A DNA stretch of 64,000 nt from Balneola sp. Lineage in GTDB: Bacteria; Bacteroidota; Rhodothermia; Balneolales; Balneolaceae. The stretch spans positions 124,001 to 188,000 of the forward strand of contig RHLJ01000006.1 in assembly GCA_003712055.1 (NCBI GenBank), given 5' to 3'. The translations under genes were made by a program, and so were the position numbers. Numbering within the stretch: the stretch's first letter is position 1; every line of letters starts with the position of its first letter. This document shows positions 1 to 64,000 of the stretch, one piece after another. The notes under the pieces are model-generated. The model had not been told where the DNA came from, made no database searches, and was given only the letters and a program-made list of their open reading frames with translations.

Positions 1-404
1 TCTGCTGATTGAACAAGGCGATAGGGGGTAACCGGAATCCCCGCTGCTTCAAAGGTCTGCTTCTCAATGAGTTTGTTTTCAATAAGTGCAAAACTATCAG
101 GTGAAGGAAAGATTGGGGTTCCGCTTCTCTCCTGGACTTCCTTAAGGAGGTCAGAACTGATAAACTCATTTTCCAGGGTAACTACATCGCACTTCTTGGC
201 GAATTCAACCATTTCATCCACATTTTCGAAAGACCCGGAAGCTGAGAATGGGGTCATGAACTGAACAGGCTCATTTTCTGATCGGTCAGAAAAAACGGCG
301 ACCTGGATTCCAAATCGAAAAGCCTGAAGAGCACTCATTCTTGCCAGTTGGCCTGCTCCAAGGAAACCAAGTTTTGTAGATGAAGGGAGGGAAGTGTTAG
401 CCAT
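1..404 (-). CDS. purK: N5-carboxyaminoimidazole ribonucleotide synthase (partial)
   Basis: N-terminal part of PurK; the 3' end lies outside the window. Read from the ATG at 404, the product starts MANTSLPSSTKLGFLGAGQL and continues ARMSALQAFRFGIQVAVF, the glycine-rich GxGQLARM opening typical of PurK. Then follow the DVVTLENEF segment and an FPSPDSFALIENK stretch before the ATP-grasp domain. Known family role: ATP-dependent carboxylation of AIR to N5-CAIR in purine synthesis, in the cytoplasm. It is divergent from the gene at 625. The other purine gene seen, purD, is 36 kb away, so purine genes are scattered here. About 134 codons are visible. Confidence 0.93.
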   Translation of the reverse strand, partial: MANTSLPSSTKLGFLGAGQLARMSALQAFRFGIQVAVFSDRSENEPVQFMTPFSASGSFENVDEMVEFAKKCDVVTLENEFISSDLLKEVQERSGTPIFPSPDSFALIENKLIEKQTFEAAGIPVTPYRLVQSA

Positions 405-624
405 AAAATCTTTTGTTCAAAATTGAAGCAGAAAATAAGAAATAGGATTGTTAGAATAATGGGAATCCTAACTCTTAAACCTCAAGTTAGCTTAAAGGGG
501 TTTTAAAAAGTTTTTGAAGCCAAATAAGTTTTTATTTTTACACAGACATCATTTTTATACTAAACCGTTTCGGTAAACGTGTATAGGAAAGTTTTTTGGG
601 TTAATCATTAAGTAAAATTTTTAG

Positions 625-1533
625 ATGAGATCAATAGCTCGTATTAAAAGGGGACAATATATTGCTGCGTTAATGGGTCTGTTTTTTGCACTATGCTGCG
701 TTGAACAGGCACATGCCCAGAACGCTTTTTCAGAAATGGAGTTTGATACAACAAGTTATTATGTACTAACTCTAAACGACGGTACCCAGTTAACAGGAAA
801 AGTGATAAAGGTAACAGAGACTTCTCTTATATTTTCGACCAATTCAATTCCGAGCATAGACATTCCCTTTGAGAATATTAAAAAGATAGAGGAGATCGAT
901 TCCCTAAATATTCGCTCTGATGGGGAGTACTGGTTTCCAAACCCAAGCTCAACCCGGTACTTTTTGTCTCCTACTGCATTTACCTTGGATAGAAAGGAAG
1001 GTTATTACCAAAACACCTACTTACTTTTTAATTCGGTGAATGTGGGATTAATGGATTTCTTTTCGGTAGGAGGTGGCTTTGAATTCTTAAGTACGTTCGG
1101 CTCTGGTATTTCTCCGATTTTTTATCTCACACCAAAAATTGGAGGCAAAGTAGCTAAAGATTTTCGGCTCAGTGGTGGTGTTTTGATGATAAATGCAGAT
1201 GATTTTTGGTTAGGTACCATTTATACAGTAGGAACTTATGGCAATACGAACGACAATATTTCCGTCGGGCTTAGCTGGGGATTTATTGATGGAGAGATAG
1301 CAGATCGTCCTATATATACCCTCGGCGGGACAAAAAGAATAAGTCGAAGAGTATCCCTACTCACAGAAAACTATTTCTTCCCGGATGTAGAAGGAAATAA
1401 TAGCTTTCATTTATATGGATTCAGATTTTTTGGCTCAAAGTTGAGTACAGATTTAGGTTTTCTAAATAACAGCGATATAAGTGACGACCTCGGTATAGGG
1501 GTTCCTTATGTAGGTTTCGCTGTTAAATTTTAG
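625..1533 (+). CDS. Exported beta-barrel-like protein of unknown function
   Basis: 302 residues. A signal peptide is visible: basic start MRSIARIKRGQY, hydrophobic core, cleavage after AHA before QNAF. Residues about 45-90 hold a small beta-rich module (LNDGTQLTGKVIKV, then IPFENIKKIEEID), a pattern seen in Bacteroidota proteins with a DGT-x-LTG-x-hydrophobic strand pair. The rest alternates glycine and aromatic residues (VGLMDFFSVGGGFEF, ISVGLSWGFIDG) and ends in an aromatic (YVGFAVKF), as expected for an outer-membrane barrel. I do not recognise a named family. It sits 66 bp before prfA on the same strand and may be transcribed alone. Confidence 0.8.
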   Translation: MRSIARIKRGQYIAALMGLFFALCCVEQAHAQNAFSEMEFDTTSYYVLTLNDGTQLTGKVIKVTETSLIFSTNSIPSIDIPFENIKKIEEIDSLNIRSDGEYWFPNPSSTRYFLSPTAFTLDRKEGYYQNTYLLFNSVNVGLMDFFSVGGGFEFLSTFGSGISPIFYLTPKIGGKVAKDFRLSGGVLMINADDFWLGTIYTVGTYGNTNDNISVGLSWGFIDGEIADRPIYTLGGTKRISRRVSLLTENYFFPDVEGNNSFHLYGFRFFGSKLSTDLGFLNNSDISDDLGIGVPYVGFAVKF

Positions 1534-1599
1534 TAGTAGATAATCCGAATTCCTTTTTCTGCATTTTGCTTACCTTAGCTCGGCACAAAAAAGCAGCAC

Positions 1600-2685
1600 A
1601 TGAGCATGAATATTGAAGAAAAGCTAAAGCAGATTAAATCCAGATTCCAGGAAGTGAATACAGCGATGAGTGATTCCTCTGTATTTGATGACCCTGATAC
1701 CTATACCAAGCTTACCAAAGAGAGGAGTGAGCTGGAAGAGTTAGTGCAAGACTATGATACCTGGTCCGATTTAAAAAACAGGCTTGAGGGTAATAAAGAA
1801 CTCATTGAATTGAACGAAGATCCTGAGATCACTGAAATGGCACGGGATGAGAATAAAGAGATTGTTGTAGAGCTTGAACAGTTAGAAGAGGACATTAAAG
1901 TTAAACTTGTACCAAAAGACCCCGAAGACTCCAAGAATGCCATCGTGGAAATCCGTGCAGGAACTGGGGGAGATGAAGCTGCTATTTTTGCCGGAGATCT
2001 GTTCGATATGTACCGGCGCTATTCTGATTCAGAAGGCTGGAGTTTAAACCTGATGAATATCAATGAATCGGAAAAAGGGGGCTATAAAGAAATTGTATTC
2101 TCATTAGAAGGAAATCAGGTTTTTGGGAACATGAAGTATGAATCTGGGGTGCATCGTGTGCAACGCGTTCCCGCTACTGAGAGTCAGGGAAGGGTGCATA
2201 CTTCTGCGGCAACCGTAGCGGTACTTCCGGAAGTAGAGGATGTGGATATTGACATTAATCCTAGCGATCTGCGGATTGATACATTTCGAGCAAGTGGAGC
2301 AGGAGGTCAGCACGTAAATAAAACCGATTCAGCAATTCGAATTACCCATGAGCCAACCGGGATCGTTGTTGAGTGCCAGGAAGAACGTTCTCAGCATCAA
2401 AACAAAGAACGCGCACTCACTATGCTTCGGGCTAAAATGTATGATATCGAGCTGGAGCAGAAGCAAAAAGAAAGAGCGGCTGAACGTAAAAGCCAGGTCT
2501 CGACCGGTGACCGCTCCGCCAAAATTCGGACCTATAACTTTCCACAAGGTAGATGTACTGATCATCGTATAAATCTCACTCTCTATAATTTAGATGCTAT
2601 CATGAAAGGGGAGATTGGAGAAGTAATCAAAGCCTTAAGAGTTCAGGACAATCTGGAACGTATGCAAGGGATGGCTGAGGGGTAA
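1600..2685 (+). CDS. prfA: Peptide chain release factor 1
   Basis: 361 residues, the normal RF1 length. Class I release factor that reads UAA and UAG in the ribosomal A site and triggers peptidyl-tRNA hydrolysis. The codon-recognition tripeptide PAT is at residues 191-193 (RVPATESQGR), which marks RF1 rather than RF2 (SPF). The catalytic GGQ is at 235-237 inside GAGGQHVNKTDSAIR. Start: ATG at 1600, with an in-frame alternative at 1606 (MNIEEK). It converges on the cyclase gene ending at 2716. No prmC methyltransferase lies next to it in this window. Confidence 0.97.
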   Translation: MSMNIEEKLKQIKSRFQEVNTAMSDSSVFDDPDTYTKLTKERSELEELVQDYDTWSDLKNRLEGNKELIELNEDPEITEMARDENKEIVVELEQLEEDIKVKLVPKDPEDSKNAIVEIRAGTGGDEAAIFAGDLFDMYRRYSDSEGWSLNLMNINESEKGGYKEIVFSLEGNQVFGNMKYESGVHRVQRVPATESQGRVHTSAATVAVLPEVEDVDIDINPSDLRIDTFRASGAGGQHVNKTDSAIRITHEPTGIVVECQEERSQHQNKERALTMLRAKMYDIELEQKQKERAAERKSQVSTGDRSAKIRTYNFPQGRCTDHRINLTLYNLDAIMKGEIGEVIKALRVQDNLERMQGMAEG

Positions 2686-2715
2686 AAGAACTGGAAGATT
2701 AAAGTCTCATTAGAG

Positions 2716-3795
2716 CTATAGCTTTATTTCTTTCACCGCAAAAATCTCTGTTTTCTTGGCTTTACCCTTCAGTTGTACTTCTCCTTTTGATACAAAAGTG
2801 TATTTGTCATTATAACTAATAAGATCGAATAGCTCTTTTGAAACTAATATTTCTTCTCGGCGAATTCCGCACTCGCTTTGAATTCTGGCGGCAATATTAA
2901 TAGTGTCGCCGTGATAGGCTATTTCACGCTTTTTTTCTCCTACCTCCGCAACCATAATTTTTCCAACATTGATTCCTGCTTTAAATTGAGGAATCAGATC
3001 ATAGTGATCCATATAGTAGTTGCTCCTTTCGGTAATACGTTTTTTATAACTATAAAAGGCAGACAAACAGTTGGATTTCTTTATTCCATTTTCTTTTGTC
3101 CAGGTCAATACAACCTCATCTCCTACATACTGATAAACTTCAGCTTTGTATTTAAATACTGCATTTAAATCTGAAAAACAGTCTTGAATTAACTGGCTGT
3201 ATTTAAAATGCCCCAATTTTTCAGCAATTGAGGTAGAAGACGTTAAGTCCAAAAACATGAAAACTCGTTCTTCTTCTTTGGGTTTGTGAAAAGAACCCAA
3301 GATCATTTTCATCAAATTACCAGGCCCAAATTTTTTATCGAGCTCCTTTACGAAATGTATTACGAAGACCACCGTGAAACAGTAGATAAGTAGTAATAAC
3401 ATTTCTTTTGAGTACATGAAGCTATAATTGGCGCCTAACTCCAATCCACTTTCGTCAAAAAAAGAAAACATCGAGATACCCAGAATGGTTAGAAGAAAAA
3501 AGAACATTGAATAGATCAATGTTCGGAGAAACACAGCTTTACCAAAGGAAGTGCGTTTTGTGGGGTTAGTTGGTATCAATACTTCTACCATTCCAAATAC
3601 TATTCCTGCACTCATTGCTAAAACTCCATATATCAAAGCCAATTCTTCAATTCTTAGATTTGGTCCATCCAACAAGTCCTGTCCAAACTGTCTCATTAAC
3701 CCCCAGATAATGAAGGCTATAAACCAGACAATAGAGTGAGTAGATGCACTTTTTAAAAATCTATATACCATTGAAAATATTTGATATGATAGCAA
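2716..3795 (-). CDS. Membrane-bound class III adenylate/guanylate cyclase
   Basis: 359 residues. The N-terminal half has about four membrane segments (near residues 20-40, 50-70, 90-112 and 130-150). The C-terminal half is a class III nucleotidyl cyclase domain: metal-binding Asp in FMFLDLTSSTSIAEKL, the second Asp in YQYVGDEVVLTW, and the Asn/Arg pair in GDTINIAARIQS. The usual substrate-specifying Lys before the GD and the Asp before the INxAAR segment are not in their canonical form (Gln and Ala), so ATP versus GTP preference cannot be read. Likely role: synthesis of a cyclic nucleotide second messenger. An alternative start is MVYRF nine codons in. It is monocistronic, facing prfA. Confidence 0.85.
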   Translation of the reverse strand: MLSYQIFSMVYRFLKSASTHSIVWFIAFIIWGLMRQFGQDLLDGPNLRIEELALIYGVLAMSAGIVFGMVEVLIPTNPTKRTSFGKAVFLRTLIYSMFFFLLTILGISMFSFFDESGLELGANYSFMYSKEMLLLLIYCFTVVFVIHFVKELDKKFGPGNLMKMILGSFHKPKEEERVFMFLDLTSSTSIAEKLGHFKYSQLIQDCFSDLNAVFKYKAEVYQYVGDEVVLTWTKENGIKKSNCLSAFYSYKKRITERSNYYMDHYDLIPQFKAGINVGKIMVAEVGEKKREIAYHGDTINIAARIQSECGIRREEILVSKELFDLISYNDKYTFVSKGEVQLKGKAKKTEIFAVKEIKL

Positions 3796-3886
3796 GAAGA
3801 ATGCAGGAATTATGTAAGCCCAGTGAATTTAGGTAGAGCTTCCAATCTTTGCCAATACCATAACGGAAGATGAGACAATCAAAGCC

Positions 3887-4552
3887 TTAGAGTTCCTTAT
3901 TTCCAATCAGCTTTAAAAATTCCTCTCTGTGTTCCCTTCCCTCAAAACAGCCACCGTATTCTAATGTGGTAGTAAAACTATCCTTGTCTTTAATTCCTCT
4001 CGTGGAAACGCAGAGATGTTTTGAATTAATCATAACGATTACATCTTCAGTTCCCAGTTCGTTTTGCAAGTCCTTAAGAATCTGTAAAGATAACCGCTCC
4101 TGTACCTGTGGGCGATGTGAGTAGTAATCCACTAAACGGTTTATTTTAGAAAGGCCTATTACACGATCACCTGGTATGTATCCAATATGAGCATATCCTG
4201 TTATTGGTAAGAAGTGGTGTTCGCAAGCAGAGTCTATATTAATGTTTTGCTCAACAATAATTTTCCTGTACTCATAGTGATTTGCAAAGGTAGAAATCTT
4301 AGGTCTGTTCTCTGGATTTAAACCATAAAACATTTCCTTTACATACATCTTTGCAACCCGATAAGGAGTGCCAGCTAAACTATCATCGGTCAAATCCAGA
4401 CCTAGCTCCTCCATAATTAATCCAAAATACTTCTCAATATTTTTGATTTTTTCGTCGTCAGACTTTTCAAAGGCATTTGGGAGTAGAGGGGTTTCTACAT
4501 TCGCAGAGATATGGTTATCTCCCATAACCTCAAATTTCTCTTTATTTGTCAT
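3887..4552 (-). CDS. folE: GTP cyclohydrolase I (zinc enzyme, type IA)
   Basis: 221 residues. Converts GTP to 7,8-dihydroneopterin triphosphate, first step of folate and queuosine-type pathways. Zinc ligands are visible as C110 and H113 (SACEHHFLP) and C181 (KHLCVSTRG); the GTP-binding QERLSLQI and the tail LEYGGCFEGR segments are present. The start overlaps the end of the MerC-like gene by 11 bp, so the two are probably one transcript controlled from the divergent promoter that also serves the Fur-type regulator. This context suggests that expression responds to metal status (inference), which fits the zinc dependence of type IA enzymes. Confidence 0.96.
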   Translation of the reverse strand: MTNKEKFEVMGDNHISANVETPLLPNAFEKSDDEKIKNIEKYFGLIMEELGLDLTDDSLAGTPYRVAKMYVKEMFYGLNPENRPKISTFANHYEYRKIIVEQNINIDSACEHHFLPITGYAHIGYIPGDRVIGLSKINRLVDYYSHRPQVQERLSLQILKDLQNELGTEDVIVMINSKHLCVSTRGIKDKDSFTTTLEYGGCFEGREHREEFLKLIGNKEL

Positions 4553-4946
4553 CTACACAGCAATTATCAGTTTTGCATTGGCAATACCTTCGATTATAAA
4601 GGTGCAAAACTACTAAGACAGTAGCAGCGGCATAAGTGACGATCTCTGAAAGCTCCAGCCATTCGAATTGTTCGTTTACAATAACAAAAGTAAGTGTGAT
4701 CCAGCTTGTCCAAAACAGGGGCTTCATGAATGCACGAGAAGTTGTTTGAACAGATCGAAGTACAGCAAAAAAAGAAATCACTAAGAATACGTAGTTAATT
4801 GAAAGCCACCATAATGGAGCTTCTTCGCCCGAACTTGCTGTTCCTGCCAGTGCAACAAAGAGGAAAGGAGTGGCAAAACAGTGGAGCATACATAAGGTGC
4901 CTGCAAGAGCTCCCCATGTATCAGATTTGGAAATAATTAAATTCAT
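4542..4946 (-). CDS. MerC-domain membrane protein
   Basis: 134 residues with four predicted membrane helices. The first carries C19, H22 and C23 (TLCMLHCFATPFLF), the Cys-x-x-His-Cys arrangement seen in MerC-like proteins. The C-terminal tail is cysteine-rich (C122, C124, C129, C130 in CQCKTDNCC), a plausible soluble metal-binding patch. MerC proteins were defined as mercury importers, but in Bacteroidota they commonly sit beside Fur-type regulators without mer genes, so the metal here is more likely zinc or another thiophilic ion (inference). It overlaps folE and is divergent from the regulator at 5031. No merA or merR is present. Confidence 0.85.
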   Translation of the reverse strand: MNLIISKSDTWGALAGTLCMLHCFATPFLFVALAGTASSGEEAPLWWLSINYVFLVISFFAVLRSVQTTSRAFMKPLFWTSWITLTFVIVNEQFEWLELSEIVTYAAATVLVVLHLYNRRYCQCKTDNCCVDDK

Positions 4947-4999
4947 TAAACAATTTACTTGATCGAAAGAACGGCAAAGATAAGGAAATCCGAACTTGT

Positions 5000-5020
5000 T
5001 ATTGCAACATAGTTGCGATA
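5000..5020. promoter_or_regulatory. Near-perfect palindromic operator between MerC-folE and the Fur-type gene
   Basis: Left arm TATTGCAAC (5000-5008), spacer ATA, right arm GTTGCGATA (5012-5020). The two 9-bp arms are reverse complements except for one pair. It ends 10 bp before the start of the Fur-type gene and lies 53 bp upstream of the MerC start. Position and symmetry suggest the binding site of the regulator, controlling itself and the divergent MerC-folE unit. Which metal is sensed cannot be read from the site. Confidence 0.7.
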
Positions 5021-5030
5021 GTTTTCTTCT

Positions 5031-5411
5031 ATGGCCGTTAGAAGGAATACAAATACGACAAGATCATTGCTGAATGTTATTGAGCAAAGTAACAGTGCTC
5101 TTTCCGTTGTAGAATTGGTAAACAGGCTTACAAAGGAAATGAATAAGACTACAGTTTACCGGATTTTGGAAAGGCTTGAAGAAGATGGAATCCTTCATTC
5201 TTTTAAAGGAAAAGATGGACGCACATGGTATGCTAAATACAAGAAGTATTCCTCTGAAAAGGGTTCCGATACACACCCGCATTTTCAATGCAAGATATGT
5301 GGTAAGGTAGAATGCTTAGACGTTGATGTTTCTATTCCATCAATTCAGAATCGAAAGATAGATTCGGCAGAGTTACTACTCATTGGGCAATGTGAGGATT
5401 GCCTTTCTTAA
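5031..5411 (+). CDS. Fur/Zur-family metal-dependent repressor
   Basis: 126 residues, slightly short for the family. An N-terminal winged helix (about 23-58) contains the KTTVYRILERLEEDGIL recognition helix. It is followed by the hinge and dimerisation domain with a structural zinc site made by C87/C90 (FQCKICGK) and C121/C124 (GQCEDC). The metal-sensing His residues are few (H82, H84), so the sensed ion is not certain. Known family role: metal-bound dimers repress uptake and homeostasis genes. The divergent MerC-folE unit and the palindrome at 5000-5020 suggest a Zur-like role. Confidence 0.9.
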   Translation: MAVRRNTNTTRSLLNVIEQSNSALSVVELVNRLTKEMNKTTVYRILERLEEDGILHSFKGKDGRTWYAKYKKYSSEKGSDTHPHFQCKICGKVECLDVDVSIPSIQNRKIDSAELLLIGQCEDCLS

Positions 5412-5479
5412 TACTGTTCAGAAACTACTATACCTGTCATTTACGATTTATGATTTATCGTGAACACAAAAGACCATTG

Positions 5480-6811
5480 CTATTTTTGCAATAATTCCTT
5501 CTTGCCAGTTATGAAATCTTTAGCAATAACAGCTCGGTCATATTCGTCTCCAATGGCAGTATAGGCTACATAGGTGAGTGTATTGTCTTCAATTGTAATA
5601 ACCTGGAAAAACTGGGTTTGTTCAGCATCTTTATCTCGCTTATACCCCTCCCCGGCATAGTCTTTCAATTGTTCATTATCCAACTCATACTGCTTAGGTC
5701 CACTCACAGAAGTGACATAAACGGTATTAATGCCTTCTTCATCTTGATCTGTGGTTCGAACTGGGACATGACCTCGTGCATAAGTATGATCGTGGCCATT
5801 GAGCACCAGATCAACGCCGTATTTGTCAAAGAGTGGTTTCCAGTTATCACGTGCAAATTGGAAGTTGCGCCCCTTTGCTGGCGAAAACACCGAGTGATGA
5901 CAGGTAACAATCTTCCATTTAGCGGTGTTATTTTTTAGTTGTTCCTCGATATAGTCGGTTTGCTCTTCAAGCTCATCCGTGGAATTTAGGACGATGATTA
6001 GTATATCCTGGTAGTTTACAGTGTATACGGTTTCATGTAGTTTTGAATTCAGGTCCTCCTCAACAGGTAGGGTAAATTGCGGTCTCCATTGGATAGAGAG
6101 CCTTCTTGACTTTAAATTTCCAGTTCGCATGAATTCATGGTTTCCAACAACAGGTATTGCTGTCCATTGACTATGAATAAATCCACCGGCCTTAAACCAT
6201 TCCGCCCATTCCTGATCGCGGTGAGCATCATTGATAAGATCTCCGGCATGGATCACAAATGATGCATCAGGAGCTGTTTGATAGGCCATGCGAATTACCC
6301 GTGACCAATGAGCGAGAACGTCATTCTGGGCATCGCCGAAGTAAACAAATTGAGTAGGTTCGTACCCAGTTTTTGCTGTACGAAAGTGAATCCACTCAGA
6401 CCAGCGATCATTTCCGTCTCCTACGCGATAGGCATACAGCTTATCTGGTTTCAACCCTTCAAATGTAACGCTGTGGTAATGAACTAGTAGTGATTTATTC
6501 TCTTTATATAACCCGAGATCAAATTCTTCGGTGACTGCATTTACAGTTACGGCGTCATTAACAAACTTTGAGTTCACCGTAGCTTCTGCAATTTGCGCCA
6601 CTGCCTGGTTAATGCTGGTATCAGTACGCCAGGTTACGGCTCTTGTTGTTGCCGGATCGCCATTGAACGTTAGTATAATCCGGTCCGGATCTTTACTGGG
6701 TATTTCCCAGTGGTGAAGCCCACTATGAGTGTGACTATGTTGAGCACTAACAGGGAAGGCGGTGAAGCATACAAATGCGACAACATAAAAAGCTAAAAAA
6801 CTGGATTTCAT
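5480..6811 (-). CDS. Exported purple acid phosphatase-like metallophosphoesterase
   Basis: 443 residues with a signal peptide (MKSSFLAFYVVAFVCFTAFP, cleavage near VSA-QHSH). The N-terminal part (about 35-150) is the beta-sandwich found ahead of purple acid phosphatases (PDRIILTFNGDPATTRAVTW). The catalytic domain shows the ordered metal ligands FGDAQND, HAGDLIND, VGNHEF, TCHHSVF and NGHDHTYARG. Likely role: periplasmic or secreted phosphomonoesterase for phosphate scavenging. It is followed on the same strand by a second metallophosphoesterase (starting at 8540), whose 3' end is 49 bp upstream of this start, so the two may be co-transcribed. Confidence 0.9.
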   Translation of the reverse strand: MKSSFLAFYVVAFVCFTAFPVSAQHSHTHSGLHHWEIPSKDPDRIILTFNGDPATTRAVTWRTDTSINQAVAQIAEATVNSKFVNDAVTVNAVTEEFDLGLYKENKSLLVHYHSVTFEGLKPDKLYAYRVGDGNDRWSEWIHFRTAKTGYEPTQFVYFGDAQNDVLAHWSRVIRMAYQTAPDASFVIHAGDLINDAHRDQEWAEWFKAGGFIHSQWTAIPVVGNHEFMRTGNLKSRRLSIQWRPQFTLPVEEDLNSKLHETVYTVNYQDILIIVLNSTDELEEQTDYIEEQLKNNTAKWKIVTCHHSVFSPAKGRNFQFARDNWKPLFDKYGVDLVLNGHDHTYARGHVPVRTTDQDEEGINTVYVTSVSGPKQYELDNEQLKDYAGEGYKRDKDAEQTQFFQVITIEDNTLTYVAYTAIGDEYDRAVIAKDFITGKKELLQK

Positions 6812-6860
6812 ATAATTCTTACTCTAAGATTAAAAGTTCAATTTTATTTTCCTTCTTTGA

Positions 6861-8540
6861 TCACTCTTCAATTACTCTCATTGTTTGGTATGCAGTAAAT
6901 GTTCTGCCATAACGGTCTTTAGCCATTACCTCGATAACATGTCTCCCAGCCGGCCAATCAGTGCCCAGATTCGCTTCCCATAAATGAGAAGAATTTACCG
7001 GTCTGGACATTCTTCTTGAGATCGGGTATGGCTGATCGTCTAGCTCTGAATTTCCATCCCACAATTCAGGAAACTGAAGAGCCTGCATATTCTCATGTCG
7101 CTGAGAAATTTTTGAGTAGTAGGGGTCAGGCTTATTCACCTTTTCCATAGGCTGCCATTCAGTGGCTCCGAGCACACGATAGCTTAATTCCGATTGTTCG
7201 CTTCCATTAAAGAAATTGACAGTAAGAAGAGTAGTTTCTCCAGAATTCGCCACAATTCCTCTGGGGACATGAATGTTCATCTTATGACTTTCCGGACTAC
7301 CAGCAACTTTCCAGTCGATAATATATTCAGTGCCATTAAAAGTGATGAATGAATAACCATTGGGAGTTCCGTCACGCATCATGGTGTGAGGGACATCGGT
7401 TTCATCCCGGATACCATTCCACCAACTCCCGGAAGTTGTACCCACATTGAAATGATGATGCGGTACCTCTTGCTGCCAGTCAGAAGAATCTTTGTGAAAA
7501 AATACATTGTTCTGTGTATGAGTATGAGCCGAGATGGAGAGCGTGTTTGGAAAGTCCTTTAATAGATCAAAAAGCTTTTTTTGATCGCTGTTTCTGAACG
7601 TTTCGCCGTGCTCAACCAGAGGAATATGCATGGTAAGTACAATAAGATTGTCTTTTGGGACCACATTAAGATAATTGCTAACAAATTCGATCTGATCAGG
7701 ACGTAAGCCTCCTACATAACCTCTTGCTCCTTCGGGCTCATCCATGATTACATTATCAACTACGATGAAATGAACATCACCATACACAAAAGCATAATTG
7801 GCCGGACCAAATACCCGCTCGAAAGTGTCATCTGAATCTTCATCTCCAATAGCCATAAAATTCACATCGTGGTTACCCAGAACGTTGTACCACGGAATAC
7901 CAATCTTTGAAACAGCCTGGTTTAAGGGTGAAAACAAATCCAGGTCATCTCCAACGATGTCGCCCATCGTCATTCCAAACTCCAGGCCTTGAGCATCAAT
8001 CAATTCAGAAATGATATCCTCAGCCAGGAAATCAATTTGTTCCACATTGTAAGGCTGAGGATCACCAAAAACGACCATTTTGAATTGATTGGAGCCTGTT
8101 TCTTTATACAATGGAAAATTGATTCGGTCGGGTAGTGGGCCGGTTGGCGGAATACCTGGATAGGTGAAATTCTCAGGAGAACCAGCAGGTTTATGCAAGT
8201 AGAAAAAGCGCGGCAAATTGTCTTCATTCACCGGAGTCATCCAGTCACGGGGTTTAATCACAAAAATGATCGCGTCATCATCAACAGGAATGCTGTATTG
8301 GCCATTAGCGTCTGTTTGAACCAGGTCCAGGCCATTGGAAACAAATACACCAGGAATACCAATTTCATTAGCATCCATAGTTCCATTCTCATTCGCATCA
8401 TGATAGACATGTCCGGATGCTAGCTCTTCTCCTTGACCTACCTCCAGAGTGTTAGGTAAGACAATTTCGTTGGTATTTTCTGTTGAAGTGTTACAAACTG
8501 ACAGAGTAACTAGAAAAGTAAGAATGATTAAGGGGCGCAT
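6861..8540 (-). CDS. Metallophosphoesterase lipoprotein with SdrD-B-like N-terminal domain
   Basis: 559 residues. The signal sequence ends in a lipobox-like LSVC at residue 16, so it is probably a lipoprotein. Residues about 38-110 form a carboxypeptidase-regulatory/SdrD-B-like sandwich (GHVYHDANENGTMDANEIGI). The calcineurin-like domain follows with FGDPQPYN, GDIVGDD, LGNHDVN, TMHIPL and SAHTHT. The last ~160 residues resemble the C-terminal domain often found on calcineurin-like phosphoesterases (VHVIEVMAKDRYGRTFTAYQ-like region). The substrate is unknown; phosphodiester or phosphomonoester cleavage outside the cytoplasm is inferred. Transcribed just ahead of the purple acid phosphatase. 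Confidence 0.88.
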   Translation of the reverse strand: MRPLIILTFLVTLSVCNTSTENTNEIVLPNTLEVGQGEELASGHVYHDANENGTMDANEIGIPGVFVSNGLDLVQTDANGQYSIPVDDDAIIFVIKPRDWMTPVNEDNLPRFFYLHKPAGSPENFTYPGIPPTGPLPDRINFPLYKETGSNQFKMVVFGDPQPYNVEQIDFLAEDIISELIDAQGLEFGMTMGDIVGDDLDLFSPLNQAVSKIGIPWYNVLGNHDVNFMAIGDEDSDDTFERVFGPANYAFVYGDVHFIVVDNVIMDEPEGARGYVGGLRPDQIEFVSNYLNVVPKDNLIVLTMHIPLVEHGETFRNSDQKKLFDLLKDFPNTLSISAHTHTQNNVFFHKDSSDWQQEVPHHHFNVGTTSGSWWNGIRDETDVPHTMMRDGTPNGYSFITFNGTEYIIDWKVAGSPESHKMNIHVPRGIVANSGETTLLTVNFFNGSEQSELSYRVLGATEWQPMEKVNKPDPYYSKISQRHENMQALQFPELWDGNSELDDQPYPISRRMSRPVNSSHLWEANLGTDWPAGRHVIEVMAKDRYGRTFTAYQTMRVIEE

Positions 8541-8636
8541 GGCAAACGTTAGCTTTATTGATTATCCAAATAAACAAAAAAAATGCGCTACTGTAGTTAA
8601 CTAAGGATTAAACTTTAGTTTTGATCCATTTAAATA

Positions 8637-9080
8637 TCACGACTCGAGGTTTGTTTTGAGATCGATGAGTCTCTGCCTAACGTTAGACTCAAGATTCCCC
8701 CTTACAAATTTACCGAATAAGGAGAAAGGAAATCGTAAAGTGAATGAATATTTGAAAATCACATTACATAGATTTGCTTCAATAGCCTTAAAAGTCCAGG
8801 ATCCGGAGAAAGATTTAAATAAATAAGGCCCTTTAGTCATTTTAATTGCTGTGACCTTAGGTCTATTAAATGAAACGTATTCTGTAACCATCCCGAATCC
8901 GTTTTTTGCAACACAATATGCTTTTACTCCTTTATCCGCTTTTGATGCTCCTTCGATAAGTTCTGCATGTTTAAGAAAAGTATCCCAATCCAAACGCTGT
9001 GTGTAGTCCTGAGTGTAATCGAAAGCTTCGTTTGGGGAGCAGTTGATCTCTATTGATTCTGTAAAGTTTATACTTTCCAT
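8637..9080 (-). CDS. SRPBCC-family (START-like) protein
   Basis: 147 residues from MESINFTE; an ATG nine bases further upstream (9089) is an alternative. The protein opens with the typical START-like first strand and helix (ESIEINCSPNEAFDYTQDYT) and ends with the long C-terminal helix (RGNLESNVRQRLIDLKTNLES). Such proteins bind small hydrophobic ligands or act as cyclases or dehydrases; no catalytic residue can be assigned. No signal peptide. First of a run of small minus-strand genes between 8.6 and 18.4 kb. Confidence 0.75.
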   Translation of the reverse strand: MESINFTESIEINCSPNEAFDYTQDYTQRLDWDTFLKHAELIEGASKADKGVKAYCVAKNGFGMVTEYVSFNRPKVTAIKMTKGPYLFKSFSGSWTFKAIEANLCNVIFKYSFTLRFPFSLFGKFVRGNLESNVRQRLIDLKTNLES

Positions 9081-9131
9081 TAGCCACATATTTTCAGCTG
9101 GGGAGGAGGTGAAGTTTCGTTAGAGCGTTGG

Positions 9132-9611
9132 TCAGTCATTCTTAACCGGGTTTGTTAAACGAAACCGGATAAACTCCTCGTCTCCGACTTTTAACTCTTT
9201 ATCTTTCTTAAAGCCAAGACGCAGAAAACCTTTGATTCGAGTTCGAGAAGGGGGGAAGAAAACAACCACTGAGTCTAAACCCATTTCATTAAAAGCTTTA
9301 TCGATGATCTTTTTATATAGCACTTTGCCAATACCCCAGAAATCAGGATGGAGCACCAAAGCCAGGTCTGCTTCTCCTTCTTCGGGTTGGAGTCCTCCCC
9401 AACCCGCAAACTGATTGTTTACCACAAAAGCCCATGGTCCATAGCCATGTTCTTCCCAAAGCTTCTCTTTATTTGCGACAAACTTTTCGCAGCTTTGTTC
9501 TGTGAACTCACCTTTTAACAAGGGCATCTGCCTTCTTACCAGGGTATTGTTCATCAGTTCCATAATGTCTGAGGTATTGACTTCTGTTAACCTCTTAAAC
9601 TCAATATTCAT
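9132..9611 (-). CDS. GNAT-family N-acetyltransferase
   Basis: 159 residues. The GNAT fold is recognisable: N-terminal strand and helix (FKRLTEVNTSDIMELMN), central strands WAFVVNNQFAGWGGLQP and EADLALVLHPDFWGIGKVLY (acetyl-CoA binding loop of the QxxGxG type, here WGIGKV), then a helix and the strand VVFFPPSRTRIKGFLRLGFK. Acceptor unknown. It lies 9 bp downstream of the cupin gene, so the pair is probably one transcript. Confidence 0.85.
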   Translation of the reverse strand: MNIEFKRLTEVNTSDIMELMNNTLVRRQMPLLKGEFTEQSCEKFVANKEKLWEEHGYGPWAFVVNNQFAGWGGLQPEEGEADLALVLHPDFWGIGKVLYKKIIDKAFNEMGLDSVVVFFPPSRTRIKGFLRLGFKKDKELKVGDEEFIRFRLTNPVKND

Positions 9612-9620
9612 GAACTCTTT

Positions 9621-10055
9621 TTATCCCTCGTAAATATCAAAATCTGCAGAAACAGATTTCATTAACTCAGTATTAGCAAAGTCACTATCTGACATTGTTG
9701 AGAGTTTTTCCAGATATACATCGAATTGCCCGTTTTTGAAGATGGTGAGCATTTTTCCACCTTCAGTACACCTCGCAGCATGCCAAACATTTGGAGGGAC
9801 AGTGATAGTATCTCCTGCTTTAGCTACAATCGTTTCATCGTCAAAGATAAGTTCTACTTCCCCTTCTAAGATGTAGAATACTTCGGTCATAATTTTGTGG
9901 TGGTGCCTCCCCAAATAAAAGCCGGGTTTCAGGGTGTCTTCCACAAAACTTAACTCACCATTAGTAAGCCGAGAGGAAAGTTTTATAAAGCAGTGGTCTT
10001 GAGAGTAGTTATAGTTATCACCTTCTCCATTTCGAATAATCTCTTTTTCTATCAT
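9621..10055 (-). CDS. Cupin-domain protein
   Basis: 144 residues forming a single cupin barrel. Motif 1 is GRHHHKIMTEVFYILEGEVE with the metal-binding His-His and Glu. Motif 2 is GDTITVPPNVWHAARCTEGG with the last His. No signal peptide. The family includes isomerases, dioxygenases and sugar-binding proteins; nothing here picks one. The following GNAT gene starts 9 bp after its end. Confidence 0.85.
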   Translation of the reverse strand: MIEKEIIRNGEGDNYNYSQDHCFIKLSSRLTNGELSFVEDTLKPGFYLGRHHHKIMTEVFYILEGEVELIFDDETIVAKAGDTITVPPNVWHAARCTEGGKMLTIFKNGQFDVYLEKLSTMSDSDFANTELMKSVSADFDIYEG

Positions 10056-10128
10056 GGCTATTTACTTAAAAATTATTGAAGCAATTTGATACAGAGAAAA
10101 AGTAATAAACTTGGCGGTGATTAGAACA

Positions 10129-10653
10129 CTATATGTTCCAATCCTCTCTACCTATCCGAAAAGTTAAATCTGTACCATTTTTTCTGACCAAGTGATCTAA
10201 TTCTGGCTGAGTGATTTCCTTTCCTCCCAATTTTTCTACCGCTTTTTGAGATCTGATATTCTCTTTGCCAATATAAAAGATTATATGCTTCATATGGTCG
10301 AGTGCATAGTCAATCATGAGTTTCTTCATGGATCGGTTATATTTGCCACCCCATGTATCCCTGGCTAAAAACGACCATCCTATCTCGATAGCGTCTTCTG
10401 CTCCTTCTACTTTCTTAAACCTGGTACTACCAATTGCATTTCCCGTCTCTTTATCAAGGATGAGAAAAGCCCCTTTTGATTGTATAGCTCCAGCAAAGAA
10501 ATCAATAAACACTTCTCTTTTATACCTATCCCAATTTGGATGCTGTTCCCAAATCAGAGGATCTTTGGCTACTTCATAAAGCACCTCAAACTCATCTTCA
10601 CCAAGAGGCCTTAGAATTATTAACTCGTCTTCTAACGTAGGTTGGAGGTTCAT
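10129..10653 (-). CDS. GNAT acetyltransferase, RimJ/RimL type
   Basis: 174 residues. The opening LQPTLEDELIILRPLGEDEF and the segment IGSTRFKKV...AIEIGWSFLARDTWGGKYNR match the RimJ/RimL-like subgroup, which acetylates N-terminal amines or small molecules. The acetyl-CoA loop is degenerate at WGGKYNR. The tail IGKENIRSQKAVEKLGGKE contains the conserved N-x-x-S-Q-K-A-x-E-K-L-G pattern, strong evidence for the family. The short hypothetical membrane gene that ends at 10662 lies immediately upstream (8 bp). Confidence 0.9.
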   Translation of the reverse strand: MNLQPTLEDELIILRPLGEDEFEVLYEVAKDPLIWEQHPNWDRYKREVFIDFFAGAIQSKGAFLILDKETGNAIGSTRFKKVEGAEDAIEIGWSFLARDTWGGKYNRSMKKLMIDYALDHMKHIIFYIGKENIRSQKAVEKLGGKEITQPELDHLVRKNGTDLTFRIGREDWNI

Positions 10654-10661
10654 TGATCCTT

Positions 10662-11009
10662 TTAAAGATTAGAACTATAGGTTCTCGTTTTCCATGTATA
10701 ATGTATAGCCAGTTCAGCTTCAAAATCATCGATATTCTTATGAAGTATTTGAATCATATCCTTAAACTTTTCTGTACTCCCTTTGGACTCTGCAACTTTT
10801 AGATCCTCTTGATTCTTAAAAATAACTTCAAAACTTGGATAACCATATTTATAATCGATTTTAAACTCTGGTAATTCGACTTGAATATTTTCAAAAACCT
10901 CTAAGAAAACATTCTCGTATTGCATTCTTTTTTTTCGAGCGTATATGATTCTAAAGGTCAACCAAGCTAATATGATAGCAGAGATTGTAAATAGTATGAT
11001 TCTAAACAT
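10662..11009 (-). CDS. Small membrane-anchored hypothetical protein
   Basis: 115 residues. One N-terminal membrane helix (FRIILFTISAIILAWLTFRI) is followed by a basic stretch (YARKKRMQ) and a soluble alpha/beta tail with no motif I recognise. Topology suggests a cytoplasmic C-terminal domain. It is 8 bp upstream of the RimJ/RimL-like acetyltransferase, probably on the same transcript. Confidence 0.65.
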   Translation of the reverse strand: MFRIILFTISAIILAWLTFRIIYARKKRMQYENVFLEVFENIQVELPEFKIDYKYGYPSFEVIFKNQEDLKVAESKGSTEKFKDMIQILHKNIDDFEAELAIHYTWKTRTYSSNL

Positions 11010-11133
11010 GAGCTCTTAAAAGTATATAACCTCCTTTTCAGTTATTTTTTTTCGGTTATGTTATTCTCGAAAGCCTCGGTTTTTCTTTGTCATCCAAAGG
11101 ATGTGCTCAATGTATGTAATCTAAGTATTCTAT

Positions 11134-11427
11134 TTATCTGCGAGCGCCAGGAAACCCTTTACGACTTTCATAAAAATGTCCTGATTCTTCATCCAGTAAT
11201 TCATCTCTTTTCTTTTTGGTCATTGTCTGAGGTTCTTCAATAAATACAAAATCTTTGGTTATAAGAACCCATAAATAAGGTATTAGCCAGGTAAAAGTTA
11301 AATGTAGCTTCTTCCTTTTGCTAGATAGATAGGCACACCGAATAATTTTGATTGAATGCCCCCAGCTTAGGTAGATGTATCCAGAGACAAGAAAGAAACT
11401 AATGATTTTTAGAATTATGGAATCCAT
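11134..11427 (-). CDS. Small two-helix membrane protein
   Basis: 97 residues from the ATG at 11427 (MDSIILKIISFFLVSGYIYL). A longer reading from 11511 would overlap the serine hydrolase gene and adds a poorly hydrophobic, implausible N-terminus. Two membrane segments (about 5-25 and 45-65) are separated by a basic loop (LSSKRKKLHL), and a charged tail follows (TKKKRDELLDEESGHFYESR). Function unknown. It is 49 bp after the hydrolase. Confidence 0.55.
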   Translation of the reverse strand: MDSIILKIISFFLVSGYIYLSWGHSIKIIRCAYLSSKRKKLHLTFTWLIPYLWVLITKDFVFIEEPQTMTKKKRDELLDEESGHFYESRKGFPGARR

Positions 11428-11476
11428 TATGCCCAAACATAATGATATGATATCTCTTATCCATCTTCGAAAATAC

Positions 11477-13147
11477 TCATTCCAAAACTGCAGGTAAGAT
11501 ATACTTCTCAATCATAAGCTCAGCCTGTGGATGTGCATAGGGTTGACCAAAAGCAGTTGCAGTTATTACAATCACGAGAGGTTCATCGGTAAACATGATG
11601 ACTTTATTCCCTCCATAACCGCTGGCGTAAAAAGCATTATAGGATTTTTTTTCTGTTGAGAATTCTTCGTTCCAAAAAAGGTAGCCATACGCTGGTTGAT
11701 TGGGCGTATCTGCAAAATGATTAGTTAAGCTTTGTTCAACCCATTCTTCAGATAAGACCTGCTTTTCATTCCACATTCCTTTGTTTTTATAAAGCTGACC
11801 ATACTTGGCAAAATCCAGAGCACTAAGAGCCAGCCCTCCGGCAGTATGGGCGATGCCTTTGGGAGTATATTGCCATTTGTACCTTGAAATGCCCAGTGGT
11901 TTGAATAGCTTCTCATCAGCATATCCTTCCAGCCCACCTGGAACTGTGATTTGGATAATATCTCCGAGTAACACCGAACCTGCAGTGAAATAATCAAATA
12001 CCTCACCATTTTCCTTGTTTTTATCCATCGGTAAATCCAGGGTGAATTTCGCCCAATCATTCGACGGATACATGTTAGAGTCATTACCAGGGGTATCGGA
12101 ATCATTGTCGGAACCATGGAAAGCAGAGCTCATGGTTAAAAGGCTTTCTAGCGTCACCTGAGCTTTTTTGGAGGAATAATTCGGGTATTGCCTAAGGTCA
12201 TAGAATTCATCCAGTGTCTGATCCACTCCTTTAAAATGGCCGTCTTGGATAGCAATTCCAGTGATAGTTGCAGCGAAGGACTTTCCTACTGATCGGGTAT
12301 TATGTAAGGTGTTTCGATCACTCCCGTTAAAGTACTCCTCAAATAAAAGCTTTCCGTCTTTAATCACCACAATACTGGTGATGTGATTAAATCTTTTCTG
12401 AGCTATACGTTCATTAAGTGCCCTGATTTTCTCTTCATCGTAACGGTCTTTAGATATTTCCCACCCACTATTCGGTTGAATAGGTTGGATGGCTTTTTCT
12501 GCTTCATTTACTTCAGGTTCAGCATATTTCAGTGAGATTTCACCTTCCGCGATTAAATCACCAACAATGAGTCCTTCATCGCTATTTAAATAGGGGCGTA
12601 GTTCAATTTTTACAACATGTGTTCCTGTTACGAGTGTTGTATAAGCATCTGTTCGATATAAAAAACGTGCCCATAAAAATCGTCCCCATGAATCTGCATT
12701 AATACTGCTTATCAGAGGCTTGTGCAGGATAGTGTCTTGATTCTTTCTTCGTGGGAGCCCTGCACCGCGATTGAGATTTTCTGTATAAACTAATTTGCTG
12801 TCTATATAAAAGGAGAATTGAAAATTTCCCCTCTTTAGAAGCTCATCTACAGATAAGGTCGGATCTAATTGGTGTAGGTAATTTGTAAGAGAGTTATCAA
12901 GAAAGGCGATGAAGTTCAGATCACTGTCGTTTTCTATTTCGAAAGAAGAAAGGAATTCACTTTCCTTATATACTTTTACTGGAAAGATGCCTGGCATGAA
13001 AACAACGTTCCCAACATTTGCCTGGTGAAGGGGAGAGGTGATACCTTTATGTTCTACAATATCAGACATTGTTTTGGATGAGCTTTGCGCACATGAGGAT
13101 GCAAATGGGATGACAGCGAATAATAGGACAAATACGAAGGTTCTCAT
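11477..13147 (-). CDS. Lipoprotein serine hydrolase, class C beta-lactamase fold
   Basis: 556 residues. The signal sequence ends in the lipobox ASSC (residue 19). Residues about 25-215 form an N-terminal domain with no recognised family. The beta-lactamase-like domain starts near 240 (ITSIVVIKDGKLLFEEYF). It contains the nucleophile motif SVGK within NTRSVGKSFAATITG, which is S-x-x-K, and a downstream GGLALSALDFAKYGQLY segment typical of esterase/6-aminohexanoate-hydrolase-like members. Likely a periplasmic or surface esterase, amidase or peptidase; resistance activity cannot be inferred. Confidence 0.85.
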   Translation of the reverse strand: MRTFVFVLLFAVIPFASSCAQSSSKTMSDIVEHKGITSPLHQANVGNVVFMPGIFPVKVYKESEFLSSFEIENDSDLNFIAFLDNSLTNYLHQLDPTLSVDELLKRGNFQFSFYIDSKLVYTENLNRGAGLPRRKNQDTILHKPLISSINADSWGRFLWARFLYRTDAYTTLVTGTHVVKIELRPYLNSDEGLIVGDLIAEGEISLKYAEPEVNEAEKAIQPIQPNSGWEISKDRYDEEKIRALNERIAQKRFNHITSIVVIKDGKLLFEEYFNGSDRNTLHNTRSVGKSFAATITGIAIQDGHFKGVDQTLDEFYDLRQYPNYSSKKAQVTLESLLTMSSAFHGSDNDSDTPGNDSNMYPSNDWAKFTLDLPMDKNKENGEVFDYFTAGSVLLGDIIQITVPGGLEGYADEKLFKPLGISRYKWQYTPKGIAHTAGGLALSALDFAKYGQLYKNKGMWNEKQVLSEEWVEQSLTNHFADTPNQPAYGYLFWNEEFSTEKKSYNAFYASGYGGNKVIMFTDEPLVIVITATAFGQPYAHPQAELMIEKYILPAVLE

Positions 13148-13218
13148 TTAGAGTGGTATTAATTCATAAAGCACCAAACTATTCCGGATTTACCATCCAA
13201 AATAGAATGAAATTAACA

Positions 13219-14022
13219 TCACCCACATTTTTTTTGAAATTCTTTTGGGGTCATTCCCAGGTATCTTTTGAAGGTCCTTGAAAAATGACTCTGATCAGAA
13301 AACCCACATTCATAGCAGATATCATATAGCGATTTGTTGGTGGATAGCATGAGATCAACAGCTTTCTTGATCTTCATCTGTCGGATATAGTCACCAAGTG
13401 TAGTAGAAAAATATTTTGGCACGGATCGGGACAGATGTCCGGGATGAATGCCTAACTGTTCCGATAGGGTTTTTAAATTGAACGGTTCATTATGTTGGTG
13501 AATCATGTCAACAAGAGAGGAGAGCCAGGAAGGATTTTTCTCCATCTGGTATACCTTTTCTTTATCGATATTCTCACATAATTCAGAGACCAGGAGTTCA
13601 CAGGAAATTTCGGAGTATATGTCGGCACATTTAAACTCCCTATATAGTTTGGCGAGAATATGATGAAGCTTTGGGTTTCTTATGAGCGTACTCCCTTCCC
13701 ATAGATTGATGTCTATGTTATTTTTCTCGAACCAGTTTTTTTCAAATTCAATATGGAAACCCCGCGCATGCACTGATTCTTTAGAATTGAAATGAACTTC
13801 TTGCCAGTTATGAAGAAGGAAGCTTCCGGAAGGGCAGGTCGTTTTCCGCTTTCTATTTACATCGTATAAATCCCCTTCAAGAACGTACATGAAATAGGGG
13901 TTTTCATGAAAATGCCAATCAGTTCTTTCTGTCAGGTAATCGTATTCCGAAAACAGGATACCGTTCATCTCCTGCTCGGCATTCATCGAGCCATAGTAAG
14001 TACCTTTGGTAAGTATTTTCAT
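13219..14022 (-). CDS. AraC-family transcriptional regulator
   Basis: 267 residues. The N-terminal cupin-like sensor (TDWHFHENPYFMYVLEGDLY) is followed by two helix-turn-helix motifs at the C-terminus: FNLKTLSEQLGIHPGHLSRS and SLYDICYECGFSDQSHFSRT, ending RYLGMTPKEFQKK. The ligand is unknown. Its start overlaps the stop of the alpha/beta hydrolase gene by 4 bp (ATGA), so both are read from one transcript. Confidence 0.92.
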   Translation of the reverse strand: MKILTKGTYYGSMNAEQEMNGILFSEYDYLTERTDWHFHENPYFMYVLEGDLYDVNRKRKTTCPSGSFLLHNWQEVHFNSKESVHARGFHIEFEKNWFEKNNIDINLWEGSTLIRNPKLHHILAKLYREFKCADIYSEISCELLVSELCENIDKEKVYQMEKNPSWLSSLVDMIHQHNEPFNLKTLSEQLGIHPGHLSRSVPKYFSTTLGDYIRQMKIKKAVDLMLSTNKSLYDICYECGFSDQSHFSRTFKRYLGMTPKEFQKKCG

Positions 14023-14693
14023 TTCTCCTGTACTATATGCTCAAAACTAGCTGTAAGAATACCGTTTAGTATTCTACTCAGTTCGGTAGCTTTAGTAAAA
14101 ATCATCAAGTGGGAGCCATTTTCTACTATTTGATCAACATCAACATTTCTGATTGGGATAGTATTATCGTTATCTCCGTGAATCGATATTATCGATGAGT
14201 CATAAGATGTTCGATCCCAGTTAACGATCATATCAATGGTTCTTTTTAAAAACCTTGGATCTTTATCTTTCAACATTTGTTTGAAGACTTCCTTTTCAGT
14301 GTTTCTTACGGGCTCAAAAATAGGTTGTAGGAATTGAGCTCCTAATTTAGAAATCCAACCTGGTATTATTTTATACAGGAAGAATCTACGTTGAATGGTG
14401 TAAAGCTTAGGTAGTTCATTTTTTGACTTGGCACTTGAAACAACTATAGTTTTTATAGGATTTAAGAGATCATTCATCTCTGTCGCAATCATCCCGCCAA
14501 TGGAAACTCCAACCAGAATGAAAGGCTCGCTCTTATCAACTTGAGAGGCAAGCTGCTGTGCATATTCTGCCATTGAAAGTCCTTTCTCCGGGAGCTCAAA
14601 GTGTATATAGCGGATCTCAAAAGAAGGGGCTAAAGAGAGCTTACCAAACAACCTATAATCAGCACCCTGGCCAGGGATTAAATAAATTTTCAT
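14019..14693 (-). CDS. Alpha/beta hydrolase
   Basis: 224 residues, cytoplasmic. It opens MKIYLIPGQGADYRLFGKL and has the nucleophile elbow GVSIGGMIATE (G-x-S-x-G). A late His near VENGSHLMIFTKATEL fits the catalytic triad position, and the Asp may be in SIHGDNDNTIP. Substrate unknown. It is translationally coupled to the AraC regulator that follows, suggesting the regulator and enzyme act together. Confidence 0.88.
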   Translation of the reverse strand: MKIYLIPGQGADYRLFGKLSLAPSFEIRYIHFELPEKGLSMAEYAQQLASQVDKSEPFILVGVSIGGMIATEMNDLLNPIKTIVVSSAKSKNELPKLYTIQRRFFLYKIIPGWISKLGAQFLQPIFEPVRNTEKEVFKQMLKDKDPRFLKRTIDMIVNWDRTSYDSSIISIHGDNDNTIPIRNVDVDQIVENGSHLMIFTKATELSRILNGILTASFEHIVQEK

Positions 14694-14832
14694 TCCACGA
14701 TATGTTGGCTAATAACAAACGGAGTTGTAGACGGGAGATTGAAGAATTAGTTTGATATTAACTAAACCGAATTGAATACCCTTACTAACAATTAGTTCTA
14801 TGTTACAAGTGAATGGGCACACTAAATCGACA

Positions 14833-14920
14833 AGATCTTTCGCAAGTATGCTCAAGATGACTAAGTATTATATCATAAGAACTTTTATAAAGTCATCCCG
14901 AGGATGCCTCCGAAGGATCT
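14833..14920. repeat. Dispersed imperfect palindrome, family A copy 1
   Basis: Left arm 14833-14862 (begins AGATCTTTCGCAAG, ends CAAGATGACT) and right arm 14891-14920 (begins AGTCATCCCGAG, ends CGAAGGATCT) are imperfect reverse complements around a 28-bp AT-rich spacer. Three more copies are at 15341, 16014 and 39105. It lies between the alpha/beta hydrolase and GIY-YIG genes. Confidence 0.75.
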
Positions 14921-14972
14921 AATCGGATTACGATTTTTATAATTGTAATACTCATTTCAAAAAAACAACGAA

Positions 14973-15284
14973 TCACTTTGGTGGCCAAATACCACATACC
15001 TTTGTATTCAAGAATGCTCTGGAAGGGTTCATATCTTGAATTATCATTTCCTTTTTCTTCCTGGATTTCCCCTTTATATACTTTTCGGCTTGTATGGCTT
15101 CATGGGAGGAAGCAAAAGCTTCATAGTAAATCAAAAAATAACAGTAATACTTTCCTGCAAATGTATCAGAACTACCTCTATGTATATAATGTTCAATAAG
15201 TCGGCGTTGGAGATCATTCGTAACTCCGGTGTATAGTGTTGTTCTCGAGGGGTTGGTAGTGATATAAACATAGAATTCTCTCAT
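14973..15284 (-). CDS. Small GIY-YIG nuclease-domain protein
   Basis: 103 residues made of a GIY-YIG domain: FYVYITTNPSRTTLYTGVTN carries the two tyrosine-containing strands, then DLQRRLIEH with the conserved Arg and His, and the Glu in IQAEKYIKGKSR. Members are structure-specific DNA endonucleases or repair-linked proteins of uncertain role. The gene is flanked on both sides by copies of repeat family A (14833 and 15341). Whether the nuclease and repeats are functionally linked is only a suggestion. Confidence 0.88.
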   Translation of the reverse strand: MREFYVYITTNPSRTTLYTGVTNDLQRRLIEHYIHRGSSDTFAGKYYCYFLIYYEAFASSHEAIQAEKYIKGKSRKKKEMIIQDMNPSRAFLNTKVCGIWPPK

Positions 15285-15340
15285 ACAAGAGAGATCGCTC
15301 TTGATGGAATTCCTTACAATGTTATTTAATTAAGTAGTAC

Positions 15341-15444
15341 TTATCCGACAGGATCTTTCGCAAGTATGCTCAAGATGACCTAAATAAGAAGACTTTATGT
15401 TTACAAGTCATCCTGAGGTTACTACCGAAGGATCTCATCGGATA
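15341..15444. repeat. Dispersed imperfect palindrome, family A copy 2
   Basis: Left part reads TTATCCGACAGGATCTTTCG and continues to GATGAC at 15379. The right part starts GTCATCCTGAGG at 15407 and ends CGAAGGATCTCATCGGATAG near 15440. The arms are imperfect reverse complements. It lies between GIY-YIG and DUF2200. Confidence 0.75.
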
Positions 15445-15488
15445 GAAGGTAATGAAAGGATAATAGAAGAGAATTATGAATCAGCGCC

Positions 15489-15857
15489 TTAAGCAGTTCG
15501 CAGAATTTTCTCCATCTTTTTACCTTTTGCTAATTCGTCTACCACCTTGTCAAGGTATCTGGCTTGCCGTGTTAGAGGAGTTTCAATGTCCTCAACGCGA
15601 TACCCACAAATCACTCCCTTAATAAGCTCTGCATTGGGATGTAGGGTAGCTTCTTCAAAAAAGGTTTCAAAGGTTGCCTTTCGATCTATCAACTCTTGTA
15701 ATTTGGTTTCATTGAAACCGGTAAGCCATTCAATTACCTCGTGAAGTTCCTCTTTTGTTCGTCCTTTCTTTTCCACTTTAGTTACATAGTGTGGATATAC
15801 GGAAGCGAAGGTTAATGCAGCAATTCGAGCATCGTGTTCTGGAGTGGTAGTAGGCAT
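15489..15857 (-). CDS. DUF2200-family protein
   Basis: 122 residues. It matches the DUF2200 pattern along its length: [61 protein letters not shown] and [16 protein letters not shown] (the last with a V before DELAKG). No signal peptide or membrane segment. Function is unknown for the family. It stands alone between two family A repeats. Confidence 0.85.
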
Positions 15858-16013
15858 GAGTCTTTCTTTAAGGTGAGCCTAAAAGAAAGAGATAGAAGGT
15901 AGAATTTCAATAGTGATTTCTTAGGAAATGAGTAAAGATATATTCGCAATAAGCTAAGAATTCGCGTTGATGGATGATTCTTACATAAATCGAAAGACTA
16001 TCACTATTTCTAC

Positions 16014-16113
16014 AGGATCTTTCGGAGGTATCCTCAAGATGACTGGCCATTATATAGCTTATATCTTTAAAAAGTCATTCTGAGGATACTTCCGAAGAAT
16101 CTTATCGGATAGA
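16014..16113. repeat. Dispersed imperfect palindrome, family A copy 3
   Basis: Left arm 16014-16043 (AGGATCTTTCGGAGGTATCC, then TCAAGATGAC). Right arm starts GTCATTCTGAGGATACTTCC at 16074 and ends in GAATCT near 16102 with a TATCGGATAGA tail. Spacer about 30 bp, AT-rich. It lies between DUF2200 and the VOC gene. Confidence 0.75.
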
Positions 16114-16152
16114 AGGTTTAAAATCCAGAATAAGAGACTTCGAAATGACAAG

Positions 16153-16521
16153 TTAATTCGGGGAATTCAAGCCCAGCCTGTTGCCTTCTGAATCCAGGAA
16201 TAAAGCAAAGAAGCCACTTTCATCAGCATGAGCAGTCTTGGGGACAATGACGCTGCCTCCGTTTTCTTCAACTTTATCTAACACCACTTGAAGGTCATCT
16301 CCGGCATTGAGGTAAATGGCAACTCCATCAGTGGAAGGCTGATATCCATCTCCCTGGATGATAACGCCATGGACTGTTTGATTTTCATAAGGCAAGATGC
16401 CCATTTCCATACCTGGTATTTCCATTTGTTCTACGGATACATCCAAAATGGCCTGGTAGAATTCGATGGCTCGAGAAATGTCGGTTGCCGGGATTTCAAA
16501 AAGTGAGATATAGCTATTCAT
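16153..16521 (-). CDS. VOC-family (glyoxalase/bleomycin-resistance fold) protein
   Basis: 122 residues. The opening ISLFEIPATDISRAIEFYQA is the canonical VOC strand-helix, and the closing SGFFALFLDSEGNRLGLNSP contains the conserved D-S-E-G-N-x-L-G-L motif. The second module has VPKTAHADESGFFA. Possible roles are a metal-dependent lyase, an isomerase or a binding protein; no substrate can be read. Isolated between repeat A copy 3 and a hairpin repeat. Confidence 0.88.
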   Translation of the reverse strand: MNSYISLFEIPATDISRAIEFYQAILDVSVEQMEIPGMEMGILPYENQTVHGVIIQGDGYQPSTDGVAIYLNAGDDLQVVLDKVEENGGSVIVPKTAHADESGFFALFLDSEGNRLGLNSPN

Positions 16522-16549
16522 AGGTTGGTTATTAGTTATTAGTTACTAG

Positions 16550-16603
16550 TTATTTGTTAATGGTTATTGGGAAGATGATTCACCAATAACCATTAACAAA
16601 TAA
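16550..16603. repeat. Long perfect hairpin, family D copy 1
   Basis: A 21-bp left arm (16550-16570, containing GTTAATGGTTATTGG) pairs perfectly with the right arm at 16583-16603 (CCAATAACCATTAAC core) across a 12-bp loop. The same core occurs at 31130-31183. The position fits a bidirectional transcription end or a dispersed palindrome downstream of the AraC gene at 16675. Confidence 0.8.
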
Positions 16604-16674
16604 CCACTAGCGAAGTTGAAACAAAACTAAGCCAGGAATTAAAGATAGAATTGTAAAAATGCGACAGGGTTGGT

Positions 16675-17490
16675 TCACTTATAGAAAAGGGTGGAAAGGG
16701 TCATATGCTCATTGTCTAAAAATTCCTTGGGACTAACTCCAATGAACTCTCTAAAATCTTTAATGAAGTGAGCCTGGTCGAAGTATTCATTTTCATAGGC
16801 TATGTTGGTCAGGCTTTCTCCCTCTTCATTCAACATCATGTTCAGAGCACTGTGCAGTCGAATTACTCTCCCTAACTGTTTGGGACTGATTCCAATTTGC
16901 TTCACAAACTTTCGTTCGAGCTGCCTTCGTTTGGAAAGGTCTTCCTGAAGAATAGTGTTAATTGAGGTACTTCCTTTCGTTGATACCAAAGCATCGATAG
17001 TAGATTGAACAATGGCATCTACCGTAGATTGTTCGCTTAATTTCTTGAGAAGAAAAGCTTCAATAATTTCGATTCTCTGTTGTGTATTCTCTGCCCGGAC
17101 GATCTTTTGTTCCAATTCTTTTGCAGGGATTTCTCCAAACAACGTTGAGACAGGAGTTTCTACATCTGATAACTCTTTGAGTGGAGTATCTATAAAATTG
17201 GCAAAGCCATAGGGGTAGAAGCAGATAGCGAAAGAGTCTACATTTCCCATGGGTTCGATATAATATGATTTGGTTCGTTGCCCCATCACCATAGCACAAG
17301 GATGAACGATATATTCGGTATCAGAAACGTATCGTTTTATATCATCCGCAAGGTTGAAAGTCATTTCAATACAGCCATCAGGGATAATTTTCTGCTTTTG
17401 GTTAGTAGGATCATAAGGTACTTCCAGTGTCCAGTAAAACTTGACGAGTGCTACTAAATCCGGATGAGGTTGAAAGGTTTGGTAATTCAC
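16675..17490 (-). CDS. AraC-family regulator with DUF6597-like N-terminus
   Basis: 271 residues. The N-terminal domain (PHPDLVALVKFYWTLEVPYD, then IIPDGCIEMTFNL) matches the sensor region of AraC proteins of the DUF6597 type. The C-terminal HTH pair is present (LGRVIRLHSALNMML, then LTNIAYENEYFDQAHFIKDF) and ends REFIGVSPKEFLDNE. Only 4 bp separate its start from the end of the RDD gene, so they probably share a transcript. Confidence 0.9.
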   Translation of the reverse strand: MNYQTFQPHPDLVALVKFYWTLEVPYDPTNQKQKIIPDGCIEMTFNLADDIKRYVSDTEYIVHPCAMVMGQRTKSYYIEPMGNVDSFAICFYPYGFANFIDTPLKELSDVETPVSTLFGEIPAKELEQKIVRAENTQQRIEIIEAFLLKKLSEQSTVDAIVQSTIDALVSTKGSTSINTILQEDLSKRRQLERKFVKQIGISPKQLGRVIRLHSALNMMLNEEGESLTNIAYENEYFDQAHFIKDFREFIGVSPKEFLDNEHMTLSTLFYK

Positions 17491-17494
17491 ATTG

Positions 17495-18370
17495 TTATTT
17501 TTCTCGCCAGTCTAATGGCTTTGTTCTAGTAATCATATTTCCGGTTTCCTTGTAAACATATCTAATCTGACCTACAAACGTCCCTTCTGCATGTCTGGAA
17601 AGTAGAACTGATAAAGCTTTGTTATGATAATCCACAAAATCATCATTACTAGTTAGATGATTTTTATCAAGTGTTAGAATTACAGAAATGTATTTCAGAT
17701 TCGGTTCTGCTTTTATTCGATCATAGACTCTTACATCTGCAGTTAATTCGTTTCCAAATTCACTTTCAAAAAGTTCAGCTATTTCCTGACTTGCAGAATT
17801 ATTTATCGAGGCTTCAATATAGGATACTTGATTGGATTTGATTAGCTCGTTAAGTCCGACAAAGGGCAAAGAGAAAAGTAGCATTAAGCCAAGGGCTAGC
17901 GCAAAAGCTATTCCCATTTGTGTATAGTTAGGCTCAGGTTGTTCAATTTCGGAGTTAAAAGGTACAACCTTAGTTCCAGCAACCATATCACCGATTCGGC
18001 GACCAGGGTTTACCAATGCCATAATCACTTCTATCGGCCATATCATACAAAACAAATTTCTTACAAGGCATTTTAGAGGAGATGCCGCCTTTTCTGTTCG
18101 TTTATCAACAACCTGGAGCTTTAGAATTCTTTTAGCAATACTCTGACCGTTTATTGAATCCTTACAGAAATAAAGAGCAAAACCTATTAACCCAATAAAA
18201 CTTAACCCTCCAAAAATATCAGGACTGACTTGTTCATGGCTTATTTGAAAGGCAGTTATAAATGTTGATATCATTCCCGGGATAAAGAATATCATAGTGA
18301 CAAATGTCATGATGAAATGATCCAATACCATTGAAGAAATTCTGATCCCGGCATTTATTTCTTTTTCCAT
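17495..18370 (-). CDS. RDD-family membrane protein
   Basis: 291 residues. The N-terminal RDD domain has the conserved Arg (GIRISSMVLDHFIMTF) and Asp, and RILKLQVVDKRTEKAASPLK between membrane helices, then NPGRRIGDMVAGTKVV. A further membrane helix (about 150-170) leads into an extracytoplasmic C-terminal part of about 110 residues with no recognised motif. RDD proteins are poorly characterised; some are implicated in ion exchange. The next gene is an AraC regulator 4 bp away. Confidence 0.87.
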   Translation of the reverse strand: MEKEINAGIRISSMVLDHFIMTFVTMIFFIPGMISTFITAFQISHEQVSPDIFGGLSFIGLIGFALYFCKDSINGQSIAKRILKLQVVDKRTEKAASPLKCLVRNLFCMIWPIEVIMALVNPGRRIGDMVAGTKVVPFNSEIEQPEPNYTQMGIAFALALGLMLLFSLPFVGLNELIKSNQVSYIEASINNSASQEIAELFESEFGNELTADVRVYDRIKAEPNLKYISVILTLDKNHLTSNDDFVDYHNKALSVLLSRHAEGTFVGQIRYVYKETGNMITRTKPLDWREK

Positions 18371-18443
18371 TTATGGTTTTCTAGTTAAGAGTCCATTGGT
18401 TTTAGCTAAGCAGTAAAACGAATAAAAAACAATCAGCTTTTAA

Positions 18444-19672
18444 TTACAATGAAAAGGTTGTTCGGATGCCAAGTACGGTTGCGTTATCAATCTGCCTGGC
18501 GCTTGCTCCACCAGGATTGATGACATGTATCACACTTCCTTGTATAGCCCAACCATCCAGAACGTTTTTTTGATGGGTCAGTTCTAGAAAAGATTCAGTT
18601 TGGGTTTGTCCTGGCAAGTTGGAAGCCACCAATACATCGCCCACATGGGGGTAGGTAACGATGAAACCTAAGTTGTCATCCCAGTGTGAAATAAGGCCTT
18701 TCCAGTAAGCTCCCGCATGAATGTCATAATCATAAGGCGTTCTTTCATCTTGTAATATCAGGCCGGCAAGAGTGAAAAGATATAATCCGTCTTCCTCCCG
18801 GTTCGCTTTGGAATAGAGTTGTTGTTCCGCAGCCAAATAGACGCTCGTCAATCCTCGTTTAAGAGAACCACTAGCTGTAGGAAAGGTGTTTGTGTCGTAC
18901 CAGGTTCCAAGGCGATAAAAACCTTTGGCTCCTCCGAGCGATCCTTTCCAGGTGGTCTCAGCAATCAAAAGGGCGTTATCGGGCTGAAGTGTAAATTGGA
19001 AACCGTGGGGGTTGCCATCGAATTCATCGACGTTATCGCCATCCGCGTCAAAGCCACCGAGCCGTAGTGTCCATTGCTCAGTAAGATCATAACGTATCTG
19101 TATGGCGGTTGAAGCGACGGGCCATGGCGGAGCATTGGGTGAAAGTGTGTATGCGTAACCAGCTGGCATGTGAAGGAACAGGGTAGTGCCTGTGGTTGTC
19201 AGGAAATCTTCATCAACAGCTAACATCCCAGCTTTGATGCCAAGTTTTCGTTTGAGGATTGATAGTTTATAAAAAAATGCTGGAGTCGTGTTGTCTTGGC
19301 ACCGTCTATATTGGAGACTAACAAATCATCGCCCACGAAAGAAGAGGGGCTCTTTCCATGCAGGTTTATGACATTGAAATCAATGGAAGTTCCTTTTAGT
19401 CCTACTATTTTCTCAAAATCAAAATGGATGTTTAGATCCAAATACCCCTGGTAAACCGTTTTGTTTTGTATACCTCCGGCCACATTAGATAACACTTCGG
19501 AATTATAGTCCAGGTTCCAGTGAAGTCCGTACTGCTCAGTAGATGAGTGAAATTGATTTGGAAGAAGTTGTGCAAACATTGTTGCTGGATGCCATAGCGT
19601 TATCAGAATGGTAATGCCTATAAATACAGGTACTCTGATAGCTTTTTGCTTCTTTAAATTAAAAATTTGCAT
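18444..19672 (-). pseudogene. OprB-like carbohydrate porin, frameshifted at a homopolymer
   Basis: Two adjacent reading frames make one porin-like protein. The upstream part (start ATG 19672, MQIFNLKKQKAIRVPVF, signal peptide ending MFAQ) has the mature start LHWNLDYNSEVLSNVAGG. It runs to the homopolymer A7 at 19271-19277. Adding one base there restores HFFYKLSILKRKLGIKAGML and joins it to the downstream part (LAVDEDFLTTTGTTLFLHMP, YPVA-like PPWPVASTAIQIRYDL, ending LGIRTTFSL). OprB-type porins carry sugars across the outer membrane. The break may be a real mutation, a phase-variable tract or a sequencing error; the two cannot be separated here. Confidence 0.75.
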
Positions 19673-19768
19673 CTCAACTGGGTCAATTCGGCTGACTAAG
19701 TGGCTGCCTAATCTAGACAAAACAGCCTTAAGAACTAGTCTAAATTTCCATCAAAGTCTCTCTTATAG

Positions 19769-19800
19769 GTCATTCCGAATTTATTTCGGAATCTTATGAC
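19769..19800. repeat. Short palindrome GTCATTCCGAA...TTCGGAATC
   Basis: GTCATTCCGAA and TTCGGAATCTTATGAC surround a TTTAT loop; the CCGAA/TTCGG arms pair. It is intergenic between the porin and the M1 peptidase genes, 49 bp from another palindrome (19849). Together they look like a cluster of dispersed palindromes. Confidence 0.6.
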
Positions 19801-19848
19801 GTGGCTTTGTTTAATGATCAGTCGATGAGTACTCTTGATGCCTCACAA

Positions 19849-19875
19849 AGATGCTGAAACGAGTTCAGCATGACT
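19849..19875. repeat. Palindrome family B, intergenic copy
   Basis: ATGCTGAAAC-GA-GTTCAGCAT with a TGAC tail. The core CTGAAACRAGTTCAG with TGAC following is shared with a copy inside the RNA methyltransferase gene at 31889-31912. Confidence 0.65.
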
Positions 19876-19931
19876 TGGTAACTGGTCTAAATTAACCTCT
19901 GATTAATAGATTTGGGAATCAGTTCTCACTT

Positions 19932-21230
19932 TTAGTAAATCCATGTTTCAAAAAAGGCATCTAAATCCGAATTGGTGGCTTCCTCCATGGCTAGTTTGAA
20001 ATCATCTGTTGTTACAGATTTTCCAAAATAGCTTTTGCTGTAATATTGGATGCCTTTCCAAAAGGCTTCGTCTCCAAGCTCTTCTCTTAAGATGTGCAAT
20101 ACATACGCACCCTTGTAGTAAACAACATTTCGATTATCCCGGTTGGACCTCCATTCCTCAAAAACCAAAGGTCTGTCCAACCCTCTTTCAACAAGATCAT
20201 CGTAGATGCTTTTGTAGATGGCTATATCGGATTGGTATTTTTCCTTACCAAATCTGTGCTCACTGAATGCTGAGGACATATAAACAGCAAAAGCCTCATT
20301 CAACCAAAAGTGGCCAAAATCCTTACAGGTGATCATGTTTCCCCACCACTGATGTGCTAGCTCATGAGATATAAGATGGATTTCGGAGCTATCTCTGAAC
20401 ACGAAAGTAGGATAGGAGTCTGCTAAAACTGAAAGGCCAGACATTTCCTGATAATTATCGCCAATTAAAATCTGTGAGTAGGAGTCTTGAACATATTCTA
20501 TGCCTGATTTTTGTTCAAAAAACTCCAGAATAGCAGAAGTTTCGATAAACATTTCCTTCAACTCATTCTCATCTAGCTCGGATGAATAGTAATTCAGATT
20601 TACCTCTCCGATTGGCTCCGTTGTTTCTGTGAATGATCCGATAACAAATCCATAGGTATAGGAAGGTGTTTCATAGCTTTGATGCCATTTATGAAGTTCC
20701 TTTTCTCCTTTTTCTTCAATACCTACTAACTCACCACTTGCTATAGACTGCATCCCTTTTGGAAGGAGAATATTGATAGAAAAAGTAGCTCGGTCATTTG
20801 GGGCATTATTACTAACCATCCAATGGTCGGTAAAGAAAACGGTATGAGCTTGATTCTTATCGGCATTGAAAAGAAGTCCTCTTTCAGGATTTCCATGATA
20901 ATGGATGGCTATTTCATGCAGAGTTTGTTCTTGTGGAGTAAGATCTACCAGCAATTTTGAATCAACTTTTTTGTGATAGATAACACTTGCTCCTGACACC
21001 TTATATATTTCAAGTGTTGATGCATCTAAGCTTATCTCGTTTATACTGTCTGCTACTTCAAATTTAATTAGAAGACTACCTTCGATAGATTGGTTTTGAA
21101 TATTTGGTTCGATGGTTAGTTCATAGCTCAGTACGTCAAGCTCGGTTTCCTGGGAATGGGCGGTAATCGCTAGGAGGCATGCACAAATGGCTAGAATGAG
21201 TTTTTTGTTTTTGAGCGTTGATAATCCCAT
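19932..21230 (-). CDS. Exported M1-family metallopeptidase, short form
   Basis: 432 residues with signal peptide (KNKKLILAICACLLAITAHS, then QETELDVLSYELTIEP). The zinc site is intact: SHELAHQWWGN with the third ligand E 18 residues later in WLNEAFAVYM. The beta-sandwich N-terminal domain of M1 enzymes precedes it. The exopeptidase GxMEN motif is replaced by EMSGLSVLAD. The protein ends just after the catalytic domain (EEATNSDLDAFFETWIY), much shorter than the usual 600-900 residues of M1 aminopeptidases. Likely an outer-membrane or periplasmic peptidase; exopeptidase activity is doubtful. Confidence 0.88.
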   Translation of the reverse strand: MGLSTLKNKKLILAICACLLAITAHSQETELDVLSYELTIEPNIQNQSIEGSLLIKFEVADSINEISLDASTLEIYKVSGASVIYHKKVDSKLLVDLTPQEQTLHEIAIHYHGNPERGLLFNADKNQAHTVFFTDHWMVSNNAPNDRATFSINILLPKGMQSIASGELVGIEEKGEKELHKWHQSYETPSYTYGFVIGSFTETTEPIGEVNLNYYSSELDENELKEMFIETSAILEFFEQKSGIEYVQDSYSQILIGDNYQEMSGLSVLADSYPTFVFRDSSEIHLISHELAHQWWGNMITCKDFGHFWLNEAFAVYMSSAFSEHRFGKEKYQSDIAIYKSIYDDLVERGLDRPLVFEEWRSNRDNRNVVYYKGAYVLHILREELGDEAFWKGIQYYSKSYFGKSVTTDDFKLAMEEATNSDLDAFFETWIY

Positions 21231-21247
21231 TAATGCGTAACTCTCAC

Positions 21248-21592
21248 TTATTCTTTTTTTAGCAAGCCATACTCTTTAATTGCTTCTGGCCAAATATGTT
21301 CTCTATTGGCATTTATGATCTGATAGACTAATTCACTAATTACTTTTTGATCTAAGCTCTCTTTTTCCATTTCAGAGATAAAATCTTGAGAATTCTTACT
21401 ACTCAATTCAATTGAACTTTCATCAAGTCCACAGCACCCAAATCCGTCAAAAGAAATTCTTACCAATGAAATTCTATTATCAGGTGAGCGATTAAAATCT
21501 AAAAAAATAGAACCGTCTAAACAGCCTAGATAGTAATCTGCTCTTCTAGTGTTGGGCATTTTTGTTTTGAAAAAGTGGAAATCATCTCCCAT
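21248..21592 (-). CDS. Hypothetical protein in the small-gene (immunity-like) cluster
   Basis: 114 residues, ATG at 21592. The N-terminal half is beta-rich with a GFGCCGLD motif and the second half is helical (DFISEMEKESLDQKVISELV). No family recognised. It follows the previous gene without a gap (stop at 21594-21596) and sits 17 bp before the M1 peptidase. By position it may be another immunity-type protein, but nothing in its sequence proves it. Confidence 0.6.
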   Translation of the reverse strand: MGDDFHFFKTKMPNTRRADYYLGCLDGSIFLDFNRSPDNRISLVRISFDGFGCCGLDESSIELSSKNSQDFISEMEKESLDQKVISELVYQIINANREHIWPEAIKEYGLLKKE

Positions 21593-21593
21593 A

Positions 21594-21869
21594 TCATTTT
21601 CTTTTCCAGAATTTCCATCTCGAGTTCGATTTCTTTTTCCATTTTTTATATCTCCAGGAAATCATTTTAGACATCCGATCGTAGTTTTCCTGGGTATTAG
21701 GTATTTCATAAAGTGAATCATATTTCCGACCTAAAGTGAGTTGATAGTCTGTGAGGTATTTTCCGTATTCCCCTTTAGCATTTAAATAGTAGAATTTTGT
21801 AAATGCCAATCCTTCCTCATTTAGAAAATCATCAATAAACTTTTCGCCACAAGGTTTGTCATTTCCCAA
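21594..21869 (-). CDS. Hypothetical short protein with TTG start or frameshifted tail
   Basis: 91 residues. There is no ATG near its beginning; the only start is a TTG at 21869, inside the previous gene. It shares 49 bp with that gene in another frame, so it may be a frame-shifted continuation of the Tdi1-like gene or a separate gene with a non-ATG start. Its sequence (EKFIDDFLNEEGLAFTKFYY, very basic tail WRYKKWKKKSNSRWKFWKRK) is not like the known end of Tdi1 proteins. Confidence 0.4.
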   Translation of the reverse strand: MGNDKPCGEKFIDDFLNEEGLAFTKFYYLNAKGEYGKYLTDYQLTLGRKYDSLYEIPNTQENYDRMSKMISWRYKKWKKKSNSRWKFWKRK

Positions 21870-22075
21870 TCTTCAATGAATTCAGAGTTAGTTGAAAGCA
21901 GGTTAAATTCAATTTCTGATTCTGCAACTTTTTCACAACTAATTTCTTCAGGACAGATTCTCCAATACTCGTTCTTGTCTGTTTTGAAAACCACATTACC
22001 GAAGTCATTGGTTCGAATGATTTCAGTAGCGTTGAATCCTTTCCAGCTCCAAGCTTTATTAATTTCAGTAATCAT
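21821..22075 (-). CDS. Tdi1/DUF1851-like immunity protein, probably C-terminally truncated
   Basis: 84 residues. It matches the first half of Tdi1-type immunity proteins (DUF1851): AWSWKGFNATEIIRTNDFGN, then YWRICPEEISCEKVAESEIE and FIEDWEMTNLVAKSLL. Such proteins neutralise T6SS-type or polymorphic toxins. The usual C-terminal part (KYC-x-x-PG-x-LGG-like) is missing because a stop follows MIF. It overlaps the preceding gene by 4 bp (22072-22075), so it is expressed with it. No toxin gene is seen in the window. Confidence 0.65.
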   Translation of the reverse strand: MITEINKAWSWKGFNATEIIRTNDFGNVVFKTDKNEYWRICPEEISCEKVAESEIEFNLLSTNSEFIEDWEMTNLVAKSLLMIF

Positions 22076-22422
22076 TTTTCTCTCAGGAAGTGTTTTAAAA
22101 CAGGAAAGCCCAAATAGTGCTTTGGCAGGTTAACTCTTTTTTTAGCTTTAAGTATGGTTACGTTTATCGAATTATAAGGGCCTACACCTGGTGCCAGTCC
22201 ACAAAATACTTCGCTAACAGCCTCCTGGTCACCGTAATCATCTATAAACTTTTTTTCTACAGCTTTAAAAATATCCCATTCATTAGGTTTATAAGGAGTA
22301 AGTCTTTGGCAAACCGCTTTTTGTTCAGATTCAGATAAATTAAAAAATGAATCTACAGTAAGAGAATTGTATTTCCTCAAGCTACTTTTAGGCTTCAATA
22401 CTTTTAAAATCTTTGAGATCAT
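22072..22422 (-). CDS. Hypothetical protein in the immunity-like cluster
   Basis: 116 residues. It opens MISKILKVLKPKSSLRKYNS and has a mixed helical middle (SESEQKAVCQRLTPYKPNEW, EKKFIDDYGD) and a strand-rich end (GPYNSINVTILKAKKRVNLP). I recognise no family. It is tightly linked: 5 bp after the Imm7-like gene and overlapping the Tdi1-like gene by 4 bp, suggesting a shared transcript and perhaps a shared defensive role. Confidence 0.6.
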   Translation of the reverse strand: MISKILKVLKPKSSLRKYNSLTVDSFFNLSESEQKAVCQRLTPYKPNEWDIFKAVEKKFIDDYGDQEAVSEVFCGLAPGVGPYNSINVTILKAKKRVNLPKHYLGFPVLKHFLREK

Positions 22423-22427
22423 TTTAT

Positions 22428-22877
22428 CTACTCAAAATCGTAATCAATTGGTGGGTTCTTAGGATCGTATTCCTTTTCACATTCTGGGATATAAGGCGAC
22501 AAGTTTTGGTCATTTGTTTCATAAACTTTCCCTCGTTTCAAAACCCAGAGCTTAAATATGTTTGAATTGTCGATCTCATCATTATGATCTTCATCATCGA
22601 GAATGTATAAAGTCCCATAAGATCCAGGTCCATTCTCAGCTAACCATTTTAAAATTTGTATTGGATAAAATACACTTTGGTCCTTATGATTGTGTTGCGA
22701 ACTGAAGATGAAGGCTTCTAAGCCATTGTAGTCTATAAACTTTGATTTTTTCTCATCTATAATCGGATGAGATTCTGTGAGATATTTTTTAAACGCTTTG
22801 AGAAACTCTGACTGCTTTTTGACACCGTCATCATAGTCACTGAATCTCAAAGTGATCCAGCCGTGATATTCAATCAT
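22428..22877 (-). CDS. Imm7-family immunity protein
   Basis: 149 residues, cytoplasmic. It carries the Imm7 pattern: MIEYHGWITLRFSDYDDG at the start and PIQILKWLAENGPGSYGTLY, ILDDEDH, then KRGKVYETNDQNLSPYIPEC near the end. Immunity proteins of this type bind and block polymorphic toxins delivered by contact-dependent or T6SS-like systems. No toxin lies beside it. It begins 2 bp after the GHL10 gene stop, so it is possibly on the same long transcript. Confidence 0.75.
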   Translation of the reverse strand: MIEYHGWITLRFSDYDDGVKKQSEFLKAFKKYLTESHPIIDEKKSKFIDYNGLEAFIFSSQHNHKDQSVFYPIQILKWLAENGPGSYGTLYILDDEDHNDEIDNSNIFKLWVLKRGKVYETNDQNLSPYIPECEKEYDPKNPPIDYDFE

Positions 22878-22879
22878 TC

Positions 22880-23950
22880 CTAATTCCTCTCCTCACTCAA
22901 TCTCTTAATCACCTCCCAATGTTCATCGCTCATAGCGCCGACATCATATACAGAGATACCGGAAGCTCCACCTTCAATGGCTTTTTGGATGGCCTGATCG
23001 AGTTCATCGGGATTCATTGGTGGAATGTACAATCCGGCAACAATAGGGAATCGCTCATGAGATTCACGAATACCTTGCTCTGTTGAGAACTTCACCCACT
23101 CAAAGTTCTGGCGGTAGAAGTTTTGGTAAAGCATAGGAAGGGCAATATCCAGGTTCCAGCTCGCCCAATCCTGGCGCACCATTTGGCGACTCATTTCCGG
23201 AAAAGGGAAGACTGCCGCAGTAATGAGCTTATCATTTGAATGAGCGATATCAGCAAGCTCGTTTACTAAGGTTGTTACCGCATTTAGTCGGTACTGTAAC
23301 CATTCCATACTCAACTCGGGGTGTTCCATTTCCATAGGGTCAATACCAAATAACTCTTTGAATCCTTCACGGGCATTAGGGTGATACCCATAATCATATT
23401 CAGGGAATTGTCGATCCTGAACCAGATCATATACAGGTTGAAGGTCGGCTCCAAGGATTACATCTACATAACGAACATAATCCAAATGTACAGACTTGAC
23501 CCCTTCAGCTTTGGCTACTTCCCGAATATTGGATTTAATATGCTCCCTGGCACCTTCCGAAAAAGGGGAGAGCCACTGATAGTAATCCACATAAGCACGA
23601 TAATCCCAGGAATTATCTCCGTTTCGGTTTACCGCATACCACTCAGGATTTTTGGCTGCTGTGGTATCTCCGGGGCGATTTAGAGTCCATACCCATCCAT
23701 GGATATCAATATCAAATTCGCTGGCAATGGAAGCAGCTTGTTCCAGTTTCTCTTTTCCAGCGCCAAGATATAAGTCGGTGAGTCCATATTCTGAAAGTCG
23801 TTGAAGTTCTGTTCTCCATTCTTCATCGGTATCAGCGATTCCACCACCCGTCCAGGCAGCAATCATAAATTCAGGTTCAGATTCCTGTTCAGTTGCAGGA
23901 ACACAGGAAATAAATAGAACGAGTACTACTAAGTAGGAAGTGATTTTCAT
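22880..23950 (-). CDS. GHL10-type family 10-like glycosyl hydrolase lipoprotein
   Basis: 356 residues. A signal sequence with lipobox LFISC (Cys16) marks a lipoprotein. The TIM-barrel of GHL10 (DUF187) type is seen from SEPEFMIAAWTGGGIADTDE, then DIHGWVWTLNRPGD, VHLDYVRYVDVI with the family's H-x-D-Y-x-R motif, and AAVFPFPEMSRQMVRQDW. Likely cleaves a glycan or peptidoglycan-type substrate on the outside; specificity unknown. Its start overlaps the CBM9-like gene by 4 bp, so the two are translationally coupled. Confidence 0.82.
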   Translation of the reverse strand: MKITSYLVVLVLFISCVPATEQESEPEFMIAAWTGGGIADTDEEWRTELQRLSEYGLTDLYLGAGKEKLEQAASIASEFDIDIHGWVWTLNRPGDTTAAKNPEWYAVNRNGDNSWDYRAYVDYYQWLSPFSEGAREHIKSNIREVAKAEGVKSVHLDYVRYVDVILGADLQPVYDLVQDRQFPEYDYGYHPNAREGFKELFGIDPMEMEHPELSMEWLQYRLNAVTTLVNELADIAHSNDKLITAAVFPFPEMSRQMVRQDWASWNLDIALPMLYQNFYRQNFEWVKFSTEQGIRESHERFPIVAGLYIPPMNPDELDQAIQKAIEGGASGISVYDVGAMSDEHWEVIKRLSEERN

Positions 23951-25020
23951 TGGTCAGCAATTACGTATCCGTCTTGATTAACGGTAATGGTTTGTCCTTT
24001 TGAGTTTGAAACCGTGATCTCAAACCCGAGTTTGGTTAGCGATGTTTCTGCGGAGAGTTGGAAGCCATTTGTGTTAAAGTCAGGGCCTCCCAGATCGGAG
24101 ATATTTGAGGTGAAAACTTTATTCTGATTCCTCCAATCCATTTGCTTTCGATAGAGGTAAAATACTAGTTGGTATTCTATAGCAAGGGAAGGAGCGTAAT
24201 TATTAGCCTGACTCATTTCCTCTTGTTCGGTGAAGAACACATAGCCCCAATGCTCAGGTCGGTGCATGGCAATGGCCGATTGCTCCGTCCACACCCAATT
24301 ATTTTCATGGAGTCGGTTTCCTTCTTCATCTGTTTTCCTGGAATAGACTCCATCATTCACCTGGTGTTGCCATTGAACTCTGGAGAAGTTGATTCTCCAC
24401 ATGCTTCCTTCTTTTACCTCACTACCACGATCAATTTCTTTTAGTGCCTGGATTGGAATTGCCAACTCTACCGACCAGGAAGTATCAATATCAGTTGGGT
24501 TATTAATAGTACCTTTTATATCGATTCCGATTTGAGTGCCATTTACATCCCAATGATTTAATACTGGTCCATTTCTTCGATAGGGGCGAGCCAGGAATAG
24601 CTCCCAGAGAGTACCCAACACATTAACTTCAAACTCACCATAATAGGGTTGGTACTGGTTGGGCTTCACAAACACTTCAAAGTCATTATTGTGAAAAATC
24701 ACGGCGTCTCTTTCTGTGATATCTCCCCAAACGTGTTCTTCTTCCATTTCTGCATAAAAGTAGATGAATTCATCATCCCAAAGCATTTTGACCCTGGTAT
24801 TGTAATAGGGCTTTGGATTTTTGTTCCCTTCAATATCTATGAAATAATCGGTCCACAGAGCTTCATTCCATGATGGCTCAAATGCTTTACCATCAATAGA
24901 AAAGGTATTGCTCGTTTTCAGAATGGTATAACTCTTGGGTATGGTGAGTTGAAGGGAGGTTATTTGAGCTTGGCTTGTAGCACAAATAAGAGTGAATAAA
25001 AGTATGATCGGAATGCGCAT
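23947..25020 (-). CDS. Exported carbohydrate-binding CBM9-like protein
   Basis: 357 residues from the ATG at 25020 (MRIPIILLFTLICATSQAQI, a clear signal peptide). A start at 25104 adds 28 residues without signal character. The CBM9-like domain has FSIDGKAFEPSWNEALWTDY, VKMLWDDEFIYFYAEMEEEH, ERDAVIFHNNDFEVFVKP, YYGEFEVNVLGTLWE and RINFSRVQW. The C-terminal part (about 290-357) is a small domain of unknown type. It probably binds sugars and partners the GHL10 lipoprotein encoded next to it (4-bp overlap). Confidence 0.85.
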   Translation of the reverse strand: MRIPIILLFTLICATSQAQITSLQLTIPKSYTILKTSNTFSIDGKAFEPSWNEALWTDYFIDIEGNKNPKPYYNTRVKMLWDDEFIYFYAEMEEEHVWGDITERDAVIFHNNDFEVFVKPNQYQPYYGEFEVNVLGTLWELFLARPYRRNGPVLNHWDVNGTQIGIDIKGTINNPTDIDTSWSVELAIPIQALKEIDRGSEVKEGSMWRINFSRVQWQHQVNDGVYSRKTDEEGNRLHENNWVWTEQSAIAMHRPEHWGYVFFTEQEEMSQANNYAPSLAIEYQLVFYLYRKQMDWRNQNKVFTSNISDLGGPDFNTNGFQLSAETSLTKLGFEITVSNSKGQTITVNQDGYVIADQ

Positions 25021-25098
25021 CGCTGAAGGTAATGGAAACTTAGGATCAATAAAAAGGAGCTTGTATTTAGATGAATCCATAGATAATAGCTTCTTTGG

Positions 25099-25132
25099 AC
25101 CCACCCTTCAATCCCCTCCACTGGAGGGGAGG
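25099..25132 (-). repeat. GGAGGGGAT...GGGTGGGT repeat, family C copy 1
   Basis: Read on the minus strand: CTCCCCTCCAGTGGAGGGGA followed by TTGAAGGGTGGGT. It is inverted relative to the second copy at 25165 and related to the copy inside the NHL gene at 37404. Confidence 0.65.
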
Positions 25133-25164
25133 CTCGTTGTTATAGATTTAATTTAAGCCAGGGA

Positions 25165-25200
25165 GTTCCCTTCTTGGGAGGGGATACAGGGGTGGATTAG
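25165..25200 (+). repeat. GGAGGGGAT...GGGTGG repeat, family C copy 2
   Basis: GTTCCCTTCTTGGGAGGGGA followed by TACAGGGGTGGATTAG; the TCCC/GGGA arms form a hairpin. About 33 bp separate it from copy 1 in opposite orientation. Confidence 0.65.
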
Positions 25201-25259
25201 CTATTCCATTGGATTAGCCACAAAAAACGAAACTACTAATGTTTGTGTGGCAGACAAAA

Positions 25260-25287
25260 AAAGCCCCACACAAAAGTGCGGGGCTTT
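25260..25287 (-). terminator. Intrinsic terminator of pckA
   Basis: Arms AAAGCCCCACAC (25260-25271) and GTGCGGGGCTTT (25276-25287) with an AAAA loop and one mismatch. On the minus strand the stem is followed by a run of T residues (GGGGCTTTTTTTGTC). It is 29 bp downstream of the pckA stop. Confidence 0.88.
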
Positions 25288-25316
25288 ATATTAAGCATAG
25301 AGTTAATCCCTTAACA

Positions 25317-26924
25317 TCAGAGAGTCCGGGGTGCAGCCCCAAGAATCTCATCACTGGCATTATCTTCAAATTTTTTGAAATTATCCACAAACATCTGAGC
25401 AAGTTGTTGTGCTTTCTTATCATATTCGTGGGCATCGTCCCAGGTGTAACGTGGGATAAGAATCTTTGAAGGAACTCCTTTCACTTGAATAGGCACCTGG
25501 AAACCGAATACCGGATCCTTTACATATTCCACATCTTCCAAATCGCCATCAATAGCTTGTGAAAGCATTTTACGGGTGAAAGAAAGCTTCATACGCTTAC
25601 CGATTCCATACACACCGCCAGTCCAGCCAGTGTTAACCAACCATACTTTTGAGTTATGCTTCTTAATTTTCTCTGCCAGTAGCTCCGCATACACAGTAGG
25701 GTGGAGTGGCATAAATGGAGATCCAAAACAAGCTGAGAAAGTAGCTTCGGGTTCGGTTACTCCACGCTCAGTACCGGCTACTTTAGCAGTGTATCCACTA
25801 ATGAAGTGGTACATCGCCTGCTCCGGAGTTAAACGAGAGATAGGGGGTAGTATCCCAAAGGCATCACAAGTTAAGAAGATGATATTTTCAGGATGATTTC
25901 CTTTACCAGTGTCACTTGCATTTGGGATGAAGTGAATTGGATAAGAGCAACGAGTGTTTTGAGTCAGACTCACATTTGTAAAGTCAGGCTCTCTATTATC
26001 ATCAAGAATTACATTCTCAAGAATAGTTCCTGGCATCTTGGTGGTTGCGTAAATCATCGGTTCGCTTTCTTCTGACAGATTTATGGTTTTCGCATAGCAT
26101 CCACCTTCAAAGTTGAAAATTCCGTCATCACTCCAGCCATGTTCATCGTCACCGATAAGGGTTTTGTCCGGGTCAGCTGAAAGTGTTGTTTTACCAGTAC
26201 CTGAAAGACCAAAGAAGACAGCTGTTTTCCCATTTTCATCATGGTTAGCAGAACAATGCATCGCCATCACTCCCTTTTTTGGAAGCAGATAATTCATTAT
26301 CGCGAAGATTCCCTTCTTCACTTCACCTGAATACATGGTGCCACCGATAAGGATGATCTTTTTTTCAAAATTACACAGAATAAAAGTACTGGTTCGTGTT
26401 CCATCAATAGCCGGATCAGCTTCAAAGAAAGGAGCAGCCAATACGGTGAATTCAGGCTCATGAACACCTAGTTCTTCATCAGAAGGTCGGATGAACATGT
26501 TGTGAGTAAACAGGGCATGATAGGCTACCTCACTTACTACACGTACATTCAGTCTATTATTTTCGTCAGCTCCGGCAAATACATCTTTCACAAAGAGGCG
26601 TTTATCGGAAAGATAGTTGACTACTTTGTCATAAAGGTTGTTAAAGACTTCTTCTGAGGTTGGCTGGTTTACGGGGCCCCAGTCAATGTCGTCTTGAATA
26701 GAAGGTTGCTCAACCACAAACTTATCTTTCGGAGAGCGTCCGGTAAATTTTCCGGTATGTACTAGTAGAGCATGATCTTTGGTTAAAATTGCTTCGCCAT
26801 GCAGTACGGCGTGTTCATAAAGTTCGGATGGATTTAAGTTCCAGTATACTTCTGTATTGCTTCCAAGGCCTAAGTAATCCAAGCCAATTGAACTTCTTGG
26901 ATGTACGTCGTAGTCAGCTTTCAT
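25317..26924 (-). CDS. pckA: Phosphoenolpyruvate carboxykinase (ATP)
   Basis: 535 residues from MKADYDVHPRSS at 26924; an ATG at 26969 adds 15 residues but has no family match, and AGGA lies just before the chosen ATG. The kinase signature FFGLSGTGKTTLSADPDKTL is present, with the oxaloacetate region FTGRSPKDKF and the family-typical GCYAKTINLSEESEP. It converts oxaloacetate and ATP to phosphoenolpyruvate, for gluconeogenesis. It is a single gene with its own terminator. Confidence 0.96.
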   Translation of the reverse strand: MKADYDVHPRSSIGLDYLGLGSNTEVYWNLNPSELYEHAVLHGEAILTKDHALLVHTGKFTGRSPKDKFVVEQPSIQDDIDWGPVNQPTSEEVFNNLYDKVVNYLSDKRLFVKDVFAGADENNRLNVRVVSEVAYHALFTHNMFIRPSDEELGVHEPEFTVLAAPFFEADPAIDGTRTSTFILCNFEKKIILIGGTMYSGEVKKGIFAIMNYLLPKKGVMAMHCSANHDENGKTAVFFGLSGTGKTTLSADPDKTLIGDDEHGWSDDGIFNFEGGCYAKTINLSEESEPMIYATTKMPGTILENVILDDNREPDFTNVSLTQNTRCSYPIHFIPNASDTGKGNHPENIIFLTCDAFGILPPISRLTPEQAMYHFISGYTAKVAGTERGVTEPEATFSACFGSPFMPLHPTVYAELLAEKIKKHNSKVWLVNTGWTGGVYGIGKRMKLSFTRKMLSQAIDGDLEDVEYVKDPVFGFQVPIQVKGVPSKILIPRYTWDDAHEYDKKAQQLAQMFVDNFKKFEDNASDEILGAAPRTL

Positions 26925-27241
26925 AGATCCTGTTTCGATAGGGTTATAAGGTCCTTTTAAGATAAGCATAGATCAAAGGATTTTAATCCCATTATAAGAG
27001 ATTAGTTAACGGTTAAACCTTTTTTGGCTAAGCCGTCAATACCTTATTAATGTAAATCAGCACCTCCGGCTCGCATAAAAAATTACCAGCCTATATGAAG
27101 TTTCGATGAATAAATTTAGGTGGGGAAATTTATTTGGATTTTTTGGAGAAAATTCTCGTCCTAAAATCTTGTGCGAGTACTAAAAATCATTCTATATGAT
27201 TTGGAAAAGCGGTTCCATTGCGAAGATGTTAAAAAAGACTT
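26925..27241. other. 317-bp intergenic stretch, nothing decisive
   Basis: It contains the pckA leader region on the minus strand and the 3' flank of the rhodanese gene. It holds AT-rich sequence with no tRNA-like clover, no repeat copy and no reading frame I would call. A TTTG box near the alternative pckA start would be compatible with a promoter but is not convincing. Confidence 0.5.
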
Positions 27242-27685
27242 TTACTGGCTTTTTCTGCTCCATCCCGAATAACCGTCAGAGAGGTTTTTGACATTTGAAA
27301 AGCCAAGTTCTTTCACCATAATAGTTGAAGCGGCAGCACTTCTTCCACCTGATTGACAGTAGACGATATAAGTTTTTGAAGTATCGAATTCAGCAATGTT
27401 CATTTTGAAATCCTGGTCCATGAAATCCACCTGAATCGCATTTGGAATATGTCCTGCCTCGAACTCTCTGTCGGTTCTTACATCCAGGACAATAAGAGTG
27501 GAATCAGCAGATTCGGTAAGCAGCTCGAAATCTGTTAACGTGATGTCTGTAAAGGTCGAAGCAGAAGTAGTAGTACTTGTCTCTTTTTGATCTGGTTCTG
27601 GCTTATGTGTACATGCTACCATAAGAATTAAAAGGGTTCTGCTTATCCATGTAGCGAGTTTTTTCATTCGAAGTGTACGATTCAT
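27242..27685 (-). CDS. Rhodanese-domain lipoprotein
   Basis: 147 residues. The signal sequence has a lipobox-like LMVACTH. A single rhodanese domain follows: LIVLDVRTDREFEAGHIPNA, then the active-site loop YIVYCQSGGRSAAASTIM with the catalytic Cys, and a YSGWSRK end. It probably handles sulfane sulfur or senses redox state in the periplasm. The ATG at 27685 overlaps the stop of the previous gene by 4 bp; MKKLATW six codons on is an alternative. It ends a three-gene unit with two T9SS cargo proteins. Confidence 0.88.
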   Translation of the reverse strand: MNRTLRMKKLATWISRTLLILMVACTHKPEPDQKETSTTTSASTFTDITLTDFELLTESADSTLIVLDVRTDREFEAGHIPNAIQVDFMDQDFKMNIAEFDTSKTYIVYCQSGGRSAAASTIMVKELGFSNVKNLSDGYSGWSRKSQ

Positions 27686-29124
27686 TTTAACAATGTGAGT
27701 TTCTTTACGAGGGATTGTGTTTTTGTTTCTAAGCGGTAAAAGTAAATACCTGAGGGCAAATTTGATGCATCAAAACTGAGCGTATGTAATCCGGCGCTTC
27801 GTCTCTCATCAACCAAGGTAGCTACTGATCTTCCCAATACATCATAAATGCTAAGCTTAACTTCTTCTGTTTTATTCAACTCGAAAGTGATGTTAGTAAC
27901 CGGGTTAAAAGGGTTGGGATAGTTTTGATGAAGTACAACAGAGTTTGGAACTTCAGTCACGACTTCATTGGAGACAGGAAGTTTTTTGATGGACGTTATT
28001 GTTCCGGTTTGAGTGTTTACTTCAAAAAGTTCTTCTTCACTTAGGGTATAGAGCAAGCTCGACTTAGGCTTTTTATAGAGACCAGTTATCCTGGAATCTA
28101 TCTCAGTTAGGAACTCAAAACTTTCTCCAAAATTAGATGAAAGATAAATGGTTGTGGAATCCGCTATAAGCACAGTTCCTTCTTCTTCCGAATCAGTAAC
28201 CAAGAATTGTAAACGATCCACTTCTTCTGGAAAGGGAATATTAGCCCAGGAATTAGGTCGGCCAAAGTCCTCAGATCTCTTTAATGATCTTCTATAAACC
28301 TCATTCTCTTCTACAGTAACGATCGCGTATAAAACAGAGGCCTCAGAATCAAAGCTTAGGGTTTGATAAGAAGCAGTTGAGTCGGAGATTTTAAATCTGG
28401 CTGTATAATATTCACTGATGAACAAGTGACCCATATCGTTGATTGAATAAAACAACGAGTCCTGAACAGGGTGGATACCTTGTATACCAAATTCGGTACC
28501 TACAGAATCTAAATAGTGATAGAAAAAGGCATATTCTTCTTCAGTTGTGATAAAAAAGTTTGGGTTAAAATCTTCCTCTATAGAAACTCTAAAAGCTACT
28601 CCTTCAACGCTCTCATTATAGTATAAAGAGTCTTCTTTGTTGGATAGTATGAATCCATTTTCCGAATCAAGATCGATAGAACCAGTCGATCTTTGTTTTG
28701 TAAGACATACGCCTGGAGCAGTTAATTTCCTTCCTCGGTAATCAACTACTGGAGGAGGGAAACACCCCTGATATAGTGGCTGTTTTACCCATTTTGAAGG
28801 ATCATTTTCATAGAAGCCGTAATCCCAAACTCGTTCTGAATCCGAATGTCCACTCAAACACCAGGGATTGTAATAGTCATCAAATTTGATGGAATCTTGT
28901 TGAGTTGAAGTATTAAAGTGAAAGACGTTATTTAGTAAAGTTACATCGGGATCCTCTTCAAATGGGCATGGGGTAGGTACCTCTTCGTATATTCGATAAA
29001 ACAAATGAGTAACCCCTACTGAATCCTCTATGCCTTTTAAATCATGAAAGTATTTCTCCTGAGCATTCCCCGAAAAACTAACTCCCCCTAAGAAAAGTAA
29101 AAGTAGCAGTTTCTTCTCTGTCAT
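27682..29124 (-). CDS. T9SS-sorted exported protein
   Basis: 480 residues with signal peptide (KLLLLLFLGGVSFSGNAQEK). The C-terminal ~75 residues are a type A sorting domain: VLHQNYPNPFNPVTNITFEL, then DVLGRSVATLVDE and LPSGIYFYRLETKTQSLVKK. The middle resembles a one-shot measurement/propeller-like body of unknown function with many cysteines early (CPFEEDPDV). It is exported through the T9SS and probably fixed to the surface. Its start and stop overlap its neighbours by 4 bp each (ATGA). Confidence 0.85.
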   Translation of the reverse strand: MTEKKLLLLLFLGGVSFSGNAQEKYFHDLKGIEDSVGVTHLFYRIYEEVPTPCPFEEDPDVTLLNNVFHFNTSTQQDSIKFDDYYNPWCLSGHSDSERVWDYGFYENDPSKWVKQPLYQGCFPPPVVDYRGRKLTAPGVCLTKQRSTGSIDLDSENGFILSNKEDSLYYNESVEGVAFRVSIEEDFNPNFFITTEEEYAFFYHYLDSVGTEFGIQGIHPVQDSLFYSINDMGHLFISEYYTARFKISDSTASYQTLSFDSEASVLYAIVTVEENEVYRRSLKRSEDFGRPNSWANIPFPEEVDRLQFLVTDSEEEGTVLIADSTTIYLSSNFGESFEFLTEIDSRITGLYKKPKSSLLYTLSEEELFEVNTQTGTITSIKKLPVSNEVVTEVPNSVVLHQNYPNPFNPVTNITFELNKTEEVKLSIYDVLGRSVATLVDERRSAGLHTLSFDASNLPSGIYFYRLETKTQSLVKKLTLLK

Positions 29125-30926
29125 TTGATCAGTGTTAATTTCTTCGTTTGCTCAACCCCGCCGGCTTCTAATTGATAAAAGTATATACCTGAGGGAAAAT
29201 TTGAAGCGTCAAGCCGGATAGTATGTAATCCGGCGCTTCTTCTTTCATCAACTAAAGTAGATACGGTTCTCCCCAACGCATCAAAAACGGTAAGCTTAAC
29301 GTCTTCTGTTTTATTCAGCTCAAAAGAGATATTAGTTACCGGGTTAAAGGGGTTAGGATAGTTTTGGTGTAAAAAAACCTCAGCAGGTAGGTCATTGCTA
29401 GATTCACCAGACTCAAGAATGATTACGAAATTAGCTGGTAGAGAACTACTGGATTCAGATTGCAATGGGTCTATTGAACTTATACTTACATTATAATTAC
29501 CCGCTTTCAACTCTGTTAATGTTATATCGTTAGAGTGTGTTTCTAAAATAATTTGCTGCTCTTCGGAATTTACTGTTATTCTGTACTTTACATGTCCTTC
29601 TAAGGATTCAAAATCATTGCTTTTGTTCCAGCTTAGATTCACCGAACCAACATCAGTAACAGAAACAGATTGAAATTCAGGAATAGTTGGTTGCTCATTG
29701 GTTAATGTGCCTTCAAATTCAAGTTGATAAAGATATCCCGAATTTTGAAACCAGAAAAAAACGTCCAAATCATTATCTAAATCAGAGTCGAAATAAAAAA
29801 TACTCCCAGTAGAACCATAATTAGTATCAAGATCGAGAACTATTTTGCTAAAGCTGGAATTTGATTCATTGACCCAAAGAGTAGCTTCATTTTCATTTAC
29901 TTCGACAAAATCCGCATATCCATCATTATTCAGATGTATTGCTGTCATTTGACCTATTTGATTTCCTGAAAATGCAGATGGGCTCAAAGTGTATGTGGAG
30001 GAGGAATCATCATAAATATAGATTTCATAGAATCCACCTTCTGAGTCACCATCAGGTCTTTGTATTAATAAATCTGGAAAGTGATCATCGTTATACCAAA
30101 ACGAATCGAAAGTCCAGTACATACTCTCAGGGACTTGAGGGTTTGAATTTGGAAGTCCAATTGACGTTCTGGTAAAGCTTCGATCTTTATTATTGACCTG
30201 AATTGCTGGTTCATCCCAGTATTGGTCATCGTATAAAAAGTCAAGATACCCATCCTGATTGAAGTCAAATATTTCAGTAGAGTATGTATTTTGCCCGAAA
30301 TTTGTGATCTCATCAAATTCAGGAGGCTCATTTCCATTGCTCCATCCAATAGTAATATGACTGAAACCTAGAAAGATCATATCATTTCTTCCATCAAGGT
30401 CTAAATCATTTAGATGGTAAAGCTCTTTTGGATTCGTTTCTTCTCCTAAATAGATCTCATACGGGGCAGAAAATTCCAAGCTATCGATTATGCTGGCATC
30501 ATCCATAAAATAGATCTCAATTAGATCATTAGTCATACTTGTAGTTCCATCGATAAACCTGGATTTCTGAGTAATTAAATCTAAAGACCCATTTTCATCC
30601 CAATCATCAATAAATAATTTGTTAATAAAACTGTTTGAGATAATTGTTTCTTTATTTTGAAATAACAATCCATTCGGTGAGCCAGGAATAAAGCTAATAG
30701 TTACCGTTTTTTGTTCAAATGGTACTGAGGGAGTATAATCTCTGAATATCAGGTCGGTAAACCCGTCATTATTTATATCGACAGGGTAGACCTCTGAAAG
30801 GACTTGATTCTGATTAGCAATAAAATGAGGTTCGATTACAAATAAAGAGTCCGATAGATCAGTTTGAAAAGCGGTTAAAGGGCCTGAGAAAATTAGTAAA
30901 AGAAAAGGTATTGCTATGTATTTCAT
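29121..30926 (-). CDS. FG-GAP/VCBS-repeat T9SS-sorted protein
   Basis: 601 residues with signal peptide (IAIPFLLLIFSGPLTAFQ). About seven FG-GAP/VCBS repeats are visible through their calcium-loop motifs: DINNDGFTDLIF, DWDENGSLDLIT, DLDLDGRNDMIF, DFNQDGYLDFLY, and later DLDNDLDVFF. A fibronectin-like domain (ESLEGHVKYRITVNS) precedes the type A sorting domain FLHQNYPNPFNPVTNISFEL. Likely a surface beta-propeller for binding. It is the first gene of the unit reading down to the rhodanese; overlaps of 4 bp connect all three. Confidence 0.88.
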   Translation of the reverse strand: MKYIAIPFLLLIFSGPLTAFQTDLSDSLFVIEPHFIANQNQVLSEVYPVDINNDGFTDLIFRDYTPSVPFEQKTVTISFIPGSPNGLLFQNKETIISNSFINKLFIDDWDENGSLDLITQKSRFIDGTTSMTNDLIEIYFMDDASIIDSLEFSAPYEIYLGEETNPKELYHLNDLDLDGRNDMIFLGFSHITIGWSNGNEPPEFDEITNFGQNTYSTEIFDFNQDGYLDFLYDDQYWDEPAIQVNNKDRSFTRTSIGLPNSNPQVPESMYWTFDSFWYNDDHFPDLLIQRPDGDSEGGFYEIYIYDDSSSTYTLSPSAFSGNQIGQMTAIHLNNDGYADFVEVNENEATLWVNESNSSFSKIVLDLDTNYGSTGSIFYFDSDLDNDLDVFFWFQNSGYLYQLEFEGTLTNEQPTIPEFQSVSVTDVGSVNLSWNKSNDFESLEGHVKYRITVNSEEQQIILETHSNDITLTELKAGNYNVSISSIDPLQSESSSSLPANFVIILESGESSNDLPAEVFLHQNYPNPFNPVTNISFELNKTEDVKLTVFDALGRTVSTLVDERRSAGLHTIRLDASNFPSGIYFYQLEAGGVEQTKKLTLIK

Positions 30927-31261
30927 TTGAATCTAAGACTTGATTATGAAACGCTATTTCTTTGTATGATTTGTTTAATCAAAACATATCGTTTTGTTTC
31001 CCGAGACAGTTATAAAACAGTATTATGATCTAACGTAACGTAGTTTAATGCAAATTGAAAAACATATAAGATTTATTCGGTTGTATTGTTAAGGGTATAA
31101 TAAGTTTAGTTATTCACTGACTTTAAGTGTTATTCGTTAATGGTTATTGGTAAATCACCTTTCCAATAACCATTAACGAGTAACCAATCACACACAAGAT
31201 TCACCAAAAAAGCGTTTATGTGTAATAATTAATAGCATTCATATAAATGCACGTTTGTAAA
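30927..31261. other. Non-coding region upstream of the RNA methyltransferase gene
   Basis: 335 bp between the divergent T9SS gene and the methyltransferase. It holds the family D hairpin (31130-31183) and AT-rich flanks that probably contain promoters of both genes. No small gene or tRNA was found in it. Confidence 0.5.
31130..31183. repeat. Long hairpin, family D copy 2
   Basis: Left arm 31130-31150 (TTATTCGTTAATGGTTATTG plus G) and right arm 31163-31183 pair in 20 of 21 positions across a 12-bp loop. It shares the GTTAATGGTTATTGG core with the hairpin at 16550; the loops differ in sequence but not length. Confidence 0.8.
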
Positions 31262-32449
31262 ATGAGTCGATTTCATTCATATCTAAACTCTTCAACATCT
31301 ATTCTTTCTGAATACTCAGGGAAAGAACCGTTCTCTCTCTTTTTGAAATCTGTTTTCAGAAAGAATAAGAAGTATGGTTCCAGAGATAGAAGAATAATCA
31401 GTCATCTTTGTTATTGTTATTTTCGCCTGGGGAAGAGCCTAATGGATGTACCAAAAGAAGAACGAATTCTTATGGGATTATTCCTGGTTTCCCAAGAACC
31501 CAATCAAGTGCTGGAAGCTTTAAAACCAGAATGGGTTGATAAAGTCACCAGCTCAATAGCGGAGAAAAAAAGATTTCTGGGAATCGAAACTGAATTGGAA
31601 CAGTTATTTCCTTATCGCTCTGGGCTGAGTGAAGGGATAGCTTCTGATGAGTTTTCAGATTCATTTCTTACCCAACCAAATGTATTTGTTAGAATTCGTC
31701 CTGGATTTAAAGAGACGGTGCTCAACAAGCTTAAAAGTCATGATATTCAATTTGAGATAGTCGGTGAACAAGCTAGTTCGGTTTCTCCTAATACTAAACT
31801 GGATCAAATTCTAGTCCTGGATAAAGAGGCAGTAATACAGGATTGGAGCTCTCAACAGGTTGGAAACGAACTATTTGAGTTGTTTCAGACCCTGAAACAA
31901 GTTCAGGGTGACCCTTTACGGGTATGGGATTGCTGCGCAGGAAGTGGAGGGAAGTCAATAATGGCTTTTGACTTAAATAATTCAATTCAGCTCACGGTTT
32001 CCGATGTTCGATCTTCTATTCTGAATAACCTTCGAAACAGGTTTAAAAAGGCAGGAATAAACAGATATGATGAACTAACGGCAGATCTTTCAAAGCCAAT
32101 AAACGATATTCCCAATCATCCTTTTGATATAATTATAGCTGATGTTCCATGTACAGGAAGTGGTACCTGGTCTCGCACACCTGAGCAGTTTCATTATTTC
32201 GATGAATCCAGGATAGAATGGTATGCAACATTACAGCGATCTATAGTTGTGAACAGTATGGCTCATCTAAAACGCGATGGATACCTGGTGTATATTACCT
32301 GCTCGGTATTTAAAGAAGAGAATGAGATGAATATAGAAAGGCTACTTTCAAAGTATGAACTGGATCTCATAGCTCAGAAGGTGATTCCGGGTTATAATGA
32401 AAGAGCAGATTCTATGTTTATCTCAATACTATCTCACGCTCAACTTTAA
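31262..32449 (+). CDS. RsmB/NOP2-family rRNA m5C methyltransferase
   Basis: 395 residues from MSRFHSYLN; ATG 31247 adds five more. The methyltransferase domain has the SAM loop RVWDCCAGSGGKSIMAFDL, motif IV ADVPCTGSGTWSRTPEQ with one catalytic Cys, and ITCSVFKEENEMN with the second Cys. These mark the RsmB/NOP2 group that makes 5-methylcytosine in rRNA. A palindromic repeat of family B lies in frame just before the SAM loop, giving QTLKQVQGD (31886-31912). The spacing to motif I is otherwise normal. It may retain activity because the insert sits in a loop. Confidence 0.85.
   Translation: MSRFHSYLNSSTSILSEYSGKEPFSLFLKSVFRKNKKYGSRDRRIISHLCYCYFRLGKSLMDVPKEERILMGLFLVSQEPNQVLEALKPEWVDKVTSSIAEKKRFLGIETELEQLFPYRSGLSEGIASDEFSDSFLTQPNVFVRIRPGFKETVLNKLKSHDIQFEIVGEQASSVSPNTKLDQILVLDKEAVIQDWSSQQVGNELFELFQTLKQVQGDPLRVWDCCAGSGGKSIMAFDLNNSIQLTVSDVRSSILNNLRNRFKKAGINRYDELTADLSKPINDIPNHPFDIIIADVPCTGSGTWSRTPEQFHYFDESRIEWYATLQRSIVVNSMAHLKRDGYLVYITCSVFKEENEMNIERLLSKYELDLIAQKVIPGYNERADSMFISILSHAQL
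31889..31912 (+). repeat. Palindrome family B copy inside a coding region
   Basis: ACCCTGAAACAAGTTCAGGG followed by TGAC. It shares CTGAAACRAGTTCAG and TGAC with the intergenic copy at 19849. It is read in frame as TLKQVQGD, with a length of 24 bp (a multiple of three) that leaves the gene open. Confidence 0.7.
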
Positions 32450-32457
32450 TATCTTTG
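32450..32457 (+). promoter_or_regulatory. Bacteroidota-type -7 box upstream of gatB
   Basis: TATCTTTG, matching the TAnnTTTG consensus of Bacteroidota promoters, followed by CACC. It is 33 bp before the gatB ATG and at the very end of the methyltransferase gene. No clear -33 box was seen. Confidence 0.5.
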
Positions 32458-32489
32458 CACCCTCTTACAAACATCGAAACTATTTCTGA

Positions 32490-33938
32490 ATGAGCACGAT
32501 TGCGCATGAGCGGTTCGAAGCGGTAATTGGACTTGAAGTCCATGCCCAGTTATTGACAAAAAGTAAAGCCTTTGCCCCGGTAGCGGCCATTTATGGTGAA
32601 GCACCCAATACACAGGTAACTCCATTGTGCCTTGGACATCCCGGAACGCTTCCGGTAGTAAATGAAAACCTGGTTCGCTATATCATCAAAATGGGATTGG
32701 CAACAAACTGTTCGGTTGCTCCCAAATCAATCTTTGCCCGGAAAAATTATTTCTACCCAGATCTACCAAAAGGCTATCAGATCTCACAATATGATACCCC
32801 TATCTGTTTTGATGGCTTTGTAGATATCGAGCTTGAAGACTATGACAAGCGTATTGGTTTAACCCGTATCCATATGGAGGAAGATGCTGGTAAATCTATC
32901 CACGATCAGGATCCATACAATACCTTGGTTGATTTGAACCGCGCGGGAACTCCGCTTATTGAGATCGTTTCTGAACCGGATTTAAGAACTCCCGAAGAAG
33001 CTTATGCCTACCTCACAAAAATCAAACAGATTGTTCAGTATCTGGAGATTTGTGATGGAAATATGGAAGAAGGGAGTCTTCGTTGTGATGCCAACGTTTC
33101 TGTTCGCCCTCGAGGACGGGAAAAGTTCGGTACAAGAACAGAATTAAAAAATATGAACTCCTTCCGCAATGTGGAGAAGGCGATTGATTATGAAATCTAT
33201 CGTCAAATTGAATTGATTGAGAGCGGTGGAGAAGTAGTACAGCAAACCCGGTTATGGGACACTTCAAAGATGCAGTCTCGTCCTATGCGATCTAAAGAAG
33301 AGGCGCATGATTATCGTTATTTCCCAGAGCCTGATCTTCCCCCAATTATTGTTACTTCCACTATGCTGGATGAGATCAAAGCCGAACTTCCTGAACTGGC
33401 AGATGTTCGCCAAAAGCGATTTATGGAAGAGTATGGAATGAGTGAAGTAGATGCTGTAACAATCACTGAAAGCCGATACCTGGCTGATTTCTTTGAATCT
33501 GTAGCTGAGTATTCAGGAAATGCTAAGGCAGCGTTGAACATTGTACTGAGTGAAGTGCTTCGAGTTCTTAACGAACAGAGCATTGATATCCGGGAATTCA
33601 CCATTACGCCTCAGCGACTTTCTGAATTGATATCACTTAAAGAAGAAGACAAGATCAACTCTTCGGCGATGCAGACCATTTTTAACAACATGCTGGATTC
33701 GGAAAAATCTGCTGAAGAATGGGCTAAAGAGCTGAATCTAATACAGGTTTCGGATACAGGATTTTTGGAGGGGTTAGTGGATGAAATTATCGCCAATAAC
33801 CCGGATGAGGTGGAGCGGTTTAAAGCAGGGAAAAAACAACTGATGGGATTTTTTGTGGGACAAGCTATGAAAGCATCAAAAGGGAAAGCCAATCCTAAAA
33901 TGGTTACCCAGATGGTCACAAAAAAACTAGAAGGCTAA
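32490..33938 (+). CDS. gatB: Aspartyl/glutamyl-tRNA amidotransferase subunit B
   Basis: 482 residues, full length for GatB. Part of the GatCAB complex that converts Glu-tRNA-Gln or Asp-tRNA-Asn to the amidated form. The characteristic FEAVIGLEVHAQLLTKSKAF start, the LPKGYQISQYDTPI segment, RAGTPLIEIVSEPDLR and the C-terminal YqeY-like tail (NPDEVERFKAGKKQLMGFFV, VTQMVTKKL) are all seen. gatA and gatC are not in the window. It starts a plus-strand run of closely spaced genes to 38 kb (gap of 4 bp to the next). Confidence 0.97.
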   Translation: MSTIAHERFEAVIGLEVHAQLLTKSKAFAPVAAIYGEAPNTQVTPLCLGHPGTLPVVNENLVRYIIKMGLATNCSVAPKSIFARKNYFYPDLPKGYQISQYDTPICFDGFVDIELEDYDKRIGLTRIHMEEDAGKSIHDQDPYNTLVDLNRAGTPLIEIVSEPDLRTPEEAYAYLTKIKQIVQYLEICDGNMEEGSLRCDANVSVRPRGREKFGTRTELKNMNSFRNVEKAIDYEIYRQIELIESGGEVVQQTRLWDTSKMQSRPMRSKEEAHDYRYFPEPDLPPIIVTSTMLDEIKAELPELADVRQKRFMEEYGMSEVDAVTITESRYLADFFESVAEYSGNAKAALNIVLSEVLRVLNEQSIDIREFTITPQRLSELISLKEEDKINSSAMQTIFNNMLDSEKSAEEWAKELNLIQVSDTGFLEGLVDEIIANNPDEVERFKAGKKQLMGFFVGQAMKASKGKANPKMVTQMVTKKLEG

Positions 33939-33942
33939 GTGA

Positions 33943-35292
33943 ATGAATAAAGTATATCTATCAATTTTAGTAATTATAATTGCCGGCGTGTCATGTGCCA
34001 AATCGAATGAGGAGATTAAGGCTCCGACACTATTTTCTGCTCAAATATCAGTTCCCGACTCTCTGGATGACACTGGGAATTTTGCAGGTTTTCATTTTTT
34101 GCTTTACAGCAGAGAAACCCCCGGAGCCGCAGCTGACACTATGTTTTATGCTGAGACGGATTCAAATGGATTTTTAAGCGGGCTTATTGAACCTGAGCAA
34201 GCAGGTGTATTTCCGCTTCAAGTCTCCAGAAATGGAGTTAATATTGGCATGGTTAGATTAATCGTCTCACATAGTGATACCATTTCCATTACTGGTGAAA
34301 TCCCTAATAATTTCACTGTGGATTCGAGGGAAAACCGAGCGATGGAGCGCTATGAAAGAGTACGAAGTGGTTATGATCGGACAAATAGGTTCATTCTTGC
34401 CGGGCAGGTTCCGGACTCATTAATCGGAAGGGAATATCAAAAATGGGCAGACCTATATTGGGAAGTGTTTAATAGGAATAAAGGCTCCCTGGCAGCCAAA
34501 TTTGCACTTGAAGGTACTGTAGACATTCTTAGAAGAATAGATCAGCCCTTGATGTTCAGCAGGTTAAACCAGGCCTTTGACGAAGACTTGGCTTACGGCC
34601 TGGCAGCAACTTTTGGGAAACAATATGTAGCAAATACAAAAGGACTGGATGCCTCCGTCGCTTATCTCGATTCCGTTCGAAGCCTGACTAAAGAGAAGGA
34701 TGTTCATAAAGCCATTGACCAGTCCATCATCAAGCTTCATTTCGATAGCGCAAATGTGGACATTGCCAGCGAATTACTTGCCAAGTACGAGAGGAAGTAC
34801 ATCAAAAAGGATGAAGAGCCTAGTTTTTGGTACAAGAACATTCGGTATGAGATAAGTAACTTTGCTCCGGGTATGGGACTTCCTGACTTCAGTTTTGTAA
34901 CTGCAGCAGGAGATTCAGTAAATAAATCCGGACTGCTGGGAACAGTATATGTGCTGGAGTTTTCCAGGTTAGCAAATTCTCTTTACCAGTCTCAATATGA
35001 TGAGTCTACTGTGATTTATCAGATCTACAATCCCCAGGGGCTGGAATATTTCACCATCCCTTTCGACGAAAGCGTGAATACCATAATCGGTTTTTTCCAG
35101 GAGCGTAACAGATTCTGGGCACTGGCTGACCCACCTAGTTTTGATGCACAAGGCATCGTTGATGATTTTAATGTGCAGTATTTTCCAACTCGAATATTGG
35201 TAGATCAAAATGGAAATATTGTTCGAAAATTTGTGGGAGAGGAATTCGAACAGATAATTCCTGCCATTACTCAAACTTTATCTAACAACTAA
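33943..35292 (+). CDS. TlpA-like lipoprotein without the redox cysteines
   Basis: 449 residues. The lipobox is AGVSC (Cys19). The N-terminal part (about 30-110) is a Bacteroidota DUF4369-like beta-domain (SAQISVPDSLDDTGNF, then SGLIEPEQAGVFPLQV). The C-terminal ~130 residues have a thioredoxin-like fold: GMGLPDFSFVTAAGDSV, VYVLEFSRLANSLYQSQ, YFPTRILVDQNGNIVRKFVG. The normal W-C-x-x-C site is replaced by FSRLANSLY, so it cannot do thiol exchange. It may bind partners or substrates instead. Just 4 bp after gatB and 13 bp before tpiA. Confidence 0.82.
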   Translation: MNKVYLSILVIIIAGVSCAKSNEEIKAPTLFSAQISVPDSLDDTGNFAGFHFLLYSRETPGAAADTMFYAETDSNGFLSGLIEPEQAGVFPLQVSRNGVNIGMVRLIVSHSDTISITGEIPNNFTVDSRENRAMERYERVRSGYDRTNRFILAGQVPDSLIGREYQKWADLYWEVFNRNKGSLAAKFALEGTVDILRRIDQPLMFSRLNQAFDEDLAYGLAATFGKQYVANTKGLDASVAYLDSVRSLTKEKDVHKAIDQSIIKLHFDSANVDIASELLAKYERKYIKKDEEPSFWYKNIRYEISNFAPGMGLPDFSFVTAAGDSVNKSGLLGTVYVLEFSRLANSLYQSQYDESTVIYQIYNPQGLEYFTIPFDESVNTIIGFFQERNRFWALADPPSFDAQGIVDDFNVQYFPTRILVDQNGNIVRKFVGEEFEQIIPAITQTLSNN

Positions 35293-35305
35293 TTATAAGC
35301 TTACT

Positions 35306-36073
35306 ATGCGGAGATTTTTAATTGCCGGAAACTGGAAGATGAATTGTGGTCCTGATGAAGCAGCAGGATTACTAGAAGGGCTAAAAACTAAGAAAGCTGA
35401 AGTTTCTGAAGATGTGGATGTACTCGTTTGTCCTCCATTTGTATCGTTATCCATGTCGGTTAATTATTTACATGATACAGACGTCCAGGTTGGAGCACAG
35501 AACTTTCATTTTGAAGATAATGGTGCTTATACCGGAGAAATTAGTGCGAGTATGCTTACCGAAGCAGGCTGTTCTTTTGTGCTTATAGGTCACTCTGAGC
35601 GCAGAGAATATTTTGGAGAAACGGATAGTACGGTGAATAAGAAAACACATAAGGCACTTGCTCATAACTTAGTTCCTGTAGTTTGTGTGGGTGAATCACT
35701 TGATCAGCGTAAGGAAGGAGTTCATTTCGATCTTGTAAAAGATCAGGTCAACGCTGCGTTTGAAGGGATTGATGAAAATACTGCCCTTGATGTAGTAATT
35801 GCTTATGAACCCATTTGGGCAATTGGGACCGGAGAAACGGCTACCCCTGAACAAGCTCAGGAAATGCATGCCCATATTCGAGGAGTCTTGGCAAGTTTAT
35901 ATGATGATGAAACCGCACAAGCAATCAGAATTTTATATGGTGGTAGTATGAAGCCAGGAAATGCTGAAGAGTTACTAGGGCAAACGGATGTAGATGGTGG
36001 TTTAATCGGTGGTGCCAGCTTAAATGCTGACAGTTTTGCTGAAATCATCACCATTGCAGAAAAGCTCTCTTAG
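35306..36073 (+). CDS. tpiA: Triosephosphate isomerase
   Basis: 255 residues, normal length. Interconverts dihydroxyacetone phosphate and glyceraldehyde 3-phosphate. Active-site residues are in place: N9 and K11 (AGNWKMN), H96 (LIGHSERRE), and E168 (AYEPIWAIGTG). The phosphate loop GGASLNADSF is at the end. It belongs to the plus-strand run; purD follows after 10 bp. Confidence 0.97.
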   Translation: MRRFLIAGNWKMNCGPDEAAGLLEGLKTKKAEVSEDVDVLVCPPFVSLSMSVNYLHDTDVQVGAQNFHFEDNGAYTGEISASMLTEAGCSFVLIGHSERREYFGETDSTVNKKTHKALAHNLVPVVCVGESLDQRKEGVHFDLVKDQVNAAFEGIDENTALDVVIAYEPIWAIGTGETATPEQAQEMHAHIRGVLASLYDDETAQAIRILYGGSMKPGNAEELLGQTDVDGGLIGGASLNADSFAEIITIAEKLS

Positions 36074-36083
36074 TTATTAGAAC

Positions 36084-37364
36084 ATGTCTAAAAACGTACT
36101 ACTAGTAGGTTCAGGAGGGCGTGAACATGCTCTGGCCTGGGCAATTGCAAAATCTCCGCTACTAAACACACTATTCGTTGCACCAGGTAATCCCGGAACA
36201 GCAGAGGTTGGGAAAAACGTAAGCCTTGATGTTAGCGATCACGCTGCAGTATTGTCCTTCGTTAAGGAGAATGATGTTGCACTTACAGTAGTTGGGCCCG
36301 AGCAGCCTTTAGTAGATGGAATTGCCGATTATCTTGAAGAACATGGATATGCTGTATTTGGCCCAAAAAAGGTAGCAGCTATGTTGGAAGGAAGTAAGGA
36401 GTTTGCCAAGGACTTCATGAAAAGGCATCAAATTCCTACTGCTGCTTACGAGGTATTTAGCCAGGATGAATTTGATAAAGCTGCTGAATACATCAAACAG
36501 GAGAATAAGTATCCGGTAGTGCTTAAAGCGGATGGGTTAGCTGCTGGAAAAGGAGTGTTGATTCCTGAATCTGAAAAGGAAGCTATGGACGCCTTAGAAG
36601 AGCTCTCCTCAGGATCACTAAGTGGTGCAGCTTCCAGATTGGTGATTGAAGAATTCATGGAAGGAGAAGAGGCTTCAGTTTTTGCCATCTGTGATGGAAA
36701 TTCATTCAAAGTGATAGGAAATGCACAGGATCATAAAAGAGTAGGAGAGGGCGATACAGGTTTAAATACCGGTGGAATGGGAGCGTATTCACCGGCGCCG
36801 ATTGTGACCGATGCGATCCTGAACATTGTAGAAGATTCGATTATTGAGCCTACCATATCAGGAATGAAAGAAGAGGGAAACCCATATACTGGTTTTCTGT
36901 ATGTCGGTTTAATGATTACTTCAGAAGGTTCTAAAGTAGTTGAGTATAATTGTCGATTTGGTGATCCTGAATGTGAAGTTATCATTCCGAGGCTCGAAAG
37001 TGACTTATTAGAAGCACTTTTAGCTTCAGTGGAAGGAAATCTTGAACAGGTGGATATCAGATTTGATGATAAATACCGTTGTACGGTAGTACTTGCATCA
37101 GGAGGCTATCCAAAATCTTATGAAAAGGGTAAGGTAATTACCGGAATTGAAGATGTTGAACATGCCATTGTCTTCCACGCAGGTACAAAGTTTGAAGATG
37201 CTGACATTGTTACTAACGGAGGGCGTGTGCTCAATGTAGTTGGCGCAGGAGATACGCTGAAAAAATCCATTGAAAACACTTATTTAGAAGTCAAAAAAAT
37301 CAGTTTTGAAAAAGCCTTCTATCGAAGCGATATTGGAGCAAAAGGACTAAAACACCTTTCTTAG
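36084..37364 (+). CDS. purD: Phosphoribosylamine-glycine ligase
   Basis: 426 residues, full length. ATP-grasp enzyme joining phosphoribosylamine and glycine in purine synthesis. It has VLLVGSGGREHALAWAIAKS at the start, the ATP-grasp core VVLKADGLAAGKGVLIP, the acidic metal site in VVEYNCRFGDPECEV and the C-terminal GGRVLNVVGAGDTL. The stop is followed directly by the TTG start of the NHL-repeat gene. Confidence 0.97.
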   Translation: MSKNVLLVGSGGREHALAWAIAKSPLLNTLFVAPGNPGTAEVGKNVSLDVSDHAAVLSFVKENDVALTVVGPEQPLVDGIADYLEEHGYAVFGPKKVAAMLEGSKEFAKDFMKRHQIPTAAYEVFSQDEFDKAAEYIKQENKYPVVLKADGLAAGKGVLIPESEKEAMDALEELSSGSLSGAASRLVIEEFMEGEEASVFAICDGNSFKVIGNAQDHKRVGEGDTGLNTGGMGAYSPAPIVTDAILNIVEDSIIEPTISGMKEEGNPYTGFLYVGLMITSEGSKVVEYNCRFGDPECEVIIPRLESDLLEALLASVEGNLEQVDIRFDDKYRCTVVLASGGYPKSYEKGKVITGIEDVEHAIVFHAGTKFEDADIVTNGGRVLNVVGAGDTLKKSIENTYLEVKKISFEKAFYRSDIGAKGLKHLS

Positions 37365-38120
37365 TTGTTTAAAAAACAGATCTACATCAAAAAGAAGCGG
37401 ATTAGTCCCCTCTTGGGAGGGGATTTAGGGGTGGGTCTTGTGGTTTTTTTGTTTCTACAATTTGCTACAAATTTAAGCGCGCAGGAGGTCATCTATTCTG
37501 GCCTTGATAATCCAACCTCCATTTATGCTACTCAGGATCATCTTTTTGTAGTCGAATCTGGAAAACATCGCATTCTAAAGCTCGATCACAATGGAAAACT
37601 TCTGGAAACACTTGGGGGATTAGGCTCAGGTGATTACCAGTTCGATACCCCGATTGATATTGATGCCACTAATGGGTTAAAGATTTATATCTCTGATTAC
37701 CGTAATAACCGTGTACAGATTTTTGATCGTCGATTTCAATACCTGTCCACAATCAGAGCTCCACAAGGCCAGAGAAGTTTCAGACCAACTCAACTGATAG
37801 TCAATGATTTTGGAGAGTTGTTTGTGTACGATGAGTCCTCGAAATCAATTCATAGATATGATGAGAATGGGAATTTTATTGATAGCTATAAAGTGCCCAG
37901 TGGTCTGGAAGTTGGAAAAATCGGTTTACGTGAAGATCAACTGGCTTTGATTGATTGGAAGAATAATAAAGTCCAGTTTATGAGCCAAAATGGATTGTTA
38001 GGTGAGGAGTTTCCATTTCAAGTAGCACACATCCAGCTTTTGGATTATATGAATCTTGATAACTTGTCCTTTGAATTGGATGTCGATTCAATAATAAAAG
38101 GCGTTAATCGAGATCAATGA
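37365..38120 (+). CDS. Exported NHL-repeat protein with a repeat-derived signal peptide
   Basis: 251 residues. It starts at a TTG directly after the purD stop; no ATG is suitably placed. The signal region reads MFKKQIYIKKKR, then ISPLLGGDLGVG, then a hydrophobic core and the cleavage NLSA-QE. The middle part comes from repeat family C (37404-37438). The body has NHL-type repeats: DHLFVVESGKHRILKLDHNG, TNGLKIYISDYRNNRVQIFD and GELFVYDESSKSIHRYDENG. Probably a secreted propeller-like binding protein. Its stop overlaps the LuxE-like start by 4 bp. Confidence 0.78.
   Translation: MFKKQIYIKKKRISPLLGGDLGVGLVVFLFLQFATNLSAQEVIYSGLDNPTSIYATQDHLFVVESGKHRILKLDHNGKLLETLGGLGSGDYQFDTPIDIDATNGLKIYISDYRNNRVQIFDRRFQYLSTIRAPQGQRSFRPTQLIVNDFGELFVYDESSKSIHRYDENGNFIDSYKVPSGLEVGKIGLREDQLALIDWKNNKVQFMSQNGLLGEEFPFQVAHIQLLDYMNLDNLSFELDVDSIIKGVNRDQ
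37404..37438 (+). repeat. Family C repeat inside the NHL gene signal peptide
   Basis: AGTCCCCTCTTGGGAGGGGA followed by TTTAGGGGTGGGT. It is translated as SPLLGGDLGVG (residues 14-24) and matches intergenic copies at 25099 and 25165. Confidence 0.7.
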
Positions 38121-39094
38121 ATCCATTCGATCTTACCATTTCCTTTGAAGAAAAAGCATTTCAGGTCTTCGAGTACCAAAAAGAATTTAATCCGGTGTAT
38201 GGAAAGTTCTGCAAAGCTCTTGGTGTATCTAAAGTTTCATCGATCAAAGAGATTCCTTTGCTTCCTATTCAGGCTTTCAAAGATGCAGAACTATTGAGCC
38301 TTAAAAGTGAGGGACAAAAGCCAGAGTTAGTATTTCGAAGTTCGGGTACTTCGGGAATGAGTAGAAGTAAGCACTATGTAGTAAAGCCAGAGCTATATAG
38401 GGAATCAATTCTAAAAGGAATGCATCATTTTTATTCGTTAGATGATTTCGTGACTCTAGCTTATACACCCCGTTATAATTCTAATCCTGAGTCTTCCTTA
38501 ATATGGATGCTAAGCGAACTGATTAGAGGTGACGAATCTGGATTAAGTGGGTTTCTGGAGCTAGATAAACCATTAGAGCAAGAGCAAATTCAAAATATTT
38601 ATGTATCGGGAAAAAGAGTGATGCTTTTTGGCGCCGCTTTTGGATTGTTGGATTTAGTTGGATTCGGAGATACCAAACTCCCTAAAGACTCAATCATTAT
38701 TGAGACAGGTGGTATGAAAACATTTCGAAGGGAAATATCCAGAACGGATCTTCATGCACAACTAGCTGATGGTTTTGGAATTTCGAATAAGAATGTTCAC
38801 TCTGAATATGGAATGACGGAATTACTGAGTCAAGCCTATAGTAGGGGAAATGAGTGGTTTCAATGCGTACCATGGATGAGTGTTTCTATCCGAAAACCTG
38901 CAAACCCAATGGAAGAAATGTCAAAAGGAGAAGAAGGGCTTATCGGAGTTATTGATTTAGCTAATGTATATTCCTGTTCATTTATATTGACAGGGGACAA
39001 AGGAATTCAAAACGAAGACAGAGGTTTTCAGGTTTTAGGCAGATGGAATCCTCAGAACTTACGAGGATGTAATTTTTTGATTGATCAGGACTAA
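38117..39094 (+). CDS. LuxE-like acyl-protein synthetase
   Basis: 325 residues. It resembles LuxE-type acyl-protein synthetases of the AMP-forming family: the ATP-binding loop FRSSGTSGMSRSKHYVV (S-S-G-T-S-G), a middle segment SIIIETGGMKTFRREISRTD, and VHSEYGMTELLSQAYSR. The C-terminal part has VIDLANVYSCSFILTGDKG. In luminous bacteria LuxE activates fatty acid for the LuxC reductase. A LuxC-like gene follows 129 bp later, but no luciferase (LuxA/LuxB) is present. The start overlaps the NHL gene by 4 bp. Confidence 0.85.
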   Translation: MNPFDLTISFEEKAFQVFEYQKEFNPVYGKFCKALGVSKVSSIKEIPLLPIQAFKDAELLSLKSEGQKPELVFRSSGTSGMSRSKHYVVKPELYRESILKGMHHFYSLDDFVTLAYTPRYNSNPESSLIWMLSELIRGDESGLSGFLELDKPLEQEQIQNIYVSGKRVMLFGAAFGLLDLVGFGDTKLPKDSIIIETGGMKTFRREISRTDLHAQLADGFGISNKNVHSEYGMTELLSQAYSRGNEWFQCVPWMSVSIRKPANPMEEMSKGEEGLIGVIDLANVYSCSFILTGDKGIQNEDRGFQVLGRWNPQNLRGCNFLIDQD

Positions 39095-39104
39095 ATAATG
39101 GATT

Positions 39105-39215
39105 GTCATTCTGAGCCCTCCTTCCAAAGTATTAGTACGGAGGACAGGCATAAGCGAAGAATCTAAACGAGTGGGTTTACCCGTTCAGATCCTTCGGAAG
39201 TATCCTCAGGAGGAC
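39105..39215. repeat. Dispersed imperfect palindrome, family A copy 4
   Basis: Arms GTCATTCTGAGCCC... and ...AGATCCTTCGGAAGTATCC, CTCAGGAGGAC at the ends, enclosing GCGAAGAATCTAAACG. It is longer than the copies near 15 kb because of an extra middle segment. It lies between the LuxE-like and LuxC-like genes. Confidence 0.65.
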
Positions 39216-39223
39216 TAGTAAAA

Positions 39224-40261
39224 ATGAACATAGATAATCACATAACCCAGGTATCAGAAGCAGCAAAAAAATGGCTGCAACCAGATAATACTGCCTTAAA
39301 AAGAGCCATTGAACAAACGGTTGATGAAGAGCTGTTCAGTTTTGAAGACATCAAATTTCAGATCAGAGCACTCAAACAAAAAATTGATGCAGGGCAGGTC
39401 GAGGAATGGGCAAGGAGGGTTGGTCTAAATGAAGAGAAAAATTCGATTGGTCAAAAGGTACTTTGCTTACATGCTGGTAACCTTCCCTTAGTTGGATTTC
39501 AGGATGCGCTAGGAACTATTTTATCCGGAGCAGATTATTATGGAAAGCTCTCTAAAAAAGACCCTTACTTACTACCAACCTTTCTTGAAGAAGTAAGCAC
39601 AAGTGTTTCTGATTCAAAGATGTTTTACTCCATGGATATCGAAGCTTTTGAGGGTTTGGAATCGGATAAAGTATTATTTGCTGGCTCTTCATCCTCTGTT
39701 AATCCTGTCAAAAATGAACTTTTCCGGTTAAACGCTGCAACCGGAAAGACCGAATTTGTAATTCGAACGGCCAAGTTTTCAATGGCTTATATAACTAATG
39801 AAGATCCTGAGGTTATTACTGATTTGGTGGAAGCAATTTTTAGATATGGAGGGCAGGGTTGTAGATCGGTAGCAGTAGTAGTCAGCCCAATTCGATTCAA
39901 TAAATTGAAATGCCATTTCCAGGATTATATTGAGTCTTTTTGGTTGAAGAATCCACAGCTTAGAAAACCTAAAGAAGCTCTTGCTTATCAATTTGCTTAT
40001 AACAAGTCGATTGAACGTCCTCAGGCATGGCTGGATGATTTTCTGATCCAGGAAAGTGAGGATTTTCCAGAATTAGATTTTGCCCTGCATTGGGTACAGG
40101 GAGACGAGTCTAAAGTACTAGAGTTGAGAGAGAAATTTGGAGGAGTTGTTCAGACGGTTTATTCAGCAGGAGAGCAAATTGAAGGAATAAAAACCGAATT
40201 CCTAAGCCAGGCCCAAACTCCGGATTTATGGTGGGAGCCGGATGGGGTGGCTATTATTTAG
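39224..40261 (+). CDS. LuxC-like acyl-CoA reductase
   Basis: 345 residues. It resembles LuxC/acyl-CoA reductases of the aldehyde-dehydrogenase fold: LCLHAGNLPLVGFQDALGTI, a segment LSGADYYGKLSKKDPYLLPT for the cofactor, and a catalytic-type Cys at residue 213 in RYGGQGCRSVAVVV. The C-terminal part ends with WWEPDGVAII. With the LuxE-like protein it could form a fatty aldehyde from an acyl group. The stop overlaps the end of the convergent lipoprotein gene by 4 bp (40258-40261). Confidence 0.83.
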   Translation: MNIDNHITQVSEAAKKWLQPDNTALKRAIEQTVDEELFSFEDIKFQIRALKQKIDAGQVEEWARRVGLNEEKNSIGQKVLCLHAGNLPLVGFQDALGTILSGADYYGKLSKKDPYLLPTFLEEVSTSVSDSKMFYSMDIEAFEGLESDKVLFAGSSSSVNPVKNELFRLNAATGKTEFVIRTAKFSMAYITNEDPEVITDLVEAIFRYGGQGCRSVAVVVSPIRFNKLKCHFQDYIESFWLKNPQLRKPKEALAYQFAYNKSIERPQAWLDDFLIQESEDFPELDFALHWVQGDESKVLELREKFGGVVQTVYSAGEQIEGIKTEFLSQAQTPDLWWEPDGVAII

Positions 40262-42435
40262 TCTATTTCCTCCAGAGAAATTTTCCACTTTTCTTCAAGT
40301 TCATAAAGATTGCCAAAGTTTGGGGTTCCACTGATATGGGAATTTCTAAGGTCAATTAAATATCCCGAATCATTAAACCAATAAGAGCCTCTGTGCGATA
40401 TAGAACAGCAATTGAAGCCTATTATCTCTACAATAGGATCATCAGGAAATCTATTGATATCGACTAGATAAGCACCAGCTTGATCTGGGACATACACGAT
40501 TCCATTCTTTAAGAAAAAAGAGTTTCTAAGATTGCTACTATTGTAAAGTGTAAATTCATAGTTGAATATGCTCTGGCTTGTTCGGCTATCATAAATAGTT
40601 AGTTCATACTGATCAGTTACAGCCATTACTGAATCCAAAGAGTTGGAAAAAGATATAGGGTAACCCCAGGACTTATATGTATTATTTTCATCAGTTATCA
40701 TTCCATTTGAAATAGAGTAATAGGCTAGCTCAAAATCATTTTCTCCAAAATAGTTTGATACTACCATTCTCGTTTTACCGGGGTTAACATACATATCTGG
40801 TATTTCACTTGATGGAGAAGTAATAATATCTACAGACTCAATAGACTTAGTAGTAAGATCAATAACACTTAAATCCCACGTAGAATAGGTATCGTCAGTT
40901 GGAAATAGGGCAGCAATTTTTGAACCCTCATTGATAAAACGAGGATAGATTCTACTTAGGTTATCAACATTTATTGAATCTATGACGATAGACGATACCA
41001 AGTCGATAAGATATATTTTGTTGGTAACCGTATTAGTTGCAACAGCTGAGGTATGGTCACTATTTACTGCCAGTTCATTTATTGGCAAGGGGATTGTAAT
41101 TGAGGATGACATCCCTTCTTCTAAAAAATCAAAAAATTCTAAGGAACTCGATCCCCAATCTGTATAAGCAATAAAAGGACTTGCATTACCAAGGGTAAGC
41201 TCAAATTGCTGGAATGAAAAGAATATGTCATCGAACTCGATATTATTAACCTCTTTTAAACCTAGTCCCGATATAATTTTTTTAGTAAACGAATTTGTTG
41301 ATAGGCTTGAGGACAAATAGTAATAGTAGGATTCAAATTGGTTTAAGTTATTATCTGTAAAGCTATCTTCATTTTTTAAAATTGTACCTACTTTGGTGAA
41401 GCTAATGTTGTCCAGGCTTCTATAAACGTCTATTGTTCTTCGAATTTCAGATGGCTCAGTTATATGTATGACTATTTCAGTAGATGAATTCTGAGTAACA
41501 AGTTGTATTGCTGGTGGGCTTAGCTCAAAAGATCTATTCGAAGTAATTCGTCTGCTCAGGACCTCTCCATTTTTTGCCACTAAACTAAATCTGTAATTAA
41601 AATCTCTTGATAAAAGCTCATTAAATGTGTAGGAGGTAGAATTTCTTTCTAACTCAATTTCATTTAAGCCATTAGGTGTAGTTATGCTTAGCAAAAAAGA
41701 GTCTTCAAATTCAGAGTTTTCCTGCCATGAAATAAGAAGAGAATCCTCAGCTATTAACTGTGTTCTTAAGTTCAGTGGGCCGAGTTCAAATTCAGAGGTA
41801 TTTGTTGGTGTAATGGTAGTCGTATCTCCCCGAAATACTTTAAAGGGACGAATTTTAAACTCATGTGAAAACCCACTCTCTGGGATTGGGATGGTAGTTT
41901 CGAAAAGGTCTCCACTAATTATTTTAACAGTCTCATATGTTAAATCATTATCTGTTTTTTTAACCAACAGATATCCATCCTTGAAACTTATTTCATCATA
42001 CCAAAAGAATCGTAACTCATTAGAGCTTAGCCTTGTTTCGTGGGAAAAGGAGTTGAACGATCCAAAATCTATATCAATAGCTAAAAGATTCGATTCACTG
42101 GTGTCTTTCTCAGAAGAGATAAAATAAGTAGTCGGAAATCCGAACTCCCTGGTTGTATCTGTATATTGAGCTAAATCCTTAGGTAATACTGCAATTTTCT
42201 CTCTTGGATATTCAGCGACTTGTTTATAGATATTTACCGCTGTTTCAAATTGAGTGTTGTCTCTCCATGTAAGGGTTATATTTCCATTATTATCAATCGT
42301 GTATTGCCCATTATTGGGTCTATTTGGAACAAAATCTTCACTCCTTGGATCGTTAGGATTATCACGTTCAAAATCCGGAGCTGTACTACATCCTAAAACG
42401 AGGATTAAGAGAATAAAAGGTAGACAGAGTTTCAT
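40258..42435 (-). CDS. FN3-like/beta-propeller lipoprotein, copy 2 of a tandem module
   Basis: 725 residues. The lipobox LVLGC (Cys16) is followed by FERDNPNDPRSEDFVPNRP. The first ~300 residues carry three or more fibronectin III-like segments (ITLTWRDNTQFETAVNIYKQ, LLISWQENSEFEDSFLLS, VDVYRSL-like). The last ~300 residues are strand-rich with propeller-like repeats (FDFLEEGMSSSITIPLPINE, KIYLIDLVSSIVIDSINV, AYLVDINRFPDDPIVEIIG). The start overlaps the stop of the PEGA gene by one base (TGATG). It is the second half of a duplicated PEGA/lipoprotein pair (with 43415..45433). Function unknown; outer-membrane display is inferred. Confidence 0.78.
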   Translation of the reverse strand: MKLCLPFILLILVLGCSTAPDFERDNPNDPRSEDFVPNRPNNGQYTIDNNGNITLTWRDNTQFETAVNIYKQVAEYPREKIAVLPKDLAQYTDTTREFGFPTTYFISSEKDTSESNLLAIDIDFGSFNSFSHETRLSSNELRFFWYDEISFKDGYLLVKKTDNDLTYETVKIISGDLFETTIPIPESGFSHEFKIRPFKVFRGDTTTITPTNTSEFELGPLNLRTQLIAEDSLLISWQENSEFEDSFLLSITTPNGLNEIELERNSTSYTFNELLSRDFNYRFSLVAKNGEVLSRRITSNRSFELSPPAIQLVTQNSSTEIVIHITEPSEIRRTIDVYRSLDNISFTKVGTILKNEDSFTDNNLNQFESYYYYLSSSLSTNSFTKKIISGLGLKEVNNIEFDDIFFSFQQFELTLGNASPFIAYTDWGSSSLEFFDFLEEGMSSSITIPLPINELAVNSDHTSAVATNTVTNKIYLIDLVSSIVIDSINVDNLSRIYPRFINEGSKIAALFPTDDTYSTWDLSVIDLTTKSIESVDIITSPSSEIPDMYVNPGKTRMVVSNYFGENDFELAYYSISNGMITDENNTYKSWGYPISFSNSLDSVMAVTDQYELTIYDSRTSQSIFNYEFTLYNSSNLRNSFFLKNGIVYVPDQAGAYLVDINRFPDDPIVEIIGFNCCSISHRGSYWFNDSGYLIDLRNSHISGTPNFGNLYELEEKWKISLEEID

Positions 42436-43430
42436 CAGAAGTTAATCTTCATTGTAATTTCCGTATGTACCCCCTGGGGTAATTCTCCGGCATTTATATA
42501 AAAATCCAGATCACGTTTCTCTCTAAAACCTCCTTTTGGTTTTGAAATCCATGCATCAAATACATGTATCCCGTACGCGAGGCCAGTCATTAAAACAAAA
42601 AGATTACGTTGTCTTTTTGTATCGTCAGCTTCTTCTATTTTTAGCTCTACTTGGGTTCCCAGAGAATTAGCATCTTGTTCCGAGTCAGCTCCTTCATATA
42701 GCCTAATTAACTGGTCTATATCATCTAACTCAGAATTATAATTGATCTGAGTGCCAATAGATTTAATGAGCAAAGGATAAAAGATCCCTGCAGATAGCGC
42801 ACTTTTTAGATAATTCTTTTTATAGAATTGACTTACTCCCGGAGCGAATGAAAGCATTCTGCTGGTGTTTCTATCCGGTCTGGTATAGTGTTCATACACC
42901 TTCATGAAAGGGAGACCATTAACTCTTATCCCTTTGCCGCGATAGTTTGGGTTTTCAATTTCTATCCAGCTGCTACCTTCAGGTAAGTCTATGGCTGCAA
43001 AACCCTTGCCGATTAGTTGTCCACGGTAATAAATTTCAGAGTCACTATCAGTAAGGATAAAAGCATTCAATCCGAAATAGTCTTTTGAGGCATAATTGTT
43101 TTGTACCGAAGCAATAGAAATCTGGTCTTCAGGAAAGTTTACCTCAATAACTTTAGTTTTGACTTCCAGAACATAGACTCTCCGGGTAATCTTAGGGCTT
43201 AAAGGAGCGTTCAATTCAAAAGTGTGCATACCCTCCTCTAATTCGAGGGAATCACCACTAGTAAGCATGGTATCCTGGCTAAAATCATAATCAACAACCA
43301 CCAGGGCTGAATCGGTATTGAATTTAAAGATTATATGTCCGGTTTTCTTTTCCTGTTCTTGAGCAGACAAGGAATTGAATGCAAAAAAAGAGAATAAGAG
43401 AAGTCCTAAATGTTTTAATCGAAAATCCAT
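42435..43430 (-). CDS. PEGA-domain protein with DUF5683-like C-terminus, copy 2
   Basis: 331 residues with signal peptide (LKHLGLLLFSFFAFNSLSAQ). Residues about 30-85 and 100-165 are PEGA-like (GHIIFKFNTDSALVVVDYDF, then DSEIYYRGQLIGKGFAAIDL). The C-terminal half resembles DUF5683 regions with membrane segments (SRMLSFAPGVSQFYKKNYLK, LFVLMTGLAYGIHVFDAWIS) and ends TEITMKINF. It is paralogous to the protein at 45430: both share a PG-x-x-Q-x-x-K-x-x-x-K pattern and a KPK-x-G-x-R. Its start overlaps the end of the first lipoprotein gene by 16 bp. Confidence 0.78.
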   Translation of the reverse strand: MDFRLKHLGLLLFSFFAFNSLSAQEQEKKTGHIIFKFNTDSALVVVDYDFSQDTMLTSGDSLELEEGMHTFELNAPLSPKITRRVYVLEVKTKVIEVNFPEDQISIASVQNNYASKDYFGLNAFILTDSDSEIYYRGQLIGKGFAAIDLPEGSSWIEIENPNYRGKGIRVNGLPFMKVYEHYTRPDRNTSRMLSFAPGVSQFYKKNYLKSALSAGIFYPLLIKSIGTQINYNSELDDIDQLIRLYEGADSEQDANSLGTQVELKIEEADDTKRQRNLFVLMTGLAYGIHVFDAWISKPKGGFREKRDLDFYINAGELPQGVHTEITMKINF

Positions 43431-45433
43431 TCTTTTTTGAAGTTGAATGTTCGCAGTTCACCAGAGAATAAAAGGTACATAATTGATGCATCTGCATTTA
43501 AATCTATTGCCAATAATCTATCATCTACTTGCTCGAAATATTCTAAATATTGTTGTTGATCTTCTCCAGAGTAACATGTTATTGAGAAATTATTATTGGA
43601 TTGACTTTGTGAGCCTCTTGCTACGCAAAACTCGCTACTTTCAGAGGCTGCGGTATTATCAATTCGTGTAATCGAATCAAACTGATTGTGATCAAATGGG
43701 AAGTTAGCCTCTATTATTACATGAATTTGGAAATCATATAAATGAATTTTCGCTCCATTTTCTCCAACTTTGATATTGAATTGTTCATCTACAAATAGAT
43801 CTCTGCCATTATTATCACGGAGCCTGTAAGTGTTGGAAATTGTATTCGAGCCAATATCGTATACTACATATTCCAAGTTACCATTCCCATTTAGATCCCT
43901 AAAAAAAACGAAGACCTGATGTTTACTTTCATTATATAAAATGCGAGCTGTTCTTCCTTCTACATTCTCAATGCCAAATAAATAATCATGAGATTCAGTT
44001 TCAAAATTGTATACAGTTATGTATAGGTTTTGTGTATTTGAACCATATCTCGACAAATAAATAATTGAATGATCATCATAAAAATCAAAGTCTGTAGCTA
44101 ACATGGAAAATGTTGGTACCACTCCTCCTTCATTCTTTGAGGTCATTAATAAATTTTCAATTTCCCATCCTACTATTGATAAATCAGAATCTGCTATATA
44201 TAGCGAGGAGTTAAAGTCTAAATTGAAAGGAGGAAATTTCCCTATTCTTTTAGTTGAAGATGTACTGTAGGAAGAAACCTCGTACTCCCCATTTGAAGGA
44301 TCAATTAAAATATTATAAGGGGAAGTAGTAGATGATGCGAAGTAGAGTGAATTCGTAGTATCAATATCAACTAGTATACCATCAGCTCCCGGATAGTTAA
44401 TATCAAACGAAGTCTGTTTGTCGATCTGCTGCGTAACTCGGAAACTTCTGTTTCGCTGATTACTAGTATATACACCTCTTTTTCCTCGGAATGAAGTGAA
44501 ATATGATTCGTAGCTATTCAAACCTTGAAGTACTACTGGATTTTCAAACAGTAAATTTTCGTTTGAGAAAACCACTTCCTCATTAGATCGGGTAACTGTC
44601 AATTCATAATTATCATAAATGGTTGTAGTTTTCTGAAAATTCAAATCCCATGTTGTATCTGCATCTGTGAGATTCAATTCAATGGAACTTGTACTCAAAC
44701 TAACTAAGTCCAAAGCTTTCGATAAATCTGCAAGAATATCATCTTGATTGAATGGTATTAATCCACTTTCAAAAGAATCGGTAAATAATTTGTAGTATAA
44801 TTTGGTAGAGTCAGCATTTACATCTAATGGGTACCAGATATTTACATAAGAGAAAGGAGAGAATTCAGTAGTGTAAATAGAGGTAGGAGGCGAGTCTAAG
44901 GTTTCTAAAAATACTTCGATGGATAGATCCCGAGGGTCAATAACAGATATATCAATTTTGTATTGAGGCACAGCTGCAAAAGGATGTCTCCAAACCTGAG
45001 AGAAGACCTGAGGAAGATTTCCTAAATACTCAGTAGATGCAAAGTCGGAGTACACCGTTCCATCCAACTGCTCAAAGTAAGCTCTGACTCTAAAGAGATA
45101 GGTGAAGACCTCCGAATTAAAGTCTTCTTCAAACATATATTCAGTGCTGTTAGTTGTCGGGATTCGTTCTCGTAACTCAAAAGAATTAGTATCCGAAGTT
45201 GAGACATATACCTCATAACCAATAATACCCTCTAATTCATCTCTCTCTTGTTCCCATGTAATTCTAATCACATCAAAACTTGGGTCAAATACCGGAGGCA
45301 GTAGGGTAGGTGCAATCGGATTATATTCTGGTGAGAAAGGATCTAGTTCATTTATTTTATCCACACTTGGCAACTCTCTACAACCAAATAGTATCACTAT
45401 CATGGCGATATATAGACCAAAAGATTTCATCAA
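43415..45433 (-). CDS. FN3-like/beta-propeller lipoprotein, copy 1 of a tandem module
   Basis: 672 residues. Lipobox LFGC (Cys18), then INELDPFSPEYNPIAPTLLP. FN3-like domains are seen early (ITWEQERDELEGIIGYEVYV, YLFRVRAYFEQLDGTVYSDF) and later in the first half. The C-terminal part is strand-rich with propeller-like stretches (DFNSSLYIADSDLSIVGWEI, NLYITVYNFETESHDYLFGI). It shares architecture with 40258..42435, so it is a paralog. The start overlaps the PEGA gene by 4 bp (45430-45433). Confidence 0.78.
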   Translation of the reverse strand: MMKSFGLYIAMIVILFGCRELPSVDKINELDPFSPEYNPIAPTLLPPVFDPSFDVIRITWEQERDELEGIIGYEVYVSTSDTNSFELRERIPTTNSTEYMFEEDFNSEVFTYLFRVRAYFEQLDGTVYSDFASTEYLGNLPQVFSQVWRHPFAAVPQYKIDISVIDPRDLSIEVFLETLDSPPTSIYTTEFSPFSYVNIWYPLDVNADSTKLYYKLFTDSFESGLIPFNQDDILADLSKALDLVSLSTSSIELNLTDADTTWDLNFQKTTTIYDNYELTVTRSNEEVVFSNENLLFENPVVLQGLNSYESYFTSFRGKRGVYTSNQRNRSFRVTQQIDKQTSFDINYPGADGILVDIDTTNSLYFASSTTSPYNILIDPSNGEYEVSSYSTSSTKRIGKFPPFNLDFNSSLYIADSDLSIVGWEIENLLMTSKNEGGVVPTFSMLATDFDFYDDHSIIYLSRYGSNTQNLYITVYNFETESHDYLFGIENVEGRTARILYNESKHQVFVFFRDLNGNGNLEYVVYDIGSNTISNTYRLRDNNGRDLFVDEQFNIKVGENGAKIHLYDFQIHVIIEANFPFDHNQFDSITRIDNTAASESSEFCVARGSQSQSNNNFSITCYSGEDQQQYLEYFEQVDDRLLAIDLNADASIMYLLFSGELRTFNFKKEWIFD

Positions 45434-46419
45434 AAATTCATCCTTATAGAAAGCTGAGGATATAGTTCATTTTCTACCGGGCTTGATTGCACTACCAGAC
45501 TTGGGTCAATATTTCCAGGTCCTCTGTACCCACTTTTAGGCTTTTGAAAGCTATCAAATATTGAGTATGTATATACTAACAGAGTTCCTAATGCCAGTGC
45601 TCTCGAGGTATTATTAATTCGCTGCATTTCGTCCAAAGTAGATTCTGCCTCAAGCCGTAATGATCTAGCTTCAGCAACTGTATTAGCAGCTAAATATTCT
45701 TCGAATTGAGTATCAAAGGTTTCCTTTTTATCAGAGTATAAGGCATCAGATCTAATTGCAGCGATTCCAAGCCCCAATACTCCGGTAATAAAAACTCCTG
45801 CTTTTATATGTTGCTGTTTTCTGATTTGCCCGAATCCAGGAATTATATTCAGTGGCCTTAAATGTCTTGAAGGTTCTTCATTAAATCGGATAAAGTCTTT
45901 TACTTCAAGAGAATTGATTTTTAGTTTCGAATTTAGGGAACCATGGTCAGGATTATCGATTCTTAATTCATAACTCCCGTTGGGTAGAAATAGCTCAGAG
46001 TAATGCGAGGTAACTTCCCTACCGTCTATAAAAATTACCGATTCCTTATCGGTTAGAATCCGAAGATTTCTTCCACTTTGGATGGTATAGAAACTGGTTT
46101 TAGGGTATCGGGGATACAAGGATATAAAAATACTGTATTCAAGTGTATCAGAAGCAGGGATATCCAGTTCAAATGAATAATCATCATTATATCTACTTGA
46201 AACGGTTAATTTACGTATTCCAGACTGGAGGTTAATCTCAATACTAGACTTTGCCAGCACAGCATTTGGAACATCATCGTCTACGATCAGGTAAAATTCT
46301 TCGAGATTTGTATCCAATACTAATGTGCCTGTACCAGTGGAATCTAATTCCTGAGCAGATAAAACATTCATGCTTATAAAGGCACAAAAAAAGAAAATAA
46401 ATAGGCTTATCTTTGGCAT
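45430..46419 (-). CDS. PEGA-domain protein with DUF5683-like C-terminus, copy 1
   Basis: 329 residues from the ATG at 46419 (MPKISLFIFFFCAFISMNVL, cleaved at SAQE); the longer frame from 46488 would nearly abut leuS and adds a second hydrophobic stretch. PEGA-like domains are at about 30-90 (TGTLVLDTNLEEFYLIVDDD) and 120-165 (KESVIFIDGREVTSHYSELF, then LPNGSYELRIDNPDHGS). The C-terminal half (RPLNIIPGFGQIRKQQHIKA, ALGTLLVYTYSIFDSFQKPK) matches the copy at 42435. First gene of the four-gene unit and divergent from leuS with 80 bp between. Confidence 0.78.
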   Translation of the reverse strand: MPKISLFIFFFCAFISMNVLSAQELDSTGTGTLVLDTNLEEFYLIVDDDVPNAVLAKSSIEINLQSGIRKLTVSSRYNDDYSFELDIPASDTLEYSIFISLYPRYPKTSFYTIQSGRNLRILTDKESVIFIDGREVTSHYSELFLPNGSYELRIDNPDHGSLNSKLKINSLEVKDFIRFNEEPSRHLRPLNIIPGFGQIRKQQHIKAGVFITGVLGLGIAAIRSDALYSDKKETFDTQFEEYLAANTVAEARSLRLEAESTLDEMQRINNTSRALALGTLLVYTYSIFDSFQKPKSGYRGPGNIDPSLVVQSSPVENELYPQLSIRMNF

Positions 46420-46499
46420 TCTTTTGAATAGAGAAAGTGGCAAAAAACGTTTAGAAAAAAAAACGAAGCTTAATAATAAAACAAGCATATAAAAGGTAA

Positions 46500-49034
46500 A
46501 TGTACTCTTACAATCCAGCAGAAATAGAGACCAAGTGGCAACAGTATTGGCTCAAAAAAAAGACCTTTAAAACTCCTACTGATACTTCAAAACCAAAGTA
46601 TTATGTACTGGATATGTTCCCTTACCCAAGCGGGGCTGGATTGCATGTAGGTCATCCGGAGGGATATACCGCTACCGACATCATCGCTCGGTATAAAAGG
46701 ATGAATGGATTTAATGTGCTACATCCAATTGGTTGGGATGCATTTGGATTACCTGCCGAGCAATATGCTGTAAAAACCGGAACTCATCCTCGAATTACTA
46801 CCGAAAAAAATATTAACCGGTTTAGAGAACAGTTACGGGCTATTGGCTTTAGCTATGATTGGGATCGCGAGGTGAATACAACGGATCCAAACTATTTTAA
46901 ATGGACGCAATGGATTTTCCTTAAGCTGTTTGAAATGGGATTGGCTTATGAAGATGAAGTAGCAGTGAACTGGTGTCCGGAATTAGGAACGGTACTTGCC
47001 AACGAAGAAGTAATCGATGGAAAGAGTGAGGTCGGGGGCTATCCGGTTGTTCGAAAGCCAATGAGGCAATGGGTACTCAAAATCACTGCTTACGCCGAGC
47101 GGTTACTTGAAGGACTGGAAGATCTTGACTGGCCGGAATCTCTAAAAGATATGCAGAGAAACTGGATTGGAAAATCGATAGGTGCAGAAATTGATTTTAA
47201 AATTGATGGGTTTGAAGATAAACTAAGAGTATATACCACCAGGCCTGATACCATCTTTGGGGCTACTTATATGGTTCTTTCTCCGGAGCATCATCTGGTT
47301 TCAAAGATCACAAGCAATGAGCAGAAAGAATTAGTCGAAGAGTATCAGAATCAAGCTGCACTTAAGAGTGATCTTGATCGGCAAGAACTCTCAAAAGAGA
47401 AGACCGGAGTTTTTACGGGTGCTTACGCTATTAATCCAGCAAACGAAAAGCGTATACCAATTTGGATAGCAGATTATGTATTGGTTAGTTATGGAACAGG
47501 AGCGATCATGGCTGTGCCAGGGCAGGATGAACGGGATTGGGAGTTTGCTGAGAAATTTGATTTGCCAATTATTCGTACTGTTCAGCCTGAGGATGGATTT
47601 GAAGGAAAGGCGTATACCGGTCAAGGAGCAGCTATAAATAGTGATTTCCTAAACGGGTTGGAGATTGAAGAAGCCAAGGCCAGGATTATTGAGTGGCTCG
47701 AAGAAAAGGATGCAGGTCAAAAGGCAGTTAACTATAAGCTTCGCGATTGGTTATTTAGCCGGCAAAGATATTGGGGTGAACCATTTCCAATTGTACATGT
47801 AAATGGTGAAGCCAAAGCTATTTCTCAGGACGAACTCCCATTGCATTTACCTCAGGTAGATAATTATCAACCTACGGGAGATGGTGAGCCACCATTAGCT
47901 AATGCCACTGATTGGGTACAAACAAAAGACCCGGATACAGGTGAACAGGCAATCAGAGAAACAAATACAATGCCTCAATGGGCTGGTTCCTGCTGGTACT
48001 ATTTAAGATATATCTCTCCGGATTGGGAAGGAGGGCCAGTTGATCCTGATTATGAACAATATTGGATGCCGGTAGATTTATATGTTGGTGGTGCAGAACA
48101 TGCTGTTCTGCATCTATTATATGCTCGTTTCTGGCATAAAGTGCTTTTCGACTTAGGGGTTGTATCTACTGAGGAACCTTTCTCTAAGCTGGTGAATCAG
48201 GGAATGATTCTGGGAGAAATGGAATACACCACTGTGGATGGTGTAAAACTATCTGAAGATCAGGTAGAGAAGAAGGGAGATAGTTTCTACGAAATCAGTA
48301 CGGGGAATAGAGTTGAAGCCAGAGCCCACAAGATGAGTAAAAGCAGGGGGAATGTAATAAACCCCGACCATGTAATTGAACAGTTTGGAGCTGACTCGTT
48401 GCGATTATACGAGATGTTTATGGGGCCTTTAGAGCAGGTTAAACCATGGAGTACGAAAGGAGTTGATGGAGTAAATAGATTTCTGAATAGGGTTTGGAGA
48501 TTATTAATTGATGAATACAGTGGAGAAGTAAAAGAAAAGGTCAAGGAAATTGAACCTAATAAAGATCAACTAAAAGCCCTTCATGAAGCCATCAAAAAGG
48601 TTACTGAAGATATTGAGGCGTTACGGTTTAATACTGCTATCTCAGCAATGATGATTTTTGTTAATGAAGCAAATCAATGGGATACAATTCCAACATCTGT
48701 TGCTAAATCTTTTGTACAAATTTTATCACCATTTGCGCCACATATATCCGAAGAACTATGGAACAAATTCGGAGGTGAAGACTCTATAGCTTATTCTGAA
48801 TGGCCTGTATTTAATGAAGAATATCTAAAAGCAGATGAGATTATGTATCCCGTGCAGGTAAATGGGAAAGTACGAGCTGATATTTTTGTACCTGCGGAAA
48901 GAGCAAAAGACAAAGAATTTGTGTTAGAACTAGCTAAAAATGATCTGAAGATTGGTAAGTATTTGTCTGAGGGAGAACTGATAAAGGAAATTTTTGTTCC
49001 TGGCCGAATCATCAATTTGGTTATAAAACTCTAA
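46500..49034 (+). CDS. leuS: Leucyl-tRNA synthetase
   Basis: 844 residues. Charges tRNA-Leu and edits mischarged products. The class I HIGH motif is in [20 protein letters not shown], the KMSKS motif in [19 protein letters not shown], and the editing (CP1) domain lies between about 220 and 420 ([40 protein letters not shown]). AAAGG sits 6 bp before the ATG and may serve as the ribosome binding site. The C-terminal tRNA-binding part ends [12 protein letters not shown]. Confidence 0.97.
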
Positions 49035-49198
49035 TAAAGGGGTTATTTAAAGTCTACAATCCCACATTTTTGTCTTCTTATATATAGATTCAATCGGTTT
49101 GTTCAATATTGTTCCAAACAAAGGCACAGTATTGTTCTCTTGGCTTAAAATTTGTCTATATCAGGTGTATTGTTTTGTAATCTAAATAGGTTTTTAGC

Positions 49199-52093
49199 AT
49201 GCAAGAAGTACGCGTTCTATTAATTGAGGACAACATTGAGGATGTTCAGTCAATAAGTAAAGAATTAGAAAAAAGTGGGTACGGAATTAAAATTACCCTT
49301 CTAAATTCATTACAGGAATTTCAGGAAAAGCCCATAAATGAGGGCTATCATATCATTATTTGTAAGAATGAGCTTCAAAAAAGCGAGAATTTTGAAGTCC
49401 TACAATTCTTAAAGCAAAGGAACTTAGATATTCCTCTCATTCTTATTTCCAGTGAACCACTTTGTGAGGTAGTACTGGATGCAATATTAGCTGGCGCTAA
49501 GGATTTTATCTCGAAAGATAATTTGGGAAGGCTTGTCCCTTCTTTAAAGAGGGAGCTTGAGTTACAGCGAAAGAAAAAAGAGTATGACTTTACCGAGCTT
49601 TATAAGAATACCCTGTTTGACTCTTTTATTGGTATCCGTATTTCGGATAAGACAAGGAAGATTATCAAGGTAAATGACAGGTATTGCAAAATAATGGGGT
49701 ATGAAAAAGAAGAATTAGAAGGAGCATGCCTGGATCTAATCACACCCAAAGAGAATATTGAGCTTGAACAAAAGAAGTATGCAGACTTTATAGGAGCAGG
49801 TTTAATGGAAGGTGCTCAATTCAGAGAGGTAAGGAAAGATGGAACCTATGTAGAATTAATTGTCCACTCCCATGTAATAAAAAAAGACGGAGAGGAATAT
49901 GCGATGTCGATGTTCCAGGATGTGACAGACCAGCTTCGGTTAACCACACTTTTTGAGGAAGTGAGTAAACAAGCAAAAATTGGAGCCTGGGAGAAGGAAT
50001 TAGAATCAGGAAGAGAGGTTTGGACGAAAGGTATTTATGATATTTATGGAATATCAGAAGAGGAATTTGATCCCAGGAAGGAGACGGATCAAAGATTCCA
50101 TACAAAAGAGTCATGGGAATTATTACAGCGATCGTTGAAAGAAGCAGAAAAAGGTGTCCCTTTTGATATTGAAGTTGAGATAATCGATTCTTTCGGAAAC
50201 AAGAAATGGTGTAGAGGTACAGGTACACCAGTTTTTGAACAAGATCGCGTAATAAAAATCACGGGTTCTTTTCAGGATATTTCCGAACAGAAAGAACGAG
50301 AGTTTGATCTTGCAAAAAGTAAATCAAGATATCAGTACTTATTTGAAAATAACCCCAATCCTCTATTACTTCTTTCGGATGATGGTAGTAATGCAATAAT
50401 TTCAGCTAATAGAGCAGCTGAAGTTTTATACGGTTATTCGAAAGAAGAGCTTCTTTCAATGACCTCACTTGATTTGAGACCAAAAGAAGGGATAAAACGA
50501 TACCTGGAATTAGTCAGGAAAGAAAAAGACCTTGGACTCGACGGGGTAATCAAAACAGCTTCCGGAGAGCACAAAAGAAAAGATGGTAAAGCAATAAATG
50601 TTGAGATACACTGGCGTAGAGTGGTTTTTAATGGATCTAAAGGTCGGCTAGTTTTAATCAATGATGTAACCGAGAAAAAGGAGTTCGAGAATGAGCTCCT
50701 ACGTACAAATAATGTGTTATCAACTCTGATTGATTCTGCACCCATTGCTATTATTACTATAACACCCGAAGGAATTGTTGATGATATTTGGAATACCAAG
50801 GCAGAAGAGGTATTTGGTTGGAAAGCCGAAGAAGTATTTGGGAAGTTTATCCCATTTGTTCAAAAAGAGCATATAGAAAAGGTAAAAAAGAAGCTGAAGA
50901 GAAGTACTCCTAAAATTGAAGCTATTGAAAGGATTACTAAATCAGGAAGAAAAATTACCCTTAAAAACTATCTTACTCCAATAATCGGAAAAGACGGTCA
51001 GGTCTCTAAAATTATGGTTCTTCTTGAGGATATTACGGAGCGAACAAAAACAAAAGCCGCTCTTGTTGAGAGCGAGAGAAAGTATCGAAGCTTGATCGAA
51101 GCGTCTCACGATTTAATATGGAGAATAGACTATCAAGGTCGATTTACATTCTTGAATCATGCAAGTTTTGAGATTCTTGGATATAAACCGAAAGAGCTAA
51201 TCGGAGAGCCCTTTTTACCTTACATCTCTGAGGATATGGCATATGAAGCTACCAAGATTCATGAGCAAGTGATGAAAGGAAGGGAGTTCGATAATTTTGA
51301 TCTGAGGATGGTTCGGAAAAATGGAAAGATAATTTCCCTTTCAGCAAAGGCATACCCGCTATATGATGAAGCGGGAAACATCGTCGGATGTACAGGTACA
51401 GCTACTGACATAACAAGTCTTCTGGAATACCAAAATCAACTCGAAGACTCACTTTCGGAAAAAGAAGTACTAATCAAAGAGATACATCACAGAGTTAAAA
51501 ACAACCTTGCTGTTGTTTCAGGCTTGTTCGCCCTTCAATCCTATTCAATTCAAGACGAGAAAGTAGTTCAACTTTTTAAGGAGTCACAAGCCAGGATCAA
51601 ATCTATTGCAACCATCCACGAAAAATTGTACCAAAGTGAACTATTTACCAGCATAGAAATAAAGTCTTACCTGAAAGATCTGCTAAAAGACATTAAGAAT
51701 ACTTTTGCAAGGTCAGGAAGAGAAATAGATATCGAGCTTTATGGAGACGAATTAACGCTAAATGTTAATCAGGCTGTCCCATTTGGAATTATAGCTAATG
51801 AGCTTGTTACCAATGCGTTTAAGTATGCTTTTCCGGATAATACAAATGGGAAAATTACACTCTCAATTATTGATGAAGGCGAAGAAAAAGTATTTACGGT
51901 GAGCGATACAGGAGTGGGATTACCGGATAACTTTGAAGAGAATAGATCAAATTCACTTGGCATTGCTTTAATAAACAGTTTATCAGCTCAGTTAAACGGA
52001 AAAATAACTTGGTGTTCCAAAGAAGGAACTACGTTTGCATTGAGGTTTACCCCAAGTAGTATGAAAACCTGGAATGGCACACAGTACCTGTAA
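49199..52093 (+). CDS. Five-PAS HisKA_2 sensor kinase with degenerate receiver
   Basis: 964 residues, no membrane segments. A receiver-like domain (1-125) keeps the acidic pocket (VRVLLIEDNIED) but has K56 in place of the phosphoacceptor Asp (YHIIICKNEL). Then come five PAS domains (about 135-240, 250-365, 370-495, 500-620, 625-745), several with PAC tails. HisKA_2-type dimerisation and phosphorylation follow (VLIKEIHHRVKNNLAVVSGL) and then the HATPase (GIIANELVTNAFKYAFPD, TVSDTGVGLPDNF, then NSLGIALINSL). Likely a cytoplasmic multi-signal kinase; no partner regulator is next to it. The gene stands alone. Confidence 0.9.
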   Translation: MQEVRVLLIEDNIEDVQSISKELEKSGYGIKITLLNSLQEFQEKPINEGYHIIICKNELQKSENFEVLQFLKQRNLDIPLILISSEPLCEVVLDAILAGAKDFISKDNLGRLVPSLKRELELQRKKKEYDFTELYKNTLFDSFIGIRISDKTRKIIKVNDRYCKIMGYEKEELEGACLDLITPKENIELEQKKYADFIGAGLMEGAQFREVRKDGTYVELIVHSHVIKKDGEEYAMSMFQDVTDQLRLTTLFEEVSKQAKIGAWEKELESGREVWTKGIYDIYGISEEEFDPRKETDQRFHTKESWELLQRSLKEAEKGVPFDIEVEIIDSFGNKKWCRGTGTPVFEQDRVIKITGSFQDISEQKEREFDLAKSKSRYQYLFENNPNPLLLLSDDGSNAIISANRAAEVLYGYSKEELLSMTSLDLRPKEGIKRYLELVRKEKDLGLDGVIKTASGEHKRKDGKAINVEIHWRRVVFNGSKGRLVLINDVTEKKEFENELLRTNNVLSTLIDSAPIAIITITPEGIVDDIWNTKAEEVFGWKAEEVFGKFIPFVQKEHIEKVKKKLKRSTPKIEAIERITKSGRKITLKNYLTPIIGKDGQVSKIMVLLEDITERTKTKAALVESERKYRSLIEASHDLIWRIDYQGRFTFLNHASFEILGYKPKELIGEPFLPYISEDMAYEATKIHEQVMKGREFDNFDLRMVRKNGKIISLSAKAYPLYDEAGNIVGCTGTATDITSLLEYQNQLEDSLSEKEVLIKEIHHRVKNNLAVVSGLFALQSYSIQDEKVVQLFKESQARIKSIATIHEKLYQSELFTSIEIKSYLKDLLKDIKNTFARSGREIDIELYGDELTLNVNQAVPFGIIANELVTNAFKYAFPDNTNGKITLSIIDEGEEKVFTVSDTGVGLPDNFEENRSNSLGIALINSLSAQLNGKITWCSKEGTTFALRFTPSSMKTWNGTQYL

Positions 52094-52133
52094 GAATAAA
52101 AGGAGAAAATGATAAAGTCAGGGAAGTAGCTGA

Positions 52134-53303
52134 TTATCTCTCTTCAATTGGAGTCCAGTCCAAATTCTTTTCAGCTACATATAAGGCTCTAGGTCTAATC
52201 AATCGGTTATTAGCAGCCTGTTCCATAAAGTGACCAGTCCAGCCTGAGATACGGCTCATTGTGAAAATACAGGTATACAAATCTGGCTGTATTCCAATGG
52301 AGTAATATACTGTTGCTGAAAAGAAGTCTACATTTGGATCGATATTCTTTTCTGACTTCATGGTATTAAGCATATCCATTGACCACCTGTATAGTTCTTC
52401 ATGGCCAGTTTCTTCAGAAAGTGATTTTGCCATCTTTTGAAGATGTCTTCCTCTAGGGTCAAATGTTTTATAAACGCGGTGACCAAAGCCCATAATTTTC
52501 TCCCTGCGGGCCAACTTAGCTTTAGTGAAAGCAACAGCATCTGCATCGTCACCTTCTTTTCCAAGCTCCATAAGGGTATTCATTACAGCTGTATTTGCTC
52601 CACCATGCAGAGGTCCTTTTAAAGCTCCGATAGCAGCAGTAACTGACGAATACATATCTGACATGGTCGCACAAACTGTTCTTGCCGTGAAAGTAGAAGC
52701 GTTCATTCCATGTTCAGCATGAAGAATAAGGCAAAGATCCATTGTTTTTTCAGCTTGAGTGCCTGGTTCCACACCGTTAAGCATATATAGAAAGTTGAAT
52801 GCTGTACTTCCTGAATCAAGTGGAGCTACAAAATCTTTACCATTTCTTGCTCGGTCATAAGCAGCAATAATAGTCGGGATTTTAGCAGTTAGTGCAATTG
52901 CTTGGCTCATAAATAATTCAGGATCATACTTACCCTTGGTTGGATCAAAATCGGCAAGCATTGAAACTGCAGATTGTAAAACGGCCATAGGTTCAGCTTC
53001 TTTGTCGGTAGAAGTGAGGTAATTAAGTACTACCTCCGGAATAGCACGTTCTTTAATAAGATCACTTTTGAGGGATTCCAGTTCCTGAGCATTAGGAAGT
53101 CGATCATTCCATAAAAGAAAACAAACCTCTTCGAACGTAGCTTTGTCAGCAAGAGTATCGATATTGTAGCCTGAATAGATAAGCTCTCCCTTAGCTCCAT
53201 CAATAAAACTCTTCGTAGTAGAAAAAGCTACAATTCCGTCAAGTCCCTTATTTATAAAGGGAAATTCATTTTCATCAAAGCCTGTATGTAGGTTTGTCGA
53301 CAT
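52134..53303 (-). CDS. gltA: Citrate synthase (or 2-methylcitrate synthase)
   Basis: 389 residues. It condenses acetyl-CoA and oxaloacetate, the entry into the citric acid cycle. The catalytic His motif is in KGPLHGGANTAVMNTL (HGG), the second His in IMGFGHRVYKTFDPRGRHLQ, and the Asp is expected in NVDFFSATVYYSIGIQPDLY. The length is in the short class (about 370-390) that also includes methylcitrate synthases; the residues seen do not separate them. It converges with the sensor kinase. Confidence 0.93.
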   Translation of the reverse strand: MSTNLHTGFDENEFPFINKGLDGIVAFSTTKSFIDGAKGELIYSGYNIDTLADKATFEEVCFLLWNDRLPNAQELESLKSDLIKERAIPEVVLNYLTSTDKEAEPMAVLQSAVSMLADFDPTKGKYDPELFMSQAIALTAKIPTIIAAYDRARNGKDFVAPLDSGSTAFNFLYMLNGVEPGTQAEKTMDLCLILHAEHGMNASTFTARTVCATMSDMYSSVTAAIGALKGPLHGGANTAVMNTLMELGKEGDDADAVAFTKAKLARREKIMGFGHRVYKTFDPRGRHLQKMAKSLSEETGHEELYRWSMDMLNTMKSEKNIDPNVDFFSATVYYSIGIQPDLYTCIFTMSRISGWTGHFMEQAANNRLIRPRALYVAEKNLDWTPIEER

Positions 53304-53530
53304 TTTTTATTCCTTATTAGTGTATGATCAGTGACCTAATTTGCCATCAATTCTTCTGGATCCAACAAATGTGGTATGGCAAAAATTTCATCCCTTTTTG
53401 AAAAATATCAAAGGAATTAAAGGTAATGAAAGAGCGGGAATTTTTTAAATGAAATTACGCTATTTAATATCGAAACAACGCTTTTTTATTGACGTAATTT
53501 TCTCAGAATTTGGACAGAAAATGAAATGAT

Positions 53531-54007
53531 ATGTACGAAATGGGAACATTGGGCATTATTCATTTAATATCGGCAATCGCTGCAATGATTTTTGGGGCAA
53601 TTGTTTTGTTCTTGAAGAAAGGGACACCATTACATATACGATTGGGATACTTCTATGCTGTAAGTATGCTCATCTTAAATGGTACGGCCTTGATGATTTA
53701 TGATCTCTTCGGTTACTTTGGGCCATTTCATTTTGCAGCTATTATAAGTCTGATTTCATTATTGGGAGGGCTGGTTCCTGTTTATTTAAAAAAGCCAAAG
53801 AATAGCTGGCTTGAACTGCACTATGAATTTATGAACTGGTCGATTATTGGATTGTACGCTGCCTTTTGGAGTGAGACATTCAGTCGGTTCTTTAGGTTTG
53901 CAGGATTTTGGGTATTAGTAGCAACCGGTACTGCGATGACTATATCTATAGGAGCCTACGTATTGAAATCAAAGAAGCGAACGATACTAGACAGATATTC
54001 GGGATAG
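53531..54007 (+). CDS. DUF2306 membrane protein
   Basis: 158 residues with four membrane helices (about 7-27, 40-60, 67-87 and 125-147). It opens LGIIHLISAIAAMIFGAIVL with KKGTPLHIRLGYFYAVSMLI, the region typical of DUF2306. Function unknown. It is convergent with mazG (1 bp between ends). Confidence 0.8.
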   Translation: MYEMGTLGIIHLISAIAAMIFGAIVLFLKKGTPLHIRLGYFYAVSMLILNGTALMIYDLFGYFGPFHFAAIISLISLLGGLVPVYLKKPKNSWLELHYEFMNWSIIGLYAAFWSETFSRFFRFAGFWVLVATGTAMTISIGAYVLKSKKRTILDRYSG

Positions 54008-54008
54008 G

Positions 54009-54776
54009 TTAAGTCAATTCCTTTTTAGATATCTCCCAAAGTTCATCCATTTCTTCTAACGTAGCGTCTTTCAGGTTTTTATTTCGACCTTTTAACTTCT
54101 CTTCAATAAAGCGGAAACGTCGTTCAAACTTTCTATTGGTTTTTCTAAGGCTATCTTCAGCAGTAAGGTCAAAGTAGCGGGCAACATTGACTAAAGAAAA
54201 GAGAACATCTCCAAATTCATCAGCTGTTTTTTCAGAGTCATTGGTCGATAGTGTATCCCTGAATTCTCCAAGTTCTTCGTTCAACTTTTCCCAGGCTTGT
54301 TCCCATTCAGGCCAATCAAATCCTACATTGGCGGCTTTTTCTTGCATCCGTTGTGCTCGAATTAGGGCAGGGAGATGATTTGGAAGTCCATCTAATGTCG
54401 ACTTCTTTCCCTCTTTGAGCTTTATATTTTCCCAGTTTTCCGCAACCTGATCTTCTCCTTTTACTACTTCTTCTCCAAAAACATGTGGGTGCCTTCTGAT
54501 TAACTTTTCCATGAGCGTATAGATGACTTCTCCTATTTCAAAAGTATCTGACTCACTGGCTATATTCGAATGAAAGACTACATGTAATAACAGATCGCCA
54601 AGCTCTTTCTTGAACTCATCAAAATTCCCTTCATCAAGAGCCTCAATTGCTTCATAGGCTTCTTCAATCAGGTTATCTTTGATAGAGTAATGGGTTTGTT
54701 TACGATCCCATGGGCACTCTCGTCTAAGAATAGCCACAAGCTCTACAAGAGCTTCGAAATCACGGCTTGGCTTCAT
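54009..54776 (-). CDS. mazG: Nucleoside triphosphate pyrophosphohydrolase
   Basis: 255 residues. It hydrolyses NTPs to NMPs and pyrophosphate and can lower (p)ppGpp or remove noncanonical nucleotides. The first MazG domain has ECPWDRKQTHYSIKDNLIEE, then EAYEAIEALDEGNFDEFKKE with the metal-binding Glu residues and ELGDLLLHVVFH. The second domain is less perfect (EELGEFRDTLSTNDSEKTAD, EFGDVLFSLVNVARYF). A long hairpin follows upstream (54781-54847). Confidence 0.95.
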   Translation of the reverse strand: MKPSRDFEALVELVAILRRECPWDRKQTHYSIKDNLIEEAYEAIEALDEGNFDEFKKELGDLLLHVVFHSNIASESDTFEIGEVIYTLMEKLIRRHPHVFGEEVVKGEDQVAENWENIKLKEGKKSTLDGLPNHLPALIRAQRMQEKAANVGFDWPEWEQAWEKLNEELGEFRDTLSTNDSEKTADEFGDVLFSLVNVARYFDLTAEDSLRKTNRKFERRFRFIEEKLKGRNKNLKDATLEEMDELWEISKKELT

Positions 54777-54780
54777 ATAA

Positions 54781-54847
54781 ATTCAAAATGAAAGATTAAA
54801 AATGAAAGATGGAATAAGGTACCATCTTTCATTTTTAATTTTGAATC
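54781..54847. repeat. Long nested hairpin between mazG and the exported protein gene
   Basis: An 18-bp perfect inner stem (54795-54812 ATTAAAAATGAAAGATGG with 54822-54839) and an 8-bp outer stem (ATTCAAAA with TTTTGAAT) around a 9-bp loop. It sits downstream of the minus-strand gene ending at 54858, so it could end or stabilise that transcript. Confidence 0.75.
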
Positions 54848-54857
54848 TTAAATCTCG

Positions 54858-56123
54858 CTAGGTCTTCTTCTTTTTCTTTTTTGCAGCCGGGAACAGAATA
54901 TTATTGAGGATTAAACGATAGCCAGGGCTGTTTGGGTGTAGAGCCAGGTCGGTAGGGGGGTCATTTACCCGGTGAGTATAATCTTCGGGATCGTGGCCTG
55001 CATAATAGGTGAACGTTCCATTCCCATAATTACCATGCAAGTATTTCACCTGATTTCTTCCGGGAGCCTCGCCTAAAATTACAACCGATGATTTCACTTT
55101 CTCGGTTCTAAAAGCAGTGGTTTGTCCATAGAAGCCACGAATACTACTTACATGATTCTGAGTAAGCATAGTAGGAACTGGATCCCATTTAGCGGAAAAC
55201 TCAAATAGTGTAAAGAAATCGAGGCTTTGATCTACCTGATTAATCGCGACAGGCACATCAATGTCGGCATGTTCATACTCATATGGGTTGATAATGACGT
55301 TAAAGTCAGTGAAGGCAAAGGTATTGGAATAGTTCAGATTTTCCTGGGCATTTGGGTCGATTGCATCGCCATCAAATTGTTCAGGAGCAATGTCTACTCC
55401 GAGAGATGCAAGAGCAATATCAAACGTATCGGTGCCAGAACACATAGCAAAGAGAAATCCTCCATTACCTACATATTGTTGGATTTCCAAAGCAACCTGT
55501 TTTTTTTGCTCACTTACTTTTGAGTAACCGAGTTCTTTGGCCATAGCCTCCATCTGGCGAACTTGAGTGATATACCAGGGAGCATTTCGGTAGCTTGCCC
55601 AGAATTTCCCATACTGGCCGGTAAAATCTTCATGGTGAAGGTGTAACCAGTCGTATTGTTGGAGTTGACCTTCCAGTACTTCAATATCCCAAAGCTTATC
55701 ATATTCAACTTCAGCATAGGTAAGTGCAAGTGTAACGGCGTCATCCCAGGGGAGAGCCTGATCAGGAGTGTAAACCGCAATACGAGGAGTTTTTTCTAGG
55801 TTAACAACAGAGGTGTTCGAGCCATTAGATTCTACATTAGCTACAATAGATGCTGCTTGTGACGAATTCACTACCTCCACATACACATTTCTTAATCGGG
55901 CTTTTCGGATGATGTCATTATCAACCACAGCCATAAATGAGCCTCCTCTGTAGTTTAATAACCACTTGGCAGTAAACCCATCTTTTACATGGTTAAAGAT
56001 CACTCCATAGGCTTTTAGGTGGTTTGTCTGTGTGGCATCCATAGGAATTAGCACCTGCTGCTGCGCCTGAGAACTACCAACTATTAAAATAAAGAAGAGT
56101 AGAGTTGTTATGATTTTTCTCAT
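54858..56123 (-). CDS. Exported amidotransferase-like protein, often named asparagine synthetase B
   Basis: 421 residues with signal peptide (ITTLLFFILIVGSSQAQQQV). Similar Bacteroidota proteins are often labelled asparagine synthetase B, but I see no synthetase domain. The part around 215-235 (EIQQYVGNGGFLFAMCSGTD, G-x-M-C-S-G-T) resembles a class I glutamine amidotransferase-like nucleophile loop with a Cys. The end has a short lysine run (AAKKKKKKT). Enzyme activity is unproven. It follows the TPR gene by 3 bp. Confidence 0.75.
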   Translation of the reverse strand: MRKIITTLLFFILIVGSSQAQQQVLIPMDATQTNHLKAYGVIFNHVKDGFTAKWLLNYRGGSFMAVVDNDIIRKARLRNVYVEVVNSSQAASIVANVESNGSNTSVVNLEKTPRIAVYTPDQALPWDDAVTLALTYAEVEYDKLWDIEVLEGQLQQYDWLHLHHEDFTGQYGKFWASYRNAPWYITQVRQMEAMAKELGYSKVSEQKKQVALEIQQYVGNGGFLFAMCSGTDTFDIALASLGVDIAPEQFDGDAIDPNAQENLNYSNTFAFTDFNVIINPYEYEHADIDVPVAINQVDQSLDFFTLFEFSAKWDPVPTMLTQNHVSSIRGFYGQTTAFRTEKVKSSVVILGEAPGRNQVKYLHGNYGNGTFTYYAGHDPEDYTHRVNDPPTDLALHPNSPGYRLILNNILFPAAKKKKKKT

Positions 56124-56126
56124 GAA

Positions 56127-57986
56127 TTATGAATTTGGTTTTGGTAGTGCTGCTAATCGTTCTCTGGTGAATGGAGCATAGAAACCCTGAGGGTATTCCA
56201 GGATCAATCTCTCATATACATCTACCAGCTTTCTTAGGGTAACTTCACTTTCTCCGTTTTCTGTATAAATCCCATCATAAAGCTTTCCAATTTGCCATAA
56301 AAATTCCTCTCTTTGAGAGACAGAAGGAGTTTTTTCAATAAACTCTGAGAGCTCTGATACATATTCTTCTGTTTTCATTTCTGGTATTTTGGATAACATT
56401 AAATAGGCATTATCAATAAATACTCCTGGAGCATCATTCTGAGCGATAGCCAATAATTGTTCTGAGGCTTCTTTCCTGTTCCCGGTGTAGAGGTTGAAAT
56501 GAGCAGAAGCGAATTCTTGTAATGCCTCACCAGTGGTATCTGCCTTTATTCCTTCTTGTAACCAAAGCCGTAGTTCTAATGCATCATTAGCATAAAATGA
56601 GGTGTTTTGTCGACCTAATGATTTCAATTGAATTTGAGAGAATTCAAAATCACCTGCATAGAAATCGGTAAGAGCTAAAAAATAGCGGGTTTTCTCTGCG
56701 AGGTCACTAACATCTGTTTGCTTATTGGCACGGGTAAATGAAATCCTTGCAGAGGTAAATTCTTTGTCGGCAAGGAAAAGCCTGCCATCTAAATAATTGG
56801 ATTCGGGAGTTTCTTCCGATCCGTTTAGGTCTTTTAATTGTTGTGTAGCAAGAGTTGCTAATTCTTTATTAAAAACGAAATCCAGGGCTATTTCAGCCTG
56901 TTTTAAGTACACCTGCTTAATACGGCTATAGGTTCTGGTTTCACTGGTAATTCCTTCTAACAAAGTAAGCGCCGTACTGAATAATGAATCTCTTTGATTA
57001 GAGAAGTCCAGACTATAGTCATCCAGATATTTTGCCCATAGAATGTAGGTATTTGCTTTTTCTTCGTTTGCTCTCCAGGAGATCTCCCCGGTTGTAGATT
57101 CAGAGTAATAATGAAATGCCCGTAGAGCCAGATCAAATTCATTATTCTCAGCTAATTGTGTTCCTACATTAAATAAGGTGAAGTTGTAGTTTGAAGTTCT
57201 TTCTTCAAACTCTCTTGCAGAAGCATAAGCTCTTCTAAAAAGTTTATTTTCAAGAAGAAGCCATATTTGTAGTTCAAAAAAGGGCTTATAAGCCTGATGA
57301 TTGGCAGGTAGCTCCGAAAGTTGGTCTTCGATCTCAAGAACGGCTATATCAAACAGAAGAGGATCATTGTATCGATCTAACATTCGTTGTATGCCTGAAA
57401 TCTGCTGAGGGTTAGTTTTTACAATATTAAGCCACTCCGCAATGGCTTCCTCATAGTTTCCGGCTTGCATATATGCACTTGGGATATCAGCAACAAAAAG
57501 TTGATCATTATTGAAGACCAGTCTTCCTCTTCTATATACCTCTATTGCTTTTAGATAGGCCCTTCTGTCCATCATAGCGTTTGCAGTATTCATATATAAC
57601 TGCAGCTGGTTCGGATATCTTTGGAGATTGCTATTCCAAATATCAAAGGCTTTGGTTGTATCATCTTTAAGGAAGTACAGTTCCCCTAATAGCACATTGA
57701 CTTGAGGTACATTAATCTGATCGCTGATATTATTTTCTGCAAGTTCAATGGCAGTGTCATATTGCTTCAACTGGATATGGCAATCGATTAATCGGTCAAA
57801 AAACAGAAACATATTTGGATCTTGCCTGTTAATACGCTCAAAAAAGGGAAGGGCTTCTTCATAGCGCTGCTGCTGATAGAGCCTGTTCGCTATCTGAAAC
57901 TCAGCATTAATTTGTGCCACGCTATCTACAGGTGACAAAAAGAGTAAAGCAATAATAAAAGATACTACGGTTCGTGCCATATTCAT
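56127..57986 (-). CDS. Exported TPR-repeat protein
   Basis: 619 residues with signal peptide (VVSFIIALLFLSPVDSVAQI). TPR repeats are seen through the sequence: NRLYQQQRYEEALPFFERIN, YDTAIELAENNISDQINVPQ, QAGNYEEAIAEWLNIVKTNP, YLDGRLFLADKEFTSARISF. They probably mediate protein binding in the periplasm. The start overlaps the maf gene by 4 bp (57983-57986). Confidence 0.88.
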   Translation of the reverse strand: MNMARTVVSFIIALLFLSPVDSVAQINAEFQIANRLYQQQRYEEALPFFERINRQDPNMFLFFDRLIDCHIQLKQYDTAIELAENNISDQINVPQVNVLLGELYFLKDDTTKAFDIWNSNLQRYPNQLQLYMNTANAMMDRRAYLKAIEVYRRGRLVFNNDQLFVADIPSAYMQAGNYEEAIAEWLNIVKTNPQQISGIQRMLDRYNDPLLFDIAVLEIEDQLSELPANHQAYKPFFELQIWLLLENKLFRRAYASAREFEERTSNYNFTLFNVGTQLAENNEFDLALRAFHYYSESTTGEISWRANEEKANTYILWAKYLDDYSLDFSNQRDSLFSTALTLLEGITSETRTYSRIKQVYLKQAEIALDFVFNKELATLATQQLKDLNGSEETPESNYLDGRLFLADKEFTSARISFTRANKQTDVSDLAEKTRYFLALTDFYAGDFEFSQIQLKSLGRQNTSFYANDALELRLWLQEGIKADTTGEALQEFASAHFNLYTGNRKEASEQLLAIAQNDAPGVFIDNAYLMLSKIPEMKTEEYVSELSEFIEKTPSVSQREEFLWQIGKLYDGIYTENGESEVTLRKLVDVYERLILEYPQGFYAPFTRERLAALPKPNS

Positions 57987-58597
57987 TTAACAGGGGGAAA
58001 TACCATTTGATCCAGAATATCTGGTATGAAATTCTTTATCTCCTTATAAAAACGATTTAAAGGGAATCCAACCACATTATAATAATCACCATCAATATGC
58101 TCTACAAATACAGATCCCCAATCATCCTGGATGCCATAGGCTCCAGCCTTATCCATTGGACTTCCAGTAGCAACATATGCAGCAATTTCTTCAGGACTCA
58201 ACGTACTAAATCGCACTTTGGTTTCCTCAAAAAAGGAATAGCTTTTTTTTACAATACACTCTTCATCAGTTACTACAAAACTTACTCCAGTATAAACGGA
58301 ATGAATTTGACCGCTTAATTCAGTGAGCATATTAATTGCTTCTGACTCTGAGCCGGGCTTTCCAAGTATTTGCTGGTTGTATACCACAATAGTATCAGCT
58401 CCGATTATTAATGAATGTTTCATGGTTTGAGATACATCCAAAGCTTTTTGTAAGGATAGGTCGGTAACTATTTGTTCTGGAATATCAGAAGTAATGACTT
58501 CTTCTTTATCGCTTGGCGATATTTCAAAAATCAAACCTAACTGGTTCAATAACTTCTTTCTTCGCGGGCTTTGGGAAGCCAGCACAATTTTTAGCAT
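57983..58597 (-). CDS. maf: Maf-family nucleotide pyrophosphatase
   Basis: 204 residues. The P-loop-like start MLKIVLASQSPRRKKLLNQL is canonical. GADTIVVYNQQILGKPGSES and YVATGSPMDKAGAYGIQDDW carry the metal site and the signature around the catalytic Asp. Maf proteins hydrolyse modified or canonical dNTPs/UTP as housekeeping and are linked to septum control. It leads a three-gene minus-strand unit with the TPR and amidotransferase-like genes. Confidence 0.95.
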   Translation of the reverse strand: MLKIVLASQSPRRKKLLNQLGLIFEISPSDKEEVITSDIPEQIVTDLSLQKALDVSQTMKHSLIIGADTIVVYNQQILGKPGSESEAINMLTELSGQIHSVYTGVSFVVTDEECIVKKSYSFFEETKVRFSTLSPEEIAAYVATGSPMDKAGAYGIQDDWGSVFVEHIDGDYYNVVGFPLNRFYKEIKNFIPDILDQMVFPPVK

Positions 58598-58693
58598 ATA
58601 TATGAATACTCAGGCTTTTGGAGTTTCTGATAATTAAATAACTTAACGGTTCGTTTCAAGCCTAAAAAACGTTAATGATTTTAAAAATTTAGC

Positions 58694-58951
58694 ATGCCCA
58701 AAGGAAATACTCGAAAGTCAGACGATCACCCCATGTTTTTTTCAGCCTTTAATTATCGGCTGATTGGTATTGCCATACTTTTAATTGTAAGTGGTTTTGC
58801 TGCAATGTATATCGAAAATGAGATACATGGATTTATCTCATTATATGTTTCTCCGATTGTAATCATGGCTGGTTATGTAGTTGTTATTTATGCTATCATG
58901 AAGCATGATCGTACTGATAGTTCAGAAAAAGAAAAGGAAGTAGCCTCTTAA
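58694..58951 (+). CDS. DUF3098-like small membrane protein
   Basis: 85 residues with two membrane helices (about 22-41 and 49-69). The order of helices and FSAFNYRLIGIAILLIVSGF plus ISLYVSPIVIMAGYVVVIYA match DUF3098. Function unknown. The DUF92 gene follows 3 bp after the stop. Confidence 0.7.
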   Translation: MPKGNTRKSDDHPMFFSAFNYRLIGIAILLIVSGFAAMYIENEIHGFISLYVSPIVIMAGYVVVIYAIMKHDRTDSSEKEKEVAS

Positions 58952-58954
58952 TTA

Positions 58955-59782
58955 GTGCTGGACAGGCTAACAAATATCTTTTTCTTCTTTTCTCTCATTT
59001 TTTTATTTCTCCTGGTAGCAGATGCCCAGGATCATTTACGGATAGTAATAGCTATTGCCCTTTCAATACTATGCGCATACACAGCCTTTTTTGTTAATTG
59101 GCTAACATTAGATGGTATGATCGCCGCCATCCTCTTTGGAATTATTGCATTTGGACTCGCAGGATTGACAGGAGCAGTAATAGCTTTGGTATTCTTCGTT
59201 TCAAGTTCTTTACTATCTAAAGACATGATTAGTGAAGAATATATTTTAGATGAAAAGTTCCGCAGAAATGGGACACAGGTATGGTCGAATGGATTTTGGT
59301 TTGCGTTTTGGATCATGATTTGGTTTTTGAGTAAAGAAAAGATTTTTTTGGTAGCAGGAATAGCAAGTATGGCATCAGCAACAGCAGATACCTGGGCATC
59401 AGAAATAGGAACCCATCATACTAAAGGAAAAACATGGCTGATAAGTACTTTTGAAAAGGTGAAACCAGGTACTGATGGGGCAATAAGTGTATCAGGAACA
59501 ATAGCTTCTTTGCTTGGTTCCTTAATTGTAGCACTGATTTTCTGGTTGATTGATGGGGAAGTATCTTTGTTTACTTCAGCTGTTATTGTTTTAGCGGGAT
59601 TTATAGGAAGTTTGATTGATTCCTGGATTGGAGCCACCTGGCAAGGTGCTGAAATAAAAGAGTGGCTCACCAAGATTTTTGCAAAGCGGATTTCCTATGT
59701 TGACAATAATATGGTAAACTGGTTGGCCTCGGGAAGCGCCTCTGTAGTAGCTCTTTTCGCGGTTTTAATATTTGGACAATAG
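58955..59782 (+). CDS. DUF92-family integral membrane protein
   Basis: 275 residues, GTG start just after the previous stop. It has seven or so membrane helices; the family motifs are VNWLTLDGMIAAILFGIIAF and ADTWASEIGTHHTKGKTWLI, with GTDGAISVSGTIASLLGSLI and GSLIDSWIGATWQGAEIKEW. Members include plant phytyl-phosphate kinases, and bacterial roles are unknown. Confidence 0.87.
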   Translation: MLDRLTNIFFFFSLIFLFLLVADAQDHLRIVIAIALSILCAYTAFFVNWLTLDGMIAAILFGIIAFGLAGLTGAVIALVFFVSSSLLSKDMISEEYILDEKFRRNGTQVWSNGFWFAFWIMIWFLSKEKIFLVAGIASMASATADTWASEIGTHHTKGKTWLISTFEKVKPGTDGAISVSGTIASLLGSLIVALIFWLIDGEVSLFTSAVIVLAGFIGSLIDSWIGATWQGAEIKEWLTKIFAKRISYVDNNMVNWLASGSASVVALFAVLIFGQ

Positions 59783-59820
59783 GTAGATCGTTACACGTTT
59801 AAGAATAAAACAAGATTTCT

Positions 59821-61122
59821 ATGTGGTATAAAAAACTGCACTGGCAAATAATAATTGGCTTAATTCTCGGATTGATCTGGGGATTAGTATCCAGTGTTTT
59901 GGGCTTTAATTCATTCACCTCTGATTTTATAAAGCCTTTTGGAACAATATTCATCAATCTTTTAAAGCTAATTGCTGTCCCATTGGTTCTTGCCTCTCTA
60001 ATAGCAGGGGTAACAAGCTTAAATGATACTACCAAATTGTCGCGTATGGGAGGAAAAACCGTAGTTATTTATTTAATGACCACTATTTGTGCTGTAACTA
60101 TTGGTTTATTGGCTGTAAACATAATTCAACCTGGTACGAGTTTACCACAAGAAACTCAGCAAAGTCTCCAAGAAACTTACAGTAGTTCAATTGATGCACG
60201 AAGCGAATCTGCTCAGGAGATTATTAACAGAGGCCCACTAGACTTTATCGTTGATATGGTACCCGTTAACTTTTTCGCAGCCGCTTCCGATAATGCCCTT
60301 ATGCTACAAGTAGTGTTTGTGGCTATTCTCCTTGGGATAGGGATTATTCAAATTGGAGGGGAGAAGGGGAAGTTCCTCATTACATTCTTTGAAAGCTTGA
60401 ATGATGTGATCATCAAGATTGTCGATTTAATAATGAAAACGGCTCCATATGGTGTATTTGCACTTATGGCATCTCTTATCGTCGATCTGGCTGGGGATGA
60501 CTTATCCAAGGCCCTTGAACTACTTGGGGCGCTAGGGTGGTATTGCTTAACCGTACTCATTGCGCTCATTATACATGTACTATTGGTGTATTCCAGTATG
60601 TTCAAAGTCTTTAGCAAGCACATGAAACTGTCCGGGTTCTTCAAAGCAATTCGCCCAGCAATGTTGCTTGGCTTTAGTACAAGCTCAAGTTCAGCCACAC
60701 TTCCTGTTACTATGGAAAGGGTGGAAAAGCATTTAGGAGTAGATGAGGAAGTTTCCAGCTTTGTATTACCTGTAGGAGCTACTATTAATATGGATGGAAC
60801 TAGTTTATACCAGGCAGTAGCAGCTGTTTTTATTGCACAAGCACTGGGAATGGACTTAACAATAGGTCAACAGTTGATGATTGTACTTACAGCAACTGCG
60901 GCTTCGGTTGGGGCAGCAGGAGTACCTGGTGCAGGAATTGTGATGTTGGTTGTTGTACTGGAAGCTATTCAGGTACCAACAGCAGGAATTGCCCTTATCC
61001 TTGGGGTAGATCGTATCCTTGATATGTGCCGTACCACCGTTAATATTACTGGAGATGCCGCAGTTGCACTTACGGTAGCTTCAACGGAGGATAAACTACA
61101 CGAACCAGCTCTCGAAGAATAA
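59821..61122 (+). CDS. Dicarboxylate/glutamate:cation symporter (DAACS family)
   Basis: 433 residues, eight to ten membrane segments. Hairpin loop 1 has the serine-rich SSSSATLPVTMERVEKHLGV. The transport core follows with VLPVGATINMDGTSLYQAVA and the second hairpin VGAAGVPGAGIVMLVV, and ends near the substrate site DRILDMCRTTVNITGDAAVA. Imports glutamate, aspartate or C4 dicarboxylates with sodium or protons. The gene stands alone. Confidence 0.93.
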   Translation: MWYKKLHWQIIIGLILGLIWGLVSSVLGFNSFTSDFIKPFGTIFINLLKLIAVPLVLASLIAGVTSLNDTTKLSRMGGKTVVIYLMTTICAVTIGLLAVNIIQPGTSLPQETQQSLQETYSSSIDARSESAQEIINRGPLDFIVDMVPVNFFAAASDNALMLQVVFVAILLGIGIIQIGGEKGKFLITFFESLNDVIIKIVDLIMKTAPYGVFALMASLIVDLAGDDLSKALELLGALGWYCLTVLIALIIHVLLVYSSMFKVFSKHMKLSGFFKAIRPAMLLGFSTSSSSATLPVTMERVEKHLGVDEEVSSFVLPVGATINMDGTSLYQAVAAVFIAQALGMDLTIGQQLMIVLTATAASVGAAGVPGAGIVMLVVVLEAIQVPTAGIALILGVDRILDMCRTTVNITGDAAVALTVASTEDKLHEPALEE

Positions 61123-61202
61123 ATTTGAGAAATGCTAAAGTTTAACGTGCCATTGTAGAATTAAAGTGGTTAATTAGAGCGTCGTTCAAATGCTAAATGC
61201 CT

Positions 61203-64000
61203 ATGGTTCAAGAGCTACTGATAAGATATAAGCATACAATTCTGCCTCTTATTTTTATCCTGTCGTTTCTAAGCTTTAGTGACAGTGTGTCTGCGCAATC
61301 TGTATTGCTGCCAGGAGATGTGGTTGTGGTTTCAGTAAATTCAACCGATAATTCCTTTGATTTTATTCCACTTGTTGATCTTGAAGAGGGGAGCACAATA
61401 TGGTTTTCTAATGGAGTTTGGAATGCCGAGGAACTCGTAATAAACAACGGGCAGGAAATAGAGGTAAAAATTACGGCTCCGGTTGAAGCGGGTACTAACA
61501 TTCATGTAAACAGTATAGAAGATCATAGAGTGAATGTGGACGGAAAGCTTGAGTTTTTTGGAAATGGTGACCGAATATTTGCATTCCAGAAGGATAATGG
61601 CACAACCAGAGTAATTTATGGAATAGGCTGGGGGAGTAACGAGATATGGAACCCCCGAAATGAGCTTGGGTCGGAGATACCTGCAAGTATTTCTAAAGAA
61701 AGCTACACATTACTTCAACTCGGAGGCCGTGATAACTATCAGTATTACTTAAGGAACGGAGCCAGCGGCACTCCAAAAATGCTTGCTTCCTTCGTCTCCG
61801 ATCCAGCAAAGTGGAAAGGAAGAGATAAAGTCAGTTTTAATACAATGAGAACTGCATTTAGAATCCTTATTCCTCCGGTAGTACTGTTTGATGAAAGCAT
61901 CTCCACTACAAAAGAAAGCGAATCTATATTCTTGAATGTTGCAATCTATGAGCATGATGGTTCCAGATTAACTGTAGATGCTGTATTCAACCCTTTTTAT
62001 AGCTCTGCAGATACAAACGATACAGAGAAGTTCCAAAAGTATACATTCAACTTTACGGGGTTAATCGGTGATGCAGTATATGCAGTAGAAATACCTACTA
62101 CTGATGATAGTGGATACGAGAGTACAGAAAATGCTTTTTTCGAATTACAAAATCTCTCTAAAGGAGAATTAGGGGATTTTGTTACTCACGCTGCTTTTAT
62201 AAATGATAATGAAATACCTGATGTAGATATCAGTCGGGTATTTTATTCAGGAAAATCGGAATCGGACTATATAGAGATTCGAAATAATGAGCGCATCGAC
62301 GTTGATTTATCTGGCTGGAAAATTGAGAGCCGGGGCGAGTTATTCGAGTTTCCATATGGTACCTTCCTTCCGGCACTACAATCGTTAAAAGTCCATCATC
62401 CTGATGCCGAATTTGGATCGCATATTGCAAAAAGATGGCTTAGAAGAGGATCGGGCAATGTTGAACTCAAAACAAGCTACCAAGATAAAGTAACAGAGCA
62501 GGAATACAGGCTTATAGAAAGTGAGACTAATCGGTCAGAAATTGAGAATGTCAGCTCAAACCAGATTATCTCTGCAAATGTCAATCAGGTAGATGGAATT
62601 GTACAGCTTAGTGCTAATGAAATAAGCAAAGAGGAGACACCGGAACCTGGCTGGTATGTAATCAATGGAAGCGAGTTAAAGCCAGAATGGAATTTAAGTG
62701 AAGTCTTTAGTTGGGAAGAATCTGAAGCATCTTTTTTAGCCGTTACGGAATTATCAGTCACAGATCTTGAGGCAAAAGAATTACTAAAGTATTTCTCGCT
62801 CGAAGAATTAATGGAAATTGAGGCAACTGAAGATTCATTGGATATTCCAGAAATAGCAGATGAGACGCTTAATTCCACACTGACTTTTAAAATCTCCGGA
62901 ACCGATATTGACGAGAATGGCGTGCTTGGAGTGAGCGAAGGGTTTAATATGTTGAAGAATACTTCATATCAACCTATTTGGGTGAAAGATATCTTTGACG
63001 CTGTTGAAGAAACATTCTCTGCAAATCTTATAAATCCCAATATATATGTATGGGAAAAAGTTGGTTGGGCTAATTCTAAGGTTCTAACTGATTATGATAT
63101 GATTCCTCCCGGAGCTGTTTTTTGGATTAAAGCCGATTCTGTTTTTTCTGAGGAATTGCTTGAAGTGACTCTATCAGATTCACTCACAATAGATAAAGGT
63201 GTCGGGATTTTAGACGAAGAGAAGATGTTTTTGAGGTTGCAGCTTGCTACCGAAAGTACTTCGAATAGTGTTGAGCTTAGATTCTCAGAAGAAGAATCTG
63301 ATATCATAGACATTATTGCTCCTGAGTTTGAACCAGGCTTAGCTATTAACGAACCCGAAGCACTTTTTATGGGTCTGGGAAAAAGTGGTGTATGGAATAG
63401 AATGGTAGGTGTAAGCACTTTAAATGAAGATCAAAAAGTGGTGATTCCTATTCGTTTTGAGAGCGAAGAGTCTGGTATTTTTGGTTTTTCAATCAAATCA
63501 TGGGAAGGAGTACCTTCTGATTGGACGATTAAATTGTTGGATGAGCAGACACAAAAAGAACATATTTTAGGTACAGGGTGGTCATTTGATTTTGAACGGC
63601 TTTCGGAGCAAAGAAATAATGATGATGAAGCTGAGAATGATATCATTACTAAAGAACTTGAAGAGGAAGTTTTTGAAGCACGATTTAAACTAGTTCTGTT
63701 GCCCCCTGGAGTTGAGGAAACAGAAAGCTTTATCCCTGAAGATATTTCCCTGCATCAGAACTATCCGAATCCCTTCAATCCCAAAACTATTATCTCTTTT
63801 ACACTTCCTGAATCGATGCCTGTTAAACTTTCTGTATTTAACGTGGTAGGACAGCCCGTGGCAGTTCTTACTGAAGGAACTTTGTCTGAAGGAGATCATG
63901 AATATGAATGGGATGCTACCGGATTACCGAGTGGGATGTATATCTATCAGTTAGAAGTCGGAACGAAGGTTATGACCCGAAAAATGACACTTGTAAAGTA
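61203..64000 (+). CDS. T9SS-sorted lamin-tail-domain surface protein
   Basis: 932 residues visible; the last two bases of the window (TA) are the start of the stop codon. Signal peptide HTILPLIFILSFLSFSDSVS ending AQ. A lamin-tail-like domain lies near residues 340-420 (VFYSGKSESDYIEIRNNERI, DVDLSGWKIESRGELFEF). The C-terminal type A sorting domain has LHQNYPNPFNPKTIISFTL, VVGQPVAVLTEGTLSEGDHE and LPSGMYIYQLEVGTKVMTRK. It is probably exported through T9SS and attached to the surface. The middle repeats (WKGRDKVSFNTMRTAFRIL, GNGDRIFAFQKDNGTTRVIY) are of unknown role. Confidence 0.85.
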   Translation, partial: MVQELLIRYKHTILPLIFILSFLSFSDSVSAQSVLLPGDVVVVSVNSTDNSFDFIPLVDLEEGSTIWFSNGVWNAEELVINNGQEIEVKITAPVEAGTNIHVNSIEDHRVNVDGKLEFFGNGDRIFAFQKDNGTTRVIYGIGWGSNEIWNPRNELGSEIPASISKESYTLLQLGGRDNYQYYLRNGASGTPKMLASFVSDPAKWKGRDKVSFNTMRTAFRILIPPVVLFDESISTTKESESIFLNVAIYEHDGSRLTVDAVFNPFYSSADTNDTEKFQKYTFNFTGLIGDAVYAVEIPTTDDSGYESTENAFFELQNLSKGELGDFVTHAAFINDNEIPDVDISRVFYSGKSESDYIEIRNNERIDVDLSGWKIESRGELFEFPYGTFLPALQSLKVHHPDAEFGSHIAKRWLRRGSGNVELKTSYQDKVTEQEYRLIESETNRSEIENVSSNQIISANVNQVDGIVQLSANEISKEETPEPGWYVINGSELKPEWNLSEVFSWEESEASFLAVTELSVTDLEAKELLKYFSLEELMEIEATEDSLDIPEIADETLNSTLTFKISGTDIDENGVLGVSEGFNMLKNTSYQPIWVKDIFDAVEETFSANLINPNIYVWEKVGWANSKVLTDYDMIPPGAVFWIKADSVFSEELLEVTLSDSLTIDKGVGILDEEKMFLRLQLATESTSNSVELRFSEEESDIIDIIAPEFEPGLAINEPEALFMGLGKSGVWNRMVGVSTLNEDQKVVIPIRFESEESGIFGFSIKSWEGVPSDWTIKLLDEQTQKEHILGTGWSFDFERLSEQRNNDDEAENDIITKELEEEVFEARFKLVLLPPGVEETESFIPEDISLHQNYPNPFNPKTIISFTLPESMPVKLSVFNVVGQPVAVLTEGTLSEGDHEYEWDATGLPSGMYIYQLEVGTKVMTRKMTLVK

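Follow-up and report, generated by a model that had tools for sequence, protein, structure and literature searches.

Organization of the locus

The window, a stretch of 64,000 nucleotides from Balneola sp., carries two gene pairs, i.e. four overlapping genes, on the minus strand at 40258–46419, in the interval between luxC and leuS (Table 1). In each pair the product of the first gene is exported and has a signal peptide that ends AQ, and that of the second is a lipoprotein. The pairs lie head to tail with overlaps of 4, 16 and 1 bp between successive genes, and the window ORFs reproduce exactly the layout given in a preliminary description of this DNA. The first codon of lipoprotein 1 is TTG and the second ATG, and a start at the ATG would reduce the first overlap from 4 bp to 1 bp. 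For PEGA1, the start at 46419 yields a better signal peptide than that at 46488 and is the likely one.

The genes around the module are purD, a gene for an NHL protein, luxE, luxC, leuS and a sensor kinase gene. We note that the NHL-repeat protein and LuxE/LuxC-like genes (37365–40261) are present in the window without other lux genes, and that the adjacency to purD is conserved in the family.

Table 1. Features of the module and its flanks in the window, and type IIG loci in other genomes
Feature	Position	Strand	Description
luxC-like gene	39224–40261	+	Hotspot flank, outside the module
Lipoprotein 2	40258–42435	−	ORF, 725 aa; lipobox LGC, leader CSTAPDFERDNPNDPRSEDFVP, four FN3, propeller
Propeller-like tip, lipoprotein 2	40261–41268	−	Residues 390–725; predicted from family profile and AF2 model
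FN3 stalk, lipoprotein 2	41272–42318	−	Residues 40–388; predicted from AF2 model and profile
Lipidated cysteine and conserved leader, lipoprotein 2	42310–42390	−	C16 to N42; C, N and D invariant in 19 homologues
PEGA2, exported PEGA-type/DUF5683 protein, copy 2	42435–43430	−	ORF, 331 aa
DUF5683 part of PEGA2	42438–42857	−	Residues 192–331; PGxxQ motif, helical hairpin, KPKxGxR, terminal amphipathic beta-hairpin ending F
Lipoprotein 1	43415–45433	−	ORF, 672 aa; lipobox FGC, leader CRELPSVDKINELDPFSPEYNP, FN3, propeller-like C-terminal part
PEGA1, exported PEGA-type/DUF5683 protein, copy 1	45430–46488	−	ORF, 352 aa; signal peptide
DUF5683 part of PEGA1	45550–45858	−	Residues 211–313 of the 352-aa ORF; Pfam
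leuS	46500–49034	+	Other hotspot flank, outside the module
Type IIG locus	L189:5518–9153		
Type IIG locus	L193:5140–8627		

The exported PEGA-type proteins

PEGA1 and PEGA2 are homologous (24% identity, E 2e-25) and have in common the motif PG-x-x-Q-x-x-K-x(4)-K (PGVSQFYKKNYLK and PGFGQIRKQQHIK). The spacing x(4) is one residue longer than the x(3) first given, although the accompanying KPK-x-G-x-R motif was described correctly; both motifs fall within the DUF5683 region, outside the PEGA part. With Pfam, DUF5683 (cut-off 26.7) scores 35.1 bits in PEGA2, above the cut-off, and 24.6 bits in PEGA1, slightly below it, and in a genome-wide scan the same two places score 37.1 and 26.7 and are both flagged as above cut-off. 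The PEGA profile (PF08308, cut-off 20.8) reaches 12.8 bits in PEGA1 and has no match in PEGA2. The base proteins are therefore better described by DUF5683, which is their defining domain, than by the original label of PEGA, although the fold implied by that label agrees with the predicted structure and PEGA scores over cut-off in the distant homologues L051 and L154.

As modelled with AlphaFold2 (mean pLDDT 89), PEGA2 consists of beta-sandwiches at residues 30–97 and 123–180, a helical hairpin (207–246/251–295) and, at its end, a beta-hairpin. Of the two sandwiches, the first is of the TTR/carboxypeptidase-D type, as in the PEGA or carboxypeptidase-regulatory-like fold, since the predicted domain 31–103 superposes on the TTR-like domain of carboxypeptidase D with a Z of 9.7 and 1.6 Å over 72 residues. 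A PDB fold search with the PEGA2 model returned generic CnaB/TTR and coiled-coil matches and nothing more specific; the matches to the helical hairpin (Z 8–10) were set aside as too low to be meaningful for long helices.

Nearly all members of the family end in an amphipathic strand, in most of them with a final F, and canonical DUF5683 proteins do likewise. Hairpins of the inner membrane follow the positive-inside rule, and the outer-membrane beta-signal is located at a C-terminal strand. To judge from its sequence, the terminal strand of the PEGA–DUF5683 proteins looks like such a beta-signal, and the segment before hairpin helix 1 carries on average 4.4 K/R versus 0.8 D/E. Positive charges on the exported side run counter to the positive-inside rule and, with a terminal strand of this kind, make it uncertain in which membrane the hairpin sits.

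Canonical DUF5683 proteins (PF18935) share the signal peptide, the PGxxQ helical hairpin and the terminal strand ending F, but are short and have neither PEGA domains nor a partner lipoprotein. DUF5683 was found in nearly all searched genomes of the window's order; the canonical member in the window's own genome has 218 aa and lies directly downstream of parB, overlapping its end (L001:1498–2154). A caspase-like (C14) domain is also found on some PEGA–DUF5683 proteins. Such caspase-like, PEGA and DUF5683 proteins, apparently exported, are present in L157, L158 and L162 (and by eye a similar one in L159), and in L157 and L159 STAS- and ExbD-like genes recognized by eye lie close by in place of a lipoprotein.

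The lipoproteins

The two lipoproteins have no similarity detectable by BLASTP, and their homology becomes visible only when profile is compared with profile (hhalign probability 99.5%, E 1.9e-22). The lipobox, leader, FN3-like and propeller-like parts attributed to both of them are recognized in each. FN3 domains stand behind the lipobox cysteine, as in FN3-bearing lipoproteins, the Pfam fn3 score (cut-off 25) being 25.3 bits, above the cut-off, for lipoprotein 1 and 23.6 for lipoprotein 2. Family profiles of both copies match a WD40/YVTN-like propeller in the C-terminal half. That of lipoprotein 1 matches designed propellers at 391–505 (E 1e-5) and, weakly, FN3 at 40–98, and that of lipoprotein 2 matches WD40 propellers (E 4.8e-44, 2ymu) and FN3 as well. 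The AF2 model of lipoprotein 2 shows an FN3 chain at 40–388 (Z 15.2 to fibronectin), after which propeller blades start at 390; confidence is low past residue 534. A PDB search with the single lipoprotein sequence gave no match, and an NCBIfam search with the four module proteins gave nothing informative.

The leader has the consensus N-x-x-D-P-x-S-x-x-F/Y-x-P. The lipoprotein export signal (LES) of the Bacteroidota is K-(D/E)2, SDDFE or similar, in which positions +2 to +6 after the cysteine include two acidic residues (PMC5080379). The window lipoproteins carry STAPD and RELPS there and so lack the signal, although the published motif may not be that of the Balneolota. Since the leader has no published export signal, surface exposure is uncertain and the lipoprotein may face the periplasm.

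Linkage and distribution of the pair

By the terms of the preliminary description, its reading would be refuted if the PEGA and lipoprotein genes were unlinked in most relatives; they prove to be linked. When lipoprotein and PEGA profiles were run against 58 relatives, every full-length lipoprotein match (21/21) was found beside a PEGA–DUF5683 gene. Arrays with two to four PEGA genes and one to three lipoproteins are common among these relatives, and orthologous double pairs with the same gene order are present in other genera (G014, G326 and G221). The arrangement was correctly called a tandem duplication, and it is an ancient one, a recent duplication being ruled out by the 24% identity of the PEGA proteins together with the orthologous double pairs elsewhere. 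We note that in G002 (L035:9937–10404) the first lipoprotein is just 155 aa and apparently decayed, beside an intact PEGA gene.

A search of 394 Bacteroidota genomes, in which the neighbourhoods of 59 long DUF5683 genes were examined, gave the same picture: a lipoprotein gene follows directly in 47 of the 59 (the script misjudged two each way, and a check by eye leaves 47), and in nearly all of these lipoproteins N-x-x-D-P lies no more than about 35 residues from the cysteine. Of the remaining 12, five precede a further PEGA gene in their array and four are unlinked (L057, L157, L159 and L164); the last three are a gene whose lipoprotein is encoded on the other strand, a gene where the contig stops, and an orphan that closes an array. 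The leader is present on 41 of 86 neighbouring ORFs versus 9 of 358 other ORFs, and eight of these nine are further array lipoproteins or, in the case of L051, a neighbouring gene that the gene caller failed to predict. The leader is thus specific to the lipoprotein partners of PEGA–DUF5683 proteins.

The pair of FN3–WD40 lipoprotein and PEGA–DUF5683 protein also occurs in families distant from that of the window, and in two genomes a FISUMP tip takes the place of the WD40 propeller. In several genomes (L158, L161 and L165–L168) the gene after the DUF5683–lipoprotein pair encodes a third exported protein, which is very large at over 1200 aa. By the distribution of these sequences the pairing is phylum-wide and goes beyond the Balneolaeota, to which it had implicitly been restricted; the original observation was right and is more general than was then stated.

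The two partners also vary together. Distances among 25 PEGA proteins and among their partner lipoproteins (N-terminal 360 residues) are correlated with a Mantel r of 0.73, a value reached in 0 of 5000 permutations. When partners were swapped within genomes, such that species relatedness was kept, only 2 of 768 arrangements were as high, the true one included. An exception is the pair G028_2 and G197_2, whose leaders are 95% identical and whose PEGA proteins are 40% identical, so that lipoproteins in second position at a locus can depart from the PEGA allele.

Variability and mosaic alleles

The module is far more variable than its surroundings. Between the window and G014, leuS is 83%, luxC 75% and purD 76% identical, versus 31–32% for the PEGA proteins and 24–28% for the lipoproteins. 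Mosaicism of the tip was seen in g17, a genus related to that of the window, whose own copies are too diverged for such a comparison. (Balneola sp. EhC07 belongs to g17, and its locus L059 matches that of G197.) At the second locus of this genus, G106 and G197 have flanks that are 98–99% identical and PEGA proteins that are 92% identical, while identity of the lipoprotein falls from 87% (residues 1–60) through 62% (61–390) to 32% in the tip. The pattern is reversed between G028 and G144, with flanks at 97–98%, PEGA proteins at 38%, and lipoprotein identities of 43%, 51% and, in the tip, 81%. Lipoprotein segment tables read as clear mosaics, with one middle block (74–81%) common to G028_1 and G106 only.

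Third codon positions break where protein identity breaks, as in G028_2 and G197_2, where they drop from 91% to 36% at residue 278. Breakpoints as extreme were found in 0 of 300 shuffles for 9 of 15 pairs, and the DUF58 control gave weak signals (chi-square at most 15, versus up to 209 for the lipoproteins). Because silent sites share the breakpoints, positive selection alone is ruled out as the cause of tip divergence, and the g17 mosaics reflect exchange of blocks by recombination and not solely amino-acid selection. In the comparison of G028 with G197 the exchange is wider than the module, since the flanking DUF58/MoxR genes differ too (65–67% identity).

The luxC–leuS interval

We note that the luxC–leuS interval is a hotspot (window 40261–46500; L188, L189 and L193–L196). 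In G001, which belongs to the window's own genus, a gap of about 70 bp separates luxC from leuS, and these genes are also neighbours in several other genera. Within g17 the interval contains the pair (G028, G197 and G116), a DUF885 gene (G120), a type IIG restriction-methyltransferase (whole in G018, as two ORFs in G106) or nothing (G144 and G209), and homology resumes at leuS and luxC around these swapped contents. Other genomes have PIN/MazE toxin–antitoxin genes, PD-(D/E)XK proteins or a Y1 transposase there. At every module locus checked the module is AT-richer than its flanks. The G018 type IIG enzyme contains an in-frame match to a REP-type/IS200-like transposase (residues 578–691, below cut-off).

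Relationship to known systems

The literature searched on DUF5683, PEGA proteins and Balneolaceae lipoproteins yielded no description of the pair or its architecture, as the preliminary description had supposed. The closest kinds of system are polymorphic envelope receptors, and the module is a member of none of the families tested. Polymorphic toxin and allorecognition loci have a constant N-terminal part, an exchangeable C-terminal part, mosaic alleles and a hotspot location. The module shares all four, although it is without toxin or immunity genes and what is exchanged in it is a binding domain of propeller-like type.

The myxobacterial TraA/TraB system, a polymorphic kin-recognition receptor and its partner (PMC6372800), is similar in that two overlapping genes of one operon encode a stalked envelope protein, whose distal domain is highly polymorphic, and a partner that varies less. 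Pfam scans, however, found in the module no PA14-like variable domain, cysteine-rich repeats, MYXO-CTERM or OmpA-bearing beta-barrel partner; its tip is C-terminal on a lipoprotein, its partner is a DUF5683 protein and no outer-membrane exchange is known for it. Surface lipoprotein complexes of the same phylum, such as Sus-like systems, BtuG and the extracellular BAM dome (PMC10404256, PMC12578637), also pair a membrane protein with a lipoprotein, but the module has no beta-barrel partner or known export signal, and the TonB-dependent receptor of Sus-like systems is absent beside the window lipoproteins.

Possible function

We interpret these genes as a polymorphic, modular two-part display module of the cell envelope, a reading to which we give a probability of roughly one half. 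The PEGA–DUF5683 protein would be exported by way of its signal peptide and seated in a membrane, perhaps the outer one, by its helical hairpin, so that its two PEGA-type beta-sandwiches are kept outside the cytoplasm. The lipoprotein would comprise a lipid anchor, the conserved leader, an FN3 stalk and, at the far end, a tip formed by a propeller or another domain; its leader and first FN3 domain would contact the PEGA–DUF5683 protein to form a cognate base, and the tip, presumably exposed at the surface, may bind a partner that varies, for instance a phage, another cell or a surface polymer. Recombination would create new specificities, whether tips are exchanged on a base or bases beneath a tip, and pairs would be gained, lost and tandemly duplicated at fixed chromosomal sites. 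Recognition is the most likely role, by analogy of the mosaic alleles with TraA and similar systems, and the initial guess of surface recognition or adhesion fits the mosaic hypervariable tips. More tentatively, the module may represent a phylum-wide recognition system in which the DUF5683 base loads or holds the leader lipoprotein, and exchange of the FN3–propeller tip resets kin, prey or phage specificity.

The variability could alternatively be driven by phages or bacteriocins, with the lipoprotein as the receptor under attack or the pair as an anti-phage module at a defence hotspot. The hypervariable alleles speak for this, type IIG enzymes do replace the pair at luxC–leuS in G018 and G106, and toxin–antitoxin, PD-(D/E)XK and Y1 transposase genes are present there in others. 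We nevertheless consider this unlikely, since PADLOC matches 0 families for all four proteins, none of them has a nuclease, toxin or nucleotide-signalling domain, and at the second locus no defence genes were recognized in the species examined.

FN3 domains combined with propeller or FISUMP domains are common in binding proteins, and such tips, together with the multi-copy arrays, could belong to an ordinary adhesin or to a surface lipoprotein that binds polymers or nutrients and has a membrane partner of its own, its variability tracking the diversity of substrates. This is a doubtful alternative, given that no SusC-type receptor, enzyme or transporter was recognized in the pair or its flanks and that tips are exchanged between very close genomes.

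It is improbable that the pair is a periplasm-facing sensor or scaffold bridging the envelope, with the DUF5683 hairpin in the inner membrane and the lipoprotein anchored in the outer membrane on its periplasmic leaflet. The signal peptide and hairpin, and a lipoprotein without a published export signal, would suit such an arrangement, but the hairpin's positive charges are on the wrong side for the inner membrane, the C-terminus resembles a beta-signal, and mosaic hypervariability is unusual among periplasmic scaffolds. That two unrelated fast-evolving genes merely hitchhike as chance neighbours, as the existence of some orphan PEGA genes might suggest, is scarcely credible in view of the phylum-wide linkage, the specificity of the leader and the co-variation.

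As a display module of the envelope, the pair gives DUF5683, a domain for which the literature searched has no description, a partner and a testable role, and the short leader predicts which lipoproteins are partners of DUF5683 proteins. It also points to fast-recombining envelope proteins as a new group in environmental Bacteroidota, sited at a hotspot where restriction enzymes occur as well. Kin recognition and phage resistance would therefore become testable in a little-studied group.
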